A stretch of 64,000 nt of DNA from assembly GCF_000399685.1 (NCBI RefSeq), contig NZ_KB976987.1:1565184-1629183 (forward strand), in the 5' to 3' direction. The position numbers and the translations under genes were made by a program. Positions 1 through 64,000 of the stretch are shown in pieces. Position 1 is the first letter of the stretch, and each line of letters starts with the position of its first letter. The notes under the pieces were generated by a model. It saw only the letters and a list, made by a program, of their open reading frames with translations. It did no database searches and was not told where the DNA came from. Source of the DNA: Acinetobacter pittii ANC 4050 (lineage in GTDB: Bacteria > Pseudomonadota > Gammaproteobacteria > Pseudomonadales > Moraxellaceae).

Positions 1-45
1 TATGTTTTAGTAGATATTTATATCTATATAAAAATATCTCAACCC

Positions 46-309
46 TTATCCTTGATTAACTAAACTCTGTTTTGGCAATAATTTACAGCCACATGATAAT
101 GAATCATTTACACGTGCTGCGGATTTTCCCATAACAAGCATATTTGAATCTCCCGATACAATCGTAGAAACCGTTTTGTGTAACGGACAAGTTGCCTTAT
201 CTCCTACACAGGCAATTGCAATTCCATCAATTAAAAATGTACTGTTCCCTGAAATGACTTGCCCTCCACCAGTGGTTGGGCATCCAATCGTAATGTAAGG
301 GCTAGCCAT
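46..309 (-). CDS. PAAR-domain T6SS spike-tip protein
   Basis: PAAR proteins form the sharp cone on the VgrG spike and help load effectors. The 87-residue product starts MASPYITIGCPTTGGG and carries the repeated glycine-rich turns and paired His/Cys residues (CPLH, CGCK) expected of the zinc-binding PAAR fold. I chose the ATG at 307-309 because an AGGAG stands just upstream; longer starts run into tagN. It is the last gene of the T6SS run in this window, 16 bp after tagN, matching the position of the asaC/PAAR gene of Acinetobacter T6SS loci. It is a bare PAAR with no toxin extension, so it is probably the general-purpose tip. Confidence 0.85.
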   Translation of the reverse strand: MASPYITIGCPTTGGGQVISGNSTFLIDGIAIACVGDKATCPLHKTVSTIVSGDSNMLVMGKSAARVNDSLSCGCKLLPKQSLVNQG

Positions 310-325
310 GTTCTTCTCCTTATAT

Positions 326-1093
326 TTATAGAACAGTAAACTCAATTCGACGGTTTTTCTTTCTGCCTTCTGGAGAAGTGTTATCTGCAACTGGCTTAGA
401 TGAACCTAAACCTTCTGTAGATAAATGATCGGCAGGAATACTTTTACTAATCAAATAGTTTTTCACTGCTAATGCTCGATCTTGGCTAAGTTTTAAGTTT
501 TTAGTTGCATCACCTGAACTATCAGTATGACCAATAATTTTGACTTTTTTACCGCCTACTTTATTTAAAGCAACAGCCATCTCGTCGAGAATTTTTTGAC
601 CTGCATCAGTTAAAACTGCACTACCAGATTCAAACTCAATAATTCGATTTTTAAGTGCGTCATCAATGATTTTTTGCTCAGCCTGATTAACTGATAACTG
701 TGAATACAGTTGATATGGTGGCTGCACTAACCCTTGAAAAGATTGAATTGTAGGCTGGATATCTGCTGGATTCAGCATTTTTCCACTTAGCTCAAATCGA
801 GTACCATTTACGCTTAATTTCCCTTGCGAAACCTTTTTAAGGTCAGGGGTAATCACTCGCGTCACCGAGTCACTCCACCCATTTGGAGCGGCTACAGGTC
901 TTACTTGTATTTTATCTACAACCTGATCGGCACCATAAACAGACTGCATTTTTAATAAGATGGCCTGTTTACTCGCTTCGTTAGGAACTACACCTTCTAC
1001 AACAATGGGCTGAGCCAAAGCATAATTAGCAATAGCATAGATAAAACAGCCTTTTATGAGCTGTAAAAGTTTAGTTTGATATCGTTGATTCAT
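326..1093 (-). CDS. tagN: TagN-type T6SS accessory protein with OmpA-like peptidoglycan-binding domain
   Basis: 255 residues. An N-terminal signal-like hydrophobic stretch (around 10-27, ending AQP) suggests export to the periplasm. The C-terminal ~110 residues are an OmpA-like domain, with the motif IIGHTDSSGD, SQDRALAVKNYL and the closing GRKKNRRIEF, all typical of peptidoglycan binding. In T6SS such proteins anchor the membrane complex to the cell wall. The gene sits 2 bp after tagF and 16 bp before the PAAR gene, so it is operonic. The middle BON-like part is less clear. OmpA-like assignment is strong; the name tagN rests on gene order in Acinetobacter. Confidence 0.85.
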   Translation of the reverse strand: MNQRYQTKLLQLIKGCFIYAIANYALAQPIVVEGVVPNEASKQAILLKMQSVYGADQVVDKIQVRPVAAPNGWSDSVTRVITPDLKKVSQGKLSVNGTRFELSGKMLNPADIQPTIQSFQGLVQPPYQLYSQLSVNQAEQKIIDDALKNRIIEFESGSAVLTDAGQKILDEMAVALNKVGGKKVKIIGHTDSSGDATKNLKLSQDRALAVKNYLISKSIPADHLSTEGLGSSKPVADNTSPEGRKKNRRIEFTVL

Positions 1094-1095
1094 TA

Positions 1096-2055
1096 TTATT
1101 CACCCAAAAAAGTCTGTCTAAATAGTTTTAAGCCTTGGTTTAAACTTAATTGGCGTTGACATAATGATTGTTCCAGCGTAGCTAAACCAGCATTCTGCTC
1201 CAAGTAAGTATCAATCCACTGAGCTTCTATTAGAGAAACCCAATGCTTACTATCCATATTCTGAGTAAAAATATCGCTAAGGGCTAAAATATCAGCCCCT
1301 TGGAAACCGAAGAATAATACGGGTTGATCTCGATGTAATAAACCTATCAATACCTCAGTATTATGTTCTTTTAAAAAGCGACAAATAATGCTGACCCAAA
1401 AGGCTGCTATTTCATAACTGTAAGCAGGATTATTAATAGGCAAAATTAAAACTTTATTTAAGCGACTCGTTCCATTTTGTAAAATTGGTTGTAGTAGTAA
1501 TCCCAGCCCAATCATACTTTGCGCCAATTCATAAATACTCAACTTCATGAGTTGAGCAAATGAATGCATCGTATGATTTTCATAGAATCCTACACACTCG
1601 CGTTCAGTTAAGACCTGAATCTGATTTTGTAAGTGACCTAATTTCCCAAGTAATAGATCTGAATCTTTAATTCCTTTTAAAGCACGATTGTTTTGGAATA
1701 AATCAACAAGTACATGTTTATAGCTATATGGCGCATATAACAAATTATCATATGGCAAATCAATTTCTAATAAATGGCTCAGTACCATTGGAAAAGATCG
1801 ACCTGAACTATCTTCACTTGCCAGTAGGTTCGCTGCTAAAAACATATTTTCTTTTGGATTTGCAATAAAGAAGTCCAGTGAAGGCAATGTGTTATAAGCT
1901 TCTTTAAAGCTGCCTGATTGCATTGCATATTCCAATGCTTCAGTAATCCACTGATCAAGCAATTGTATTAGCGCATTCTGTCCTTTTGTTTTTAAAAAGT
2001 CACCTCGTGCAGGACTTTTGCCGTAATACAAAGGAGTGGTTTTTAATGTTTGCAT
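1096..2055 (-). CDS. tagF: TagF-family T6SS regulator
   Basis: About 319 residues beginning [21 protein letters not shown], the highly typical TagF N-terminus (YGK.P.RGDF). TagF proteins are post-translational regulators (repressors in Pseudomonas) of T6SS assembly. The start at 2055 is decided by an almost perfect Shine-Dalgarno AAAGGAGGAG seven bases upstream; the frame is open further upstream but that part overlaps the 3' end of tssM and looks non-coding. It lies 37 bp after tssM and 2 bp before tagN. No PppA or other phosphatase fusion is present, so this is the single-domain form. Confidence 0.9.
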
Positions 2056-2092
2056 TATTGCTCCTCCTTTCGCATAGAGGTTATTTTCCAAG

Positions 2093-5000
2093 TCATGGTT
2101 TAACTCCCGCAGAAGGCTGAGCGAGTGCTGAAACAGGATTTTCAGTTCTTGCTGGAGCAGCTTGAGCTGGTGCTTGCTGAGCAGATACCACACGAGCCGC
2201 TTTATCAGCAGTGACTTTGTCAACCAGTTGCATGCCTGCATAACCACGGCTTGAACCGATACTGCCTGAATTGCTGCTGATGAGACGGAAATTCATTTTT
2301 ACAAATAAAGATGGATCAGTTTTACTACGCCAAAGCATTTCAAATCCGCCATTTTGTTCTTTACGCTGAGCACTATCAATTAAACGGTTAATACCATACT
2401 CACCCGGCTCATCAAAAATCGTATGTGTTTGGCCTTGTAAATCTACTGCAGTAATACGAGCGCCCGGAATACTTCCTTGGTTTGGCCAAATGAAGTTAAC
2501 CCACTGCTGGACACCATTTTCATAAGTCATACGCTGACCATCGATATCAACGGTATATGAAAGTAACTGTGGGTTTGGAATTGGGTAGAACTGGAAGTTC
2601 GATTGGTTGGTTGCTGGTGCTGCAGGAGCTTGAGCATTCAACTCACCTGTTGCCATACCATTGGCTGGTGAAACATATCTTTGGAAATTCATGACGAATT
2701 GAGGATTTAAACTAATTCCTAAATCTTTCCAAGTTTTAGACGTTAATGTATAACCACGACGAATCACAAATGGATCTAGGCTTTCTTTGACAAAGCGAGA
2801 AATACTACCGTTCTCACCCAAGATTTGACCAATTTCACTACTTGTCGCCTGCAAAGAAGCTGATGAGTTAAATGGATATTTCTTAGCAAGATTTGCTGTA
2901 AATGGCTGATAAGCTTGCATTACCCATAATTTATTAATTTCGTCTTGGGTCGGTATGATTAAACTTTCAAAAGCTTGCGTAAGTGGGCTAACTACTAATT
3001 TTTGTAGTAATCGCTGATCAATTTCATTGAAACCAACCGCCATTTTTTCATCGACAATTTTTTGAGTTTGGTTAAATACAGACGTTTGCTCATTAAGGGT
3101 TTGCTTGACTAATGTCATCGCATTAGGTCCAATTTCACCCGCATTCTTAAGCTCGTTAAACTTACTACGAACGAGAGCTAAATTTGTCATATATTCATCA
3201 AGCAATGACTTACCTTGTTGGTCATCACGTTTGCGAACCAACTGATAGAACATTTGATATTCTTGAGAAATAGCGCCTTGAGCATTATTTGCCACTTGAT
3301 TAGCAACTTGCTTATCATCATGATTTAAAACTTTACGCTTAAACCATGCAATAAATCCTTTTTGTGGAGCTGCGAGCTCAGCTTGAACAACTGGATTATC
3401 CCAGTTTGTTTCGACTGCTACTCTTTCAATTAATGTTCTAATTGGAGAATTTTGCGGTTCACCTAAGACATCAATATTTTTAACTTGCTGAGCAAATTGA
3501 CCAGCTTTAGCATAGTGAATACCACTTAAGAATTTTCTCCATTCCGCAATATATTCTTGCTTATAGAGAGCTGTCAGCTGCTTTCTAATTTGCTCTGGAC
3601 TACCTGAGAAAGTTAGATCATCAGATTGACGACTATTTAGCACCCAATCTTTACTATCTGTTGGCTTATCCGCGGCCTCTTCAATTGCTTTTTCTACATA
3701 GTCATTCCATGCCTTTTGAGTAAATACGCCAGGCAATGCATAACTTCCTAATACAACATTTTTATTGGCTTCACCTACAATCTGACTTACAGTCAACGCA
3801 GGGAAACGTACTGCTGCACGCATTTTTATTTCATTATAAACACGATCACGTGCAGGCATTCCTCGAACAACCGAGAGCAATACTTGACGTGTTTGATCTA
3901 CAATTTGAGAGTCAGCTTCTAAAACTGGGAATTGCTTATCATTTGCTAAAGTCATTGCGTAAGACAAGATCTGTTCAGCTTCTTGAATCATGTCTGCACG
4001 TGGCATTTGGCCTTTATTTGCATCTAACCAAGAGCGCCAGAAACGCGTAACCTGATCGCTGAGATGACTTGCATCCATATATTGTGGATTACTCATCATT
4101 AAATAAGCTTTTAATGCGTTATAAGCATCTTGCGGATTGGTATCTGAAGGTTCCAAATATTGTTGAGACTGAGCAGTCTGCTTAATCTCAACATTCGTAT
4201 GATTCGCTTTTAATGTTGCTTCATTATTTTTTACACGTTGCAAATATTGAGCAATGTTTTGCTGTGTCGGCGTTAATACAATTTGCTTAACACCTTTTAA
4301 ATATTCGGCTTTTAGCTTTTCACGAAGCTCATTGCCCTGATATAAACCAAAACTAAATTTAAGTGGTCTATTTTCATCAAACTCGTCTAACTGCTGTAGA
4401 CGTCTTTGAAGAATTAGCAAAGCTTCTAATTGAGTAGATAGTTGCTGACCAGAAGCTCTTTCTAATTGAACTACCTTATTTAAGTCAGCTTGCACTTCAC
4501 CAATTAATTGTTGGTTGTTACGATAAGACCAAACCCATACACCCAAAATAATTGAAACACCCGCTAAAGCACCAATAAATGCAATATAGCGCTGACGTTT
4601 TCTGCCCGTATTTACATGCTGCTTAACTAAATCTTTATCTTTTAAAATAACATCTGAAAATAGACCATTTAAGAAATAGCCATGATTAGGAGTATTTTTT
4701 GAATAATCTTTTAAATCACCTTGAGCAATTTGAGTAAGCTGGAATTCTTGGGCAATTTGTTCAGTCATTGGACTTTCAATTACACCTTCCTGCAAAGCAC
4801 TGGTGAAGTAAAACCCACGGAAAACAGGTTGAAATTGATATGGATTATCTTCAAAAAGTGTACCAATAAAGCTTTTTAAAGCTGGTTTTAGCGTTTTAAA
4901 CTCTAATGGGAAAGTCATTACACTTGGTGAAATATTTTGCGAATGACGGCGGCTTAAATGAGTCGAACTTACCCCTTTTAGACCATCGTAAAGAATGTTG

Positions 5001-5914
5001 TAATGTTTTTCGAATAATTCTACAGCATTATGTGATGAACTCTGTTCATATGGAAGCGTTGCTCCCCAAGCTTGGTTGTATTCTTGAGCTTCGTAAAACT
5101 CAAAGAATTCAGTAAAACCTGCAATTAAGTCCATCTTTGAAAAGACTAAATAAACAGGCACAACAACTTCTAAACGTTCAGTTAGATCTTGAATACGTGC
5201 ACGTAAGTTTTTAGCAAGCTTTAATGAGTTTTCAGGACTTTGACTAATGAGCTCAGCAATACTAACAATTAGAATCAAACCATTGACTGGCGCTTTGGAA
5301 CGGTTCTTCTTTAAAATATTTAAGAAACCTAACCACTCAGAGTGATCTTCACTATAAACAGAATAACGACCTGCTGTATCGAGCAAAATACCTTCTGTAG
5401 AGAAGAACCAGTCACAATTTCGAGTACCACTTAAGCCAGCAGATACCATTTTCTGATGCGTTTCTTCAAATGGGAACTTTAAACCAGAGTTATAAATAGC
5501 CGAACTTTTACCTGCTGCCGGGTTACCAATAACCATATACCAAGGAAGCTCATATAGTGCAGCATTCCCTTTTTTATCACCCAACTTAGATTTACGAATC
5601 AATTGAATTGATTCTTTCATTTGTTGATTAATAAGCTGAAGTTCTTCTTTATCTTTATTTTTGCCATATTCAGCTTGGTTATCTTTTTCAATTGCTTCAG
5701 CTAACTCTTCACCTTGAGCAGCATGCTTTCTTCTTTGAATAAGCCAATAGATACCATAGACAATAAGACCCAAAGCATAGGCAGTTGCTAAAGCCCAGAA
5801 TATATGACGAGGAATTGAAGTATATGAAGACATCAATGCCACGAACAATGACACGGCGATAATTGCTTTAGGATTCGTGATGTACTGCCACAAGTAGCCT
5901 AAAATTGTATGCAT
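2093..5914 (-). CDS. tssM: T6SS inner-membrane core protein TssM (IcmF)
   Basis: 1273 residues, full length for the family. TssM joins TssL and TssJ in the trans-envelope complex that docks the tail sheath. Two membrane segments lie near residues 18-31 and 40-60 and a third near 440-465 ([18 protein letters not shown]); a cytoplasmic NTPase-like domain between them has a Walker A motif GNPAAGKS at 130-137 and DTAGR downstream. The long remainder is periplasmic, ending in an Ala/Pro-rich tail. The gene follows asaB by 30 bp. A canonical lipoprotein TssJ is not visible in this window, consistent with the Acinetobacter locus, where accessory Asa proteins are found. Confidence 0.96.
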
Positions 5915-5944
5915 TCTATTCTCGTTCTAAGTCCAAAGTTTAAA

Positions 5945-7354
5945 TTAGTTATTCAACACCATCACATCATCTTCTGAATTTTCAGTGACAGATTGCACAA
6001 ATGTATGCGCTGACACCGTATTTTCTCCAAAGACAAAAGGAATGATATGTTCAGGAAAATGCATGCTCAGCATAAAGCCATAAATATCAGCTAAATGCTG
6101 GGTATGCCCTAATGAAGATTTCACATAAATATAGTGATGCGGTTCTACAGGCGTTTGAAGAAAGTGCTGCTGCAATTTTTTCGAAACTTTTATATCCGTC
6201 TGATCTGACAATATCAGTACATAAGGCTCCTCACCTTCATGCTGAGGCAAATCATTAAATTTAAAATTATTAAAAAGCTTTGCTGTATCTTGTTGGCCCA
6301 CAACAACTTTCAGTGCCTTAGAAGGTTCTAATTCCTGAATTTTCACTAGAGGATCGGCCAGTAAACAGCTTGCCGCAAATTCAGCAGGAATATAATCTTT
6401 AATCATCCAAGATTTTTCATCGACCAGATCCTGATCAATTTCAGAATCAGCTACGACCAACAAGAACATCTCATGTTCTCTTTTATGAATACCTTTTAAT
6501 AGGTGTATCAACTCTTGGTAAGCGAGTTGCTCTCCAAAAAAATGATATTCAATATGGAGCTTTTGAGCAGGAATACCAATCTCAGCAAAGAATTCTAAAA
6601 TTAATTCATTACTTTGGTCATCATTCCAGATATGTAATAAATCCTCCGAAAGAAGGATGTGTAGATTTAAGCGATTTAAACGATAAACTTCTACAATCGG
6701 CATTTGAAAATCATCATATTCAGACTCAGGATCCACCCATGCCGGATGCATGTGATATTCACGGGACTGTTGCGACTCATAAAATAAAGTTGAACGTTTT
6801 AAATGCTCGGCTAGAAGATATAAATTTTCTATATTTTGTTCTAGTTGCTGTCTTATCAATGACATCATACGAACTTGTCGTGGAGAAGTATATTCGCTCT
6901 CCTCACGATTCTCTTCATCCAAATCTTTAATTCGGTAAGATAAAAGAGGCAATCCGTAAGAATTTAACAGTTGATCATCCAACTCTGGACTTTTAAAGTT
7001 TTGTAGCTGCTCAATAATGCTTTTATTCTCACCTAACGCATGTAAAGCAAAAGCAGAGTAAATATTAAAATCTAGTTGTTCGAGTGGTGCATCGGTTACT
7101 GCAGTTTGTTTTTGACTGTCATCATCTTTATCTTGGTTTATAGCTTGTTCTTTCTTTTCTTTATAATTTTTATAAGCGCTATAAATTAACCATGGCGATA
7201 AGATCACCAAAGTAATAATTGCAGGTAATAGCAGAAAATAAAGGAAAAAATCACCCTTATCAGGGTTATATTGAACATCACGCCAGTAGAAAATAATAAT
7301 TCCACTAACCAATGAAAAAATAGCAATGAATGAGAGTAATATTTTTTTAATCAT
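5945..7354 (-). CDS. asaB: Acinetobacter T6SS-associated membrane protein AsaB
   Basis: 469 residues with two N-terminal membrane segments (about 4-24 and 37-60) followed by a Lys/Glu/Asp-rich linker and a ~370-residue domain that I do not recognise from sequence. Its place between tssG and tssM, overlapping the tssG stop by four bases (ATGA), matches asaB of the A. baumannii T6SS locus. The role is unproven; the topology suggests a protein of the inner-membrane complex whose large domain is in one soluble compartment. The gene name is based on synteny, not on a functional motif. Confidence 0.75.
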   Translation of the reverse strand: MIKKILLSFIAIFSLVSGIIIFYWRDVQYNPDKGDFFLYFLLLPAIITLVILSPWLIYSAYKNYKEKKEQAINQDKDDDSQKQTAVTDAPLEQLDFNIYSAFALHALGENKSIIEQLQNFKSPELDDQLLNSYGLPLLSYRIKDLDEENREESEYTSPRQVRMMSLIRQQLEQNIENLYLLAEHLKRSTLFYESQQSREYHMHPAWVDPESEYDDFQMPIVEVYRLNRLNLHILLSEDLLHIWNDDQSNELILEFFAEIGIPAQKLHIEYHFFGEQLAYQELIHLLKGIHKREHEMFLLVVADSEIDQDLVDEKSWMIKDYIPAEFAASCLLADPLVKIQELEPSKALKVVVGQQDTAKLFNNFKFNDLPQHEGEEPYVLILSDQTDIKVSKKLQQHFLQTPVEPHHYIYVKSSLGHTQHLADIYGFMLSMHFPEHIIPFVFGENTVSAHTFVQSVTENSEDDVMVLNN

Positions 7355-8349
7355 ATTTTCTCTCCAATAAGGCTATAGCAAGTTTCATGGTTATGTACTT
7401 TTGGTTGTCGTGATATGAGAAAAGAACCCTGCCCTAAACCACTCTCGTTATTGTGATTTAAGCAAATAGGTTGTATTTCTGACTCATCCAAGATAAGCCG
7501 CAGATCTATCGATAAAGTTGGGCTACACCAAGTTTCCACGAGTTTTTTAAGCTTTAAACTTAACTCTTGATTTGGTAAGAAATTTAGATATTGCTGACGT
7601 TTTAATGGCCCAATTTGAATTTCAATTTTTCCATCAATCTGCTGAATGGTTTCCCCACAAAAGGTGTTAACACCAAGTAAACTCGGCTGATTTCCACCCA
7701 ATGTTGTTAATTGGTCACTTGCCAACTTAAAAGATTCTTGTACGAATTCTTTAATCGTAATGTCATGTTTAAAAATACATGACAGCATCGTTTTTAATGC
7801 ATGAACTGTATTATTTTGTCCCTGCATTAATCCTGAAAATTCTGCAAAATATTCATCCAAATCAGCTTGTTGATGCTGTGATCGCACATAGCCATTCAAA
7901 GCATGCAGAATATCTAAATAATCGTTTTTATGTTCTATCTCATATCTAATCGGCAGATTATAGGTAATACTAGACTCTACATATTGAGCAGTAAGCTTAT
8001 GATTAAATAAGCTTAAAAACTCTTTAGTTTCAGCCCGTTGCTGACGTGGAGCCTGTTTAATTTTATTCGTATATGTATAAGGCAAAGCACCTTGTATGCC
8101 CGTAAGGCCAACGATTAAATTTGTGATATAAATCCGCTCGTCCGTTAATTCTAAATTTTCAATCTCTGTAGCAGGAAAATTTAAATTAAAGGATGTCTCA
8201 AACTTAAAATGATCACTCCAAGATGAACACATTGCCCGACTTGAATCGTGTCTTAATAGCCGTGTAGCTTGAATAAATTCAAAGGACTTGGGCTTTGTAA
8301 AGAGCTCAGCTGTTACAGAAGAGTCTTGCCACCAACGTTCTGACTGCAT
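7351..8349 (-). CDS. tssG: T6SS baseplate protein TssG
   Basis: 332 residues beginning MQSERWWQDSS. TssG proteins join TssF, TssE and TssK in the baseplate wedge. Supporting features are FxFxQATRLLRHD near residue 28, the central GLTGIQGALPYTYT and the C-terminal G.L...QY..FLP motif. The coding region overlaps tssF by 37 bp and ends in a 4-bp overlap with asaB, so translation is probably coupled along the operon. No later methionine gives a reasonable start without losing the conserved N-terminus. Confidence 0.93.
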   Translation of the reverse strand: MQSERWWQDSSVTAELFTKPKSFEFIQATRLLRHDSSRAMCSSWSDHFKFETSFNLNFPATEIENLELTDERIYITNLIVGLTGIQGALPYTYTNKIKQAPRQQRAETKEFLSLFNHKLTAQYVESSITYNLPIRYEIEHKNDYLDILHALNGYVRSQHQQADLDEYFAEFSGLMQGQNNTVHALKTMLSCIFKHDITIKEFVQESFKLASDQLTTLGGNQPSLLGVNTFCGETIQQIDGKIEIQIGPLKRQQYLNFLPNQELSLKLKKLVETWCSPTLSIDLRLILDESEIQPICLNHNNESGLGQGSFLISRQPKVHNHETCYSLIGEKI

Positions 8350-10124
8350 TGGTATAACTCCTGCTGAGATGAATAATCCTTAACAACCAAATCAACAAAA
8401 CTATTAATTTGAACCTTTAAATTAAAAACACGACTTAGCAATTGACTAAAAATGTATAGGCTATGTCCTCTAAATACCGATGAATCAATCTGTAATTCTG
8501 CTTTTACCCCTCTTACAAACATTGGGAATGGCTTTCCATCTACAAGCTTGTGAGTGAGTGAAAATTCGAGATGTTTGATTGACTCAATAATTAGATAATT
8601 TTCTTTTGATAAAGGTAAGTTATATAACGCAAGTAACTCTTTAATATGAGATACCGCATCACCTTTCATTAAAGCTAAACTATTTAATGAAAGATGCGAA
8701 ATAACACGCCACTGCTCACTCTGGCTTTGACCAAATTGATAAGGTTTTGTAGGTCTTTTTAAAACAATGGCACGGCGAGCCAAACTACTATCATTTAGAT
8801 TTAATATATTATTGGACTGTCCTAATGCTTCATGTGGTAAGTCACGATTTGAGCATAATAGTTTAGTACTAATAAAATCTGAACGTGTTGAAGAAGGATT
8901 TAAGTTTTTTGAAATAATTGAATAACCCATTTCGACGAAATTGGGTTGTAGTTTTTGATAATTCACCGAATAGAAAAAACGTGCCGTGTCAGAATGATAA
9001 TGGCTCATCGCAAAAAAAGGCAGTACTGGAACATAACTTTCTTCTTGACTCGTTTTTTCGCGAACCATATTCATTTCAGTAATTGAATACACCTGATAAA
9101 ACTCAGGATGATGAGCATCTGTAATCAGTGGGTATTCTAATTGTTTATGTACAATTTTTTGAGGTTCAGCATATTTTTCAAATAAATTAATGACTGGTGT
9201 AGTGAACAACTTAAAATTAGCAACATTTAATTCAGAATAATTTCGAACTACGGCTTGATCATTTAAATTTAATTTAAAATGTATCAACAGTTCAAAATTA
9301 CTTTCTTCTAAAGATAAGCGCTTTAAAAAACCTAAATCGAGTTTCAGATAATTAAATTTTTCAGGAAAACAAAAATATTCCATCAGTAAACGATAAGCAT
9401 GATGAGTATGTTGATCGAGTGGCAATAGACTTTCTTGCTCTGAAAAACCTGTTAACTCAAATGGATTTTTGTCCAATTCAACAATTTTCTGTCCTATTTT
9501 AACAGCAAAAGTTGTGCTCTTTTTAAAAATACTATCTAGTACTTGAAGTGGAAAATTAGAAATTGCATCTAAATAAATAGGTAATTTTTCGTTTATTAAA
9601 CACGCATGAGCACGATTAAAAATTTCAAATTTAAAAGTTAAAGTCGCATTTTGACTTAAATGCATATGGGCACTAGGTGTACTTTTGAACTCTAGCGCTT
9701 GCAAGCTTATCGGGAGTAATTTGACTTCTTGCGTGGTATTAAACTCACACTGAACGCCTTTAAAACTGCGAGACTTCAAAACTGTGTGTGCAGGAACAAT
9801 ATGTGCTTCTGTGAGCTGCTTTATTTTATTTATATCTTCAAAACTTATTACAGAACAAGCCGGAAAATGACGTAAGTATTGAGGGAACATCACCTCAAAT
9901 AAAGAACGTGTAAATACGTCATAACTATCAGCAAGCTTTTTATCAATACGAGCCGAAATTAATGAAAAAGCCTGTATAAGACGTTCAATATGCGGATCAT
10001 CGATCTGCTCTTGATTTAAAGATAGACGCTGAGCAATTTTCGGATATTTTTGGGCAAATTCACGAGATTGCTGACCAAATTCCTGTAGTTGTTTTTCGTA
10101 AAAAGGTAAAAGCTCTTCTATCAC
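8313..10124 (-). CDS. tssF: T6SS baseplate protein TssF
   Basis: 603 residues, full length. It starts MIEELLPFYEKQLQEFGQQS and continues with a stretch (RIDKKLADSYDVFTRSLFEVMFPQYLRHFP) that is diagnostic of TssF. TssF forms the structural core of each baseplate wedge together with two TssG arms. The gene follows tssE by 16 bp and overlaps the start of tssG by 37 bp. Nothing in the sequence suggests damage. Confidence 0.95.
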   Translation of the reverse strand: MIEELLPFYEKQLQEFGQQSREFAQKYPKIAQRLSLNQEQIDDPHIERLIQAFSLISARIDKKLADSYDVFTRSLFEVMFPQYLRHFPACSVISFEDINKIKQLTEAHIVPAHTVLKSRSFKGVQCEFNTTQEVKLLPISLQALEFKSTPSAHMHLSQNATLTFKFEIFNRAHACLINEKLPIYLDAISNFPLQVLDSIFKKSTTFAVKIGQKIVELDKNPFELTGFSEQESLLPLDQHTHHAYRLLMEYFCFPEKFNYLKLDLGFLKRLSLEESNFELLIHFKLNLNDQAVVRNYSELNVANFKLFTTPVINLFEKYAEPQKIVHKQLEYPLITDAHHPEFYQVYSITEMNMVREKTSQEESYVPVLPFFAMSHYHSDTARFFYSVNYQKLQPNFVEMGYSIISKNLNPSSTRSDFISTKLLCSNRDLPHEALGQSNNILNLNDSSLARRAIVLKRPTKPYQFGQSQSEQWRVISHLSLNSLALMKGDAVSHIKELLALYNLPLSKENYLIIESIKHLEFSLTHKLVDGKPFPMFVRGVKAELQIDSSVFRGHSLYIFSQLLSRVFNLKVQINSFVDLVVKDYSSQQELYQCSQNVGGKTLL

Positions 10125-10140
10125 AACACACCCACTATGC

Positions 10141-10617
10141 TTAGGTTCTCGCTGAAATTACATATTGCTGCGTTGTTGGTTTTAACAATGCATCAAAAAC
10201 GACAGGTTCATACAGTGGATGAATATTTAGATATGCTTGAATGCTTAAACACAATGCCCCCATATTGTGCCCATCCAACAACATCTCTACCCGTATTTGT
10301 CTTAATCTGGGTTCATGAGCTGCAATTGATTGTTCAATTGATTGGCAAATCTTGTCTCGATCTAGCGGATTAGCTGTAGAAAGCCCCACAAAATCAATAA
10401 TACCGAACTGAAGTATAGATTTTTTAACTAGTGGATAATCATCGACTACATGATCCAACTTAGCGACTCGACTGTTAAGCAAGTCTTCTAAATCTTTTGC
10501 TACCGATTCTCTTAATTGCTGAATAGAAAGACCTTTTGCATAATCTTCACTTTCAGGAATTAAGCGGTCAAACAAAGTTGAACGAAATCCATAGGGATAA
10601 AGCCGATCTAAATTCAT
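10141..10617 (-). CDS. tssE: T6SS baseplate gp25-like protein TssE
   Basis: 158 residues with the gp25-like lysozyme-fold domain of phage T4 baseplates. Characteristic pieces are the SIQQLRESVAKDLEDLLNSR segment and the downstream YPLVKKSILQFGI, which resemble the ERDLERLLNTR and VLNYGLPD regions of the family. TssE initiates sheath assembly. The product has no lysozyme activity in known members. It follows hcp after a 78-bp gap that holds a strong hairpin (10651-10673), and is 16 bp ahead of tssF. Confidence 0.92.
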   Translation of the reverse strand: MNLDRLYPYGFRSTLFDRLIPESEDYAKGLSIQQLRESVAKDLEDLLNSRVAKLDHVVDDYPLVKKSILQFGIIDFVGLSTANPLDRDKICQSIEQSIAAHEPRLRQIRVEMLLDGHNMGALCLSIQAYLNIHPLYEPVVFDALLKPTTQQYVISART

Positions 10618-10650
10618 TCGAGTTCACAACAAGCATGCTTAAAGACAGCA

Positions 10651-10673
10651 GAGGCTAACTTTATGTCAGCCTC
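10651..10673 (-). promoter_or_regulatory. Intergenic hairpin between hcp and tssE
   Basis: On the minus strand, GAGGCTGAC pairs with GTTAGCCTC (nine pairs, one G-U) around a five-base loop. There is no U-run after it, so it is not a classical terminator. Sitting directly 3' of hcp, it could protect the hcp message from 3' decay or partly attenuate transcription into tssE, giving more Hcp than baseplate protein. The pairing is visible; the role is inferred. Confidence 0.5.
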
Positions 10674-10695
10674 CACCAAATATTCACTTAAACAA

Positions 10696-11199
10696 TTACG
10701 CCGCGTAAGAAGCAGTATTGTTAGAAAGTGACCATTTCTTAGTAACAGCACCTTTAGCAGTACCGTTAATATCTTGTTGATTGTAAGTCCACTCAACAGC
10801 TGCGTATTTCAAGCCAAACGCTTCTGTTGGAACACCTTCTTCATTAACTGTTGGAGTTACACTAGAAACTAGAACATGTTTCAATTTAATTTGTAAGTAC
10901 TTGATGCGCTTATCACCATTTGCACGGTAGAAGTCGATTTGTACTTCATCAAATGTATAACCAGCTGAACATGCTTCCCATAACTTCGGGCTAGTTGCAT
11001 CTAGGTCTTTAACAAAAACCATATCTGAATGTTCAACACGTTCAGCAGTATGACCACCAACACTACTTGAAGTAGCAGATTTAGGTTGACGAATGTTGTG
11101 AGACCAAGAGTTAACTTCTAACCAGCCTTTGTGCTCAGCGTCACGAGACTCTCCGTCAACTTTATACTTACCACGAAACTCAACGTATATATCTTTCAT
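10696..11199 (-). CDS. hcp: T6SS tube protein Hcp
   Basis: 167 residues, the usual Hcp length. It starts MKDIYVEFRGKYKVDGES and has the family blocks GWLEVNSWSHNIRQP, the HSDMVFVKDLDATSPKLWEACSAG region and YAAVEWTYN. Hcp hexamers stack into the tube that is expelled and also carry small effectors inside their ring. The gene is separated from tssC by 49 bp and from tssE by a 78-bp spacer with a hairpin, an arrangement that would allow separate high expression. It is the standard secretion marker for T6SS activity in Acinetobacter. Confidence 0.96.
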   Translation of the reverse strand: MKDIYVEFRGKYKVDGESRDAEHKGWLEVNSWSHNIRQPKSATSSSVGGHTAERVEHSDMVFVKDLDATSPKLWEACSAGYTFDEVQIDFYRANGDKRIKYLQIKLKHVLVSSVTPTVNEEGVPTEAFGLKYAAVEWTYNQQDINGTAKGAVTKKWSLSNNTASYAA

Positions 11200-11248
11200 T
11201 TAGAACTTTCCTATTTTTAATTTAAAGTTATTCTTTCGCTGACCTTTA

Positions 11249-12730
11249 TTAATTTGAGGACTGAGGTAACTCAGTGACAAGTCGTAAAGAAACTGACAAC
11301 TCATCCAGCTGGAAGTGTGGTCGCAAGAAAACCACAGATTTGTAGTGACCTGGTTGAGCAGGGTCTTCTACAACTTTTACAGACGCTTCACGCAAAGGGT
11401 ATTGAGCTTTTGCTTCTTGAGAAGCACCATCGTCAAGTAATACATACTGTGACAACCACTCATTTAAGAATGCTTCAACATTTCCAGCAGAAGCAAAACT
11501 ACCTACTTTGTCTCTCATCATTGCTTTTAAATAATGAGCAATACGTGAAACGGCCATGATGTACTGAATTTGACTTGATAAAGCAGAGTTAGCATTTGCT
11601 GTATCATTGTCATATTTTTTAGGTTTTTGAGTTGACTGCGCACCAAAGAAAGCAGCGTAATCAGTGTTTTTACAATGAACCAAAGGAATAAAGCCTAAAT
11701 CGCTTAATTCTTTTTCACGGCGGTCAGTGATTGCAATCTCTGTTGGGCACTTAAATACCACTTCACCATCTTGTGTTTTAAATGTATGTACTGGCAAGCC
11801 TTCAACTAAACCACCACCTTCAACACCACGAATTGCAGCACACCAACCATGCATATCAAATGCATTAGTTAAACGAGTACCGAAAGCGTAGGCAGCATTC
11901 ATCCACAAATATTCATTGTGGTTTGCGCCCGAAACATCTTCAGCAAAGTTAAACCCTTCTGTAGCTGTTCCTTCCTTTGGATGATAAGGAAGACGACCTA
12001 GTACATGTGGCAAGGTTAAAGCAACATAACGAGCATCCTCACTATCTCGGAATGAACGCCATTGAACGTATTCAGCTGTTTCAAAGATTTTTGACACATC
12101 TCGAGGACGGTCAATATCTGTAAATGACTCAAGGCCAAGAATGCTTGGGCTAGCGGCCGAAATAAATGGCGCATGGGCTGCTGCAGCAACATGAGAGATT
12201 TGCTCAAGCAAATACATATCAGAAGGCGTACGGTCAAATTCAAAATCGCCGATTAATGCTGAGTATGGCGCACCACCAAAAGAACCGTATTCTTCTTCAT
12301 AGATTTTCTTAAACAAAGTGCTTTGATCGAAGTCTGTAGCACCTTGGAAATCTTTTACTAACTCTTTCTTAGTCGTATTCAACATACGAATTTTAATAAG
12401 AGGGTTAGATGGAGTCTCTTGACAGAAGTAATAGAGACCACGCCAAGTTGATTCAATCTTTTGGAATTGCTCATTGTGCATGATCTGACTTAATTGATTT
12501 GAAATCAGAGCATCAATTTCCGCAATACGCTTATCAATTGATAAAGTCATATTTTCAGAAACTGTAATTGTCCCGGCCATTACTTCTTTAGCAAGTTCAC
12601 CAATTAAGCTTTTTGCACGCGAATGTTCTTCTTCATTTCGGGCAATACGGCTTTCTTCAACAATCGAGTCTAAAAGCGTAGCTTGCTCATTTTCAACAAG
12701 TGGCATTGCTGCAGATTGAGTATTATTCAT
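11249..12730 (-). CDS. tssC: T6SS contractile sheath large subunit TssC (VipB)
   Basis: About 493 residues. TssC and TssB form the contractile sheath. Family signatures include IDALISNQLSQIMHN, ESTWRGLYYF, YGSFGGAPYSALIGDFEFDR, RFLPYHP-like GRLPYHP and the C-terminal substrate-handle segment around KAMMRDKVGSFAS. I place the start at the ATG 12728-12730, preceded by GGAGG with good spacing; it overlaps the tssB stop by eight bases. The in-frame codons upstream of it fall within tssB and are not needed. Confidence 0.96.
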   Translation of the reverse strand: MNNTQSAAMPLVENEQATLLDSIVEESRIARNEEEHSRAKSLIGELAKEVMAGTITVSENMTLSIDKRIAEIDALISNQLSQIMHNEQFQKIESTWRGLYYFCQETPSNPLIKIRMLNTTKKELVKDFQGATDFDQSTLFKKIYEEEYGSFGGAPYSALIGDFEFDRTPSDMYLLEQISHVAAAAHAPFISAASPSILGLESFTDIDRPRDVSKIFETAEYVQWRSFRDSEDARYVALTLPHVLGRLPYHPKEGTATEGFNFAEDVSGANHNEYLWMNAAYAFGTRLTNAFDMHGWCAAIRGVEGGGLVEGLPVHTFKTQDGEVVFKCPTEIAITDRREKELSDLGFIPLVHCKNTDYAAFFGAQSTQKPKKYDNDTANANSALSSQIQYIMAVSRIAHYLKAMMRDKVGSFASAGNVEAFLNEWLSQYVLLDDGASQEAKAQYPLREASVKVVEDPAQPGHYKSVVFLRPHFQLDELSVSLRLVTELPQSSN

Positions 12731-13226
12731 GATCAGCCTCCGCACTCAATTTACGAATCTGATCTGTATTTTTAAGAACTTCATCAAGTAAATCTTCCAA
12801 ACGTTCACTGTTAGAAATTTTGTTTCTTAAATCAGTTAAACGCTCACGTGCTTCAACAAGTTTTTTTAATGGATCAACCTGTTGAACCACATTTTCCGGA
12901 CGAAAATCTTCCATTGACTTAAATGTTAAATCGACAGCGATTTTACCACCCTCTTCTGTCAACGTATTATCTACTTGGAAAGCAGCTCTTGGAGATAAAG
13001 ACTCCATAACTTCATCAATGTTATCTAAATCAACATTAATGAATTTTTTATCTTTTAATTTTGTACGCTCAAGCTCAGATGCAGCCGAAAAATCACCCAT
13101 CACACCTACAACGAATGGTAGTTCTTTCGCTTCTTTTGCATCACCAATTTCGACATCATATGTAAGTTGAACACGTGGAGGTCGAATTCGCTGAAGCTTC
13201 TTTTGTACGCTCTCTCTCTTAGCCAT
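12723..13226 (-). CDS. tssB: T6SS contractile sheath small subunit TssB (VipA)
   Basis: 167 residues with the typical start MAKRESVQKKLQRIRPPRVQ, followed by LTYDVEIGDAKEAKELPFVVGVMGDFS, diagnostic of TssB/VipA. The C-terminal Leu/Glu/Asp-rich helix (RERLTDLRNKISNSERLEDLL) contains the region that ClpV or its cognate recognises in other systems. TssB dimerises with TssC to build the sheath. The gene is 17 bp after asaA and overlaps tssC. Its own Shine-Dalgarno is weak, so it may be translated from the asaA message. Confidence 0.96.
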   Translation of the reverse strand: MAKRESVQKKLQRIRPPRVQLTYDVEIGDAKEAKELPFVVGVMGDFSAASELERTKLKDKKFINVDLDNIDEVMESLSPRAAFQVDNTLTEEGGKIAVDLTFKSMEDFRPENVVQQVDPLKKLVEARERLTDLRNKISNSERLEDLLDEVLKNTDQIRKLSAEADHE

Positions 13227-13242
13227 AAGATTCTATTCCGGA

Positions 13243-13932
13243 TTATTTAATTAAAGGGTCAAAAGGCGAACTTTTTGATTTATTCACAGTGGCTGCAGGT
13301 GCAGTTTTAGGTTTTACTGTAGTCGTCTTTGCTGGGCTTGATACTCGTTTATTTGATGTTCTAGAAGTACTCGCTTTATTACGCGTTACATACTGTTTTT
13401 TATAACTTCTCTTTTCATTATCATCTGAGCTACTATCAGAACTCGCTTTAAAGCTCGATGGATCAGGAGCAGGCATCGCAGTGTGAATATTTTCAATTAA
13501 CTGCTTTGCAGGAGGATAAGTCACATCATTGCTTAAATATCTCAATTCCTGAGTACGCATTTGCTGCAAAGAATTATTTGCAATGCTCACACCAGATAAA
13601 AACAAGACATCTGTTATTAATGAACCGCGTATATTTTGACTTTGCAATTGACTTGCTAAATTCAATGCTTTAACTGGTTGATTGGTCTGATAAAACCGCA
13701 TAGCAGCTTTAGCTAATAAATCATTTTTTTGAGTTGTATTATCGCTATCACAAACTTGTTTAAAAATATTCAATAACTCAGGATCATTTTGACCTTCAGC
13801 TAAAGGGTTCTTCTTAATACAACTTTTTTTAAGTTTTACAGGCTCTAGTTCTGCTGCTTGAGCATATGATAGACCGATAATGTTTCCAGTCAAAAAAAGT
13901 ATCAAAATACTTCGTTTCAACACAACTTTCAT
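13243..13932 (-). CDS. asaA: AsaA, periplasmic Acinetobacter T6SS accessory protein
   Basis: 229 residues with an N-terminal signal peptide (LKRSILILFLTGNIIGLSYAQA) and a Ser/Lys/Thr-rich tail after about residue 155 that looks disordered. It is the first gene of the operon, the position of asaA in A. baumannii, where it is reported as a periplasmic protein needed for a stable membrane complex. Start choice is uncertain: AGAGGA lies immediately against the ATG (too close), but stands 9 bases before an in-frame GTG at 13921-13923, which keeps the whole signal peptide. The name rests on position and signal peptide. Confidence 0.75.
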   Translation of the reverse strand: MKVVLKRSILILFLTGNIIGLSYAQAAELEPVKLKKSCIKKNPLAEGQNDPELLNIFKQVCDSDNTTQKNDLLAKAAMRFYQTNQPVKALNLASQLQSQNIRGSLITDVLFLSGVSIANNSLQQMRTQELRYLSNDVTYPPAKQLIENIHTAMPAPDPSSFKASSDSSSDDNEKRSYKKQYVTRNKASTSRTSNKRVSSPAKTTTVKPKTAPAATVNKSKSSPFDPLIK

Positions 13933-14617
13933 TCCTCTGTTTTCTTATTTATTCAAGGCTTTACCGAAAAGTTAATATTCTTAAAACATTAAAAAATCAG
14001 TCTAAAAACCTTATATTCAAAAAATTTAGACGCAGTTTATCATATAAACAAACATATTTTATATAAAAATCATATCAACTTAAACTAAAAGTAAATAGTT
14101 AAGATGCTTATAAAATATAGCTTAATAAAGTTATTCTTATAAAAATATAATATTGTTATTTTTTGTAATTAAAAATAAGTTGCTGTTTTTTATAGATTAA
14201 ATAAAAATTAAAACTAAACTTAAAATTATCATAAATATCACTTAGTTAAGATTTACGAAACATTTTCTTAAAAAGATTTTATCTAATAAAAAAGATAAAT
14301 AGATTAAATGATTGTAAAAGATACATTTCAAATTTATGAAACTAGAAACTCGGTATAAATAAAAATCGACTTGTCAAGACTAATCTGTCTATTTGGTATA
14401 TTTTTTATTTCAGTTTGCAAGAGCAAGTAGAACTAATAAAGCCCGTAGATTTGCAAATAACCATCTTTCCTTTAGGGCCAAGCTCTTGCACAACTCAAAA
14501 TCATATTTGATATCAAGAAAATTAAACTATTTGGCTTTATATTTTTAAAAAATATTGCGATTTTTTAAGTTTAGAAAAGCTCTTCTATTCAAAAGAGCCT
14601 TTTATTTAAGTATAAAT
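13933..14617. other. AT-rich spacer upstream of the T6SS operon with a nested inverted repeat
   Basis: About 685 bp with no convincing gene; it must hold the T6SS promoter on the minus strand. Most of it is very AT-rich. At 14416-14424 and 14482-14490 there is a perfect nine-base inverted repeat (TGCAAGAGC / GCTCTTGCA) that encloses a second pair, GCCC at 14441-14444 and GGGC at 14475-14478. The ~75-bp block is visibly richer in G+C than its flanks and could be a small structured RNA or a relic. The terminator of the sel1 gene lies at the high-coordinate end. Confidence 0.45.
14573..14600 (-). terminator. Terminator after the Sel1 lipoprotein gene
   Basis: On the minus strand GCTCTT pairs with AAGAGC around an eight-base loop and is followed by TTTTCT. 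It lies about 20 bp past the stop of the gene at 14618. Confidence 0.55.
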
Positions 14618-15523
14618 TTATATTTTAGACTTCCAATAATTAGCTTTTTCAGGATTATACTTTGAACTACTATCATCCGAATAAATATTAAATAACAACT
14701 CTATTCCAGCCTTATTTCCATTGCGTACAGCCATTTCTGCATATCGTATTGACTCATCTAAATTTTGTTTCATACCCGCACCATTATAATATTTAAGAGC
14801 AGTATTATATTGCGCTAACGCATGTCCATGATCAGCCGCACGCTTAAACCAAACAAGTGCTTTAAGTGGATCTTGCTCTACCCCCTCACCTCGCTCATAA
14901 GCCAAACCTACATTGTTTTGTGATTCAAGATCTCCCTGTTCAGCAGCTTTTAATATCCATTTAAAAGATGCTTTGATATCCTTTTTAACGCCATCTCCAC
15001 CATATAATTGAGCAGCAACTACTGTCTGGGATTGTATGAGTCCTAACTCAGCAGATCGAATAAAATATGTAAACGCTTTTGCTCTATCCTGTTTTACATT
15101 TAAACCTTTGTAATATGCCAGCCCAACATTATGAATTGCGGAAGGATTTCCCTTTTTAGCGCCTTCTTCAAACCACATTAAAGCTTTTTTATCATCTTTT
15201 TTTACAACTTCATTGCCATTTCGATAAATCAGCCCTAATTGAAGCATGGCATTTGAGGAGCCTAATTGTGCAGATTTCTCAAATAGTTCCAATGCTTTCT
15301 TTTGATCAAATTTTTCACCTTCGCCTGTGACATACATAGATGCCAATACAAGAATAGCCTCAGCATCATTTGCTTTTGCAGCCTTTTCTAGTTCATGTTT
15401 AGACTTATATTCAGATACATCTTTATAATCTTTAGTCAAAGCTCCGTGAGTGTGTTCTTCTTTGTCTTGAGTGCATGCAGATGTGAATAATATTAAGGTA
15501 ATGACAAACAATCTAAGCTTCAT
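14618..15523 (-). CDS. Sel1-repeat lipoprotein, possible T6SS-linked immunity protein
   Basis: 301 residues. The start MKLRLFVITLILFTSACTQ is a lipoprotein signal peptide with a lipobox ending TSAC, so the mature protein is membrane-anchored in the periplasm. The upstream extension would need a TTG start and breaks the signal. The rest is made of about six Sel1-like repeats (for example AILVLASMYVTGEGEKFDQKKALELFEKSA), a protein-binding alpha solenoid. It lies in the same orientation below a VgrG effector-immunity island; lipid-anchored Sel1 proteins serve as immunity factors to periplasmic lipase effectors in some T6SS. No lipase gene is seen here, so that role is only inferred. Confidence 0.7.
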   Translation of the reverse strand: MKLRLFVITLILFTSACTQDKEEHTHGALTKDYKDVSEYKSKHELEKAAKANDAEAILVLASMYVTGEGEKFDQKKALELFEKSAQLGSSNAMLQLGLIYRNGNEVVKKDDKKALMWFEEGAKKGNPSAIHNVGLAYYKGLNVKQDRAKAFTYFIRSAELGLIQSQTVVAAQLYGGDGVKKDIKASFKWILKAAEQGDLESQNNVGLAYERGEGVEQDPLKALVWFKRAADHGHALAQYNTALKYYNGAGMKQNLDESIRYAEMAVRNGNKAGIELLFNIYSDDSSSKYNPEKANYWKSKI

Positions 15524-15669
15524 TAAACAAACTTTTACTTCAAAAATTTTTCTTATCAAAATAATATTCTAGATAAGGATCTTGACCTTTTAATAAGTGA
15601 GCCAATCTATTTTCTGTCCGTCTGGTCGTAGTTCGATTATTTAATTCACCTTAGAAATTCCCTCACATC

Positions 15670-15694
15670 AAAAAGCCTATCAATTGGATAGGCC
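15670..15694 (-). terminator. Rho-independent terminator
   Basis: Minus-strand GCCTATC/GATAGGC seven-pair stem with a five-base loop followed by TTTTTG. It follows the 29-codon remnant at 15709-15798 and would stop transcription from the immunity region before the Sel1 gene. Confidence 0.6.
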
Positions 15695-15708
15695 TCATAC
15701 ATAACGGA

Positions 15709-15798
15709 TTAAAATATTATTGATTTTCCATAATAAAAATAATCAAAATCTTCATCTATTAACAATTCACTCTTTTTTACAACTTTCCAATTTTGCAT
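15709..15798 (-). pseudogene. Short 3' gene remnant (29 codons)
   Basis: The minus strand reads MQNWKVVKKSELLIDEDF and ends YYGKSIIF, then meets a stop and a good terminator 15 bp later. It has no Shine-Dalgarno, and an in-frame TAG lies seven codons upstream. The acidic, aromatic composition and its place in an immunity-gene array suggest the leftover 3' end of a lost immunity gene. This is weak evidence. Confidence 0.25.
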
Positions 15799-15976
15799 GT
15801 ATATCTTTAGAAAATACTAAATAGAATAATGGAAGGCCCTAACGGGCTTTAAGCATCCCCACCTCGGCATTGCTCATCCACAAATTTCCCTATATCAAGT
15901 ATTATTCGTAGAGTACCACGACAAGCTAAAAACTCTAAAAAGCTAGTTCAAAACTGAAGATTTCCATTGCGCTTTA

Positions 15977-15998
15977 TAAAAATGCCCTTTCGGGCATT
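15977..15998 (-). terminator. Terminator of the PoNi-like immunity gene
   Basis: Minus-strand AATGCCC-GAAA-GGGCATT followed by a short T-run, directly after the stop at 16002. It is nearly the same sequence as the terminator at 17172-17192 behind the neighbouring immunity gene. Confidence 0.8.
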
Positions 15999-16001
15999 CA
16001 A

Positions 16002-17069
16002 TTAACTCTCACCATCCCAATACCAATACACTTCACCCCAGTCCGTTTCTGAAAGTATTGGCAAGATTGCACCTTGCGTAAAATACAGTCGTGTATCAGG
16101 TTTAGCTGGAGTAATCCAATGACCTGTTTTAATACAGGCTTCGCCACCTTTTACTTTTATACGCTCTGACTGTTCCTCATTTGGAATTACATTTGATTGT
16201 GTACGCGCAAAATCCACTAAGTCTTTTGGATAGAACTCATGTTCACGATATAAAGTATCATCTATCTCTAATAGCCAGGTTACTGCTGCGGCTTCCCATG
16301 ACCAATAGCCGTAATAACTAACACCAGATCTTAGATCAGTTTGTGGATGTTGGTCATGATAAGGTTCTCGACGGCTTGCTTCATACCAGCTTTCTAAATA
16401 TTGCAGCATTAAAGCAGGTCGTTGCTCTGGCGCGGCATTAAACACCTTAATTAACTTTCGATAAGGCAAATGTCTTCTGGCTTCATCTGGTGGAGTGCCA
16501 CGGTCCGCTATAAATGGAGCAACCAGACGTTCGATTAAACCGTCTTTTTCCTGCCCTTCTGGAGTGGCTTCAACATAGTCAATAATCTGCATAATCCGAT
16601 ACATTTGATCAGCATAACCCGTCAATAAACCGAAACAGATTAAACGTAAAGCAATATACCAATAGTCTTCTGTACCTAAACTGATATGCCAGACATAGCG
16701 ACCACCAGCATCAGGGCTTAAATTATATAAATGACTGGTTTCAGCATATTCTTCAGTCCAATGAAGTAGGTAAGGATAAAGCTCTTTAATAAAGCCAATA
16801 TCCCCACCCGCCGAATATTGCAAAGAAATCAAATCTAAAGCATCTCTTAAACGTTGATGACCCGCAGCAATGTAACCGCCAAACTTCTTTTCATTTTTAT
16901 AATTGCTAAAGCCATCAGTAACTAAATACAATCCATTTACAAGCTCATCAAAGTTTTCATGATAATCCTGTTTTAATAAATGATTATCTCTAAAATTGCT
17001 TTCATCAGTAATTTCTAAATCTAACCATTTTTGCCAATCTATTTCTTGATCATTGACTATTATTGACAT
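16002..17069 (-). CDS. PoNi-like (DUF1910/DUF1911) T6SS immunity protein
   Basis: 355 residues. Residues ~20-240 resemble the PoNi immunity family (DUF1910 followed by DUF1911), with the YSAGGDI and LRLICFGLLTGY segments typical of it; PoNi proteins block PoNe DNases. The C-terminal ~50 residues (GGEACIKTGHWITPAKPDTR through DWGEVYWYWDGE) form a separate module that is almost the same in the next gene upstream, although the rest of the two proteins is unrelated. No PoNe toxin is present, so the gene may be an orphan or second-layer immunity gene. A terminator follows directly. Confidence 0.7.
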   Translation of the reverse strand: MSIIVNDQEIDWQKWLDLEITDESNFRDNHLLKQDYHENFDELVNGLYLVTDGFSNYKNEKKFGGYIAAGHQRLRDALDLISLQYSAGGDIGFIKELYPYLLHWTEEYAETSHLYNLSPDAGGRYVWHISLGTEDYWYIALRLICFGLLTGYADQMYRIMQIIDYVEATPEGQEKDGLIERLVAPFIADRGTPPDEARRHLPYRKLIKVFNAAPEQRPALMLQYLESWYEASRREPYHDQHPQTDLRSGVSYYGYWSWEAAAVTWLLEIDDTLYREHEFYPKDLVDFARTQSNVIPNEEQSERIKVKGGEACIKTGHWITPAKPDTRLYFTQGAILPILSETDWGEVYWYWDGES

Positions 17070-17171
17070 TCTTAACGCTCCAGCACTTCATTTGACCTAA
17101 CAAATTCTAAAGTAATTTCATGTATGGTCACTCTGCACTAGAACAGGCAAAATTATAAATAATTTGCAAAC

Positions 17172-17192
17172 AAAAATGCCCTTTCGGGTATT
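17172..17192 (-). terminator. Terminator of the Tdi-like immunity gene
   Basis: Minus-strand AATACCC-GAAA-GGGCATT (one G-U pair) followed by TTTTTG, immediately after the stop at 17196. Its sequence is nearly a copy of the terminator behind the next immunity gene. Confidence 0.75.
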
Positions 17193-17195
17193 CTA

Positions 17196-18059
17196 TTAAT
17201 CTTCACCATCCCAATACCAGTACACTTCACCCCAGTCTTGTTCCTTAACTTCAGGAAAAACTTTCCCTTTCTTACAATAATGACGTGTATCTGGTTGTGC
17301 AGGCGTTGTCCAGTAACCTGTTCTAGGACAAACTTCTCCAGCTTGAACAGATTCTTGATATTGTGATTCAGCATTTTGTCCACTTGTTAAATCGTCCACA
17401 CTATACGGTGTCCCATATAGAGCAGCCGAAAGGTCCTCAAAAGTTCTCAGTCTTAATGGAGTCACCTGTTTTAATAACTTCATGTGAACTGGAAGATTTA
17501 CTTTTGCCAGATATGTTAAGGACTCTTCCCCACCAAATGCCAAAGCAGGTTCAAATGCATACATTTCATCTGCCTTTAACACCCCTAGTTTTTTTACAGC
17601 TCGATCAAATAGCTTCTTCCCATTTTTATCAATATGATCTAATGAGTCTTTATCTGAATAGAAAAAAAAGAGGTCTCCATAAAACTCAGCACCTTCTTCT
17701 TGTAATCCATTATCATGCAAGATACCTTCCATCGTTTTAATGTAATATCTACCATAGTTACGTTCGCCCCAAATTAACAGCTCACCAAATGCGGAACGCG
17801 CCAACACATGGTAGACATCATCATCTGGTAATGGCGTATCTTCCAACCAGTCATAAATCACTTCAGCATAATCATCTGGGTTTGTAATCCAGTACAAACC
17901 ATTCAAGTAACCTGCAAAACCAATAATTCGCCACTGTTCTAAAATACTTTCAGGCAGTTTACCCCGATATTTTTTTATGAGGTCCTCTGGGACTTCAACT
18001 TTATCAATTGGCTCACCAAACAGTTCTTTAAAATCTTTTGCATAATCTGGATGTAACAT
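17196..18059 (-). CDS. Tdi1-like immunity protein (GAD-like / DUF1851)
   Basis: 287 residues. The N-terminal ~100 residues match the GAD-like domain (VPEDLIKKYRGKLPESILEQWRIIGFAGYLNGLYWITNPDDY) and residues ~110-220 the DUF1851 / Tdi1 C-terminal domain. Proteins with this layout neutralise Tde1-type DNase effectors, which fits the effector gene 13 bp upstream. A C-terminal extension (AGEVCPRTGYWTTPAQPDTR to DWGEVYWYWDGED) is shared with the downstream PoNi-like protein. It is therefore the most likely cognate immunity protein, acting in the cytoplasm to protect the producer and its kin. Confidence 0.82.
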   Translation of the reverse strand: MLHPDYAKDFKELFGEPIDKVEVPEDLIKKYRGKLPESILEQWRIIGFAGYLNGLYWITNPDDYAEVIYDWLEDTPLPDDDVYHVLARSAFGELLIWGERNYGRYYIKTMEGILHDNGLQEEGAEFYGDLFFFYSDKDSLDHIDKNGKKLFDRAVKKLGVLKADEMYAFEPALAFGGEESLTYLAKVNLPVHMKLLKQVTPLRLRTFEDLSAALYGTPYSVDDLTSGQNAESQYQESVQAGEVCPRTGYWTTPAQPDTRHYCKKGKVFPEVKEQDWGEVYWYWDGED

Positions 18060-18072
18060 ATTTAGAATCCTC

Positions 18073-19662
18073 TTATTTACAACGTTTTAATTCAACATCC
18101 ATCGCATCTTTCCCCATGCCCTTCGCTTTAGCCTGAGCCGCTGCTGTATCCATACCATCTAGACGCCGCTTTGCTGCCATTTGGGAACCAATAGAACGGT
18201 TTACGCCACTATGCCCGAAGTCATCTAATTTTGGTGGTTTTGTAGGATCATGTTTAACATCAAAGCCACCCAATTGCATATCCGGGTTATGTAAGACATC
18301 CAAGCCCTCTAGGGTCTTTTTAGCATTACTATCTGCTAAATTCCTCATTTGAACTGGTGACAGGTTTGGTTGTTCTTTTGCTATTTTACCCATTTCAGAT
18401 CTTCTTAACTGCCCAAGCATATCCTCTCGAATTTTCTGTTGTTCAGAACCCGTCCCAGCTCGCTTATATTTTTTATAAGTTTCACGATTTTTTTGGTACT
18501 CATCTACGGTCAGACGGTTAAGACCTTCCTCTTGTCGCTTAAGCTGACGATCAAACTCGGCATCCAGCTCAGCCTGAGATTTACCAGTCTTTTTCCCCCA
18601 ACTATTCTTCAACCCTTTTTTCGGTTCCAAACAAGGCTCAACCACATGCTTCGGTTTCATTTTCCTTGGCGGTGGAGGCGTTTCTTTCTTTTGACGATGG
18701 CTGGCTTCTGTTTTTTTACCGGAACTAACATTGGCCTCATAACGCCCTGTAGGGGTGTTCTTACCGCCCCCACCTGCATGTGCCATTGCTAATGGTTGTT
18801 GAGGTAATAAACGACCGACTGCCTTATCGACTTCATCACACAACTGATCAATATACTTTTTGATGGTATTTAAAACATGGTTTAGTGTTGCCTGAAATTT
18901 TGCTAAGGCGGCTTTCAATGCGCCATTGAACCTTTTCAAACACTTATTAATTACAGATAGGATTCGGTTAATGTTATTTTTTAAAGCATTAAAACCTTGT
19001 ATCGCTATGCCCTTCCAAGGTCGAGACCTTAACCATGCCTCAGGTGCCTTGCCCCATGGACATTTGATTTTGAGTTTTGTTAAAGCTTCCTCAAAATATT
19101 CCATGAACTTAAATAACTTGACCTTACTGACATCTTTCGCACGACTCGATTTCACAACGGTTTTGATTGCCGAACCAACTTCAGGAATGATCCCTACACT
19201 TGTGAGAGCCAGTGCCATATAGTTATCTTTCGTTCGGGCTTTCTCATCCGATAAGGTGATAAAGTTTGCAATCAAATCACGGATATCACACACCTGATCA
19301 GCTACAGGTATAAGACTAATAAGTCCACCAACAATAATCTGAGACATTGAAGGGTCTTTATTAAAGTCACCTTTGAGCATGCCCCACAACCAGCTCCCTT
19401 GATCAGCGATTACTTTACCGGTGTTATAGTGAGTCACGGCCTCATTGTAATGAGCCTGCCCACTGTAAAATAATATCTTTTCCCACCATGACAAATTAGG
19501 ATCAGGCTTACTCGTATCATAGGTCATATAACCTTTATACATAGCTGGGTTATCATTGAGATACTTTGCTAATTTTTCAGCACCATACCAGAACTCCTGT
19601 TGTATTTCCTTAGGTCGTTCTGCGATCTTAGACCAGAATTGTTGATTTTGAGGATTTGGCAT
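18073..19662 (-). CDS. T6SS DNase effector, polymorphic toxin type 15 (Tde1-like)
   Basis: 529 residues in three parts. Residues 1-100 are a Trp/Tyr-rich N-terminal part likely used for VgrG loading. Residues ~105-170 are hydrophobic (IIVGGLISLIPVADQVCDIR), typical of pre-toxin segments; then a Lys-rich helical linker follows to ~350. The C-terminal domain (~360-529) matches Ntox15, with DRQLKRQEEGLN, the proposed catalytic HxxD as H458-N-P-D461, VNRSIGSQ and the terminal ELKRC. Ntox15 domains are metal-dependent DNases. The gene lies six bases after vgrG and is followed by two immunity genes, so VgrG delivery is expected. No chaperone of the Tap/DUF4123 type is seen between them. Confidence 0.85.
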   Translation of the reverse strand: MPNPQNQQFWSKIAERPKEIQQEFWYGAEKLAKYLNDNPAMYKGYMTYDTSKPDPNLSWWEKILFYSGQAHYNEAVTHYNTGKVIADQGSWLWGMLKGDFNKDPSMSQIIVGGLISLIPVADQVCDIRDLIANFITLSDEKARTKDNYMALALTSVGIIPEVGSAIKTVVKSSRAKDVSKVKLFKFMEYFEEALTKLKIKCPWGKAPEAWLRSRPWKGIAIQGFNALKNNINRILSVINKCLKRFNGALKAALAKFQATLNHVLNTIKKYIDQLCDEVDKAVGRLLPQQPLAMAHAGGGGKNTPTGRYEANVSSGKKTEASHRQKKETPPPPRKMKPKHVVEPCLEPKKGLKNSWGKKTGKSQAELDAEFDRQLKRQEEGLNRLTVDEYQKNRETYKKYKRAGTGSEQQKIREDMLGQLRRSEMGKIAKEQPNLSPVQMRNLADSNAKKTLEGLDVLHNPDMQLGGFDVKHDPTKPPKLDDFGHSGVNRSIGSQMAAKRRLDGMDTAAAQAKAKGMGKDAMDVELKRCK

Positions 19663-19668
19663 AATTCT

Positions 19669-22512
19669 TTATTCCTCTTTTCCAGTCTTTGCACTGTTTC
19701 CAAGTTGAGTAAACCAGTCATCTACTTCTAAAGCTGGAAACTCATCTTTACTTTGGTCTTCCCCATATTGGATTTTGGCTCGTCCAGCAGGTACGCCACT
19801 CACAATAGCCTTACCCGAAGCATCTAATTTTCCTTTACGGATAGAACCATCCGATAATAGAACCTCATAATCAGCACCTTTAACTGGTGTGCCATCACTA
19901 TGTAAATATTCCAGTACTAAGTCATCAGTCTTAATTTCTTGTGTTGGTAAAGAAGGCAAAGCATAGTTCGCTTTTGCCCCTCCCATAAACACATGCTGCC
20001 CAGCCTTCACCTCAAACTTACCGCCAGTGACTGGGAAAATTCCCGAGCCATTAATCTTGATTTGAGACCCACCTGCCGTGATAACGATTTCTTTAGAAGC
20101 ACTAATTTCAATTTTGTCTTCTGTTGAAATAATTTGAACAGCTTTACGGGCAATTAAGTCTGCTCCGTCAACTTGTGCTTGTATTTCAACTTTGCCTTTG
20201 CCTGCATAGAGTCTTGCCCCTTCTTGAGCTGCAAAAAGGCTGATTTTATTTTGGGCATGCGCAATCAGGTTCTTTTGAGTGGTCAGGTTAATGCTATCAC
20301 CAGCAGTTTGACTTAACTGAGCATCTGCGCTGAGGTGAATGTCTTCATTACTGGCTAGAGCAATACTGTTAGGTGCGGTCAATATCATCAAGGCTTGCTT
20401 AAAAGCGGCAGCTTTGTCTTGATCTTTTTCTTCAATTTGTTCTATGAAGGTTTTTAAGTTCTCAAGAACTTCCAATGGATCAGTTTGCTGATTTTTAGCA
20501 ACTTCACTGAGTGCCTTGGCATTGCTAAGACCGCCTTCAATTTGCTGTTTAGCCTCAGCTGCGTCTAAGTGTACGCCTTGGGCTTGGTCCTGTTTATGAG
20601 TACTAAGGAGTAAGCCACTGCCAGCTCTTATCGCGCCCCACTGGTCAGTTCTAAGTTCGAAACCTTCACCACGACCGTCACTTTCGGCTTTGTCTTTTGG
20701 ATGGCTTAAGTTACCGAGGTTTAATTGGCTTGCCGCATGGCTGCTTTGTAGCTGGGCACTGATTTGCCCTGTGGTGTCATCAAAACGTAACTGGTTAAAA
20801 CCTTTGCCATCGACTTCTTCGGAGCGGATGCCGCTGAGTTTTTTAGTGTCAGGTAATTGGCCTTTCTGGTCGAATTGCGTTGGGTGGCGTTCAGCTTCAT
20901 GAATACGGCCCACCACAAACGGGCGGTCAATGTTACCGTCAAAAAAGTCGATGACCACAATCTCACCGACACGTGGTAAGAAGCGTGCACCATAACCTGT
21001 ACCTGCCCAAGGGGTCAGTACATCGACCCAAGCGGAGTCGGTGTCATTGTCGTTACTACCTGCGCCACCGTCATGGCTATGGTCGTCAGTTCGAGTAAAC
21101 AGGAAACGGACTTTAATACGCCCCCACTGGTCAACATGGATGCTTTCACCCTCTAACCCCACCACTCTAGCGCGCTGTGGGTAAGCTGCTGGTCGGTGCT
21201 CTAACGGGCTATATTCAGGGACAGCTTTAACATTACGTCGAACAACATTCAGCTCAGCAAAATGGCGTTGCTCAGGATTTTGCGTGTCGAGTTGGGCAGC
21301 TTTGAGCTTATCCTTTGGCAACAGACGCTCAAGTTGCTGTTGTAATTCTTTCGGTAAATTATTCTGGTTATAGTAGTGTTTGCTTAAGATTAAGAACTCT
21401 TTATCAGCACTGTCGTGTTGGTCGAGTTCTGGGTGATCATTAAGTTCAAACCAGTAACCCACCTGTGCATCGCGGACGTTGCCTGAAACGGTAAATTGTT
21501 TAGAGTTCAAGTGATGGTAAGCATTAATGTGCTGGTTAAGCTGTTCAATCTGGCTATTGCCTGAAGCTGTAGCTTGGTCTTCACCGTTTAAGTCTTGCAT
21601 CCACGCTGGGCTAACATGCCATGCATCTTCAAGGTTTAAGCTGGCATTGTCATAGTGTTCGCTGTGCTTTTGTGTACCTTGTACGCTGCCACTACCCTCT
21701 TCTTGTTGCAGGGCATCGGCTTGCCAGCGTTGCACATGAACAGATGTCGGCTGTAAGCGGCGCTCAGCTTTAACTTGGGTAATGGTATCAAACTGCTCTG
21801 TTGCACTGCTGCGTTGATAACGTAGGCTACGACGGTCAAGCGCCTGATAATTTTGGTTATCATCAATTAAGCGCAAGACTTGTGGCTGAATGGAAGCATT
21901 TGGATCTGCGACAAAAAGCTGAGATTCATCGACCAGCCAATTAATGCCTTCGCTACGCCACAAACGGGTTAAAAAGTCATAATCGCTTTCATTTGACTGC
22001 ATCATAAATGGACGCACATCGTAGTCTTTAATTAAGCCAGATGTGTCGAGCGTTAAGCTTGGGGCAAATAGCGGGCTTTTGCCCTGCCATTCTTTAAACA
22101 GAATTTCGCTAATGTCCCGCACGCTTTTGTTCATAAACACGCGGCTATTACGGCGTTTATGCCAGAGTGCAGTTGGGTCTTTTAAGGTTAAGTTATAAAT
22201 GGTGAGTGAGCCGTCGCTTTGCCCCTGACTCGCTTCGATAATAATACCTGTTGTTCTAAAAAACTGACCTGTGTCAGTGACCTGATCGACAGCAACCTGA
22301 CAGCCAATAAATTGTTTTAATGCAATATGCGCGTTCGTCGACAGACACAGTAACTCAGCAACGCTGCCTTGGTTGAGCGTATGTTCGCCCTCAATGCGCT
22401 GTAAGAAGACTTGGTTATTTAATGATGCGTTGGAGAATTGCACATGAAGAACGCGGTTCTGTGCAACTAAACCTAAACTATCTAAAATTTGAAATATTTT
22501 ATGGGACATCAT
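19669..22512 (-). CDS. vgrG: T6SS spike protein VgrG with DUF2345 and C-terminal Ig-like extension
   Basis: 947 residues. The N-terminal gp27-like part (for example DYDVRPFMMQSNESDYDFLTRLWRSEGI) is followed by the gp5-like OB fold around 440-560 (KVRFLF, WVDVLTPWAGTGYGARFLPRVGEIVVIDFFDGNIDRPFVVGR) and a DUF2345 beta-helix. After ~860 comes an extra ~85-residue domain (LVLEYLHSDGTPVKGADYEV) resembling a transthyretin/Ig-like adaptor, often used to hold a dedicated effector. The gene heads a transcript with the effector and immunity genes; the 108 bp upstream separate it from the divergent-side LysR gene and should hold its promoter. Two adjacent ATG codons (22510 and 22507) are possible starts. 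Confidence 0.95.
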   Translation of the reverse strand: MMSHKIFQILDSLGLVAQNRVLHVQFSNASLNNQVFLQRIEGEHTLNQGSVAELLCLSTNAHIALKQFIGCQVAVDQVTDTGQFFRTTGIIIEASQGQSDGSLTIYNLTLKDPTALWHKRRNSRVFMNKSVRDISEILFKEWQGKSPLFAPSLTLDTSGLIKDYDVRPFMMQSNESDYDFLTRLWRSEGINWLVDESQLFVADPNASIQPQVLRLIDDNQNYQALDRRSLRYQRSSATEQFDTITQVKAERRLQPTSVHVQRWQADALQQEEGSGSVQGTQKHSEHYDNASLNLEDAWHVSPAWMQDLNGEDQATASGNSQIEQLNQHINAYHHLNSKQFTVSGNVRDAQVGYWFELNDHPELDQHDSADKEFLILSKHYYNQNNLPKELQQQLERLLPKDKLKAAQLDTQNPEQRHFAELNVVRRNVKAVPEYSPLEHRPAAYPQRARVVGLEGESIHVDQWGRIKVRFLFTRTDDHSHDGGAGSNDNDTDSAWVDVLTPWAGTGYGARFLPRVGEIVVIDFFDGNIDRPFVVGRIHEAERHPTQFDQKGQLPDTKKLSGIRSEEVDGKGFNQLRFDDTTGQISAQLQSSHAASQLNLGNLSHPKDKAESDGRGEGFELRTDQWGAIRAGSGLLLSTHKQDQAQGVHLDAAEAKQQIEGGLSNAKALSEVAKNQQTDPLEVLENLKTFIEQIEEKDQDKAAAFKQALMILTAPNSIALASNEDIHLSADAQLSQTAGDSINLTTQKNLIAHAQNKISLFAAQEGARLYAGKGKVEIQAQVDGADLIARKAVQIISTEDKIEISASKEIVITAGGSQIKINGSGIFPVTGGKFEVKAGQHVFMGGAKANYALPSLPTQEIKTDDLVLEYLHSDGTPVKGADYEVLLSDGSIRKGKLDASGKAIVSGVPAGRAKIQYGEDQSKDEFPALEVDDWFTQLGNSAKTGKEE

Positions 22513-22620
22513 TATTATAAAAACTGAGTCATAATCGCCGTTATTTTATAAAAAACAGACAGAATTGTCTATTTATATAAAATAGTTTAGCTTCCATAAC
22601 TTACATAATTTTTAGTTTAT

Positions 22621-23514
22621 CTAAAAAGAAAGACGACTTACTAAAAAATCTATAAAAGCACGAGTTTTGGCTGATAAATTAGAAGTATTCGGGTAAAGCA
22701 ATTGAATATTTTGTAATGGCAAAGAAAAATCTGGTAATAATCGAATTAAGCGATTTTGTTGAATATCTTCATCAACTAACCATGCTGGACAAATCGCCAC
22801 ACCTAAAGATGAAAGAGCCATTTGGTGAATTGCAGTAACCGAGTTTGATTCATACTGACTTCGAATAAATGGTAATGAATATTGCTCCCCTAAACTGTTT
22901 TGCAAAATATATTGTGAATCTTGCCAATTTAATAAGGTATGGCCAATCCAAGGAACAGCCGCTAAATCGGATATATTTTCTATAGGATGGTCTTTTATAA
23001 ACTGCGGAGTAGCCACAAGATAAATTGGATATTCTCCGATTTTTCGAGTTTTTAGAGAGGAGTTTTTTAAATTCCCTAGCCGAATAACCAGATCTAATTT
23101 TTCAGTCACTAAATCATCGAGAGATGAATTAAACGAGTACTGTAAACGTAAATGTGGATAAAGCCGACAAAACTCAGGAAGCAATGGGAGAATAAAACGC
23201 TGTCCAAACTCATTAGTTGACGAAAACCGTAAAGTGCCTGTAATACTTGTTCCTAAATACTGACTACGTTCCAAAGCCTCAGCAATATGAAGTTGAATTT
23301 GCTTAAAATCTTCATAAAACTGTTGACCTATTTCTGTCAATGCAATGTTGCGGGTATTACGAATTAAAAGGCTTGTATTTAACTGCTTTTCTAATTGTTT
23401 TATATCAATACTTACCATTGATCGGCTTAAGCCTAAAGTTTCAGCAGCCTTAGTAAATGATCCAGAATCAACGACCTGTAAAAAACTGGTAATTTGCTTA
23501 AGATTTTTTTGCAC
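22621..23514 (-). CDS. LysR-family transcriptional regulator
   Basis: 297 residues with an N-terminal winged HTH (FLQVVDSGSFTKAAETLGLSRSMVSIDIKQLEKQLNTSLLIRNTR) and a LysR substrate-binding domain after ~90. The start appears to be GTG at 23512-23514, with no strong Shine-Dalgarno. It is divergent from an MFS exporter 98 bp away, the usual arrangement for a LysR regulator of its neighbour. The inducer is unknown. Confidence 0.9.
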   Translation of the reverse strand: MQKNLKQITSFLQVVDSGSFTKAAETLGLSRSMVSIDIKQLEKQLNTSLLIRNTRNIALTEIGQQFYEDFKQIQLHIAEALERSQYLGTSITGTLRFSSTNEFGQRFILPLLPEFCRLYPHLRLQYSFNSSLDDLVTEKLDLVIRLGNLKNSSLKTRKIGEYPIYLVATPQFIKDHPIENISDLAAVPWIGHTLLNWQDSQYILQNSLGEQYSLPFIRSQYESNSVTAIHQMALSSLGVAICPAWLVDEDIQQNRLIRLLPDFSLPLQNIQLLYPNTSNLSAKTRAFIDFLVSRLSF

Positions 23515-23612
23515 AATTTAGCCGATTGTTTGAAATTATTAAACAATGATTTTACTTCGCCTGCATCGACAATAAAAGTGCTGGATCTTACCCTGCCTGC
23601 TCGGAGGTAGGT

Positions 23613-24953
23613 ATGTCTTATCGATATAAAATAGCAACGGTGTTTTTACTTGGGTTCTTTATTGATTGCATTAATATTTTTATGTCAGCAATCGCATTAC
23701 CCAATATTGCAGCATCATTTTCAATCAACCAGAGTATGGTCGCTTGGGTAACAAATGCTTATATTCTAGGTCTGATTCTAATCATGCCAATGAGTTTATG
23801 GTTAGCCAGCAAGTTAGGAAATCAAAAGTTATTGTCTTTTTCAATGCTTCTATTTTCTTTAAGCATCTGGCTTATTGGCTCAAGTGAATCGATTTATAGC
23901 TTAATTTTTTGGCGATTTATTCAAGGCATAGCAGGTGGTTTATTAATTCCAGTCGGACAAGCACTGGTATATGCCTTATTCCCAAACCAAGAACGCCAAC
24001 GCATTTCTACAATGATTATGGCAATTGCGCTTATTGCCCCTGCATTTTCACCAGCGATTGGTGGAGCGATTATTGATTCATTAAACTGGCGATGGGTATT
24101 TTTTTCAAATCTTCCCTTTTCTTTAATTGCTTCGGCTTTAGCATGGTTATGGATTAAACAAACAGAGAATGTACCTAGCGTAAAACCTGATATTTGGGGC
24201 TTACTTATTTTTAATATAAGCCTTTTATGTTTATTACTCTCCTTTTCGTTTTATGGGGATTATCATAATGCCACGTTGGCTATAGGCAGTTTTCTAATTT
24301 CGGTCGGAATGCTTACTTTTTATCTTCATCATGCAAAGAAAACCGATCATCCAGTTCTCAACCTACAATTATTAAAAAATAAAAATTTACGCAATGCATT
24401 TATTATTTATTACGCTGTTCCCGGTGTTTTTACAGGCGTTAATTTACTCAATATTTTTAATTTACAGATCAACTTTGGCTTTAATGCAAAACAAACCGGC
24501 TTATTTATGTTGCTCTATGCAGCCGGTGCATTGGCGGCGATGGTCAACGGCGGACTGCTCTACCAAAAACTGGGTAAAAAATATTTACTTATCATTGGAA
24601 TTATATTGCATAGTCTTGGTATTTTCTTTTTAGTTTATATTTCCAATAGCAATCAATTCAGCCTCTTAATTTTCGCTTATTTATTGATGGGAATGGGAGG
24701 CGGACTAAGTGCCAACATTGCCCAAATTAGTTCATTGATTGATTTCACTGGAAAAGATTTATTACAAGGAAGTGTGCTCTGGAATATTAATCGGCAAGTT
24801 TCATTTAGTGTCGGCACGGTTGTTCTTATTTCAATATATAACTTGATGTCTTCTTCAAACGGCATAATCGGTTATCAACATACATTTTTAATTGCAGCTC
24901 TACTCTGCATCATTTCATTAATTCCCATTTTAAAGGAGAAAAATCATGTCTAA
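23613..24953 (+). CDS. MFS drug/proton antiporter-like exporter
   Basis: 446 residues, very hydrophobic, with about 12-14 predicted membrane spans. The first span carries the DHA2-like signature FIDCINIFMSAIALPNIAASF, and span 4-5 has RFIQGIAGGLLIPVGQALVYALFP and the motif-C-like IAPAFSPAIGGAI, as in EmrB/QacA-type multidrug exporters. GGAGG stands just before the ATG. It overlaps the following NTF2-like gene by eight bases, so the two are made together. The substrate cannot be told from sequence. Confidence 0.85.
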   Translation: MSYRYKIATVFLLGFFIDCINIFMSAIALPNIAASFSINQSMVAWVTNAYILGLILIMPMSLWLASKLGNQKLLSFSMLLFSLSIWLIGSSESIYSLIFWRFIQGIAGGLLIPVGQALVYALFPNQERQRISTMIMAIALIAPAFSPAIGGAIIDSLNWRWVFFSNLPFSLIASALAWLWIKQTENVPSVKPDIWGLLIFNISLLCLLLSFSFYGDYHNATLAIGSFLISVGMLTFYLHHAKKTDHPVLNLQLLKNKNLRNAFIIYYAVPGVFTGVNLLNIFNLQINFGFNAKQTGLFMLLYAAGALAAMVNGGLLYQKLGKKYLLIIGIILHSLGIFFLVYISNSNQFSLLIFAYLLMGMGGGLSANIAQISSLIDFTGKDLLQGSVLWNINRQVSFSVGTVVLISIYNLMSSSNGIIGYQHTFLIAALLCIISLIPILKEKNHV

Positions 24954-25347
24954 CCCAATGGATCAAGCCATTCAAAGTGTAATTGACTTGCATGTGTTGA
25001 TCGAAAATGTATTTACAGGCCAAAATGCAGAACAAAATCTGAGCCCGCTTTTAGATAGCTTTGATCAAAATTTTAAGATGGTAACGGTTCAAGGTCAGAG
25101 CATTGGTTTAACTGAAGTGAAGAGTTTATTCAGCCAAAATATGGGCAAGAAACCTTCTTTAAAAATTAGCATTCTTAAAAGTGCAGCTTTATACGAATTT
25201 GAAAATTATTGTTGGGTGCAATATCAGGAACATCAGCAAACTGATGAAACCGAAACATTACGCACTTCGACGGCCTGCATTAAAGTAGAAGACGAAAAAT
25301 GTTATTGGGTTTACTTACATGAAACTTTAGTTCCACTCGACAATTAA
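24946..25347 (+). CDS. NTF2-like (SnoaL/DUF4440-type) small protein
   Basis: 133 residues with the alpha-plus-beta pattern of the NTF2-like cone fold: an N-terminal helix, F(D/K)MVTVQGQSIGLTEVKSLFSQN, then strands ending WVYLHETLVPL. Such proteins are small enzymes or ligand-binding partners. It overlaps the 3' end of the exporter gene by eight bases, suggesting translational coupling and a shared role, perhaps modifying or sensing the exported compound. The fold call is tentative and no catalytic residues are recognised. Confidence 0.6.
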   Translation: MSNPMDQAIQSVIDLHVLIENVFTGQNAEQNLSPLLDSFDQNFKMVTVQGQSIGLTEVKSLFSQNMGKKPSLKISILKSAALYEFENYCWVQYQEHQQTDETETLRTSTACIKVEDEKCYWVYLHETLVPLDN

Positions 25348-25366
25348 AAATCGATGCCAAATTTTC

Positions 25367-25397
25367 AAAAGCCTCTTCACATTAGTAAGAGGCTTTT
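25367..25397. terminator. Bidirectional terminator
   Basis: AAAAGCCTCTT (25367-25377) and AAGAGGCTTTT (25387-25397) form an 11-pair stem with U-runs in both directions. It separates the convergent NTF2-like gene and the alcohol dehydrogenase gene. Confidence 0.9.
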
Positions 25398-25432
25398 GGA
25401 TGATTAGAAATGGAATGATAAGACTAAGAATT

Positions 25433-26596
25433 TTAAGGAAGCAGAATCACCTTACGGCAGTCCTCTTCTCTTTCATTAAAAATACGATATCCCTCTGCGG
25501 CGTCTTCTAATTTCATTCGGTGGGTAATGATGGTTTCAGGTGTTAATTCGCCACGCTCAATCAGTTCTAAGAGTTGCGGTAAATATTGATGCACATGGGT
25601 TTGGCCCATTTTAAAAGTTAATCCTTTATCAAAAGCATCGCCAAATAAGAAACCATGAATCGGACCTGCATATACACCCGGTACACTCACCACTCCACCA
25701 CGACGAACTGCCGCAATACATTGACGCAGTGCTGCTCCACTTGAACCTTCTAGTTTTAAATTGGTGAGAACTGTTTCAATCACACTGCCCTTTGCTTCAA
25801 AACCAATTGCATCAATCACAGCATCGACGCCGCGGTAATTGTCTGTATGTTGAATAATAAACTCGGCCGCATCGACTTCATCAAAATTCACTGGAATGGC
25901 GCCGTATGTTGCCGCTGCATAATTCAATCGATAGTCATTGTGATCGACCATAAATATCTTTTCAGCACCAAGCATCTTGGCACAAGCGGCACTTAATAGT
26001 CCGACTGGACCAGCACCATAAATTGCAACGGTTGAGCCACGTTTCACTTGGGCATTGGTCACGGCTTGCCAAGCAGTCGGTAGAATATCAGTCAAGAAAA
26101 GTACTTTTTCATCTGACAGTGAAGTTGGCACTTTAAAAGGGCCTTTATTGGCTTTTGGTACACGCACATATTCCGCTTGCCCACCCGGTATACCGCCGTA
26201 AAGATGACTATAGCCAAATAAAGCTGCACCTGGTGGAATTTGTTTTTTATTAATAATTGCGCCGCGCCCTGTATTAGTAGTTTCACATGCAGCGGTCAGG
26301 TCAAGTTGGCAAAAGAAACATTCACCACAGGCAATGACAAAAGGAACAATGACTCGATCACCCTTTTTCACTGCGGTGACGGCGGGACCGACCTCTTCAA
26401 CCACGCCCATAAACTCGTGCCCAAAGATATCACCCTGCTCGGTTCTAGGGATTTTGCCTCGATATAAATGCAAATCAGAGCCACAAATGGCTGTGGCGGT
26501 CACGCGCAAAATAATGTCATCCGGTTCTTGAATAATAGGGTCTGCTACAGTTTCTACTCGAACATCTTCTGCACCGTGGTAAGTAAGAGCACGCAT
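25433..26596 (-). CDS. Zinc-dependent alcohol dehydrogenase, formaldehyde-dehydrogenase-like
   Basis: 387 residues of the medium-chain dehydrogenase/reductase family. Visible features: catalytic-zinc ligands CGSDLHLY and [12 protein letters not shown], the structural-zinc cysteines in [15 protein letters not shown], and the nucleotide-binding [18 protein letters not shown]. The length and the region [14 protein letters not shown] match the glutathione-independent formaldehyde-dehydrogenase-like subgroup. It likely oxidises or dismutates small aldehydes or alcohols with NAD. It stands alone, with terminators on both sides, so its physiological substrate cannot be inferred from neighbours. Confidence 0.88.
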
Positions 26597-26781
26597 ATTT
26601 TTATTCCTCTATTTTCTATCATGTCATTTGATTATGAGGAGGCTTTCTTTACGGTTTGCAACGTTTCTTACCTTTCACGTAAGGCATATAGTGCAAATGC
26701 AACGCGACAGAGATTTCAGTAACATTTAATGAATGTAAATTAGTTTTTGCGAGGGCTGTTTTTGTTATTTAACCCAGCAAA

Positions 26782-26821
26782 AAGCCAATCATCCATGCAC
26801 TAAAGCTAAAATGATTGGCTT
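26782..26821 (-). terminator. Terminator of the carnitine-dehydrogenase-like gene
   Basis: An 11-pair stem, AAGCCAATCAT/ATGATTGGCTT, with an 18-base loop; on the minus strand it is followed by a T-run. It lies 18 bp past the stop of the gene at 26839. Confidence 0.85.
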
Positions 26822-26838
26822 TGTCTTAAAAATTTGAA

Positions 26839-27789
26839 TTAATCTAGTTTAAGTTGCTGTCTGAGCTTTAAAATATCAACCAGACCTTTGTCTCTGGTTT
26901 GATATAAATCGACATCTTTATATTGGTTTAAAAGCTGGTTGGTTTCTGCTTCCAATAACTCTGTTGTCTCGTCGGAATGTTGAAATGCGTGCATATCATT
27001 CCACCATTCTGTCATTGGTGGGCCTAAATGATGAATTGCCTCTTTAAACCCTTTTTGGTTTGCAAGCTGCATATTAATATAGGGTCCAAAGAGCGCCCAT
27101 CTTAAACCTGGCCCACTGGTAATCGCGACATCAACATCTTCGGCAGTGCACACGCCTTGTTCAACCAATGAAAAAGCTTCTCGCCATAGCGCAGCCTGCA
27201 AACGGTTTGCGACATGTCCTTTTACTTCTTTATTTAAAACGATTGGGTGCTTACCCAACTGTTTATAGAAATCAGAAGCTTGTTTTAAAATTTGAGGATC
27301 TGTCAAATTACCGCCAACGATCTCGACCAAAGGTAAAAGATGAGGCGGATTAAAAGGATGACCTAATAAAATACGTTCAGGATGCCGCGCCTCTTTTTGA
27401 AAATCAGACACTTTTAAGCCCGATGAACTTGAAGCAATAATGGTATGTTCAGGGCAATATGCTGTGATTTCTTGATATAACTGTTGTTTTACATCGAGAC
27501 GTTCAGGGGCATTTTCTTGAATAAAATCTACATCTGAAACCGCATCTTTTAAGTGATTAAAAATTTCCAGATGAAGCAGCACATCTTGCGGAGAATAACC
27601 GTGTTCAGCGTTTTGGTCTAAAGCCAATAAATCGTTTAAATTTGCAGATATTCTATTTTTAAAGACCGCTTCATCAATCGGATACGGGTCATAAACCTTA
27701 ACTTTAAATCCTTTATATAAAAACAAAGCAGTCCAACTTGCACCTATTACACCAGCTCCAACAACACCAACCGTTTTAATGACTTCCAT
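26839..27789 (-). CDS. L-carnitine dehydrogenase-like NAD-dependent 3-hydroxyacyl dehydrogenase
   Basis: 316 residues. The N-terminal Rossmann domain has GVVGAGVIGASW and the 3-hydroxyacyl-CoA-dehydrogenase signatures SSSSGL and the catalytic-His segment GHPFNPPHLLPLVEIVGG. The C-terminal part resembles L-carnitine 3-dehydrogenase more than fatty-acid oxidation enzymes. The ATG at 27787-27789 is preceded by GAGGAA, so the longer reading is rejected. It diverges from a GlxA-type regulator, as cdh genes diverge from cdhR in pseudomonads, which supports a carnitine role. Against this, the partner dehydrocarnitine-cleavage enzyme and thioesterase are absent nearby. Confidence 0.68.
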   Translation of the reverse strand: MEVIKTVGVVGAGVIGASWTALFLYKGFKVKVYDPYPIDEAVFKNRISANLNDLLALDQNAEHGYSPQDVLLHLEIFNHLKDAVSDVDFIQENAPERLDVKQQLYQEITAYCPEHTIIASSSSGLKVSDFQKEARHPERILLGHPFNPPHLLPLVEIVGGNLTDPQILKQASDFYKQLGKHPIVLNKEVKGHVANRLQAALWREAFSLVEQGVCTAEDVDVAITSGPGLRWALFGPYINMQLANQKGFKEAIHHLGPPMTEWWNDMHAFQHSDETTELLEAETNQLLNQYKDVDLYQTRDKGLVDILKLRQQLKLD

Positions 27790-27907
27790 ATTTTCCTCGT
27801 AAAAATGTTGTTTTATTAAGAAATTTCTTTTGTTCCATTTCATGCATATAATAAACATAGCAGATTCTAAGAATCACTGCTCTAAATGGATATTGACGGT
27901 GAAAGAT

Positions 27908-28963
27908 ATGAAGAACTCATCTTCTCATGCTTATGATGAAGCATCTCCCTCTGAAGAAAGTCTCTCCTCGGTTCACCCGGATTTACGTGTTGGATTTATT
28001 CTGATGAATAAATTCACCTTAGCACCTATTTCCGGTTTCGTTGAATCTCTTAGATTTGCAGCAGACAAGTCTTTTCGTAGTTTGCAAATTTACTGCAAAT
28101 GGGACTGGATGACTTTTAATGATGAGCCAGTTACTGCAAGTTGCGGATTATCCGTTAATCCAACAACCTCACTTAACCTAAAAGCTTTAAAAGAAAATTA
28201 TGATTACATTGTCATTGCAGGTGGTTTACTCACAGAAACACGCAATCCCCCAGAAAAATTATTAGAAATACTCAACGAAATACATAACGCAAAAATACCA
28301 ATTATTGCCTTTTGTTCAGGCTGTTTTGTGTTAGGAAATGCAGGACTCATGGATGGTCGGAAATGTGCAATTCACTTTACGACCAGAGAAGAGTTTTCAG
28401 AACGATTTCCTAAAGCAATCACGGTGGTGGATAAAGCTTATGTTGAAGATCAAGGTATTTTCACTTGCCCTGGTGGAACTGCTATAGATTTAGCTGCGGA
28501 TTTAATACGGCGTCATTGTGGTGATATTCGGGCACAAAAAAGCTTAGAATATTTACTCATTAATGCTGACAAACAAATCATTGATGAAAAAGACGAGATA
28601 CATTTAGATAGCCCAACTACCTATGAAAATAATATTGTCTCTAAAGCTATAGCTTTTATGAGTGAAAATTTAAGTGCGCACGTTACATTAAAAGAAGTAG
28701 CAGAGCATGCGAGAACTAACCCAAGACAACTGCACCGCGCCTTTTTATCGAGTACCAATGAACCACCATCAAATTATTGGCGTAAATTAAGACTCGAACA
28801 TGCCAGAAAATTACTTGCCAACACCAATGCTTACATCACCAATATTGCTATTGAATGTGGTTTTTCTGATGCCTCTCATTTTATTCTCTGGTTTAAAAAA
28901 CAATATGGCGAAACTCCTTTTACCTATAGAAAACGTCGTCATGAAGTAGAAAAACTCAAATAA
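27908..28963 (+). CDS. GlxA-family AraC-type regulator (CdhR-like)
   Basis: 351 residues. Residues ~20-190 form a DJ-1/PfpI-like domain (GFILMNKFTLAPISGFVESLRFA, and AFCSGCFVLGNAGLMDGRKCAIHF with the nucleophile-elbow cysteine), followed by an AraC HTH domain at ~250-345 (VTLKEVAEHARTNPRQLHRAF, IAIECGFSDASHFILWFKKQYGETP). This layout is shared by GbdR and CdhR, regulators of betaine and carnitine use. It is divergent from the carnitine-dehydrogenase-like gene with 118 bp between starts, so it probably activates that gene. A GTG start nine bases upstream is also possible. Confidence 0.82.
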   Translation: MKNSSSHAYDEASPSEESLSSVHPDLRVGFILMNKFTLAPISGFVESLRFAADKSFRSLQIYCKWDWMTFNDEPVTASCGLSVNPTTSLNLKALKENYDYIVIAGGLLTETRNPPEKLLEILNEIHNAKIPIIAFCSGCFVLGNAGLMDGRKCAIHFTTREEFSERFPKAITVVDKAYVEDQGIFTCPGGTAIDLAADLIRRHCGDIRAQKSLEYLLINADKQIIDEKDEIHLDSPTTYENNIVSKAIAFMSENLSAHVTLKEVAEHARTNPRQLHRAFLSSTNEPPSNYWRKLRLEHARKLLANTNAYITNIAIECGFSDASHFILWFKKQYGETPFTYRKRRHEVEKLK

Positions 28964-29122
28964 TAATTCTATTTAACCACGCTACTAAAACGCGATATTT
29001 TATATAAATTGTCCTATATAACCTATTTTTTGACCTTAAATTCTTTTAACCTGTCATGCTTCATGCTTTTTTCCACTTCCTATTAACGGCTCAGTCAATT
29101 ATTTGAGTTATTCAGTTTTCCT

Positions 29123-30070
29123 ATGTCAAAAAATTTAGCAACATTGATTGGTTTAAGCGCCATTCTCATGTGGGCATCTATGGTCGGCCTTGTTAAGCAT
29201 ATTACTGCCGCAATTGGTCCCGATATGGGTATTACGCTGATTTATACTTTCAGTGCCGTGCTATTGCTTATTATTTTTAGAGTTCCAAATTTTAAGTTAA
29301 TTTCTAAAAAGTATTTAATTTTAGGTACTGCTTTATTCATTGCTTATGAACTCTGTTTTTCATTTGCAATTGCTTATTCCAAGACAGCTCAACAGGCTAT
29401 TGAGGTGAGTATTGTGAATTACCTCTGGCCAAGCTTAACAGTTTTAGCCTTTGTCATTTTTAAAGAACTAAAGTTTAATTTTATTATTATTTTAGGTTTA
29501 CTCATCTCAATTTCAGGCATCATTTTTATTCAGACCGGAAATGGTGATTTTAGTCTCAATAGTATTGTTGATAATTTTCATAGCAATCCTTTAAGTTATA
29601 TTTTGGCATTTGCAGGCGCTGTCATTTGGGCTTTTTACTGCGTGTTAACCAAGAAAATGAGCAATGGACAAAATCCAATTTCTATTTTCTTTATCTGTGT
29701 AGCGCTCACCCTATGGATTAAGCTATTTATCACAGGTCACGCAACTCTACCCTCTATCGATCTACTGACCTTTATAACTTTAGCGGTCGCTTCTGTTGCT
29801 ATTGGTTTAGGTTATGCAGCATGGAATATTGGTATTATTCATGGAAATATTACCATGCTGGTTGTTGCATCTTACTTTACCCCGATCATTTCATCTCTTT
29901 TGGCAATGCTCGTTTTGCAAACTCAATTGTCTATGAGCTTTTGGCAAGGAACTGCAATGGTGACAGCAGGTTCCTTTATTTGCTGGATGTCTACAAACTG
30001 GTCAGTTATTCGTCCTTTTATTAGAAAGATGGCTAGAGAGATTCAATATCTCTTTACTTCAAACCGTTAA
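29123..30070 (+). CDS. DMT-family transporter, YddG paralogue
   Basis: 315 residues with about ten membrane spans and two EamA repeats. It aligns along its length with the YddG-type gene that faces it (30108-30995): both share ATLIGL.A.L.WSS.VGL, AIEV..VNYLWP, PLSY.LAF.GA.IWA.YCV.T and GYAAWN.GI.HGN.T. It probably exports aromatic amino acids or similar metabolites. The two genes are convergent, 37 bp apart. The C-terminal tail is longer and more basic than in its partner. Confidence 0.8.
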   Translation: MSKNLATLIGLSAILMWASMVGLVKHITAAIGPDMGITLIYTFSAVLLLIIFRVPNFKLISKKYLILGTALFIAYELCFSFAIAYSKTAQQAIEVSIVNYLWPSLTVLAFVIFKELKFNFIIILGLLISISGIIFIQTGNGDFSLNSIVDNFHSNPLSYILAFAGAVIWAFYCVLTKKMSNGQNPISIFFICVALTLWIKLFITGHATLPSIDLLTFITLAVASVAIGLGYAAWNIGIIHGNITMLVVASYFTPIISSLLAMLVLQTQLSMSFWQGTAMVTAGSFICWMSTNWSVIRPFIRKMAREIQYLFTSNR

Positions 30071-30107
30071 AAATTGAACTCAATTTTGAAAACCCCACTA
30101 TCGGTTT

Positions 30108-30995
30108 TTAACGCTTCTGCCGCGTGGCAAGCCAACATAAAACCGAGCCGATGCATACCATAGCTGCCCCCTGCCAAAACGACATTGAAAGCGGTGTTTG
30201 TAAAACGATTGCTGCCAGAGCTGCTGAAAACACAGGTATAAAATAAGACGCACCTGCCAGAATCGTTACATTGCCATGCAAGATCCCGACGTTCCATGCG
30301 GCATAGCCAAAACCCATTGCCGCAGCAGCAAGCACAAGATAGATCACAGCATGGAAGTCAAATACCATTGGTGCCCCGCCAATGAGGAGGTATTTCACCC
30401 ATAACACCAGAGCTGTAAGCATGAAAAAGAGTGTTACACCATTTTTTCCGTTGGCGATTCTTGCAGTTACTGTACAGTAAGTGGCCCAAATTAATGCACC
30501 GATAAAAGCCAGCCCATAACTGAGCGGATTATCTTTTATATTTTCGAGCATGCTTGCCAAATCAAGTCCTTGCTCACCCCCAAGTACCCAGCAGATTCCC
30601 AAAATGGCAATCACAAATCCGGGAATCACCAACCAGTTAGATTTTTGATTATTAAATAAAATAGCTGCGACCATGGTTAAAGCTGGCCATAAATAATTCA
30701 CCATTCCCACTTCAATGGCTTGGCGATTGGTATTTGAATAACCAATAGATAAGGCAAGACATAACTCATAGGACACAAATAATAGACTTCCCCAAATTAA
30801 ATAGCGCTTAGGGAATTCACTCAGTTTTGGAAATCCAATGCTAATCAGGAGAAAGACAGAGGCAACGCTATACATCATGGCTGCACCACCAGTTGCTCCC
30901 AAGCTTTCGCTTACACTACGAATTAATCCAACAATAGAACTCCATAGCAAAACTGCGATGAGCCCTATTAACGTTGCATTTCTCTTGCTTATCAT
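30108..30995 (-). CDS. yddG: Aromatic amino acid exporter YddG
   Basis: 295 residues with ten membrane spans. It matches E. coli YddG closely as I remember it, including KATLIGLIA-like NATLIGLIAVLLWSS, KRYLIWGSLLFVSYELCLALSIGYSNT, AIEVGMVNYLWPALT and GYAAWNVGILHGNVTI. YddG exports phenylalanine, tyrosine and tryptophan from the cytoplasm. It faces a diverged paralogue, so one may have arisen by duplication and inversion. Upstream, 33 bp separate it from the stop of the pyruvate carboxylase gene's neighbour region, so it is the last minus-strand gene before the convergent pair. Confidence 0.88.
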   Translation of the reverse strand: MISKRNATLIGLIAVLLWSSIVGLIRSVSESLGATGGAAMMYSVASVFLLISIGFPKLSEFPKRYLIWGSLLFVSYELCLALSIGYSNTNRQAIEVGMVNYLWPALTMVAAILFNNQKSNWLVIPGFVIAILGICWVLGGEQGLDLASMLENIKDNPLSYGLAFIGALIWATYCTVTARIANGKNGVTLFFMLTALVLWVKYLLIGGAPMVFDFHAVIYLVLAAAAMGFGYAAWNVGILHGNVTILAGASYFIPVFSAALAAIVLQTPLSMSFWQGAAMVCIGSVLCWLATRQKR

Positions 30996-31028
30996 ATCTT
31001 TAAACCACTTCTCAAATTGAGAGTCGCT

Positions 31029-34000
31029 CTATTGAACGACTAAAACCAAATCCATATTTCTAACTTGCTTACCAGCACTCATTAAAACTTCCTGAACCAC
31101 ACAGTCCTGATCAGCTTTAATGGCAAGCTCCATCTTCATCGCTTCAATGGTAAATAAAGTATCGCCTTTCTTGACAGACTGTCCCAGTTTCACAGGTACT
31201 GTACTGATCATGCCCGGCATCGAAGCGCCAATATGTTTCGGATTTGTCGGGTCAGCCTTCGGATGAGCCGTCACTTCTTTTTGGCTTGCCTGTTTAATCT
31301 GAACCAGACGCAACTGACCATTCAGCTCTACAAACAGATCAATCATGCCATCTTTGGCTTCTGAACGGCCCAACAGCTTTATTTCCAGTGTCTTGCCGCG
31401 TTCAAGCTCAATTTCAACTGGACTTTGCTCTTTTAAACCATAAAAGAAAGCTGAAGATGGAATGCTTGATACCGTGCCATATTTCAGTTTGTGTTTCATA
31501 AAGTCGGTAAAGACTTTTGGATACATCAGATATGACGCCAGTTCCTGTTCAGTTAGTGTTTTCCCGAACATATTTTCAAGCATTGCTTTTTCACTTGCTA
31601 AGTCGACTAGCGGCATCACTGCTCCAGGACGATCACTTAACGGGGCTTCACCCTTTAATACCTTGTGCTGTAACTCTTTTGGAAAACCATGTGCTGGGGT
31701 ACCGAGCTCACCTTTAAACAGTGAAACCACCGATTCAGGAAAATCAATCTCAAGTTTCGGGTTTTTAATATCTTCTGAATTCAGGTGATTCGACACCATA
31801 TATAAAGCCATGTCACCCACCACTTTAGAGGTTGGGGTAACTTTCACAATGTCACCAAACAATAAATTGACTTGTGCATAGGCATCGGAAACTTCAGACC
31901 AGCGTTCTTCAATGCCCAGTGAGCGAGCCTGTTCACGTAAGTTGGTATATTGTCCACCCGGCATTTCATGGTGATAGACATCGGCTGTACCCGCACGCAT
32001 ATCTGCCTCGAACGGTGCGTAGATATGGCGTACACCTTCCCAGTAAGTAGAAAGCTGCTGCAGGTTGTTAGGGTTGAGTCCTGTATCACGATCGGTATTT
32101 TGTAAGGCTGCCACAACAGAGCCCATGCTCGGTTGTGAAGTGAGTCCACTCATGGCATCCATGGCGGTATCGACTGCATCTACACCCGCATCAATGGCAG
32201 ATAAAATGCTGGCCGCGGCAATACCACTGGTATCATGTGTGTGAAAATGAATTGGCAATCCGGTTTCTTCTTTCAATGCCTTGATGAGTTCACGGGCTGC
32301 GGCTGGCTTACAAATACCAGCCATATCCTTAATGGCAAGGATGTTAGCCCCCGCTTTTTGCAGTTGCTTTGCCATATCGACATAGTAATTAAGGTTATAT
32401 CTGCGGTTGTTGTCAAAGATATCGCTGGTATAGCAAATTGCTGTTTCACACAACATGCCTGACTCTCGAACTGCATCAATGGCAACCCGCATGTTATCAA
32501 CTGCATTGAGCGAATCAAATACACGGAACAGGTCGATCCCGCCTTGTGCAGCCTGTGCAATAAAGTGACGAACGACATTATCTGGATAGTTGGTATAACC
32601 CACTGCATTGGATGAGCGAAGCAGCATTTGAAATAGAATATTTGGCACTGCTTCACGAAGTTGAGCCAGACGCTCCCATGGATCTTCTTTTAAAAAACGC
32701 ATCGACACATCAAAGGTTGCCCCGCCCCAACACTCTAGTGAAAATAGCTCACTGGCCATATGGGAATAATAAGGTGCAATCGCCAGCATATCTGCGGTAC
32801 GCATTCGTGTTGCAAATAAGGACTGGTGGGCATCTCGCATGGTGGTATCAGTGACCAATACACGCTTTTGATCAAGCATCCAGTTTGAGAAACCTTCTGC
32901 ACCCAGTAATTTAAATTGGTCTCGGGTTCCACTTGGAAGAGGCTGGTTTAAGTTAAATGTCGGTAACTGTGCCGGAGCTGGAACGGTTTCAGGAAGTGAA
33001 CGCCCTTTGAGTTCAGGTTGTCCATTGACGGTAATGTCCCCTAAAAACTCTAGTAACTTAGTCGCACGATCCTGCTTCGGTTTAAGGTTAAATAATTCAA
33101 GCGTGGTATCAATAAATCGGGTGGTACAGGTGCCTTGTGTAAATAAAGGATGGGTTACCACATTTTCTAGAAATGCCAGATTATTTGAGACACCGCGGAT
33201 ACGGAACTCCTGTAACGCTCGTAGCATACGGGCATTGGCTTCATCACCACTTGCACCGCGAACCGTGACTTTAGCGAGTAAAGAATCATAATATGGCGTA
33301 ATGACTGCACCAGTATAAGCTGTACCACTGTCTACCCGCACCCCAAAACCGGTTGCACTACGAAATGCAGTCAGGCGCCCATAGTCGGGCATAAAGCCAT
33401 TTTTAGGATCTTCGGTGGTGAGTCGGCATTGCAATGCATGGCCTAAAAGTTTGATCTGCTCTTGTGGTGGAATAAAACTATTGCCATCGCCAACCGCAGC
33501 GCCTTCGGTCACCCGAATTTGTGCCTTAACAATATCAATGCCAGTAATTTCTTCAGTAACCGTATGCTCAACCTGAATGCGCGGATTAACTTCAATAAAG
33601 TAGAAGTCCTCTGTTTCAGCATCCATTAAAAACTCAACCGTACCCGCATGGGTGTAATCTACTGCGCGAGCCAGTCTTAAAGCAGCGTCACAGATTTTAC
33701 TGCGCTGTATTTCAGACAAATAAGGTGCGGGCGCACGCTCAACCACCTTCTGGTTGCGTCGTTGTACGGTACAATCCCGTTCAAACAAATGCACGATATT
33801 GCCATGGGTATCACCCAAGATCTGTACTTCGACATGGCGGGCATGGCGAATGAGTTTTTCTAGATAGACTTCGTCATTGCCAAATGCAGATTTGGCTTCA
33901 CGACGTGCAACCGTAATTGCATCTTCGAGTTCATTTTCATTTTCAACCACACGCATGCCACGGCCACCACCACCCCAGCTCGCTTTGAGCATAAGTGGAT

Positions 34001-34466
34001 AACCCACTTCAGCGGCCAGTAACTGACAGTCTTCAATACGTTCCGGTAGTGCCGATGTAGCAGGAACAACAGGCACACATGCAACCATTGCAACATTACG
34101 TGCCATTACCTTGTTGCCTAACTGACGCATCACTTCCGGTTTTGGACCGATAAAACGGATTCCCGCTTGGCTACAGGCCTCGGCAAACTCAGGGTTTTCG
34201 GACAAGAAACCATAGCCTGGATGAATCGCATCTACCCCTGCCTCAAGTGCAATACGGATAATATCTTCAATATCCAGATAAGCCGCGATTGGCTTTTTGC
34301 CAGCACCTACCCGATAAGCTTCATCTGACTTGAAGCGATGCAGGGCAAATTTATCTTCTTCTGCATAAATTGCAACCGTGCGGATACCCATTTCTGTGGC
34401 AGCACGCATCACTCGAATTGCGATTTCACCACGGTTAGCAACTAAGATTTTACGTATTGGTTTCAT
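31029..34466 (-). CDS. pyc: Pyruvate carboxylase, single-chain
   Basis: 1145 residues, full length for the single-chain enzyme: biotin carboxylase (1-460; KILVANRGEIAIRVMRA, the ATP-grasp GGGGRGMRVV, EVNPRIQVEHTVTEEITG), carboxyltransferase (~530-820; DTTMRDAHQSLFATRMRT, with metal-binding HFHTHDTSG), a PYC/OADA domain, and a C-terminal biotinyl domain with the biotin-lysine motif IEAMKMELA. It converts pyruvate, bicarbonate and ATP to oxaloacetate. It closes a minus-strand catabolic cluster containing a DapA-family lyase that may release pyruvate, so it could feed that product into the TCA cycle. Confidence 0.95.
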   Translation of the reverse strand: MKPIRKILVANRGEIAIRVMRAATEMGIRTVAIYAEEDKFALHRFKSDEAYRVGAGKKPIAAYLDIEDIIRIALEAGVDAIHPGYGFLSENPEFAEACSQAGIRFIGPKPEVMRQLGNKVMARNVAMVACVPVVPATSALPERIEDCQLLAAEVGYPLMLKASWGGGGRGMRVVENENELEDAITVARREAKSAFGNDEVYLEKLIRHARHVEVQILGDTHGNIVHLFERDCTVQRRNQKVVERAPAPYLSEIQRSKICDAALRLARAVDYTHAGTVEFLMDAETEDFYFIEVNPRIQVEHTVTEEITGIDIVKAQIRVTEGAAVGDGNSFIPPQEQIKLLGHALQCRLTTEDPKNGFMPDYGRLTAFRSATGFGVRVDSGTAYTGAVITPYYDSLLAKVTVRGASGDEANARMLRALQEFRIRGVSNNLAFLENVVTHPLFTQGTCTTRFIDTTLELFNLKPKQDRATKLLEFLGDITVNGQPELKGRSLPETVPAPAQLPTFNLNQPLPSGTRDQFKLLGAEGFSNWMLDQKRVLVTDTTMRDAHQSLFATRMRTADMLAIAPYYSHMASELFSLECWGGATFDVSMRFLKEDPWERLAQLREAVPNILFQMLLRSSNAVGYTNYPDNVVRHFIAQAAQGGIDLFRVFDSLNAVDNMRVAIDAVRESGMLCETAICYTSDIFDNNRRYNLNYYVDMAKQLQKAGANILAIKDMAGICKPAAARELIKALKEETGLPIHFHTHDTSGIAAASILSAIDAGVDAVDTAMDAMSGLTSQPSMGSVVAALQNTDRDTGLNPNNLQQLSTYWEGVRHIYAPFEADMRAGTADVYHHEMPGGQYTNLREQARSLGIEERWSEVSDAYAQVNLLFGDIVKVTPTSKVVGDMALYMVSNHLNSEDIKNPKLEIDFPESVVSLFKGELGTPAHGFPKELQHKVLKGEAPLSDRPGAVMPLVDLASEKAMLENMFGKTLTEQELASYLMYPKVFTDFMKHKLKYGTVSSIPSSAFFYGLKEQSPVEIELERGKTLEIKLLGRSEAKDGMIDLFVELNGQLRLVQIKQASQKEVTAHPKADPTNPKHIGASMPGMISTVPVKLGQSVKKGDTLFTIEAMKMELAIKADQDCVVQEVLMSAGKQVRNMDLVLVVQ

Positions 34467-34561
34467 CTTTTTAACACTTTTAAATTGCTCTCAAGCATTC
34501 TTGTCAGGTCTTCTTGAGAGCGTAGTTAATAGAAGTAGATTGATCAGTTAAGGCGCAACTC

Positions 34562-35737
34562 TTAGAAGTTATAAACCAACATTACATTTAAGAGCTTGTT
34601 CCACTTTCCATCATCACCCGCTGCAAGTGAGCTGCCCGTACCACCCACAAATGGGTCGTTTTTACTCATTAAATATTCGGTATATAACGAAATATTCTTG
34701 TAGTCCCATGCCACGCCCACAATGTTGCGCTGTGAGTCGTCAAAGCCTTGTTCTTTCTTGTTGAAACCACTGAACACTACATAAGGCGTAACATTGAGTG
34801 AATCTTTTACATTCTTAAAGGTGTAGCTCGTGTCTACGGTGTAGAAATAGCCTTTATTGGCAATGTCATATTCACCATCAAACGAACCAAAAGTAGAGCT
34901 TGCTGGGCTTAAGGCGTCTTTGTTGCTAATCGACTGTCTGCCACCTGTCAGTACCACATTCAAGTTTTTATAGTTAATGCGGTTAAACACAGCCCATGTG
35001 TTTCGATTTCCATCGGCAGATGTCTTTTTATTTTCAATATCTGAATACCAGTAGCTTCCCCCAACTGATACTTTTAAATCATCTGTACTTAAAAATTTAA
35101 GGTCTTGATCAACACGAACCATCCACATATTTTTTTCATTTAGGTTGGTTTTAAGTGGATCAGATGAAGTAACGACATTGGCGGTATAGCGCGCAGAATC
35201 TTTACTTGTTCCGTGGTAGTTACCACCGTCAGTTGCGAAATATGCGAAATCAACTTTGGTCGCAGTCGGCATCTCAAAGTGATAGTTCACACCCAAGTCC
35301 AGTGCGTCTTGCAGGCCCATGGTATTGTTAATACCTGCATAGAAGCTGCTATCCCAATAGCGGCCCGGACCAAAAGGAATTGGTTGTAAACCGACCGTAA
35401 TATTATCGGTCGCATTTAAACGGTAACCTGCATAGGCCTGTACCAAGGTCGAAAAATCACAGAATTTATCGTATTGATAGCAGCGGTATTGGACCTTACC
35501 AAACCAGTCTGGTGACTCATAAGCTACATTTAAAATCGCTGCATCGAACTTAATTTTCTGGTCAGAAGCAGATTCACCATAGTGTTTATCTTGATAGTTA
35601 GCTCGTAAAGTTCCAGAAACTGTGACTGCCCCAAGTTCAGTTTTTGGGTCACCGAAAGTTACACCAGCAAAAACAGGTGTAGACATACCGACTACAAACA
35701 AACCCATTCCCACTTTTTTGATATAGACATTATTCAT
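34562..35737 (-). CDS. Outer-membrane porin
   Basis: 391 residues with a signal peptide (VGMGLFVVGMSTPVFA) and alternating beta-strand pattern ending in the terminal phenylalanine (LNVMLVYNF) needed for outer-membrane insertion. No exact family is recognised; the length and Asp/Asn/Tyr-rich strands suggest a 16- or 18-stranded substrate-specific porin. Its place between pyruvate carboxylase and the aldehyde dehydrogenase suggests it admits the substrate of the cluster. It has its own 129-bp upstream gap. Confidence 0.8.
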   Translation of the reverse strand: MNNVYIKKVGMGLFVVGMSTPVFAGVTFGDPKTELGAVTVSGTLRANYQDKHYGESASDQKIKFDAAILNVAYESPDWFGKVQYRCYQYDKFCDFSTLVQAYAGYRLNATDNITVGLQPIPFGPGRYWDSSFYAGINNTMGLQDALDLGVNYHFEMPTATKVDFAYFATDGGNYHGTSKDSARYTANVVTSSDPLKTNLNEKNMWMVRVDQDLKFLSTDDLKVSVGGSYWYSDIENKKTSADGNRNTWAVFNRINYKNLNVVLTGGRQSISNKDALSPASSTFGSFDGEYDIANKGYFYTVDTSYTFKNVKDSLNVTPYVVFSGFNKKEQGFDDSQRNIVGVAWDYKNISLYTEYLMSKNDPFVGGTGSSLAAGDDGKWNKLLNVMLVYNF

Positions 35738-35866
35738 TTACATTTCCTTATTTAAATGAATTTTTGGATAAAACGATCCCTTCAAAAACTTTTTTGTTTT
35801 CGAATTAAAAGTTAACGTGTTTTTTTAAACTCCCTTGGCCCCTAAGAACCAAGGTTTACAGAAGTT

Positions 35867-37363
35867 TTAAGACTCAGACACATCAATCCAGATGGTCTTT
35901 AATTCTGTGTATTGGTCATGTGCCCAAATCGATTTATCTCGGCCACCAAAACCAGACTCTTTATAGCCGCCAAACGGTGTCGTAATGTCACCTTCACCAA
36001 AGCAGTTCACGGTCACTACCCCAGCACGAATAGCACGTGAAAGCTTGATCGCATTGCGTAAGTTACTGGTATAGACCGAACCTGCAAGGCCATAAACTGA
36101 ATCATTGGCAAGTGCGATGGCTTCATCAATTGTATTAAACGTGGTCACTGACAAAATTGGACCAAACACCTCTTCTTTAAACAAGGTATCTGTCGCCTTA
36201 ATGCCATCAACCACGGTAGGCTGAACAAAAATATCTTGTTCTGTGTTGCCACCAAAAACGATGCTTTGTTTTTCAGCTTTTGCCTGATCGATATAAGACT
36301 TCACTTTTTCGTAGTGTGATTTGCTGACCATCGAACCTAGTTTATTGTTCGGATCAAGTGGGTTACCCATTTTCCAGTCGTTCAGATGAACACCGATTAA
36401 ACCTAATAGCTCATCTTTAACATCAGAATGCACAATTAAACGTGAAGATGCAGAACAGTTTTCGCCCATGTTCCAAAAAGCGCCATTCACGATATGCTGT
36501 GCAACTTGATCTAAATCGTCGACATCATTCATCACAACAGCAGGGTTTTTTCCCCCACACTCAAGAACAACACGTTTTAGATTCGATTCGGCAGCATATT
36601 GTAAAAATAGGCGGCCTGTTTCAGTTGAGCCAGTAAAACTCACCATGGTGACATCCATATGTCTACCTAGTGGCTCGCCGACTTCACGTCCACCACCCGG
36701 CAAAATATTGAATACACCAGCCGGAATACCAGCCTCGGCAGCCAACTCAGCAACACGCAGCGCAGTTAAAGTCGTTTCCTTAGCTGGTTTAATCACCACC
36801 GAACAGCCTGCCGCTAAAGACGGCGCAATTTTCCAAGCCAGCATCAGCAATGGGAAATTCCAAGGTAAAACAAGCCCAACTACACCAATCGCTTCGCGCA
36901 CCACAAGCGACAAAGTATCTGAACCTACAGGTGCTGTATTGTCATAAATCTTGTCGATCAGCTCCGCATGCCAACGAATGGTATGAATCATTTCTGGCAC
37001 ATCAGTTAACTGGCATTCACTTACAGGCTTACCACTGTCTAGACTTTCCATAACAGCCAGTTCAACCGTATTTTTCTCTAGAAGGTCAGCAAATTTAAGT
37101 AAAACGTGTTTACGCTCATTCGGAGACAAACGATGCCAGCGACCATCCTCAAATGCAGCTTTAGCTTTAGCAACTGCAAGGTCCACATCTTGGCTGTTAC
37201 ATGCCGTAATTTCTGCAAGTAACTCACCTGTTGCAGGGTTGGTCGTTTTAAACGTGTTGCCTGAAATAGAAGCCTGAAACTGACCATCAATAAAGGCTAA
37301 AGTCTGAAACGATAAGTTTTTGGCAATCGTTGCATATTCAGATGCAGTCAGAAGCTCAGACAT
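35867..37363 (-). CDS. NAD(P)-dependent aldehyde dehydrogenase, PuuC/semialdehyde type
   Basis: 498 residues of the ALDH superfamily. Visible: PWNFPLLMLAWKIAPSLAAGCSVVIKPA, the NAD-binding FTGSTETG, the general-base glutamate in LECGGKNP, the catalytic cysteine in MGENCSASSRL, and FGGYKESGFGGRDKS. It resembles gamma-glutamyl-aminobutyraldehyde dehydrogenases more than methylmalonate or betaine enzymes. The start codon shares its A with the stop of the DapA-family gene (TAATG), so the two are translationally coupled and probably act in successive steps: the lyase makes an aldehyde or semialdehyde that this enzyme oxidises. Confidence 0.9.
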   Translation of the reverse strand: MSELLTASEYATIAKNLSFQTLAFIDGQFQASISGNTFKTTNPATGELLAEITACNSQDVDLAVAKAKAAFEDGRWHRLSPNERKHVLLKFADLLEKNTVELAVMESLDSGKPVSECQLTDVPEMIHTIRWHAELIDKIYDNTAPVGSDTLSLVVREAIGVVGLVLPWNFPLLMLAWKIAPSLAAGCSVVIKPAKETTLTALRVAELAAEAGIPAGVFNILPGGGREVGEPLGRHMDVTMVSFTGSTETGRLFLQYAAESNLKRVVLECGGKNPAVVMNDVDDLDQVAQHIVNGAFWNMGENCSASSRLIVHSDVKDELLGLIGVHLNDWKMGNPLDPNNKLGSMVSKSHYEKVKSYIDQAKAEKQSIVFGGNTEQDIFVQPTVVDGIKATDTLFKEEVFGPILSVTTFNTIDEAIALANDSVYGLAGSVYTSNLRNAIKLSRAIRAGVVTVNCFGEGDITTPFGGYKESGFGGRDKSIWAHDQYTELKTIWIDVSES

Positions 37364-38271
37364 TAAACACCTCCTGTAATGGCTGCAACTTCACGCTTAA
37401 GCTCTTCTACAATCACTTTGAAAGCTTGTTTCTTTTCAGCGTCCATATCTTGTAACGGTGCACGAACACTGCCAGCTTTTAGGCCATTCAGTTCACAGCC
37501 ATATTTAATGCATTGGATGAAATGACCCGTTTCAAGGAAATCCATTAATGGCATCATGGCAGCCATGATACGGCGGCCTTTGTCGAAGTCTTTCTCAATC
37601 ACACAAGCTTGATATAAAGCAATGTGTTCACGAGGCACAAAGTTTGAACCCGCACAAACCCAGCTACGTGCGCCCCATGCAAAGAACTCAAGTGCCTGAT
37701 CATCCCAACCGCAAGAAATTTCAAAGAATGGATAATTACGCGCCAACATATGTAGCTGGTTCATATCACCAGAACTTTCTTTAATGCCAACAAAGTTCTT
37801 TGACTCGGCAAATACAGTATCAAAAAACTCTTTACCCATGCTCACGCCCATACGTGCAGGATAGTTATAGAACATGATTGGTAAGCCTGCTGCTTTATCA
37901 ATTGTTAAAGCATGAGCTGCAACTTCTTTTTCAGTTGGCAATGCATAAGGTGGAATAGTCACTAAAATACTGTCGGCTTTAATTTCTTTAGCCACTTTTG
38001 CATATTCAACTGAATCTTCGGTGCGAATTGCGCCTGTACCAATCATCAATGAAGTACGTGAACCAATAACATCTTTCGCGTATTTAGCAAGGTCATAACG
38101 TTCTTCGGCAGTATGTGCGTAATATTCACCAGTTGTTGCTGCTACGATAATCCCATGTACTTTTGCATCGATCAAATATTCTAAAACTTCTGCAAAAGCA
38201 GCTTTATCAATTGAACCGTCAGCAGCTAAAGGAGTGATTGCTGGTGTATAAATGCCTTCAAAAAATGTCAT
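37363..38271 (-). CDS. DapA/NAL-superfamily lyase or deaminase
   Basis: 302 residues, a class I aldolase-type TIM barrel. The Schiff-base lysine is in FVGIKESSGD and the catalytic tyrosine in MFYNYPAR; the substrate-loop motif is AATTGEYY in place of GTTGE-type sequence. True dihydrodipicolinate synthase is unlikely in this catabolic setting. Family members that fit are Delta1-pyrroline-4-hydroxy-2-carboxylate deaminase (hydroxyproline route) and pyruvate-releasing sugar-acid aldolases. Coupled by TAATG to the aldehyde dehydrogenase. The exact reaction cannot be chosen from sequence alone. Confidence 0.82.
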   Translation of the reverse strand: MTFFEGIYTPAITPLAADGSIDKAAFAEVLEYLIDAKVHGIIVAATTGEYYAHTAEERYDLAKYAKDVIGSRTSLMIGTGAIRTEDSVEYAKVAKEIKADSILVTIPPYALPTEKEVAAHALTIDKAAGLPIMFYNYPARMGVSMGKEFFDTVFAESKNFVGIKESSGDMNQLHMLARNYPFFEISCGWDDQALEFFAWGARSWVCAGSNFVPREHIALYQACVIEKDFDKGRRIMAAMMPLMDFLETGHFIQCIKYGCELNGLKAGSVRAPLQDMDAEKKQAFKVIVEELKREVAAITGGV

Positions 38272-38352
38272 GATATTTTCTCCGTTTTAAAGTGTGTTGA
38301 GAGTTGCCATCATCAATTTGAGAACTTGGGATCATGGCAACCCGATCCATTG

Positions 38353-39684
38353 TTAATTTTTCAAAGAAGTTGCTTGTTCCAAACTCAACCCTTTGGTTTC
38401 TGGTGCCGTCATAATCGAAACAATCAAACCAAGTAGGGTGACACCTGCTGCTACAAACATCGTGTTGCCAATACCAATCGTGTCTAATGACATTGGAACC
38501 AGCCATGTACCCACCGCTGCGCCGATTCGAGAAAATGAAGTTGCCATACCAACACCAATCGCACGCATTTCTGTTGGAAAGAGTTCATTGGGATAAACCA
38601 ATTCCAAGACTTGTGCCCCACCAATTAATACGGCGTATGCACAGAACAAAACCAAGACCAGCATTTGTGAACCATCAGCAAATGCACCCAGACCTAGCAA
38701 TGCCAAACCTGACCATAAGAAACTGTGAATGATTAATTTACGACGACCCATCACATTGATCAGTTTGGTTGCAATAGCACAGCCCACCACGAACATTAAA
38801 GTAATTGCCACTGAACCATATTCAGCCCATGAGCCTTTAAGATTCATTGCATCTAAAACACGAGGTGCAAAGGAGTACACGGCAAACACAGGAATCACGG
38901 CACACATCCAAAACATCGAGCAGAAAAATACGCGTTTGCCATAGCCCGAAGCCAAGATTTGAGTAAGAGATAAATTTTTAACTTCTTTCTGAACAGGCAC
39001 ATTAGCAAGTGAAAAAGATGGTCCGTATACTTGTTTAATAATGGCTTCCGCTTCAGCATTACGACCTTTACTAATGAGCCAGCGTGGTGATTCTGGTGTA
39101 CCTATTCGGATTAAAATTAAAATCAGACCAATCACGGCAGGACTCGCAAATACCCAACGCCAAGCCTCGTTAAGATCCATCTTTAAAATCATATTGCCGA
39201 AGAGATAAGCTAGCATCGCACCAAAAAACCACATGATTGTAAGCATTGCTAAACGAGGGCCACGTGCTTTGGTCGGTAGAAACTCAGTCAGTAATGACCC
39301 GCCTGCGGCATATTCAAAACCGACTGCGATCCCGATCATGAAACGACATAAAAATAATACCCATCCGGAATCAGCCCAAAGCTGAGCTACAGAACATAAA
39401 ACAAATAAAGTTGGGGCAATGAAATACAGTTTCTTGCGCCCTATCAAGTCACTTAGCCAACCACCTAGAAAGCCGCCAAGAAACATGCCGAACAGAGCGG
39501 ATGCCGCAATCATGCCTTGCCAAAAATTGGTTAACTGTAATTGCGCAGCGGCCTGCATTAATGCAACGCCGATAATACTTAGAACATAGCCATCCAGTAG
39601 CCAACCACCACCTGTACGAATACTCAATAACTGATGAAATCCATTTACGGGCACATCATCAATTGACATATGATTCGTTGCCAT
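38353..39684 (-). CDS. MFS uptake transporter
   Basis: 443 residues with twelve predicted spans. Motif A copies are GGWLSDLIGRKK and VMGRRKL; TPESPRWLISKGR and ELFPTEMRAIGVG place it in the sugar-porter/metabolite:H+ symporter group. The start at 39684 is preceded by GGAG at good spacing; upstream in-frame codons lack support. It sits between the lyase and the oxidase genes, so it likely imports the substrate of the cluster. Whether that is a sugar acid, an amino acid or a betaine is not clear. Confidence 0.85.
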   Translation of the reverse strand: MATNHMSIDDVPVNGFHQLLSIRTGGGWLLDGYVLSIIGVALMQAAAQLQLTNFWQGMIAASALFGMFLGGFLGGWLSDLIGRKKLYFIAPTLFVLCSVAQLWADSGWVLFLCRFMIGIAVGFEYAAGGSLLTEFLPTKARGPRLAMLTIMWFFGAMLAYLFGNMILKMDLNEAWRWVFASPAVIGLILILIRIGTPESPRWLISKGRNAEAEAIIKQVYGPSFSLANVPVQKEVKNLSLTQILASGYGKRVFFCSMFWMCAVIPVFAVYSFAPRVLDAMNLKGSWAEYGSVAITLMFVVGCAIATKLINVMGRRKLIIHSFLWSGLALLGLGAFADGSQMLVLVLFCAYAVLIGGAQVLELVYPNELFPTEMRAIGVGMATSFSRIGAAVGTWLVPMSLDTIGIGNTMFVAAGVTLLGLIVSIMTAPETKGLSLEQATSLKN

Positions 39685-39854
39685 TTTTATCTCCAATACT
39701 CGTCCACCGAAGTGGATGTGTTTCCTACACATTTAAGAAATTTAAGGTTGAATAGCCCCTGCGAAACTGAAAACTCAATTTCGCTACCTTCGCTGTTTAA
39801 AGCTGTTTACCTAATTAATTTGATTTAAAACCTATAAACCTAATGCCACTTACA

Positions 39855-41180
39855 TCACTCTTCTAACCCTGCTTTTCTTTGCCCCCACCACAAGGTTGCA
39901 TTGACACCAATGGATAAGAATGGCTCAGGTGGAACTTTATTTGGACCTGAGGTTTCTAAAAGAAAATCAATCAAGTCACTACGCTGGCCTGCAATCCAGT
40001 CAGCTAACAACGTACCTGTGACTGTTCCGCGGGTAATTCCCAGACCGTTACAACACAATGCACCATAAACATTTGGAGCAAGTTGACCAAAGAAGCCTTT
40101 ATGGTTTTGCGACAATGCCAGTGAACCACTCCACGTATATTCAAAGTTAACGTCTGGCAACATCGGAAAACGGTTATCAAACGAACGCTGATGTTTATAA
40201 ATAAAACGCTCTAGACAATGCGGTTTCGGTTTTCCATTTGGGTTAAAACTAAAACTGTTGCGCATTAAAATACGGTTGTCATGGGTACGACGAACTGTAC
40301 TACCAAACGGGTCTGATGGAATCACACCCCAGAAATCCTTACCGCCTAATTCAGCTTGCTCACTTGGCGTTAAGGGACGAGTCATACTTGCATATAAAAA
40401 GACTGGCAACATGGTGCGTTTTAACTGTGAAAAACCAAAACGTTGCCCAAAAGCATTGTTCGCCAAAATCAACTTATCCGCAGTGATTTGACCAAGGTCG
40501 TGCTTCAATACCACTTTATCGCCGTATTCAACTTCAGTGATTGCTGTATTTTCATATAGCGTCACATTCGACGGTAAACTGTCTGCTAAACCTTTGACTA
40601 ACGCCGATGGTTGAAGCAGCATTGTTCCTGGTGTGAACAGTGCTTTTTTATAAAATGATGTTCCAATATGACTCGGTAATTCTGAACCATGAATGACTTG
40701 GTATTCTTGCCCGAGTTTGTCTAAGCCACGTTGATAAGCTTCCAAAACCTTGATACCACGGTCTTCTACGGCACCTTGATATTTACCGCTTGGACGCATG
40801 TGACAATCGATTGCGTGTTTTTTTACCAAGTCATGCAAAATAGACTGACCCAACAAATTTAACTTCAATGTTGTTTTGGCAATGTCGATATCACCGATAT
40901 AGTCTTCGGCACCAATATCATGTGGAAGATCAATTGCAAAACCCGCATTTCGACCAGCCGTACCAAAACCAACTTCTTGAGCTTCAATCAAGATCACTTC
41001 ATCATTTGGAAAATTAAGTGCCAATTGACGTGCTGCCGCCAAGCCCGTATAGCCTGCACCAATGACTGCCCAGCGCGCTGTACTTTTACCTCTATGGCTT
41101 GGTTTAACCATTCGTTTTGGGCTCAAGTGATACCATGCACATCGCTGGTCATCGGCAGGTAAGGCTGTAACTTTAGTCAT
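39855..41180 (-). CDS. FAD-dependent amine/amino-acid oxidoreductase (DAO family, PuuB-like)
   Basis: 441 residues. The N-terminal FAD-binding motif is WAVIGAGYTGLAAARQLALNFP, followed by ExxVGFGTAGRNAGFAID, which is typical of gamma-glutamylputrescine oxidase-type members of the DAO family; the C-terminal region has YTWSGSLALSQNHKGFFG and GLGITRGTVTG. It probably oxidises a C-N bond, giving an imine or aldehyde. I chose the ATG at 41178-41180, with GGAG eleven bases upstream; the longer frame needs a GTG. It fits as the first enzyme of the cluster, ahead of the lyase and aldehyde dehydrogenase. Confidence 0.82.
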   Translation of the reverse strand: MTKVTALPADDQRCAWYHLSPKRMVKPSHRGKSTARWAVIGAGYTGLAAARQLALNFPNDEVILIEAQEVGFGTAGRNAGFAIDLPHDIGAEDYIGDIDIAKTTLKLNLLGQSILHDLVKKHAIDCHMRPSGKYQGAVEDRGIKVLEAYQRGLDKLGQEYQVIHGSELPSHIGTSFYKKALFTPGTMLLQPSALVKGLADSLPSNVTLYENTAITEVEYGDKVVLKHDLGQITADKLILANNAFGQRFGFSQLKRTMLPVFLYASMTRPLTPSEQAELGGKDFWGVIPSDPFGSTVRRTHDNRILMRNSFSFNPNGKPKPHCLERFIYKHQRSFDNRFPMLPDVNFEYTWSGSLALSQNHKGFFGQLAPNVYGALCCNGLGITRGTVTGTLLADWIAGQRSDLIDFLLETSGPNKVPPEPFLSIGVNATLWWGQRKAGLEE

Positions 41181-41261
41181 TTCAAAAACTCCATTTATAT
41201 TTTCCACTCACCTACTTTTCCTGTAAGTGAAAGTATTATTTGTAAAAGGTTTTGCCTTTAA

Positions 41262-41939
41262 TTAATAAGTAAGTGGAATCTCAATACCTTCCGGAACAAC
41301 ATATTCAGTCATTCGACGGCGAGATAAATCCATGTGCACGCGGATCAGCTCACCGGCTTCACCTGCGTTGTGACGCTCTATGGCATCAATAATCTGGTCA
41401 TGTTGAATAACCGCTGTATCAAGATCTTCTTGCATATCTGATGAAGTCGGCTGGCGATAGAAAATCTTGCCCAAACGGGCATGATCAATCAGCAAACGCT
41501 CTAAACTCGGCATGAGATATGCATTTTGGGAAATTTTTCCTATTTCCAAATGAAATTGGTTGTTGTAGTAAACGCGACCTTCCAAATCATTTTCATCAAT
41601 GGCTTTACGAAATTGCATCTGGATTTCTTTTAACTGCTTAATATCAATTGAACTAGCATTAATTGCTGCCAATTGTGTCGTAGCGATATAAACTAATGGC
41701 GCAGCTAAAAAGAAATTACGTAGTGATTGATGGCTCATCGAAGAAACACGCGCAGCACGATTTGCTTCAAGCTCAAGGTAACCTTCGGCTGCCATTTGGC
41801 GGATGAGTTCACGAACGGGGGATCTGGAAATTCCAAATTCTTCGCTTAGGGATATTTCATCTACAATAGCGCCCGGCGCCAATTCCATACTAATAATGCG
41901 GCGTTTTAATGTTTCGGCTAAACGTATTTTCTTATCCAT
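41262..41939 (-). CDS. GntR-family regulator (FCD/VanR-type)
   Basis: About 225 residues. An N-terminal winged HTH (LAETLKRRIISMELAPGAIVDEISLSEEFGISRSPVRELIRQMAAEGYLEL) is followed by an all-helical FCD ligand-binding domain. The ATG at 41939 has GGAG eight bases upstream; another ATG lies six codons earlier. It is the first gene of the minus-strand catabolic cluster and most likely represses it until its substrate is present. The FCD domain usually binds carboxylic acids, consistent with an acid substrate. Confidence 0.88.
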   Translation of the reverse strand: MDKKIRLAETLKRRIISMELAPGAIVDEISLSEEFGISRSPVRELIRQMAAEGYLELEANRAARVSSMSHQSLRNFFLAAPLVYIATTQLAAINASSIDIKQLKEIQMQFRKAIDENDLEGRVYYNNQFHLEIGKISQNAYLMPSLERLLIDHARLGKIFYRQPTSSDMQEDLDTAVIQHDQIIDAIERHNAGEAGELIRVHMDLSRRRMTEYVVPEGIEIPLTY

Positions 41940-42210
41940 GTTAACCACTCCATCCATAAGCCTGAGCTCGGTTCCTACCTTCTATGGAAGATGTCTACAA
42001 TTTGTATAATTCTCCATTTCCCAAATAATACAATGTGTCTACAATCCAAAAAGATAAAGAAAAGGACAGAAAATATAATGGATTTACCTAAATGAATTTT
42101 TTTAGAGTTTCCATAACTCCGACGAAGAAGAATTTCCACATTGCCCAAAGCGTGCTAACATCCAAATTCTGACAATTACCAATGTCAAAATAATTTCTAG
42201 AGGAAATAAG

Positions 42211-42642
42211 ATGTTAAAAACTCAAAAAATCAACATCGTACAAGAATTTGATACACCTGTAGACAAAGTCTTTGCAACCTTAAGTGAGCATGAAAACCTA
42301 AGTAAACTTTTTGCACCTGCTAAAGTGACTCGTATTAGCAACGGAAAGGATGCGCGCAATGGTGTTGGTTCTGCTCGTAAAATGTCTATTCCACTCACCC
42401 CTTCATTTGTAGAAACAAATTTAGTCTACAAAGAAAATGAACTGATCGAGTATGCAATCACAAGCGGCATTAGCCCAATTAAAGCCCACCGTGGTGTCAT
42501 GAAATTTACTGACTTGGGAAATAATCGAAGTCGTTTAGATTACACCATTAGCTTTAAAGGCCGCGTGCCCTTTATTGGTCTTATTATCAAAAAAGCTTTA
42601 GAAAATGGCGTGAGCCGTGGACTTAAAAAACTTAAGTTTTAA
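42211..42642 (+). CDS. SRPBCC-family (polyketide cyclase-like) protein
   Basis: 143 residues with the START/Bet v1-like helix-grip pattern: QEFDTPVDKVFATLSEHENLSKLF at the N-terminus, TRISNGKDARNGVGSARKM, and a long C-terminal helix (IIKKALENGVSRGLKKL). Such proteins bind hydrophobic ligands. AGAGGAAATAAG precedes the ATG, and a strong terminator follows. It is a one-gene unit; the neighbouring TetR gene faces it and may not be related. Confidence 0.8.
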   Translation: MLKTQKINIVQEFDTPVDKVFATLSEHENLSKLFAPAKVTRISNGKDARNGVGSARKMSIPLTPSFVETNLVYKENELIEYAITSGISPIKAHRGVMKFTDLGNNRSRLDYTISFKGRVPFIGLIIKKALENGVSRGLKKLKF

Positions 42643-42658
42643 TCGCCGCATCTAAAAG

Positions 42659-42684
42659 AAAAAGCCCAGTTACGGGCTTTTTTT
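42659..42684 (+). terminator. Rho-independent terminator of the SRPBCC gene
   Basis: AAAGCCC-AGTTAC-GGGCTTTTTTT: seven-pair stem followed by a U-run. It also lies just past the 3' end of the convergent TetR gene. Confidence 0.9.
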
Positions 42685-42689
42685 AAGAT

Positions 42690-43256
42690 TTAAGTTGAAT
42701 GCTCAGATAGCATAAATAAAAAGTAATCTAGTAATTTATCCCGTTCATCTACGCTATTGGCACTTAATAACTGAACCATTGCTCCATCAATTGCAAATAG
42801 AAACATGTGTGCGTCTTTTATTGAAGCGCTAGTTTTGACAGTAAGAAGTAGCTTATAAATCTCATTTATAAACCAGTTTCTATAATCAATAACCACCCGA
42901 TAAGCCGTTGCATAGCACTTTTCAATTTCAAAAATTGCTTTAAATGGTAAACGGTAAAACCCTTCTAAATTGGCATGTAAAAAGTAAATTTGCTTGAGTT
43001 TATCGAACACCATAAGTTCACTGTATGAATTGATAATTGAAAGGACTTTTACTTTGAGCGCATCCGTTTGAAAGGTTAAACACATCTCGATGAGTCGTGC
43101 TTTTGAATGAAAGATGTTATAGAAAGTCGCTTTAGGAATTTTGGCCTCAGCAATAATTCGGTCAACCCCCACCGTGTTAAATCCATCTTGAGTAAATAAA
43201 TCTTTTGCCGTGTGCAGCACTCGTAGTGCTCTAAATGAAGGTTCTAAATTTTTCAT
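42690..43256 (-). CDS. TetR-family regulator (copy 1 of a paralogous pair)
   Basis: 188 residues. The HTH is LHTAKDLFTQDGFNTVGVDRIIAEAKIPKATFYNIFHSK; the ligand domain carries IYFLHANLEGFYRLPFKAIFEIEK and VVIDYRNWFINEIYKLLLTVK. A second gene at 58971-59525 encodes a clear paralogue, identical over long stretches of these same motifs. In both places the upstream DNA has matching hairpins and then a conserved structured element pointing away. The pair GAGATAG / CTATCTC at 43294-43300 and 43371-43377 is a candidate operator or stem. The ligand is unknown. Confidence 0.88.
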   Translation of the reverse strand: MKNLEPSFRALRVLHTAKDLFTQDGFNTVGVDRIIAEAKIPKATFYNIFHSKARLIEMCLTFQTDALKVKVLSIINSYSELMVFDKLKQIYFLHANLEGFYRLPFKAIFEIEKCYATAYRVVIDYRNWFINEIYKLLLTVKTSASIKDAHMFLFAIDGAMVQLLSANSVDERDKLLDYFLFMLSEHST

Positions 43257-43486
43257 ATATACCGCTTAAAATAATTTTTTGTTGTATCTAAAAGAGATAG
43301 AAATGCCGTCACTCTTAAAATGAGTGCTAAAAACAGGCACGCAAAAACGACACAATAAAGTTGTGCTCGCCTATCTCGGGTTTATTGTTGCTATGATTTT
43401 TGAGTCGTAATGATCTAAGGTTGTAGAAAACTTAGAGTCGATTAAACCAATTTATAGACTGTTTAAACGGTATAAATAGAGAGATT

Positions 43487-43753
43487 TTGGCAAAGGCCAA
43501 TAAATGAGAAGAATTAGTACGCATAGCGGACTCCTAGATGAAATAGAAGTTCTACCTAATCACTGTCAAATGATTATGGTGGCAGAACGAAGGCGGGTTG
43601 ACAGACCAGTCATCTAGGAACTGGCACGCACAAGGCGTCCCTCCTCCGTCCTACCGCTACGAAGGGGGACGAACGAGTTCAACACCAAAAAATTACTTTT
43701 TTGATGTTCTAGATGATAGCGGCCTGTCAAAGCCGACTGGCGATGTAGGCCAG
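43487..43753 (+). ncRNA. Structured RNA-like element, copy 1
   Basis: A multi-stem element that recurs at 59732-59981. In order: hairpin TTGGC/GCCAA (43487-43500); an ACTCC-containing stem; the conserved block ATGGTGGCAGAACGAAGG (43576-43593); a long-range stem TTGACAG (43598-43604) with CTGTCAA (43724-43730), extended by GTCATCTAG (43609-43617) with CTAGATGAT (43709-43717); hairpin CGTCCC/GGGACG (43636-43671); an A/U hairpin (43683-43706); and a terminal CTGGC/GCCAG hairpin (43737-43753). The other copy keeps the pairing with different bases, which argues for a real RNA. No Rfam family was recognised. A 73-codon open frame overlaps it and is probably incidental. Confidence 0.65.
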
Positions 43754-43940
43754 CACGCAAAGGATAGTATTCGCTCTTGTTGGCGTCAAGCGTGGGAAAT
43801 GACAATCGTATTAAAGTAGAGCGGTTGGAGTTTTGAGAAAAATTTAAGTAAATGGACAATCGAATAAATACTAATATAGAAAACCAACATCTTACCTAGA
43901 TAAAAAACTAGTCGATTTAATTTTTATAAATAATTAGATT

Positions 43941-43968
43941 TTGTTCTTGAAAAATAAACCATTATCCT
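43941..43968 (+). promoter_or_regulatory. Candidate promoter for the repeat RNA / RT transcript
   Basis: TTGTTC (43941-43946), a 16-base spacer and TATCCT (43963-43968) resemble a sigma-70 promoter. Transcription would start around 43975, just before the first long direct repeat. The match is moderate and the call is based on position. Confidence 0.35.
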
Positions 43969-44000
43969 CATTATTGTTAGAACGTAGCTTCCAATTTTCA

Positions 44001-44127
44001 TCTTTGCGAGTTGCGCTGCACGTATCCAAGCGGCAATGTGATACCACGGTCACTAGTTGGTCATGGGTATCTGGCGTGTCTCTGGCCTATTCATTCGCGC
44101 ATGACGTGGTGAGTCGGGATGAGATTC
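44001..44127 (+). repeat. Long direct repeat, copy 1 (127 bp)
   Basis: Starts TCTTTGCGAGTTGCGCTGCA and ends GTCGGGATGAGATTC. It equals copy 2 (44397-44523) except for three adjacent bases, ATG at 44036-44038 here. The start-to-start distance is 396 bp. No third copy was noticed in the window. Confidence 0.97.
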
Positions 44128-44318
44128 TTAGTTTGGGCCCGTCTTCTTCCCTAGGTAATGTCGGGAAGGCGGGTAAAGAGCGTGTGGGGCAGCCCATGAG
44201 CACGGATGGGGAAGCGCGTAAGTCGTCGCCTCACTCTGGCTATGTTTTCGGATGGCTTTTATACGGTCTTTGTACCTTATTAAGTCATTTATACATCTGT
44301 TATTGGGAGGATTTTGAT

Positions 44319-44534
44319 TTGAGTGAACTAAATAACTTAATATTGCGTCTCATTCTCATTTGCTCGGCGGCGGCTGCACGGTTTACGGTTTGCATCTCTT
44401 TGCGAGTTGCGCTGCACGTATCCAAGCGGCATACTGATACCACGGTCACTAGTTGGTCATGGGTATCTGGCGTGTCTCTGGCCTATTCATTCGCGCATGA
44501 CGTGGTGAGTCGGGATGAGATTCCACCTCTTTAA
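44319..44534 (+). CDS. Possible small ORF spanning the spacer and repeat 2 (TTG start)
   Basis: GGAGG at 44306-44310 stands eight bases before TTG at 44319, giving a 71-residue product that starts SELNNLILRLILICSAAAAR after the initiator and ends DEIPPL, nine bases past the second repeat. The N-terminal third is hydrophobic. The frame is continuous with the stop-free frame across the whole 396-nt repeat unit. It may be a real small protein, the genomic trace of a repeat-cDNA reading frame, or chance. It is reported because of the ribosome-binding site and the frame continuity. Confidence 0.35.
   Translation: MSELNNLILRLILICSAAAARFTVCISLRVALHVSKRHTDTTVTSWSWVSGVSLAYSFAHDVVSRDEIPPL
44397..44523 (+). 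repeat. Long direct repeat, copy 2 (127 bp)
   Basis: Second copy of the 44001-44127 repeat, identical except for TAC at 44432-44434 in place of ATG. It ends 49 bp before the RT start codon. Because the offset is 396 (132 codons), both copies are in the same reading frame. Confidence 0.97.
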
Positions 44535-44572
44535 CGCAAACCTAGGGTTAGACATTTGCGGCAAGAATTACG

Positions 44573-45793
44573 ATGACAAAAAAAGTAAAAACTGCATTAG
44601 TTCAGGTCGCGAGCCTTGCTAATCTTGAAGAAGCTTGGGACCATATTTGGAAAAATTCAAAAAAACAATCTAAAAGCTCATTGGATTTAAACAACATAAG
44701 CCTCAATGATTTTAATCACAATAAAAAACAGCTATTGAAAAAAATTTCAAAAAAGTTGTTAGATAGATCTTATGGATTTAGTGATCTCCATCCGTTTTTA
44801 GTTCCTAAAGCGAATGGTAAATATAGGTTAATTTGTGTACCGACTATTGAAGACCGTATAGTACAACGAGCCTTATTAAATGTATTGAACAATTATTATC
44901 ATAATCAACTTGATAATGGTATAAGCTATGGTTTTATCAGTAAAAAAACAGTTAAAGATGCGGCTAAGAAAGCCTGTGAACTTCGAAAGACGCATAATTG
45001 GGTTTATAAAACTGATATAACTGCATTTTTCGATAATGTAGACCGTGAAAAACTTAAGGAAAAAGTTAAATCTTTAGTTAAACATCGCTCCCTCCATCCT
45101 CTATTATTTTCGATAATAAATCGTGAAGTACGAATTACTTCAAATTCTCAAGGATCAAGGATTAAAAAACTTGGAATTAGAAGAGGACATGGTGTCCGTC
45201 AAGGAATGCCTTTGTCTCCTTTTTTTGCAAATTTATTTTTAGGAACTTTTGATAATGAAATTAAAGCTACTGGTTTTAGGGCTGTAAGATATGCCGATGA
45301 TTTAATTTTCTTTGCTAAGAGTAAGCATGAATGTGAACAAATTGACAGTTTTTGCCGTACATCTTTAAAAAAATTAGATTTAGATATTCCCCTACTTGGT
45401 GAATTAAATTCAAAGACAGTAATTTACAACCCAAACGAAACAGTTGAGTTCTTGGGATTAGGTTTAAGTAAGAAAAAATGTAATGCTGACTATGAGCTTA
45501 TTTTGACAAATGAACAATTACAAATGATCCGTACGGAATTACTACAATTAGGCTCAATCAAACAACTACTGGATAGTAATATTAAGTTAGCTAATCTTGG
45601 GATTGCTATTGAATCACGTATATCTGGATATAAAGCTGCATACTCAGATTGTATTACTAACTATACTGAACTTGAAAACCACATGATTGATTTACATCAG
45701 AAAGTTCTCCATAGAATATACGGAGTTGGTGGTTTAAATATTAACTTAAGTTCACTTTCTAGTGAAAATAGAAAATTTCTTGGTTTAACTTAA
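44573..45793 (+). CDS. Stand-alone reverse transcriptase, unknown-group / defence-type
   Basis: 406 residues. RT blocks in order: FLVPKANGKYRLICVPT and EDRIVQRALLNVL (~76-105); SYGF; motif with first catalytic aspartate KTDITAFFDNV (D148); RRGHGVRQGMPLSPFFANLFL (~203-223); the catalytic YADD at 240-243; and a thumb-like helical tail ending RKFLGLT. It lacks the retron NAxxH and VTG motifs, and no maturase-X or HNH domain follows, so it is neither a clear retron nor a complete intron protein. Its layout fits the unknown-group RTs, several of which are anti-phage (DRT) systems with an upstream non-coding RNA. The locus lies between ordinary chromosomal genes and has no transposase. Exact group unassigned. 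Confidence 0.88.
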   Translation: MTKKVKTALVQVASLANLEEAWDHIWKNSKKQSKSSLDLNNISLNDFNHNKKQLLKKISKKLLDRSYGFSDLHPFLVPKANGKYRLICVPTIEDRIVQRALLNVLNNYYHNQLDNGISYGFISKKTVKDAAKKACELRKTHNWVYKTDITAFFDNVDREKLKEKVKSLVKHRSLHPLLFSIINREVRITSNSQGSRIKKLGIRRGHGVRQGMPLSPFFANLFLGTFDNEIKATGFRAVRYADDLIFFAKSKHECEQIDSFCRTSLKKLDLDIPLLGELNSKTVIYNPNETVEFLGLGLSKKKCNADYELILTNEQLQMIRTELLQLGSIKQLLDSNIKLANLGIAIESRISGYKAAYSDCITNYTELENHMIDLHQKVLHRIYGVGGLNINLSSLSSENRKFLGLT

Positions 45794-45821
45794 TCTACTC
45801 AACTTCCTTAGAAAGGCTTAA

Positions 45822-47042
45822 TCAATCCATCAACTTTTTACGGCGATACAACCCACAATTTCCAGAAAATAACGCTGCCAACAAACAAGTAATAATGGCA
45901 TAAGTCGCAACATTCATTCCAAATAGCTCAATGGCTAAAATAATAGAGGTTAACGGCGCCTTACTTGCCCCTGAAAACAGACTCACCAAACCTAAGCCTG
46001 CAAGCAATGAAATTGGTAAGTTTAAAATTGCCCCTAAAGCATTCCCTAATGTCGCCCCTACATAGAATAACGGCGTAATTTCCCCACCTTTAAAACCTGA
46101 ACCTAAAGTGATGGCGGTAAAAACGGTCTTATTAAAAAAGTCGTAATACTCAATCGGTACATAAAAAGATGAAATGATTTTATCTGTACCCAAACCGTTG
46201 TATTGCTGATGTGCGGTGAATAAAGTAAGTAGCATAATGACAATACCGCCGACCATGGTTCTTAAAGGCAAATAGCGAATATATTTATAAAAGACGTCAC
46301 TGGCAAAATGAATGGCGGCAATAAAGAAACGTGCAGCTAAACCAAAAATTAGTCCCGCCACAATTAAACTCATGAGTGTGCCAAAATGAATCGCTGGAAA
46401 CTCACTAATCACATAAAAAATATGCGGATGAACAATATCGAATAGTTCAGGAATGGTCGAAGCAATAAGCGCCGACACAAAACACGGGAAAATGGCTGAA
46501 TATCTTAAATTACCTAAAGCTGTAATTTCTAAACCATAGATCGCGCCCGCCAAAGGCAAGCCAAACACCCCTGCAAAGCCAGCACCAATACTGGCGATTA
46601 AACAAATTTTTCGGTTATCTTCCGAGATTTTTAATATATGGCTCAGGTGGTCAATTAATGCACCCGAAAGCTGAACTGCTGGCGCCTCACGTCCTGCTGA
46701 ACCACCAAACAACTGCGTTAAAATTGAGGTAATAAAAATGATAGGGCTCATTCGTTTTGGAATAAACGACTTCGGCTGATGAATTTCATCAATCAGTAAA
46801 TGGGTTCCCCGTTCAATCGGCGATCCATATTTTTTAATGAGGTAACCAATACCAAAACCCACAAAAGGCAAAAAGTAGATGAGCCAGTGATGCAGACTTC
46901 GGACTTTGTTTGAAATATCAAAGGCAACAAAAATTAAGGTCGAGGCTAGCCCTGCTACGACTCCAATCACAATCGAAATGACGAGCCAATAGACACTGTA
47001 TTTTAGAATTTGATCATATTCAGATGAAGGTAGAATTTTCAT
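45822..47042 (-). CDS. ClC-family chloride/anion channel or antiporter
   Basis: 406 residues with about ten membrane helices. The selectivity/gating motif is GGSAGREAPAVQLSG, with the gating glutamate present, and the later anion-binding region is LGSGFKGGEITPLFYVGATLGN. ClC proteins move chloride, or fluoride in one clade, across the inner membrane; length and motifs do not decide between channel and exchanger here. It faces the RT gene, 28 bp from its stop. Confidence 0.9.
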   Translation of the reverse strand: MKILPSSEYDQILKYSVYWLVISIVIGVVAGLASTLIFVAFDISNKVRSLHHWLIYFLPFVGFGIGYLIKKYGSPIERGTHLLIDEIHQPKSFIPKRMSPIIFITSILTQLFGGSAGREAPAVQLSGALIDHLSHILKISEDNRKICLIASIGAGFAGVFGLPLAGAIYGLEITALGNLRYSAIFPCFVSALIASTIPELFDIVHPHIFYVISEFPAIHFGTLMSLIVAGLIFGLAARFFIAAIHFASDVFYKYIRYLPLRTMVGGIVIMLLTLFTAHQQYNGLGTDKIISSFYVPIEYYDFFNKTVFTAITLGSGFKGGEITPLFYVGATLGNALGAILNLPISLLAGLGLVSLFSGASKAPLTSIILAIELFGMNVATYAIITCLLAALFSGNCGLYRRKKLMD

Positions 47043-47346
47043 TCGCTTTCTTCAATTCGCCTTTGAGTGGATGCCAAATTCTCAAATTATTTTTATGCTG
47101 CCAGTTCATTAAGTGAGAAATGCTTAAACTGGGCTAAAAATTAAAGCCCGCATATGCGAGCTTTCAATACAGTGATTAATTTTTGGTATCACTAAACTGT
47201 GACAAATATCTCATAATTGGCGCTATTTTTCAAGTTGAAAATAGTTAACGAGTACTGTGAAAAACAATTAACTAAGTGAATAAATAAGCATTGGATTTGA
47301 CCACATTAAAGTCACGCTCAATTAGGCCAAATCTCTTATTTAAATC
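47043..47346. other. Intergenic region between the ClC gene and the biotin carboxylase gene
   Basis: About 300 bp. It must carry the ClC promoter (minus strand). An inverted repeat AAAGCccGCATATGCgaGCTTT (47144-47165) could end transcripts from the 5-oxoproline cluster, although its U-run is weak. Nothing else is evident. Confidence 0.4.
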
Positions 47347-49068
47347 TCAATCAATGCTAGCAATCACAGTTTCTGCATGACAGGTCGCGCCTTTCTCCGC
47401 ACTAAGCTGAATAACACCACTGCGATGCGCCAGTACCTGCACTTCCATTTTCATAGCTTCCATAATGGCAACCACTTGGCCTTCGGTGACTTGCTCACCA
47501 TTTTCGACTTTCCAAGTGCTAATCACACCATTAATTGGGGCAAGTAAATGCTCAGCACTCACTTCTGGTTCAGCGGTTTGGGCTTGAACTGCGGTTGCTG
47601 GGCCTTGTGCAAACATACCCGCAGGTAAACCTAAACGGTGTAACTTGCCATCAATTTCAATATAGCTCAGCAACATCGGTTGTTGATGATTTGGAATGCC
47701 CCGTTTAGTTGGCTTTAACTCTTGTTTAAAGTCGTTTTCGATCCAGCGTGTATGGACATTAAATTCATCGGTAAAGTCAGGTTCATTAAGTACTGCACGG
47801 TGGAAATCTAAAACCGAAGCTACACCTTCAATTTTAAATTGCTTTAATGCACGTTTGGCGCGAGCAATTGCAACTTCACGGGTTGGACCAGTCACAATCA
47901 GTTTTGCCATGAGTGAGTCAAAGTGGCTCGACACTAAAGAGCCAGTACGCACGCCTGTATCCACTCGTACACCATGACCAAACGGTGCCTCGAATAAGCT
48001 CAACACACCAAACGCAGGAATAAAACCACGTGCGGGGTCTTCGGCATTAATACGAAACTCAATCGCATGACCTTGCGCTTTTGGGGTTTCTTTAATAGAA
48101 AGTTCATGGCCTTGTGCCACGCGAATTTGCTCAACCACCAAATCGACTTTTGAGGTTTCTTCAGTTACTGGGTGCTCAACTTGCAAACGGGTGTTTACTT
48201 CTAAAAATGAAAGCTTGCCGTCGCGACTCAGTAAGTATTCAACTGTACCCGCTCCCACATAGTTTGCGGCCTGACAAATATTTTTTGCCGAGGTTAAAAT
48301 TTGCCGGTAAATCTCATCGCTAATAAATGGCGCTGGTGCTTCTTCGACTAACTTTTGGTTACGGCGTTGCAACGAACAATCGCGTGTACCAAGCACCACA
48401 ATGTTTCCATGCTGATCGGCAATCACTTGCGCTTCTACATGGCGCGGTTTATCGAGATATTGCTCGACAAAACATTCACCTCGACCAAAGGCAGCTTTTG
48501 CTTCTCGTACTGCCGACTCATAAAGCTCTTTGACTTCTTCGAGTTTCCACGCAACTTTTAAGCCACGGCCACCGCCACCAAATGCCGCTTTAATGGCAAT
48601 GGGTAAACCAAACTGTTTAGCAAACGCTAAAGCTTCATCTGCATTGTTGAGTGGGTCTTGCGTACCTTGAACTAACGGTGCACCGACCGAAGCAGCAATT
48701 TTACGTGCTTCGATTTTATCGCCTAGTTTTTCTATGGCACTTGGAGATGGCCCGACCCATTTTAAACCTGCATCAATCACAGCTTGGGCAAACTCAGCCC
48801 GTTCAGATAAAAAGCCATAACCCGGATGCACCATCGTCGCTTTCGATTTCTTGGCAACTTCAATAATGGCAGGAATATTTAAATAGGTTTCACTGGCAGT
48901 TGCACCAGCCAAACCCCATGCTTCATCTGCAAGTTCGACATGCATGCTGCCGATGTCATCATCTGCATATAACGCGACTGATGAAATGCCCATATCACGG
49001 CAAGCATGAATAATACGAACGGCAATTTCACCACGGTTAGCAATCAATAATTTTTCTGTATTCATCAT
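47347..49068 (-). CDS. Biotin carboxylase with fused biotin-carrier domain
   Basis: 573 residues. Biotin carboxylase domain (1-450; KLLIANRGEIAVRIIHACRD, GGGGRGLKV, FLEVNTRLQVEHPVTEE) plus a C-terminal biotinyl domain with EAMKMEVQ. It has no carboxyltransferase domain of its own. It overlaps the PxpB-PxpC fusion gene by four bases (ATGA). PxpB/PxpC are homologous to the carboxyltransferase part of urea carboxylase, so the two adjacent proteins together reproduce the domain set of that enzyme. A role in 5-oxoproline metabolism is suggested by context; the acyl-CoA carboxylase alpha-subunit label usual for such proteins may be misleading. Confidence 0.85.
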   Translation of the reverse strand: MMNTEKLLIANRGEIAVRIIHACRDMGISSVALYADDDIGSMHVELADEAWGLAGATASETYLNIPAIIEVAKKSKATMVHPGYGFLSERAEFAQAVIDAGLKWVGPSPSAIEKLGDKIEARKIAASVGAPLVQGTQDPLNNADEALAFAKQFGLPIAIKAAFGGGGRGLKVAWKLEEVKELYESAVREAKAAFGRGECFVEQYLDKPRHVEAQVIADQHGNIVVLGTRDCSLQRRNQKLVEEAPAPFISDEIYRQILTSAKNICQAANYVGAGTVEYLLSRDGKLSFLEVNTRLQVEHPVTEETSKVDLVVEQIRVAQGHELSIKETPKAQGHAIEFRINAEDPARGFIPAFGVLSLFEAPFGHGVRVDTGVRTGSLVSSHFDSLMAKLIVTGPTREVAIARAKRALKQFKIEGVASVLDFHRAVLNEPDFTDEFNVHTRWIENDFKQELKPTKRGIPNHQQPMLLSYIEIDGKLHRLGLPAGMFAQGPATAVQAQTAEPEVSAEHLLAPINGVISTWKVENGEQVTEGQVVAIMEAMKMEVQVLAHRSGVIQLSAEKGATCHAETVIASID

Positions 49069-50648
49069 TCATTCTCAAAATCTGTAAATTCGGCAATTTT
49101 TTTAAATTTGATACGGCAACCTGCTGGAATCTGTGCCACCAAGTCCCAATGGTGTTTAGCAACAGAGCCAATGACTGGATATCCGCCCGTTAAAGGGTGA
49201 TCATTCATAAACAAAACGGGTTGGCCGCTCGGTGGAATCTGCAAAGCACCAATGCATGTGCCTTCACTTTCCAGCTCATGGGTAATTTTGCGAGTTAAAG
49301 GCTCTGCACCTGAAAGTCTTAGCCCGACTCGGTTGCTTTCATTGGTCACGAGCCATTCTTGCTGACACAGTAGTTCAATACTGTCTTGTTCAAACCAGTC
49401 TGTGCGTGGCCCCATCACAATATCTAGCTCAACGACTTCGCCAGCTTGCGGCAAGTCACTTTTGCCCACTTCATTTACGCTAATGTTGGCTGCTTTGACC
49501 TGCCCTTGATAAATAGTATCTCCAAGCTTTAATGGTTCTGGGCCTAACACAGCCAAGCTGTCAAACGAAGCACTATTGAGTACTGGCTCAACGTCTATAC
49601 CACCACGAACTGCCAAATAGTTTCTTAAACCTGCCGTCGGTGGCTGAATTTGAAATTCATCGCCTACATCCAAATCAATCGGTTGATAGCTTGCAAAGTC
49701 TACGGTTTGCCCGTCGGCAAATTTCACACGAATGTTCGAAATAGCCCCAGCCACCGCAATAACACCTGCATGCTGCATTTTGGCTTTTAAGCCACCCTTT
49801 AAAGCTTCAATGACTGGTGTATCGGTTGGATTACCCACAATACGGTTAGCACTATGCATGGCAGATAAGTCCATTGCACCTGCAACCCCAACGCCAATAT
49901 TGGTCTGATTTAAGCGCCCTTCATCTTGAATAAGCATCTGTAAACTTGGTGCAGTGATCGTAAATAACGGCACAGATTGTTTCGGCTCAACTGTACGAGT
50001 GATTTGCTGCGGTACAGTTACAGTTGTTGGACTATGCGTGACATCTTCAAAATGCACGGTCATGCCCGGTAAAAGTAGTGCTGGATTTTTACGCTCTAAA
50101 TCCCACATTTTTTCCGATGTAGTCCCAATCAGCTGCCAACCACCTGGGCTGTCTTTTGGGTAAATACCAGAGTATTTTCCAGCCAAACCCAGAGAGCCTG
50201 ACGGTATTTTTTTACGCGGAACCGTTAAACGTGGAATATCGGTAAAAGGCTTATCGGGACTGCTCATATAAGCAAAGCCCGGCGCAAAACCAATAAAAGC
50301 CACATTCCACACGCTTTGGTGATGTTTTCTAATCACATCAGCCACAGACAAACCTTGTAGTTCTGCAACCTGTGCAAGGTCTTCGCCATCGTAACGAATC
50401 GGCACAATCACTTCTTGGCTGCTACGCTCAAATCCAGAATCAATTTTGAGCCTTTGAATTGAAGCGACCAGCGTTTTAAAGTTAGTTTCGATCTCGTTAA
50501 AAAAAACCAAAATTGTTTTTGCAGCAGGGACTAAGTCTTTAATTCCATTCAATTGCGTATTTTGCAATTTATTGTATAACGCCAAAGTTTCTTCTAGGCT
50601 CGCAAGCTCAATCAGAAAACAATCGGCGTTTACCGATAAAAAACGCAT
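49065..50648 (-). CDS. pxpBC: 5-oxoprolinase PxpB-PxpC fusion protein
   Basis: 527 residues made of two families usually encoded separately. Residues 1-~215 are PxpB/KipI-like (AHS1): RYDGEDLAQVAELQGLSV, FIGFAPGFAYM, VPRKKIPSGSLGLAGKYSGIYP. Residues ~225-527 are PxpC/KipA-like (AHS2): MLIQDEGRLNQTNIGVGVAGAMD, ALKGG, and GPRTDWF. Together with PxpA they open 5-oxoproline to glutamate with ATP. The gene is 32 bp after the D-glutamate cyclase-like gene and overlaps the carboxylase gene by four bases, so all are co-translated. Confidence 0.9.
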   Translation of the reverse strand: MRFLSVNADCFLIELASLEETLALYNKLQNTQLNGIKDLVPAAKTILVFFNEIETNFKTLVASIQRLKIDSGFERSSQEVIVPIRYDGEDLAQVAELQGLSVADVIRKHHQSVWNVAFIGFAPGFAYMSSPDKPFTDIPRLTVPRKKIPSGSLGLAGKYSGIYPKDSPGGWQLIGTTSEKMWDLERKNPALLLPGMTVHFEDVTHSPTTVTVPQQITRTVEPKQSVPLFTITAPSLQMLIQDEGRLNQTNIGVGVAGAMDLSAMHSANRIVGNPTDTPVIEALKGGLKAKMQHAGVIAVAGAISNIRVKFADGQTVDFASYQPIDLDVGDEFQIQPPTAGLRNYLAVRGGIDVEPVLNSASFDSLAVLGPEPLKLGDTIYQGQVKAANISVNEVGKSDLPQAGEVVELDIVMGPRTDWFEQDSIELLCQQEWLVTNESNRVGLRLSGAEPLTRKITHELESEGTCIGALQIPPSGQPVLFMNDHPLTGGYPVIGSVAKHHWDLVAQIPAGCRIKFKKIAEFTDFENE

Positions 50649-50680
50649 TTGCTTATCCTTTTAATTCTTCTTTAGTCCAA

Positions 50681-51496
50681 TTAGCCAATCCAAGCGCGGT
50701 CAGGAATGTCGGTAATAAACATGTGACCCGGTGCATGACTAATCGCAAAAGGAATTTTCGAGTTCATAACGGCTGCTTGCGGTGTTACCCCACATGCCCA
50801 AAACACTGGAATTTCACCTGCTTCAATGCGGGAAGCATCACCAAAGTCAGGCTTATTTACATCCAAAATTCCTAAGCTTTCAGGGTGCCCAATATGTACA
50901 GGTGCCCCATGCACGCTTGGCATACGTGAGGTAATTTTTACTGCTTCACTAATTTGATGTGATGGAATTGGTCGCATGGAAACTACCATATTTCCTGAAA
51001 TACGTCCTGCCGGTTCACACTTGATATTGCTTAGATACATCGGCACATTGGTATCGTCATGAATATGGCGAACTTCAATCCCCGCTTCTTGCAAAGCGGT
51101 TTCAAACGAAAAACTGCAACCAATTAAGAAAGTCACCAAATCAGGATGAGCATTATAAATCTCTCTTGCATCGGTCACTTCATCGATCATTTGGCCATCT
51201 TTCCAAATGCGATAACGTGGGAAGTCAGTGCGGATGTCAGAATCTGCCGCAAGCTTAGTTGTATAGATGCCTTCTTCGAGCACATCAAGCACCGGACAGC
51301 TTTGCGGGTTACGGTGTGCGTATAGTAAAAAGTCATATGCCCACTCTTTTGGCACCGAAATCATGTTGACCTGCGTCATGCCAGCCGCCATGCCTGCTGT
51401 CGGTTTATCAAAACCAGCACGGATTTTTAAACGCGCATCTAAAGCGGCTTCAAGCTGAGCTGGGTCGACTTTAATATCCTTATACATGGTGCTCAT
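50681..51496 (-). CDS. D-glutamate cyclase-like hydro-lyase (DUF1445, YcsI family)
   Basis: 271 residues beginning [12 protein letters not shown], with GYAAGMTQ-like [36 protein letters not shown] and [13 protein letters not shown], the DUF1445/YcsI signature. The mammalian relative of this family is D-glutamate cyclase, which turns D-glutamate into 5-oxo-D-proline. Next to the 5-oxoprolinase genes, that reaction would feed D-glutamate (for example from cell-wall turnover) into glutamate supply. The gene is two bases before pxpBC's partner order allows: pxpA ends two bases upstream. Confidence 0.82.
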
Positions 51497-51498
51497 CC

Positions 51499-52263
51499 TT
51501 ATGCTTTATTTACAAACGGGCGGATTTCAATATTATTTTTTACAAGCTCGGCTTTAATGGCTGCCGACATCTCTAGCGCACCGTCGGTGTCGCCATGTAA
51601 GCAAATGGTGTCGGCTTGAATTGGGGTAAATACACCATCAATTGACTCAACCCCACCATCTTTAAGCATAGACACCACACGGCTCGCAACAAATGCCGAG
51701 TCGTGTAAAACCGCACCTTCGAGACGGCGAGATACCAATGAACCATCGCTGTTATAAGCACGGTCTGCAAAAGCTTCTGACACAACTTTTAAACCAGCCG
51801 CACGTGCCTGCTCGACTAAGTTTGACCCAGCCAAAGCCACTAAAACCAGTTCAGGGTTATACATTTTAATAGCATCAATTACTGCTGCTGCTTGAACTTG
51901 GTCATGTGCAATAGTGTTATAAAGTGCGCCATGCGGTTTAACATATTGCACTTTTGAGCCTGCTACTTTCGCCAAACCATCGAGTGCAGAAATTTGATAA
52001 AGCACATCGGCAATGAGTTCGTCACGCGACAAATCCATATTACGGCGGCCAAAGCCTACAAGGTCTGGATAAGACACGTGAGCGCCAATAGTCACACCCA
52101 GCTCAACAGCTTTACGAACCGTTTTTAAAATGCCGAGCGGGTCGCCAGCATGGAAGCCACAAGCAATATTGGCACTGGTCACAACAGGTAAGATCTGATC
52201 ATCATTACCCATTTTCCATGAGCCAAAGCTTTCACCCAAATCACTATTTAAATCTACAAACAT
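51499..52263 (-). CDS. pxpA: 5-oxoprolinase subunit PxpA (LamB/YcsF family)
   Basis: 254 residues. The N-terminus [20 protein letters not shown] and [13 protein letters not shown] are unmistakable for PxpA, as are [14 protein letters not shown] and [17 protein letters not shown]. PxpA is the TIM-barrel-like subunit that acts with PxpB and PxpC on 5-oxoproline. The gene lies between the NRAMP-type transporter (35 bp) and the cyclase-like gene (2 bp), the same grouping as ycsG-ycsF-ycsI-kipIA in Bacillus subtilis. Confidence 0.95.
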
Positions 52264-52297
52264 GGCATTATTCCTTTATCACTTCACGCAGTCTGGC

Positions 52298-53530
52298 TTA
52301 AAGCTTGGTCAAATAGTTAAACACTGTCGTAAACGACATATAGCCCATCCACCATGTCAACAGACATGTTAACCCACCCAAAATAAGCAACCATTTTGGA
52401 TAGTTATAATTACCCATTAAATCTTTACGGCATGCAGCAACATACACAAAAATTGTAAGGCCAATTGGCAACACCAAACCGTTAAAACCACCTACAAAAA
52501 TGAGTAGACCTGCCGGAGTTGCACCCAATACCACATAGAGCAACAAAGCCAATGCGATAAAGGTAATGGTCGTATAGTTGGTTTGCTTTGGGGTTAAGTT
52601 CTTTTTAAACGCAGTAAAGAATGAAACTGAAGTATATGCTGCGCCAATGGTGCTACTAATCCCTGCTGCCCAGAAAATTAAACCAAATAATTTAAAACCG
52701 AATGTACCTGCTGCATATTGGAATGCTTGAGCTGCCGGATTGGCATCATGGCTGGCTAAATCAATCGTTGCACCGCTCACCACCACACCTAAAAATGCCA
52801 AGAACAACACATAGCGCATGATGCCGACCACAACAATACCCTTGGTCGCAGCTCTAGCAACTTCATCAATATTTTCAGGGCCAACCGCGCCTTTATCGAG
52901 TAAACGGTGTGCACCCGCGTAGCAGATATAGCCACCCACTGTACCGCCGACAATGGTAGTAATAATGGCAAAGTCGATTTGATCTGGAGCGAAGGTTTGA
53001 TGTACAGCTTGCCCAACAGGAGGCATTACAATAACGGCAACAATAATAATCAGTAGGATTTTAAGTAATCCCAACACAATCATGCTTTTATCCATGGCAA
53101 GCGTTGCTTTTTTTGATGCAAAAATCAAAATAGCTAACGCACCACTTAAAATACCGCCCCACTTTGTGTCTAGACCAAAAAGTGCATTTAAGCCTAAAGC
53201 TGCACCTGCAATATTACCGACACTAAAGAAAAAACCACCCAAGATCACTAAAAATGCCAGCAAATAACCACTACCCGGTAATGCTTTATTGGCAATGTCT
53301 GATGCACGCATTTGAGTCAGTGTGACCACTCGCCAAATATTTTGTTGAACCACATAATCAATCAGAATGGAAACTAAAATGGCAAAGCCAAATGCCGCCC
53401 CTAACTTGACTGTAAATACAGCAGTTTGGGTTAAAAATCCGGGCCCCATTGCAGAGGTCGCCATCATAAAGATAGAGGCTACAATGGCCCATTGGCGATC
53501 TGATAAAAAAGAAGATTTCAGTAAAGACAT
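52298..53530 (-). CDS. NRAMP-family transporter (YcsG-like)
   Basis: 410 residues with about eleven membrane spans (first spans AIVASIFMMATSAMGPGFLTQTAVFTVKLGAAFGFAILVSIL). It belongs to the NRAMP superfamily branch found beside pxpA genes, and lacks the canonical DPGN metal-binding sequence in the first helix, so metal transport is doubtful; a 5-oxoproline or amino-acid uptake role is more consistent with the context. The ATG at 53530 has GAGGAA nine bases upstream; the earlier in-frame ATG lacks this. It is the first gene of the cluster. Confidence 0.8.
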   Translation of the reverse strand: MSLLKSSFLSDRQWAIVASIFMMATSAMGPGFLTQTAVFTVKLGAAFGFAILVSILIDYVVQQNIWRVVTLTQMRASDIANKALPGSGYLLAFLVILGGFFFSVGNIAGAALGLNALFGLDTKWGGILSGALAILIFASKKATLAMDKSMIVLGLLKILLIIIVAVIVMPPVGQAVHQTFAPDQIDFAIITTIVGGTVGGYICYAGAHRLLDKGAVGPENIDEVARAATKGIVVVGIMRYVLFLAFLGVVVSGATIDLASHDANPAAQAFQYAAGTFGFKLFGLIFWAAGISSTIGAAYTSVSFFTAFKKNLTPKQTNYTTITFIALALLLYVVLGATPAGLLIFVGGFNGLVLPIGLTIFVYVAACRKDLMGNYNYPKWLLILGGLTCLLTWWMGYMSFTTVFNYLTKL

Positions 53531-53812
53531 ATTAATGCGTTCCTCATCCATTTGAGCTTAACAACGCTATTTTCAAGTTGAATTAAGAACACCATTTTTG
53601 TCCTAAACGATATTCTTTAATCCTTTAAAATGACAAAGATTCCCTGTTCCCCAATCAACACAATCGGTGATCAAATCTTGTAGCTAAAATAAAAACATAG
53701 CTCATCCTTACGGACAATAAGGCTTTTTACATTAAGTTAAAAATTTAAATGACTGATTTTAAATAATTTATTCTTTATTAAAAAATCAAGATAAGCTCTA
53801 CTTATTGAAGTT

Positions 53813-53853
53813 AATAAGCTGCCTTTATTGTTTTACATACAAAACAGCTTATT
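53813..53853. terminator. Stem-loop at the 3' end of the LysR gene
   Basis: AATAAGCTG (53813-53821) pairs with CAGCTTATT (53845-53853), a nine-pair stem with a long loop. The U-run is on the plus strand; the LysR stop codon lies inside the stem. It probably separates the LysR unit from the transporter promoter. Confidence 0.5.
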
Positions 53854-54760
53854 TTTTTATTTGCTCATTGAGTCTTTTCATAGCGCATTCAGATACCTTA
53901 ACTGCAACTTCGGTCAATTTCTCTTTTAAAGCCACATCGTTTCCTTGAATGTAAATCGAGGTGAAATGAAAGGTTTTTAACTGAATAGGCGTATTTAATA
54001 TTTCTAGTCGCCCATCGGTAATTTCTTTTAACGCCGTTAAGGTCGGCACTACAGCAATACCTAAACCCTGCTCGGCTAAACGCAATAAAGTTGCCAATGA
54101 ATAACTGGTAATTGAAAGTGGTTCATCAATCCCCTGTTCTTTCATTCGGGCTTTTAATTCTTTATAGGGATAGGTAATTTTTGGATAAGTTAAAATGGTA
54201 TGTGACATGAGAGTTTTAAAAGACATTTGAGCAACTCCGCCTTTAAATGACGGTGAAGCCAAGAAACTTAGTTCAAAGTCACACAAAGTCTGTTCAATAC
54301 ATTCAAAAGCTAAAGTTGGCCCAAGCAAGAATGCCATGTCTAAGTCGCCTGTCCGAACGCCTTCTTGTAAGTTAGGTGTAAGGTCCACCACAATCTCGAC
54401 TGAAATTTTTGGGAACTCTTGTTGAACCTTTTCGATATATTCAACCAACCATGTATAAACAATAGTTTCGGAAACTCCTAAACGAATAGTACCCGTCAGG
54501 TGCTGATTTTCTGTCAGTTCTGCGACCAGATCTGTTTCTAGGCGCATAAATTTTTCGGCGTACTTAAATAAAGTTAAGCCTTTATGAGTCGGCTTAAACT
54601 GTCGATAGTTTCGATCTAAAACTTTAAAACCTAATTCATTTTCAAGAGCTGTGATTTTTTGAGAGACCGCAGGCTGAGTGGTTTGCAATTTAGTCGCCGC
54701 TTTATTGAAGCTATTTAAAGTCACAACCCAATAAAATGCTTCCAGATTCTTTAAATTCAC
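53849..54760 (-). CDS. LysR-family regulator, probably of the 5-oxoproline cluster
   Basis: 303 residues. HTH: NLEAFYWVVTLNSFNKAATKLQTTQPAVSQKITALENELGFKVLDR; the rest is the LysR substrate-binding fold. The start codon is GTG at 54758-54760, with AGGA seven bases upstream. It reads in the same direction as the pxp cluster and ends ~320 bp before its first gene. Its position makes it a candidate activator of that cluster, but it is not divergent as LysR regulators of neighbours usually are. Confidence 0.87.
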   Translation of the reverse strand: MNLKNLEAFYWVVTLNSFNKAATKLQTTQPAVSQKITALENELGFKVLDRNYRQFKPTHKGLTLFKYAEKFMRLETDLVAELTENQHLTGTIRLGVSETIVYTWLVEYIEKVQQEFPKISVEIVVDLTPNLQEGVRTGDLDMAFLLGPTLAFECIEQTLCDFELSFLASPSFKGGVAQMSFKTLMSHTILTYPKITYPYKELKARMKEQGIDEPLSITSYSLATLLRLAEQGLGIAVVPTLTALKEITDGRLEILNTPIQLKTFHFTSIYIQGNDVALKEKLTEVAVKVSECAMKRLNEQIKK

Positions 54761-54856
54761 GTGTCATCCTGTCTTAATAAACGTCCCTACTTTTATAGTA
54801 TGGGAGTTGTTAGCGTGATTAGGCTACCCATTTATGCATTTTTATTTGAGTTTGGC

Positions 54857-55801
54857 CTATTTCACTCTCACAAAAATAATATCCAAATCTTTTTTAGGCA
54901 CAAACTTGGTTTTGATCATTTGAAATTGAGTTAGGCTAATCTTTTTGACTGGTCCATCCCAACAAAATGACACTAGTTCATCTTTATCTCGCTCAATGGT
55001 GAGCTTAAAGTTTTCAATCGGCTTTGCCCAATTTGCACCCGTCGTCAAAATATAGCCCAAAGCACTAAACGGCGAATTTTCTGCACTGGCTTTTTTTAAG
55101 CCTTGCTTAAATTGTTTATTCATACAAAATTGCTGGTTATATTCATCTGGATAGAGCGCAACAGAACCACCAACCAACGGTTTATATTCATGGTAAATTT
55201 TAGTCAAACTATTGGCTTTAAAGGTTTGTTTCCAACTATAGATCACTTGAGATGACCAAGGAATTACATCATCTTTTTTAAAATTGGCTAAAACTTTCTG
55301 TATCTGTGGCTTATTACATTGTTTTAGCTTATCTACATAATATTCATAATCATAGGTATTACGTAGCCACGGGTTTAACATATCTTTTTCACTAAACCCA
55401 CACTGCTTAAACTCTTCTGTGGTATCAATCAGAGGTGATTTTTCATCTTTTTGAATAAACGTTCGCACATGTATCTCTGGTTTTATATTTTTACCATCCA
55501 CCACAATCTTAAAACTTTTCAAAAGATGTTCTGTATGGGCAAAATCAGACTCAAAGAAATTATCAATACGCGGTAGCGGAAATAAGATCGTTTCTGTTAC
55601 GTCCTTATTGCTTAAATTTTTATAGGCGTATTCGACCTTAACCAGTTTTTTACTGATAAATAGATCTTCGCTGTGCATGGCAATCTGCGAATTTTTGAGA
55701 TATTGAATCCCACCTGTACCTACGTAACCCGTAGAATCATTGGCTAAACCATAGGTTGATAACTGAACCAAAACAGCAAAGGTTATTGCAAACTTTTTCA
55801 T
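54857..55801 (-). CDS. Secreted DUF4424-family protein
   Basis: 314 residues with a signal peptide (FAITFAVLVQLSTYGLAND). Right after cleavage it has DSTGYVGTGGIQYLKNSQIAMHSEDLFISKKLVKVEYAYKNLSNKDVTETILFPLPRID, the DUF4424 signature: a beta-rich domain that describes an N-terminal YLKNxxIxMxSEDLxIS block. The role of the family is unknown; it is probably periplasmic or extracellular. It appears to be a single-gene unit. Confidence 0.8.
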   Translation of the reverse strand: MKKFAITFAVLVQLSTYGLANDSTGYVGTGGIQYLKNSQIAMHSEDLFISKKLVKVEYAYKNLSNKDVTETILFPLPRIDNFFESDFAHTEHLLKSFKIVVDGKNIKPEIHVRTFIQKDEKSPLIDTTEEFKQCGFSEKDMLNPWLRNTYDYEYYVDKLKQCNKPQIQKVLANFKKDDVIPWSSQVIYSWKQTFKANSLTKIYHEYKPLVGGSVALYPDEYNQQFCMNKQFKQGLKKASAENSPFSALGYILTTGANWAKPIENFKLTIERDKDELVSFCWDGPVKKISLTQFQMIKTKFVPKKDLDIIFVRVK

Positions 55802-55924
55802 TTTAAGTGCTCTATATCATTTTCTAATTATGAAATGTCGATCTGCAATAAAGCATAACTGTTTAAGCGTAGATGTTGTTAATCTTTTAGTGATGACTCA
55901 TATATCTCTATAAACTCTAATTTT

Positions 55925-56278
55925 TTAGTGAAAACTTAATTTCTGCCTCGTCATCTTTTTAGGCACACTAATTTTCCCAATAAAGTTGGTTAGCCATAAA
56001 ATGCATTCGTCACGATATTCAAAATGAGGAATTAGACTAAGATCAATTTTTATATCTCTATCGGCTACAGGCAAACTCAGACAATATTCAAAGTCGATAG
56101 AATTATATTTTAACTTCAGATCTTTTTCTTCGGCCTGTTTTTTGATTTCCGCCATAATGCGGTTGAGATTAACAATCAAATTATTTGAAAATTGATTATT
56201 CTCATAGACACTTTCATAGACGTTCTCAGCAACGTCTATATATTTTATAAGCTCTGCGTTTTCATTCATTTCATTCAT
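55925..56278 (-). CDS. Small hypothetical protein, paralogue A
   Basis: 117 residues, acidic, no membrane segment. I do not recognise a family. It aligns over ~95 residues with the gene at 56583-57044: both share the pattern VAE.VY.......F...I..NLN..........K......LK.KYN.IDFE..L......I.IDLS..P.F.....LWL..FI..I. Two Met codons near the start (residues 1 and 4) are possible. The two genes are in tandem on one strand, suggesting duplication. Confidence 0.65.
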   Translation of the reverse strand: MNEMNENAELIKYIDVAENVYESVYENNQFSNNLIVNLNRIMAEIKKQAEEKDLKLKYNSIDFEYCLSLPVADRDIKIDLSLIPHFEYRDECILWLTNFIGKISVPKKMTRQKLSFH

Positions 56279-56498
56279 GCTCTCTTTTTTTTAAAGATTA
56301 TGAACAGCTAAATGTTTCATTGCGTTACGTGGCACATTGCTTATGTGAAAAATGTATATTTTTCTTTACCAAAGAATATAACTAAAGTTTTGAAATTTAA
56401 AAATAATTAGTTAATCCAAGCACATTTGTATACATTTAACATTTTCTTAAAGATAGCTTTAGGGAAAGTAATAAATCGTGTGATCACTATTTACAGGC

Positions 56499-56523
56499 AA
56501 AAAAAACCGCCCCAGAAGGCGGT
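56499..56523 (-). terminator. Strong terminator after paralogue B
   Basis: Minus-strand ACCGCC-TTCTGG-GGCGGT followed by seven or more T. It lies 60 bp past the stop of the gene at 56583. Confidence 0.92.
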
Positions 56524-56582
56524 CGCTGAGTTAAAACCAGCAGGTATATAGAAGCAAGGTGGACATTCGCTTCTATATTCTT

Positions 56583-57044
56583 TTACGAAGGAGTTTTATT
56601 AGATTTAATAAAATCCTCAGATTTAAAATAATTGATAATCATGTCTGCATGCTCTTCTTTTGGAGCAGTAACAGTCACAGGAAATGACGCATCTTTCGAC
56701 ATCTTAAAACCTGGTGGTAAAAAGTGTGAAATTGGCGGTAATTTAGGTTTTCCACCTTCTGTGATTCGCTCAATAAAACCAGCTAACCATAGAAGATATT
56801 CCCCTTCATTTGCGAACTTTGGCATAACACTCAGATCAATTTGAACCTTGCACTCACTTAACGGCTTGGTTAAGTTTTCTTCAAAGTCTATATAGTTGAA
56901 TTTGAGCTTAAACTCTGTTCCTTTAATAGCTTTTCGAATCTGACTTATTAAACAGTTAAGGTTCTGAGTAATGTCATCAGTGAATAAGCTATCTTTTTTT
57001 ATATTTTTATAAACCTTTTCGGCTACAGCTAGATACTTTGGCAT
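56583..57044 (-). CDS. Small hypothetical protein, paralogue B
   Basis: 153 residues. The first ~100 match paralogue A at 55925-56278 (MPKYLAVAEKVYKNI, NLNCLISQIRKA, LKFNYIDFEENL, IDLSVMPKFANEGEYLLWLAGFI). It has an extra C-terminal part (PPISHFLPPGFKMSKDASFPVTVTAPKEEHADMIINYF) that is absent in A. No signal peptide or membrane helix is seen. Function unknown; the tandem arrangement could be a toxin-antitoxin-like or immunity pair, but nothing proves it. Confidence 0.68.
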   Translation of the reverse strand: MPKYLAVAEKVYKNIKKDSLFTDDITQNLNCLISQIRKAIKGTEFKLKFNYIDFEENLTKPLSECKVQIDLSVMPKFANEGEYLLWLAGFIERITEGGKPKLPPISHFLPPGFKMSKDASFPVTVTAPKEEHADMIINYFKSEDFIKSNKTPS

Positions 57045-57294
57045 TAACCTCTCTCCGTACTATTGTTATAAAGTGCTGATCTATGAATGTTTTATGAGTT
57101 TGATTATGCTTAAAGACATGTAAGCAAAAGTAATCTTATTGGATTTAATTGTAAGTAGTTATAGCCTTATGTAAAGTGCACCAAAAAAACACCTAAAAAA
57201 ATTATGGTTTTGATAACTCATCCACAAAATAAACGCTTGAACAGAGATACTTTGAAATATTTTCTTTCATATTGAATTTTATCATTTGGTAAAA

Positions 57295-57489
57295 TTAATA
57301 TGTTTTCATCTGCTTATCGCGTCGAACTAAACCAAGCACAGCTCTACGTACTCTTATTTCTTCTTCGGAAAAAGGGAGATGGACTGTAAGTTCGTAAATT
57401 GAGAGAGAATTATTTTCTATCAAGAAGCAGTCTTGCTCTGTCGTCCAATGAGAAGTGGTTGTGGGAGTTTGTTTAAGATAACGTTTCAT
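57295..57489 (-). CDS. Small Myb/SANT-like DNA-binding protein
   Basis: 64 residues: HWTTEQDCFLIENNSLSIYELTVHLPFSEEEIRVRRAVLGL fits a single three-helix Myb/SANT-like HTH, in which small bacterial proteins read W(S/T)..ED.FL..N...S..EL...L.RS...V..R...LGL. Such proteins are found near phage and accessory genes. Function is not known. The start ATG at 57487-57489 is supported only by AT-rich leader and a weak AGGA (GCTAGGAAAT). Confidence 0.5.
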   Translation of the reverse strand: MKRYLKQTPTTTSHWTTEQDCFLIENNSLSIYELTVHLPFSEEEIRVRRAVLGLVRRDKQMKTY

Positions 57490-57518
57490 ATTTCCTAGCA
57501 GATCTGTTTACACATATA

Positions 57519-57543
57519 AAAAGCCTGCCTTTAGGGCAAGCTT
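57519..57543 (-). terminator. Secondary terminator
   Basis: Minus-strand AAGC-t-TGCC / GGCA-g-GCTT stem followed by TTTTTAT. With the hairpin at 57636-57654 it makes a tandem terminator for the upstream gene. Confidence 0.65.
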
Positions 57544-57629
57544 AGTTTAAATTTTGTGGTGATCATTATTATAGCAGCCTGTAGATAATATGTTCAGTTA
57601 ATATTGTAGGTACCCTAACTAAATATTAT

Positions 57630-57654
57630 AAAAAAAGCCCACGCTCTGTGGGCT
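57630..57654 (-). terminator. Strong terminator after the 57664 gene
   Basis: Minus-strand AGCCCAC-AGAGC-GTGGGCT followed by TTTTTT. It lies ten bases past the stop codon at 57664. Confidence 0.92.
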
Positions 57655-57663
57655 TCCTCTCGG

Positions 57664-57981
57664 TTATTTTGCGGCATTCACACCAACAATAAACTGGCTA
57701 CAATGAGATCCTTCAGAGGCGTTACCTAATTGCTTTTCAGAGAATTTAAATTTAGAAGCAACTGACTCATAATCTTTTTTAAGGCTTTGGCCTGTGAGCT
57801 CACCGAACTCTTTCACTTGCTCTGGTTGCAAGAGACCATGTTCAACTGCTTGGTTTACCATTACACATGCTGTGGTCATCGCGTCATAACGTGCGGCAGT
57901 TTTAGAGTAACCTAGAGCACCTATTACTCCACCCACAACCAAACCAATAATTACCGCTAAAATTACGTGCATTTTATTCAT
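57664..57981 (-). CDS. Small membrane-anchored hypothetical protein
   Basis: 105 residues with one N-terminal glycine-zipper membrane segment (VILAVIIGLVVGGVIGALGY) and a soluble helical domain beyond, with two cysteines (TACVMVN, GSHCSQF) that could pair in the periplasm. Family not recognised; similar small proteins are common in Acinetobacter genomes. It has its own double terminator and so is likely a monocistronic gene. Confidence 0.7.
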   Translation of the reverse strand: MNKMHVILAVIIGLVVGGVIGALGYSKTAARYDAMTTACVMVNQAVEHGLLQPEQVKEFGELTGQSLKKDYESVASKFKFSEKQLGNASEGSHCSQFIVGVNAAK

Positions 57982-58108
57982 TTTTTAAATACCTAAAAAT
58001 CGAACTTAAAAAGGAACACTTTAAGATGTTGTGTTCAAGTTCAATTAGGATAGTCGTATTTACATGATATAAGAAGTTAGAATCTGTCACATTTATTGAT
58101 GGAAAAAA

Positions 58109-58804
58109 TCAGTCCTTTCTACTTCGCTTTTGTTTTTTAGTCGGTACTTTTATAGGAATAGTCACCTTACCCGTACCTAATCCGCGGAAAAAATAATTAA
58201 TGATATATAGAAATAAAAGACCAAAATAAAAAATAGGAAATATACTAAATACAGTTATGATGATTTCCCATATCATCACCCCCACTCTGTAATTATAGCC
58301 CAATACTATAAGCCCACCTCTACGTCTGGGCCTCTGCTGAGTAATATCATCCTCAATAAAGTGAAAAATTCCGATAATAAAACATAGGGCAAATAAACTT
58401 GAGACTAATGTCTTTTTGATTAAAGGTTTCTCTAACCAAGGGTATTTTTTTGAAGATTCAAATTCGGCTTGAAAAAATAATTTGTAAATTTCCTCTTGAT
58501 AAGATTTATTAACCCCATATTTTTTAATAAAAAAATAGCAGATAACACAACCCACAAAGAACATGACTATGGTTATGTAAAGACTATAAAGAATCGTAAA
58601 AAATGGTAATGGCCCTTTTGTACCAACAGTTACATGCATAATTTGAGTAATGTATTGATATAGCTCGTACTGCCATTCATTTTTAGGATAAGCAGGAAAT
58701 ACAAATAAAGGAATAATAAAAAGCATAGAACATAAGGCTATATTTCCTCTGTTTTCTTTACTTTTCCGTGCAAGCTTAGATATAAAGCTTTCTTTAGTGG
58801 TCAT
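58109..58804 (-). CDS. Hypothetical integral membrane protein
   Basis: 231 residues with about four membrane spans (LCSMLFIIPLFVFPAY, FFTILYSLYITIVMFFVGCVICYFF, LVSSLFALCFIIGIFHFI, MIWEIIITVFSIFPIFYFGLLFLYIINYFF) and a Lys/Arg-rich cytoplasmic tail. Codon use is AT-rich like the surrounding accessory genes. No family recognised. It is placed alone, 155 bp from the TetR gene, and may be an acquired gene. Confidence 0.65.
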   Translation of the reverse strand: MTTKESFISKLARKSKENRGNIALCSMLFIIPLFVFPAYPKNEWQYELYQYITQIMHVTVGTKGPLPFFTILYSLYITIVMFFVGCVICYFFIKKYGVNKSYQEEIYKLFFQAEFESSKKYPWLEKPLIKKTLVSSLFALCFIIGIFHFIEDDITQQRPRRRGGLIVLGYNYRVGVMIWEIIITVFSIFPIFYFGLLFLYIINYFFRGLGTGKVTIPIKVPTKKQKRSRKD

Positions 58805-58970
58805 ATTTATATCTTACAATTTGGAATAATGGGTTTAATTCTATAAAGTTCATTAAAACCCTTTTATAATATTCATAACAATTCATTCATTTGAATTAAT
58901 AACTGCATGTTTTAGATTAAATCAAAAATTAATCCAATTTATAAAAATTTTTCCTCTTTCTAATCGCTCC

Positions 58971-59525
58971 CTACCCAAACCCCATCAAGAAATACTCAAG
59001 CAACCGCTCTCTTTCATCTGGTTTATTTGGGTCTAAAAGTTGAACCATCGCCCCGTCAATTACAAACAAGAACATGTGGGCATCTTGCTTTGTGGCAGTA
59101 CTTTTCACTGTTAGAAGCAAATTGTAGATTTCATTGATAAACCAGTTTCTATAATCAACTACAAGCTGATATGCCTTTGGATGTGATTTTGAAATTTCAA
59201 AAATGGCTTTAAACGGCAAATGATAAAGCCCATCTAAATCGGCATGTAAAAAGTAAATTTTGCGAAGTTTTTCAACCAGTGTTAAATCTTTATCCACGTA
59301 AATAATCGAAATGACTGCATGTTTAAGCCCTTCTTTTTGAAAGCTTAAGCTCATTTCAATAAGGCGCTCTTTTGAGTGAAAGTAATTATAAAAAGTCGCT
59401 TTGGGCGTTTTTGATGACTCGATAATTCGGTCTATTCCAACATTGTGAAAACCATATTTATTAAAAAGAAATCTTGAGGTGTGAAGCACGCTTAAAGCAC
59501 GGAATGAAAGATCTGAATGTGGCAT
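58971..59525 (-). CDS. TetR-family regulator (copy 2 of a paralogous pair)
   Basis: 184 residues: HTH LHTSRFLFNKYGFHNVGIDRIIESSKTPKATFYNYFHSK, ligand domain with IYFLHADLDGLYHLPFKAIFEISK and VVDYRNWFINEIYNLLLTVK, very close to the product of 42690-43256. The start at 59525 (MPHSDLSFRALS) fits the paralogue; the longer frame upstream reads into the regulatory region. Upstream DNA resembles that of copy 1, including a GAGATA ... TATCTC inverted pair, then the second structured element. Confidence 0.88.
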   Translation of the reverse strand: MPHSDLSFRALSVLHTSRFLFNKYGFHNVGIDRIIESSKTPKATFYNYFHSKERLIEMSLSFQKEGLKHAVISIIYVDKDLTLVEKLRKIYFLHADLDGLYHLPFKAIFEISKSHPKAYQLVVDYRNWFINEIYNLLLTVKSTATKQDAHMFLFVIDGAMVQLLDPNKPDERERLLEYFLMGFG

Positions 59526-59731
59526 AGTTTTTACCGTTATAAAATAAATTCTTGTTGTTTCTAAATGAGATACTTTTTGGGGAGAAAAAAGGCATAGCAA
59601 AGCCCGTAAAGACTGTGCTTGGCATATCTCAAGTTTTATTGTTAGTTAAGTTTTAGACGAAGTGATTTAAAGCCTGAAAACCTTACGGCGATCAAACTGC
59701 TTTAAAAGTTTAAGTAGTGTCGTTATAGCTT

Positions 59732-59981
59732 TTGGCGTTGAGAGCCAAGAAATAATGGATGTGCAAAGCCAACTCCTTTTTAATTGGAGTTCTGCCAGAC
59801 ATTAAAATTATGGTGGCAGAACGAAGGGGGTTCGCGGACTGGCCTTAAGACTCCAGCACACCCAAGGGTGTCCCCCTCCGTTCCACCATAGAGGGGGCAC
59901 GAGGGTGTACACACTAAAAGTATAAAACCTTTAATGCTCCTAAGGGACGGTCCGCGACGACCGACTGGCAATGTAGGCCAG
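59732..59981 (+). ncRNA. Structured RNA-like element, copy 2
   Basis: Same order of parts as copy 1: hairpin TTGGC/GCCAA (59732-59748); perfect hairpin AACTCC/GGAGTT (59771-59791); block ATGGTGGCAGAACGAAGG (59810-59827); long-range stem TCGCGGAC (59832-59839) with GTCCGCGA (59950-59957), extended by CCTTA/TAAGG; hairpin GTGtCCCCCTC/GAGGGGGCAC (59868-59900); terminal CTGGC/GCCAG (59965-59981). The long-range stem has an entirely different sequence from copy 1 but pairs as well. The rest of the 600-bp gap (59526-60195) shows only upstream elements shared with copy 1 and AT-rich DNA. Confidence 0.65.
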
Positions 59982-60195
59982 CAGGCAAATGGTAATCTTC
60001 AATATCTAAGGTGTCAATGTGAAATTGAATAGAAAATATTTAATTAATTATTGTTTTTCATTTAATTACATATTTAAGGAAAAACTTAAATATAAAATAA
60101 AAAAGGTGGAAACTTAACTTCTCCATCCTCTTGTAGCTGACTTGAAATTTTTAGCGACGAACCGTATAAGCTCCTGTTATTAAATTATCTTTTGC

Positions 60196-61539
60196 CTATT
60201 TTTTAAAATGTGGCAATTGTTCCATAAAATCATTTAGTGGCATTGGACAGCCCCATAAGTAACCTTGAAACTCAGTGCAGCCATTATCTTTAAAAGTATT
60301 AAATTGTTCAGTCGTTTCAATGCCTTCTACCAACACTCTGAGGTTCAGATCTAGTCCAATTTTGATGATACCTGTGACTAATTTATTACTGCGCTTATCC
60401 TCCAAAGCTGCTTGCACAAAGCTACGGTCAATTTTGATTTGCTTAATCGGCATTTTCTGCAAATAGCTTAAAGATGAATAACCTGTACCAAAATCATCAA
60501 GAGAAAGTTGAATTCCATTTTTTGATAGGAAATGCATTTTTTCAATCATGCTTACACAATTATTTAAAGCAATATTTTCAGTAATTTCTAAAATGAGCCG
60601 AGATGGATTTATGCCGTATTGCAGAACCAAATCAATCAAAGTTTGCTCAAAGGTGGGCTGCATAAAATGATCAGCACTAATATTAATTGAAAGCGTAAGA
60701 TCTTTGGTCTCGGCTTGTTTACTCCAATCTTGTAAAACTTTGCAGCCCTGAGCTAATACCCACTCCCCAATCTCCGGCATTAATCCATAGTTTTCAGCTG
60801 CTGGAATAAAGTCTGGTGTTGGAACATAGCCCAAAACAGGATGACGCCATCTGAGCAGAGCTTCCGCACCAATCAGCCTTTCGGATGAATCTATTTGGGG
60901 TTGATAGAAAAGCTCAAATTGTTCCTTCGCAAGCGCTAAACGTAGGTCTTGCACCATGGAGCTTTCGGTTTGTATCTCTAATTGCATGGTATAGATTGAA
61001 ATACAAATCATGAGTGTCGCCACACAAGTTGCAATCCATCCCCCATGGTCACGAATATCTTCAGATAGCGGTATAGCACTCTCAAGATTAAAAGAGCTTC
61101 CACTAAAAAATATAAAACATCCGACCGACAATAAGATTAAAACGATTTGTAAAAAGCTTGGATTTCTACGGTAATTTAAATACCCCAATATCGCGCCAGC
61201 GGGTAAAAATAAATGAGCTACCTGCGGACGGTCATTGGTTGCCACATCAAAAAATAAGCAAAAAATGACTGGAAAAACGAGTAAAACAACTTGAGATAAA
61301 AGAATGCCCGCTGAAATGCGATTTATATAAATAAGAAAAAGGCTAAATATGGAGATCAATGTAAAAAAGATATCCATATAAACAATTAACCACATTTGTG
61401 CGAATGCAAAATATATGGTCCAAAATAAACAAAAAATGATGCAAATAAAGATATTTGCTTTGGCTGCGATTGTAAGCTGCTGGTCCTTTACGGCGCGGTA
61501 GTTTTTCTGACGTTTTTTAAAGTAAGACGAAGCTAACAT
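60196..61539 (-). CDS. Membrane-bound EAL-domain c-di-GMP phosphodiesterase
   Basis: 447 residues. The first ~190 contain five to six membrane helices (IFICIIFCLFWTIYFAFAQ onward). After ~195 a complete EAL domain follows: EALLRWRHP, SINISADHF, LILEITEN, DDFGTGYSSLSYL, IKIDRSFV, EGIETTEQ and EFQGYLWG, so the metal- and substrate-binding residues are present and hydrolysis of cyclic di-GMP is expected. There is no GGDEF domain between membrane and EAL. It probably senses a membrane or periplasmic signal and lowers c-di-GMP, affecting biofilm and motility. Single gene. Confidence 0.9.
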   Translation of the reverse strand: MLASSYFKKRQKNYRAVKDQQLTIAAKANIFICIIFCLFWTIYFAFAQMWLIVYMDIFFTLISIFSLFLIYINRISAGILLSQVVLLVFPVIFCLFFDVATNDRPQVAHLFLPAGAILGYLNYRRNPSFLQIVLILLSVGCFIFFSGSSFNLESAIPLSEDIRDHGGWIATCVATLMICISIYTMQLEIQTESSMVQDLRLALAKEQFELFYQPQIDSSERLIGAEALLRWRHPVLGYVPTPDFIPAAENYGLMPEIGEWVLAQGCKVLQDWSKQAETKDLTLSINISADHFMQPTFEQTLIDLVLQYGINPSRLILEITENIALNNCVSMIEKMHFLSKNGIQLSLDDFGTGYSSLSYLQKMPIKQIKIDRSFVQAALEDKRSNKLVTGIIKIGLDLNLRVLVEGIETTEQFNTFKDNGCTEFQGYLWGCPMPLNDFMEQLPHFKK

Positions 61540-61706
61540 ACATAAATCAACCTAAAATATAAAAAAGCACTCTCTTTGTCAGTCATGCTCTATTTCAAAA
61601 TCCACCAATAAAACTTAGTTTTCTATAAAGTTATTATTTATCTAATATTTTTGAGTTTAAAAACCGCCTACTCTTCACAATAAAATCCATTTATTTAAGA
61701 GGTTTA

Positions 61707-61781
61707 ATGAAAAGATATCCGCTTTTCAGGGTTCCTATAATTTTAAAGTATCAGTCTCTAACGATACATGCTTCGGCCTAA
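61707..61781 (+). CDS. Possible 24-residue leader or small protein
   Basis: ATG at 61707 follows AAGAGG with four bases between; the product is MKRYPLFRVPIILKYQSLTI plus four residues. It lies in the otherwise empty 370-bp gap before the DUF1826 gene. It may be a small protein, a leader peptide or chance; the rest of the gap shows nothing clear. Confidence 0.2.
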   Translation: MKRYPLFRVPIILKYQSLTIHASA

Positions 61782-61907
61782 CAGGTACAAGTCTTAAATA
61801 CTCACAGTTTTACTCGCTTCAAAGAGACCATGACCCACCTAAAGTGGAATATTTTCAACTCAGCTCAGGCTATAATATTAGACCTGCTCTAATATTTTAT
61901 TTCTCCA

Positions 61908-62606
61908 ATGAAGAATGCTTTTTCTAACAGCAAACAAATTAGACAAGTTTCTAGCTTCTCTGAACTTGTAAATACAAAGTTCCAAGGAGAGACAAATGCG
62001 ATTTGCTGGCATAGAAATTTGATGGGCGACTTCAAGGAAGTTGTGAATAAACTTAAGTTAAAAGAAAATATTACAGAAGTTTCTGTTGATGACCTTTTAG
62101 CGCTACAACTTTCAGAAAAAGGCAATGTAGCCAGAGAAACTATTTTACAAGATATCAAGCAGTTAACTGAATTTGGTGCCTCACCTGTACTTAATTTGCT
62201 TAAACACTATGAACGCGATGAAGAGCTAGATTTTATTTCAACAGATGTATATTCATTTCATGTTGATCGCTCCCCAATTGAAACCGATACATTCTTATGT
62301 ACCTATCACGGCGCTGCGAGTGATATTGTGCCCAATGATCAGGTTCAACAAAAAGTTTTAATTCCAGAAATTAGAGAAAAGCTTAAAGCATTACATGACG
62401 GACCAGATGCTGAGTTTGAAGCTTTTTTGGCAGAATATTTCTTTGATTTACATTATCAGCCTAAACCAAATGCACAGCCTGTAAACTTAGGTACGGGACA
62501 TATTTGGCGTTTGGCAGTAGATCATCCTACTCAAAAGGTTTTGCCATGTGTTCATCGGGCACCTGTTGAAAAAGATGGCGAGTACCGATTGCTGTTGATT
62601 TGCTAA
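61908..62606 (+). CDS. DUF1826-family protein
   Basis: 232 residues matching DUF1826 by ICWHRNL near the start, the block DVYSFHVDRSPIETDTFLCTYHGAASDIVPN and GTGHIWRLAVDHPTQKVLPCVHRAP. It is conserved in proteobacteria; its function is not established. Conserved His and Cys residues in these blocks could bind a metal. The ATG at 61908 has no obvious Shine-Dalgarno. Single gene on the plus strand. Confidence 0.75.
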   Translation: MKNAFSNSKQIRQVSSFSELVNTKFQGETNAICWHRNLMGDFKEVVNKLKLKENITEVSVDDLLALQLSEKGNVARETILQDIKQLTEFGASPVLNLLKHYERDEELDFISTDVYSFHVDRSPIETDTFLCTYHGAASDIVPNDQVQQKVLIPEIREKLKALHDGPDAEFEAFLAEYFFDLHYQPKPNAQPVNLGTGHIWRLAVDHPTQKVLPCVHRAPVEKDGEYRLLLIC

Positions 62607-62815
62607 ATATGTTCTCTCTATCTAATACAAGAAACCTCTCCCTTTAAAATTTAGATGTTATACCACTTAATAACTGAGAGCTTATTAATGATTTCTACAG
62701 CAAATTTAAAATATCTAACAAATTAAATTAGAATAATTTTAATCACATATAAAAAATTAGGGCTATATTACATAAAATAATTTAGCCCTGCGCTAAAGTT
62801 TTGATTTCTTATTAT

Positions 62816-63403
62816 TTAGATCAATTCATCTAACTTTTCCAACATAGTCCCAAATTTATTAAACGCAGCAAATGCGCCGTCTACTACCAAATGTTGTTGA
62901 TCCAGACTTAAGTTAAGTTGGTTTAATTGATTTATAAAATTTTTCCAATATTTAAGTCTACCTTCAGGATGCTCTGCCAAGTTTCTTGCACCAAAATGCT
63001 CTGATAGATAATAGCTCTCTTTAGCACTTTTTAACAAAATCGCTGCGCCTAAAGTAAACTCTTCAGAAACATATAGCCAGCCTAAAGCTTCATATATATT
63101 TAAAGTTTTCATATCCTTTAACACATCATTTTCTGCCACGATGCCAAGGTCTTCCATATCTTTTTTTATGGCATTCAACCTTTCAGCACATTTAATACCA
63201 GAAATTAAATGAGCAATACTATGTACATTAAAAATCTCTGTAACATAAACATGGAAATAATATTGAGCTAATGTGAAGTTTTTATACCGACCTATATTAT
63301 TAAAAAGGTCTAAACTGATCATTAAATTTCTTAATCTTTCATGCTCACTTGTAGTTTGTCTTTTTATTTTACAATGTAAAGTAGGTCTTACAAAGGTATT
63401 CAT
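62816..63403 (-). CDS. Heme-oxygenase-like protein
   Basis: 195 residues, all helical. The N-terminus CKIKRQTTSEHERLRNLMISLDLFNNIGRYKNFTLAQYYFHVYV fits the biliverdin-producing heme oxygenase family, with the proximal-ligand histidine in TTSEHERL; near the C-terminus FGARNLAEHPEGRLKYWKNFINQL matches the family's HPEGR..YW..F block. Heme oxygenases open heme to biliverdin, CO and iron. The start at 63403 is chosen over a TTG twelve bases upstream. It stands alone, away from any heme receptor in this window. Confidence 0.75.
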   Translation of the reverse strand: MNTFVRPTLHCKIKRQTTSEHERLRNLMISLDLFNNIGRYKNFTLAQYYFHVYVTEIFNVHSIAHLISGIKCAERLNAIKKDMEDLGIVAENDVLKDMKTLNIYEALGWLYVSEEFTLGAAILLKSAKESYYLSEHFGARNLAEHPEGRLKYWKNFINQLNQLNLSLDQQHLVVDGAFAAFNKFGTMLEKLDELI

Positions 63404-63565
63404 ATAGCCGCCCAAAAATCAAAAGCAAAAATCATAATTAAAAAAAACCAGACATAATACATAGTCAATTAAATAGATATACCTCATAATTCCATGAGGT
63501 ATATCTAAAATCAAAAAATTAAATTTAATTATTTAAATTAAAAATAATTTTAAGATACAACTAAA

Positions 63566-64000
63566 TTAGAAAGTATGTTTTACACCCACACTTAAAGTGT
63601 AGTGTTTGTTTGAGATACCACCTGTAGCACCACTATATCCCTGCTCACCATCAACATCTTGCCATGTCTGAGCTTTTGCAAGCTTATATTCATTCCAATT
63701 AAATTCGGTGAATAACTTAGTTCCCGGAATTACATTATATCCAACATTAACTGTTGCCCCATAATAATCAGAACGTTTTGCATTATTTGTAGAAACAAAT
63801 GAGCGCTCATAATGATTATCAAAATCTTTGGCTTTTGCCCAAGGACTATATTTTACTAAACCATTTAATTCAAAGTTCTTGTAAATATATTGTGCTGCCA
63901 AGCCAAAATATGGAACACTAAATTTTTGTTGGTACCCAATAAGCATGTATCCTGGTTCAAATTCACCTTCATTACTTTGCGCACTGTCAGGAATATAATT
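63566..64000 (-). CDS. Omptin-family outer-membrane protease, 3' part (runs off the window)
   Basis: 145 residues of the C-terminal part, in frame to the window edge; the N-terminus lies beyond 64000. Beta-strand repeats such as YFGLAAQYIYKNFELNGLVKYSPWAKAKDFDNHYER fit the omptin barrel, with the Asp-x-His (DNH) corresponding to the catalytic Asp-His pair of OmpT, and the terminal GVKHTF ends in phenylalanine as outer-membrane proteins do. Omptins cleave host or antimicrobial peptides at the cell surface. The two N-terminal catalytic aspartates cannot be checked here. Confidence 0.72.
   Translation of the reverse strand, partial: NYIPDSAQSNEGEFEPGYMLIGYQQKFSVPYFGLAAQYIYKNFELNGLVKYSPWAKAKDFDNHYERSFVSTNNAKRSDYYGATVNVGYNVIPGTKLFTEFNWNEYKLAKAQTWQDVDGEQGYSGATGGISNKHYTLSVGVKHTF

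What the first reader, a model, noticed from the sequence alone, without database searches (positions are those of the whole stretch)
43941..45793. Stand-alone reverse transcriptase behind two 127-bp direct repeats: candidate new RT system
The sequence shows an RT with all catalytic motifs (YADD, D148), no maturase or integrase partner, and directly upstream a G+C-richer ~600-bp block with two almost identical direct repeats. Known facts: several unknown-group RTs (DRT families) are anti-phage systems that reverse-transcribe an upstream non-coding RNA. Inference: the block is the RT template, and the long repeats allow the enzyme to switch from one to the other to make tandem cDNA. I know of no described RT system whose template RNA has paired repeats of this length.
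Basis: partly seen in the sequence, partly recalled or inferred. Interest (0 to 1): 0.95.

Follow-up and report, generated by a model that had tools for sequence, protein, structure and literature searches.

The report
Reverse transcriptase with long paired-repeat template
A rare bacterial enzyme that copies RNA into DNA sits behind a paired-repeat block whose geometry suggests it is copied round and round into a gene without a stop signal, possibly to poison phage-infected cells; this is inferred from sequence and has not been tested.

Summary
An intact 406-aa RT (44573-45793) follows two 127-nt direct repeats (R1 44001-44127, R2 44397-44523; 3 mismatches). All 7 loci of the close RT group carry the pair, and so do RT relatives at 27-38% identity, with repeats of other sequence.

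The R1-to-R2 spacing is a multiple of 3 in 14 of 16 paired loci (378-453 nt), with one sense frame open through R1, spacer and R2, so a concatenated unit has no stop. And the repeats evolve in concert except at one 3-nt site.

Best reading: the RT copies the upstream RNA, jumps from R1 back to R2, and makes tandem cDNA encoding a repeated, often hydrophobic polypeptide, probably for phage defence. This works like DRT2 (neo) and DRT10 (A-B-A'), but the RT forms its own clade, the repeats are tens of times longer, and the frame is sense. No RNA, cDNA or defence activity was tested. Three clade members have one repeat copy; the Acetobacter members and one interrupted RT copy have none.

The parts
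43947..43974 (+). promoter-like site (TTGAAA-16-CATTAT) that would start an RNA just upstream of R1
   Evidence: weak: 2 sites found in 43800-44700, 2.3 expected by chance
44001..44127 (+). repeat R1 (5' copy; proposed place where the template ends and the cDNA jumps)
44036..44038 (+). copy-specific triplet in R1 (ATG; TAC in R2), the only R1/R2 difference
44001..44396 (+). 396-nt repeat unit (R1 + spacer); one sense frame has no stop when the unit is joined head to tail
44128..44396 (+). spacer; conserved 5' half, 3' half encodes hydrophobic segments in the open frame
44196..44198 (+). ATG in the endless frame, present in all 7 close loci; candidate start codon
44397..44523 (+). repeat R2 (3' copy; proposed landing site for the cDNA 3' end)
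44432..44434 (+). copy-specific triplet in R2 (TAC)
44532..44534 (+). stop codon of the frame in the genomic copy, 8 nt after R2
44535..44560 (+). short hairpin after R2 (CGCAAA...TTTGCG), candidate 3' element of the RNA
   Evidence: not more stable than shuffles (z -0.2)
44573..45793 (+). reverse transcriptase, 406 aa
45290..45301 (+). YADD catalytic motif (residues 240-243)

Best explanation
The locus is a two-part RT system: a template RNA (R1-spacer-R2 and a little flank, about 600 nt) and the RT encoded right behind it. The RT starts in or after R2, copies spacer and R1, and the cDNA end made on R1 re-anneals to R2, so that each round adds one R+spacer unit of 396 nt. Because the unit is a multiple of 3 and one sense frame is open right through it, the double-stranded product carries a gene without a stop; its transcript would give a repeated polypeptide with hydrophobic segments that is toxic or growth-arresting. 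The single genomic copy would not give this product, since a stop lies just after R2. The likely use is abortive defence against phages. Shown: the repeats, their conservation in the close RT group, such pairs at most of the distant clade loci that could be judged, multiple-of-3 units, the stop-free sense frame, concerted evolution, a single RT clade. Inferred: the RNA, the jump, tandem cDNA, translation, toxicity, defence.
For: (1) 7 of 7 loci of the close RT group have the pair, including two plasmid loci with 72-73% identical RT. (2) Distant clade loci have pairs of 118-152 nt of other sequence: L014, L015, L017, L026, L027, L030, L031, L032. (3): 14 of 16 paired loci have a unit length divisible by 3 and an endless + frame; exceptions L006 (395, 1-nt deletion) and L048 (452, RT also broken). 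Frequency of an endless + frame in shuffled units 0.0003-0.011 for 9 of 10 units tested, 0.44 for G+C-rich L032. (4) The block is 82% identical between window and plasmid loci, the longer stretch of block plus RT gene 76%. (5) Over the first 119 nt of the repeat, 9 of 9 R2 changes between window and L010 are also in R1, and 8 of 8 between window and L002. (6) In the window group the repeats have low dS and dN/dS 0.68-1.67 (nucleotide-level constraint), while the spacer's 3' half has 0.11-0.31 in three of five pairs. (7) 80 other RT loci: the top repeat of none has this arrangement; nor does a UG17 locus. (8) 14 clade RTs group together, SH-aLRT 99.
Against: No RNA, cDNA or phenotype data. L013, L016 and L029 have one repeat copy; the L015 spacer is not found in their genomes (no positive control, and it is not a suitable query for L029's genome). 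These may be losses by recombination, assembly collapse, or a sign that the pair is dispensable. L024/L025 (Acetobacter) have none and L142, part of an interrupted second RT copy in G085, has none. dN/dS in the spacer's 3' half is 0.45 and 0.80 for L005-L002 and L010-L002; the repeats of L014/L026/L027 have dN/dS 0.32-0.65, so nucleotide-only constraint on the repeats holds in the window group, not everywhere. Hydropathy of the endless frame beats residue shuffles (P<0.05) in 5 of 10 units only, and in 5 of 10 another frame peaks higher. The covariation term of the fold is unfavourable (+1.76) and the hairpin after R2 is not significant in most loci. The triplet is unexplained. Defence context is thin: prophage-like neighbours in L031 and L032 only (my reading).
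Confidence: 0.57

Rival explanations
1. Template RNA with repeats and tandem cDNA, but the product acts as DNA (signal, decoy or toxic repeat DNA, as reported or proposed for DRT9 and DRT10), and the open frame is incidental or serves a one-unit peptide.
For: In the window group the repeats are constrained at nucleotide level; DRT10 makes tandem-repeat cDNA with no encoded product described in the sections read (PMC12632851).
Against: Endless + frame in 14 of 16 paired loci, shuffle frequency at most 0.011 in 9 of 10 units.
Confidence: 0.15
2. An ordinary small-protein gene upstream of the RT: a protein with duplicated ends (R1 and R2 both translated), kept alike by gene conversion; the RT is a neighbour or uses another template.
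For: Also predicts spacing divisible by 3 and an open frame. A start codon (ATG first in 2 loci, otherwise TTG or GTG) lies before or within the first 45 nt of R1 in 10 of 11 loci. Repeats of L014/L026/L027 have dN/dS 0.32-0.65.
Against: No common start codon or position: in L026 a stop lies directly before R1, in L032 no start until +229. In the window group the repeats show dN/dS 0.68-1.67 with low dS. Repeat sequences differ between lineages while the geometry stays.
Confidence: 0.15
3. The repeats are only a structured RT-binding or regulatory RNA present twice (for example two docking sites, or R1 as a decoy for R2); no template jump.
For: Two-sided pair changes in the 3' stem of R (A-U to C-G, C-G to G-U), though two neighbouring pairs are broken by G-G in two rows; the whole block folds with z -0.9 to -5.2 in 12 loci (30 shuffles each); loci with a single copy exist.
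Against: Does not require spacing divisible by 3, nor a frame open through both copies; needs another cause for the concert of the copies.
Confidence: 0.08
4. Repeats made by chance duplication or assembly error, unrelated to the RT.
For: None beyond the single-copy loci.
Against: Same arrangement in several RT lineages with other repeat sequence; in 175 Acinetobacter genomes the block occurs in the same 5 genomes as the close RT, plus one 22-nt match in a sixth.
Confidence: 0.01

Closest known systems
DRT2 (UG2; concatemeric cDNA, neo gene)
   Same: RT plus adjacent RNA; template unit divisible by 3 with a stop-free frame; product rich in hydrophobic codons (PMC12039810 and PMC11100668, passages read)
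   Different: DRT2: 111-129 nt units, 3-nt ACA homology, neo antisense to the ncRNA, promoter formed at the junction. Here: 378-453 nt units, 118-152 nt repeats, frame sense to the RNA, and (inference from repeat length) no promoter made by the junction. Window RT 51.9 bits on NCBIfam Drt2, cut-off 390.
DRT10 (UG17; telomerase-like A-B-A' repeat addition)
   Same: A-B-A' logic; UG17 is the best UG model for the window RT and for all six other clade RTs scanned; the one UG17 row is next to the clade in the tree, on a long branch of unsure place
   Different: DRT10: A of 2-4 nt in the three E. coli systems, 9-nt unit in Eco3, no repeats detected with a 20-nt B, a SLATT protein, 137-nt ncRNA (PMC12632851). 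Here RT 136.6 bits (six others 96-152) against 511 for a true UG17.
Group II intron-like RT G2L4 and group IIC RT GsI-IIC
   Same: Closest solved folds: 9d4s Z 31.8 (4.2 A over 378 residues), 6ar1 Z 30.4 (4.7 A over 356)
   Different: TIGR04416 178.7 bits, cut-off 300; no intron RNA found in the window
Diversity-generating retroelements
   Same: RT near a pair of direct repeats of about 100 nt
   Different: DGR-like pairs at control RT loci (label from recall) are 81-89% alike, spacing 205-536 nt and never a multiple of 3, no open frame. Here 92-100% alike, differences clustered and not confined to A.

Membership tests
DRT2 | RT scores above the Drt2 family cut-off | tested here: not met
   51.9 bits, cut-off 390 (window RT)
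DRT2 | template unit divisible by 3 with stop-free frame | tested here: met
   14 of 16 paired loci
DRT2 | neo frame antisense to the ncRNA | tested here: not met
   the endless frame is on the strand of the RT gene in all 14; only G+C-rich L032 also has antisense ones; the strand of the RNA itself is assumed
DRT2 | concatemeric cDNA upon phage infection | not testable with these tools
   needs cells and sequencing
DRT10 / UG17 | full-length high-scoring match to the UG17 RT model | tested here: not met
   136.6 bits over residues 28-307 against 511 bits over the full model for UG17 locus L126
DRT10 / UG17 | adjacent SLATT protein | tested here: inconclusive
   two left neighbours match other Pfam families; the right neighbour was only read as a ClC channel; neighbours of other clade members were not scanned
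DRT10 / UG17 | A-B-A' template allowing repeat addition | tested here: inconclusive
   sequence pattern present at far larger scale; activity untested
Group II intron | intron RNA around the RT and maturase-type RT above cut-off | tested here: not met
   no intron hit in the window at gathering score; TIGR04416 178.7 bits, cut-off 300
Retron | RT above a retron family cut-off | tested here: not met
   best retron model St85 78.4 bits, cut-off 235; only some retron types have a model there
DGR | template/variable repeats differing mainly at A of the template | tested here: not met
   window: 3 adjacent differences A/T, T/A, G/C, otherwise identical
Anti-phage defence system | protects cells from phage | not testable with these tools
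   only context: two members on viral contigs with phage-like genes

The most novel reading that the evidence does not exclude
A separate clade of bacterial RTs has found its own way to assemble a gene that does not exist in the genome: long paired repeats (118-152 nt) in the template RNA serve for strand transfer, like the R regions of retroviruses, unit after unit, and the sense-strand ORF becomes endless, giving a polymeric, often membrane-type toxin made only when the RT runs. A conserved 3-nt mark tells the two repeats apart.
Probability: 0.48. Interest if true: 0.93.

Novelty: new variant of a known kind. Interest (0 to 1): 0.86.

Why it matters
If true, gene assembly by iterative reverse transcription is not a DRT2 oddity but exists in another RT clade with another template design and coding strand. 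It would show a natural way to make tandem DNA of several-hundred-nt units, of use for DNA writing, and give a simple signature (paired repeats upstream of an RT, spacing divisible by 3, open frame through both) for finding more such systems among unclassified RTs. It also makes a direct test possible: break the frame without touching the repeats.

Tried and rejected
DGR: control viral RTs with DGR-like pairs behave differently, rejected. Retron, DRT2, UG17 and group II intron membership: tested by models, not met. Antisense neo frame as in DRT2: only in G+C-rich L032. The first repeat scan showed no repeats in L013-L017 because for L014, L015 and L017 the RT lies on the minus strand of the locus; corrected. 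R1-specific stem as a template boundary: the triplet is not consistently paired, not supported. Hairpin after R2: weak in most loci. Covariation over the block: 8 of 184 predicted pairs with two-sided changes, covariation term +1.76 (5 rows), so the RNA fold is not established. Viral contigs: no close relative of the window RT and no exact match to part of R. Wider samples at strict E-values added few members: (order) 2 new of 390 genomes, (class) 0 new of 369, (phylum) 0 new of 349, (families of the two new ones) 0 new of 44 and of 10. The family is rare: 12 of 175 Acinetobacter genomes at E<=1e-50, two of these only a fragment or pseudogene. Literature; listings seen were 4 of 4, 14 of 14, 8 of 8, 15 of 33, 15 of 16, 4 of 4 and 15 of 40; none listed describes such an RT design, but the unlisted ones were not seen and the library lacks most subscription papers and preprints, so novelty is provisional. 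Papers: PMC12632851 outline, four sections and passages; PMC12039810, PMC11100668, PMC8934634, PMC9802203, PMC5320573 passages; PMC13213688 part 1 of 2. The hypothetical gene after the RT in the plasmid copies was not studied. On checking, I lowered the best explanation from 0.60 to 0.57 and raised the ordinary-gene rival from 0.12 to 0.15 because repeats of the L014 group show dN/dS 0.32-0.65 and the hydropathy signal is uneven; the novel case went from 0.50 to 0.48 for the same reason.

Full report
What is there. The window lies on a genome of one 3.84-Mb contig (G000). By the named genomes with nearly the same RT (A. nosocomialis, A. lactucae, A. seifertii) it is an Acinetobacter of what I recall as the calcoaceticus-baumannii complex; the species was not established. 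The RT ORF is 44573-45793. It is preceded by two 127-nt direct repeats that differ at three adjacent bases only. The block is G+C-richer (0.52 at 44000-44299 against 0.31-0.33 in the RT gene).

Close relatives. All 7 loci examined, window included, have the pair, with spacing 396 in four, 395 in one and 399 in two. Over 581 nt the plasmid blocks are 82% identical to the window, while the 1.9-kb stretch of block and RT gene is 76%. In 175 Acinetobacter genomes the block is found in the same 5 genomes that carry the close RT, plus one 22-nt match in a sixth.

Distant relatives. RTs at 27-38% identity (L027 31% over its piece) also have such a pair just upstream, of other sequence: L014 (128 nt, spacing 384), L026 (123-125 nt, 378), L027 (129-132 nt, 387; its RT has an N-terminal stop or is truncated), L015 (149-151 nt, 423), L017 (118-132 nt, 411), L030 (152 nt, 411), L031 (145 nt, 453), L032 (150 nt, 381). 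L048 is a decayed relative of L031: RT broken, spacing 452. L139 has the L014-type repeats with a decayed RT, and L117 is the L026 locus with an inverted piece in the RT. Not fitting: L013, L016 and L029 have one repeat copy, one repeat plus the spacer being absent relative to L015 or L030; L024/L025 from Acetobacter have none (L024 again); L142, part of an interrupted second RT copy, has none in its 1.5 kb upstream. L033, L140 and L141 could not be judged (contig end or fragment). In a quick tree of 66 RTs the 14 clade rows group together (SH-aLRT 99). One search was given 82 loci (L034-L052, L055-L117): L048 and L117 belong to the clade; of the other 80 the top repeat of none (score 40 or more, up to 2 kb upstream where the contig reaches) is an upstream pair with an open frame; about ten of them have DGR-like upstream pairs. 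Some of the 80 have little upstream sequence. The UG17 locus L126 has no such repeat.

The endless frame. For the 16 paired loci, joining the R+spacer unit head to tail leaves a + frame without a stop in 14. The exceptions are L006 (one base missing, 395) and L048 (452, RT also broken). Dinucleotide shuffles reach an endless + frame in 0.0003-0.011 of cases for 9 of 10 units tested, and in 0.44 for G+C-rich L032, which is therefore not informative (4000 shuffles each). In DRT2 the neo transcript is of opposite strand to the ncRNA (PMC11100668, passages); here the frame is on the strand of the RT gene. In the genome the frame ends 8-55 nt after R2 (11 loci). A conventional gene that also translates R1 has no consistent start: L026 has a stop directly before R1 and L032 no start codon before +229, though 10 of 11 loci have some start codon, mostly TTG or GTG, before or within the first 45 nt of R1.

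Selection. In the window group the repeats have low dS and dN/dS 0.68-1.67, meaning constraint on the nucleotides; in L014/L026/L027 comparisons the repeats have 0.32-0.65, and L030-L031 about 0.95. In the 3' half of the spacer dN/dS is 0.11-0.31 for window against L005, L010, L002, but 0.45 and 0.80 for L005-L002 and L010-L002; L014-L026 spacer 0.48. So the evidence for protein-level selection is real but uneven. Hydropathy peaks of 1.4-3.0 (19 residues, Kyte-Doolittle) occur in all 11 loci, but exceed residue shuffles at P<0.05 in 5 of 10 units only (L014, L015, L026, L027, L032), and in 5 of 10 another frame peaks higher (L002, L017, L027, L030, L031).

Concerted evolution and the triplet. 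Over the first 119 nt, all 9 R2 differences between window and L010 occur also in R1, and 8 of 8 between window and L002. The site that escapes is positions 36-38: ATG in R1 and TAC in R2 in window, L006, L002, L003; TTG and TAC in L010, L007; TAC in both in L005. Other lineages have comparable clusters (L015 112-114, L017 80-82 plus position 60, L030 60-62); L031 has 2 and L032 3 differences not all adjacent, L002 one more at 123; L014, L026, L027 have none. Three random mismatches fall together with P of 0.0002-0.0016 (four loci). I tested whether the triplet makes an R1-only stem; it does not do so consistently. I have no explanation.

RNA. The whole block folds with z -0.9 to -5.2 against 30 shuffles in 12 loci; the hairpin after R2 alone has z from +1.2 to -2.4. 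The five-row alignment fold has 8 of 184 pairs with two-sided changes and an unfavourable covariation term.

The RT. Pfam gives RVT_1 only. Apart from the generic RT model, PADLOC's best UG model is UG17: 136.6 bits for the window RT and 96-152 bits for six other clade RTs, against 511 for a real UG17 (L126). NCBIfam gives group II RT below cut-off. AlphaFold2 on 13 rows gives pLDDT 88; the nearest solved folds are G2L4 RT (Z 31.8, 4.2 A, 378 residues) and GsI-IIC RT (Z 30.4, 4.7 A, 356), then DGR RT (29.1), DRT9 (22.2) and DRT2 (21.5).

Mechanism. A template in which cDNA made on a 5' copy re-anneals to a 3' copy is the A-B-A' logic shown for DRT10, with A of 2-4 nt in three E. coli systems and no repeats detected when B was 20 nt (PMC12632851, sections read). 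DRT2 uses a 3-nt ACA and units of 111-129 nt, all divisible by three, with a stop-free frame whose product stops growth (PMC12039810, passages). I transfer this by analogy. Steps shown here: geometry, frame, conservation, concert. Steps inferred: transcription from before R1, RT binding, jump, second strand, translation, toxicity, defence. Concert may come from recombination with cDNA, from ordinary gene conversion, or from selection for matching.

Context. L031 has phage-structural-looking neighbours and L032 a terminase-like gene and methylases (my reading of the ORFs). In the window the block sits between a TetR gene with a C4 antisense RNA and a ClC-type gene; in the same-species genome G067, where no RT of the group was found, about 1.27 kb of non-matching DNA lies in that slot, and in an A. 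baumannii record (L004) Sel1-type repeat genes lie there by my reading, so the slot is variable.

Novelty. The listings seen showed no paper with this design; three of these listings were cut short and the library lacks most subscription papers and preprints. I file it as a new variant of a known kind (RTs that make tandem cDNA from an adjacent RNA), not as a member of DRT2 or DRT10.

Noticed in passing
window 42700-43820; G067: The TetR gene plus C4 antisense RNA block left of the RT has 16 further matches in the same-species genome G067, about ten of them 0.9 kb or longer (65-81% identity), dispersed. C4-like sRNAs and a TetR (TTTR) family in A. baumannii are known from PMC5320573 and PMC9802203 (passages read); whether their link to variable cargo slots is known was not searched.
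   Followed up: partly
window 59809-59893 (-): Second C4 antisense RNA hit in the window (74.2 bits).
   Followed up: no
L016, L026, L117: RT loci of other repeat types also lie near a TetR gene of the same look, suggesting a shared integration neighbourhood.
   Followed up: partly
L117:3001-3766: Same locus as L026, with an inverted piece inside the RT gene; real inversion or assembly error.
   Followed up: no
G085 contig C9, L141 and L142: A second RT copy of the clade, split by about 1.3 kb, in a genome that also has an intact one.
   Followed up: no
L030 and L031 repeats: Both repeats share the string GGC-NNN-CTACTGATTGCG followed by a TCGCA half-stem; the R1/R2 differences fall at NNN in L030, and one of the two in L031.
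   Followed up: partly
L002 7927-8646, L003 7927-8658: Hypothetical gene directly after the RT in the plasmid copies; in the window a minus-strand ClC-type gene follows instead.
   Followed up: no
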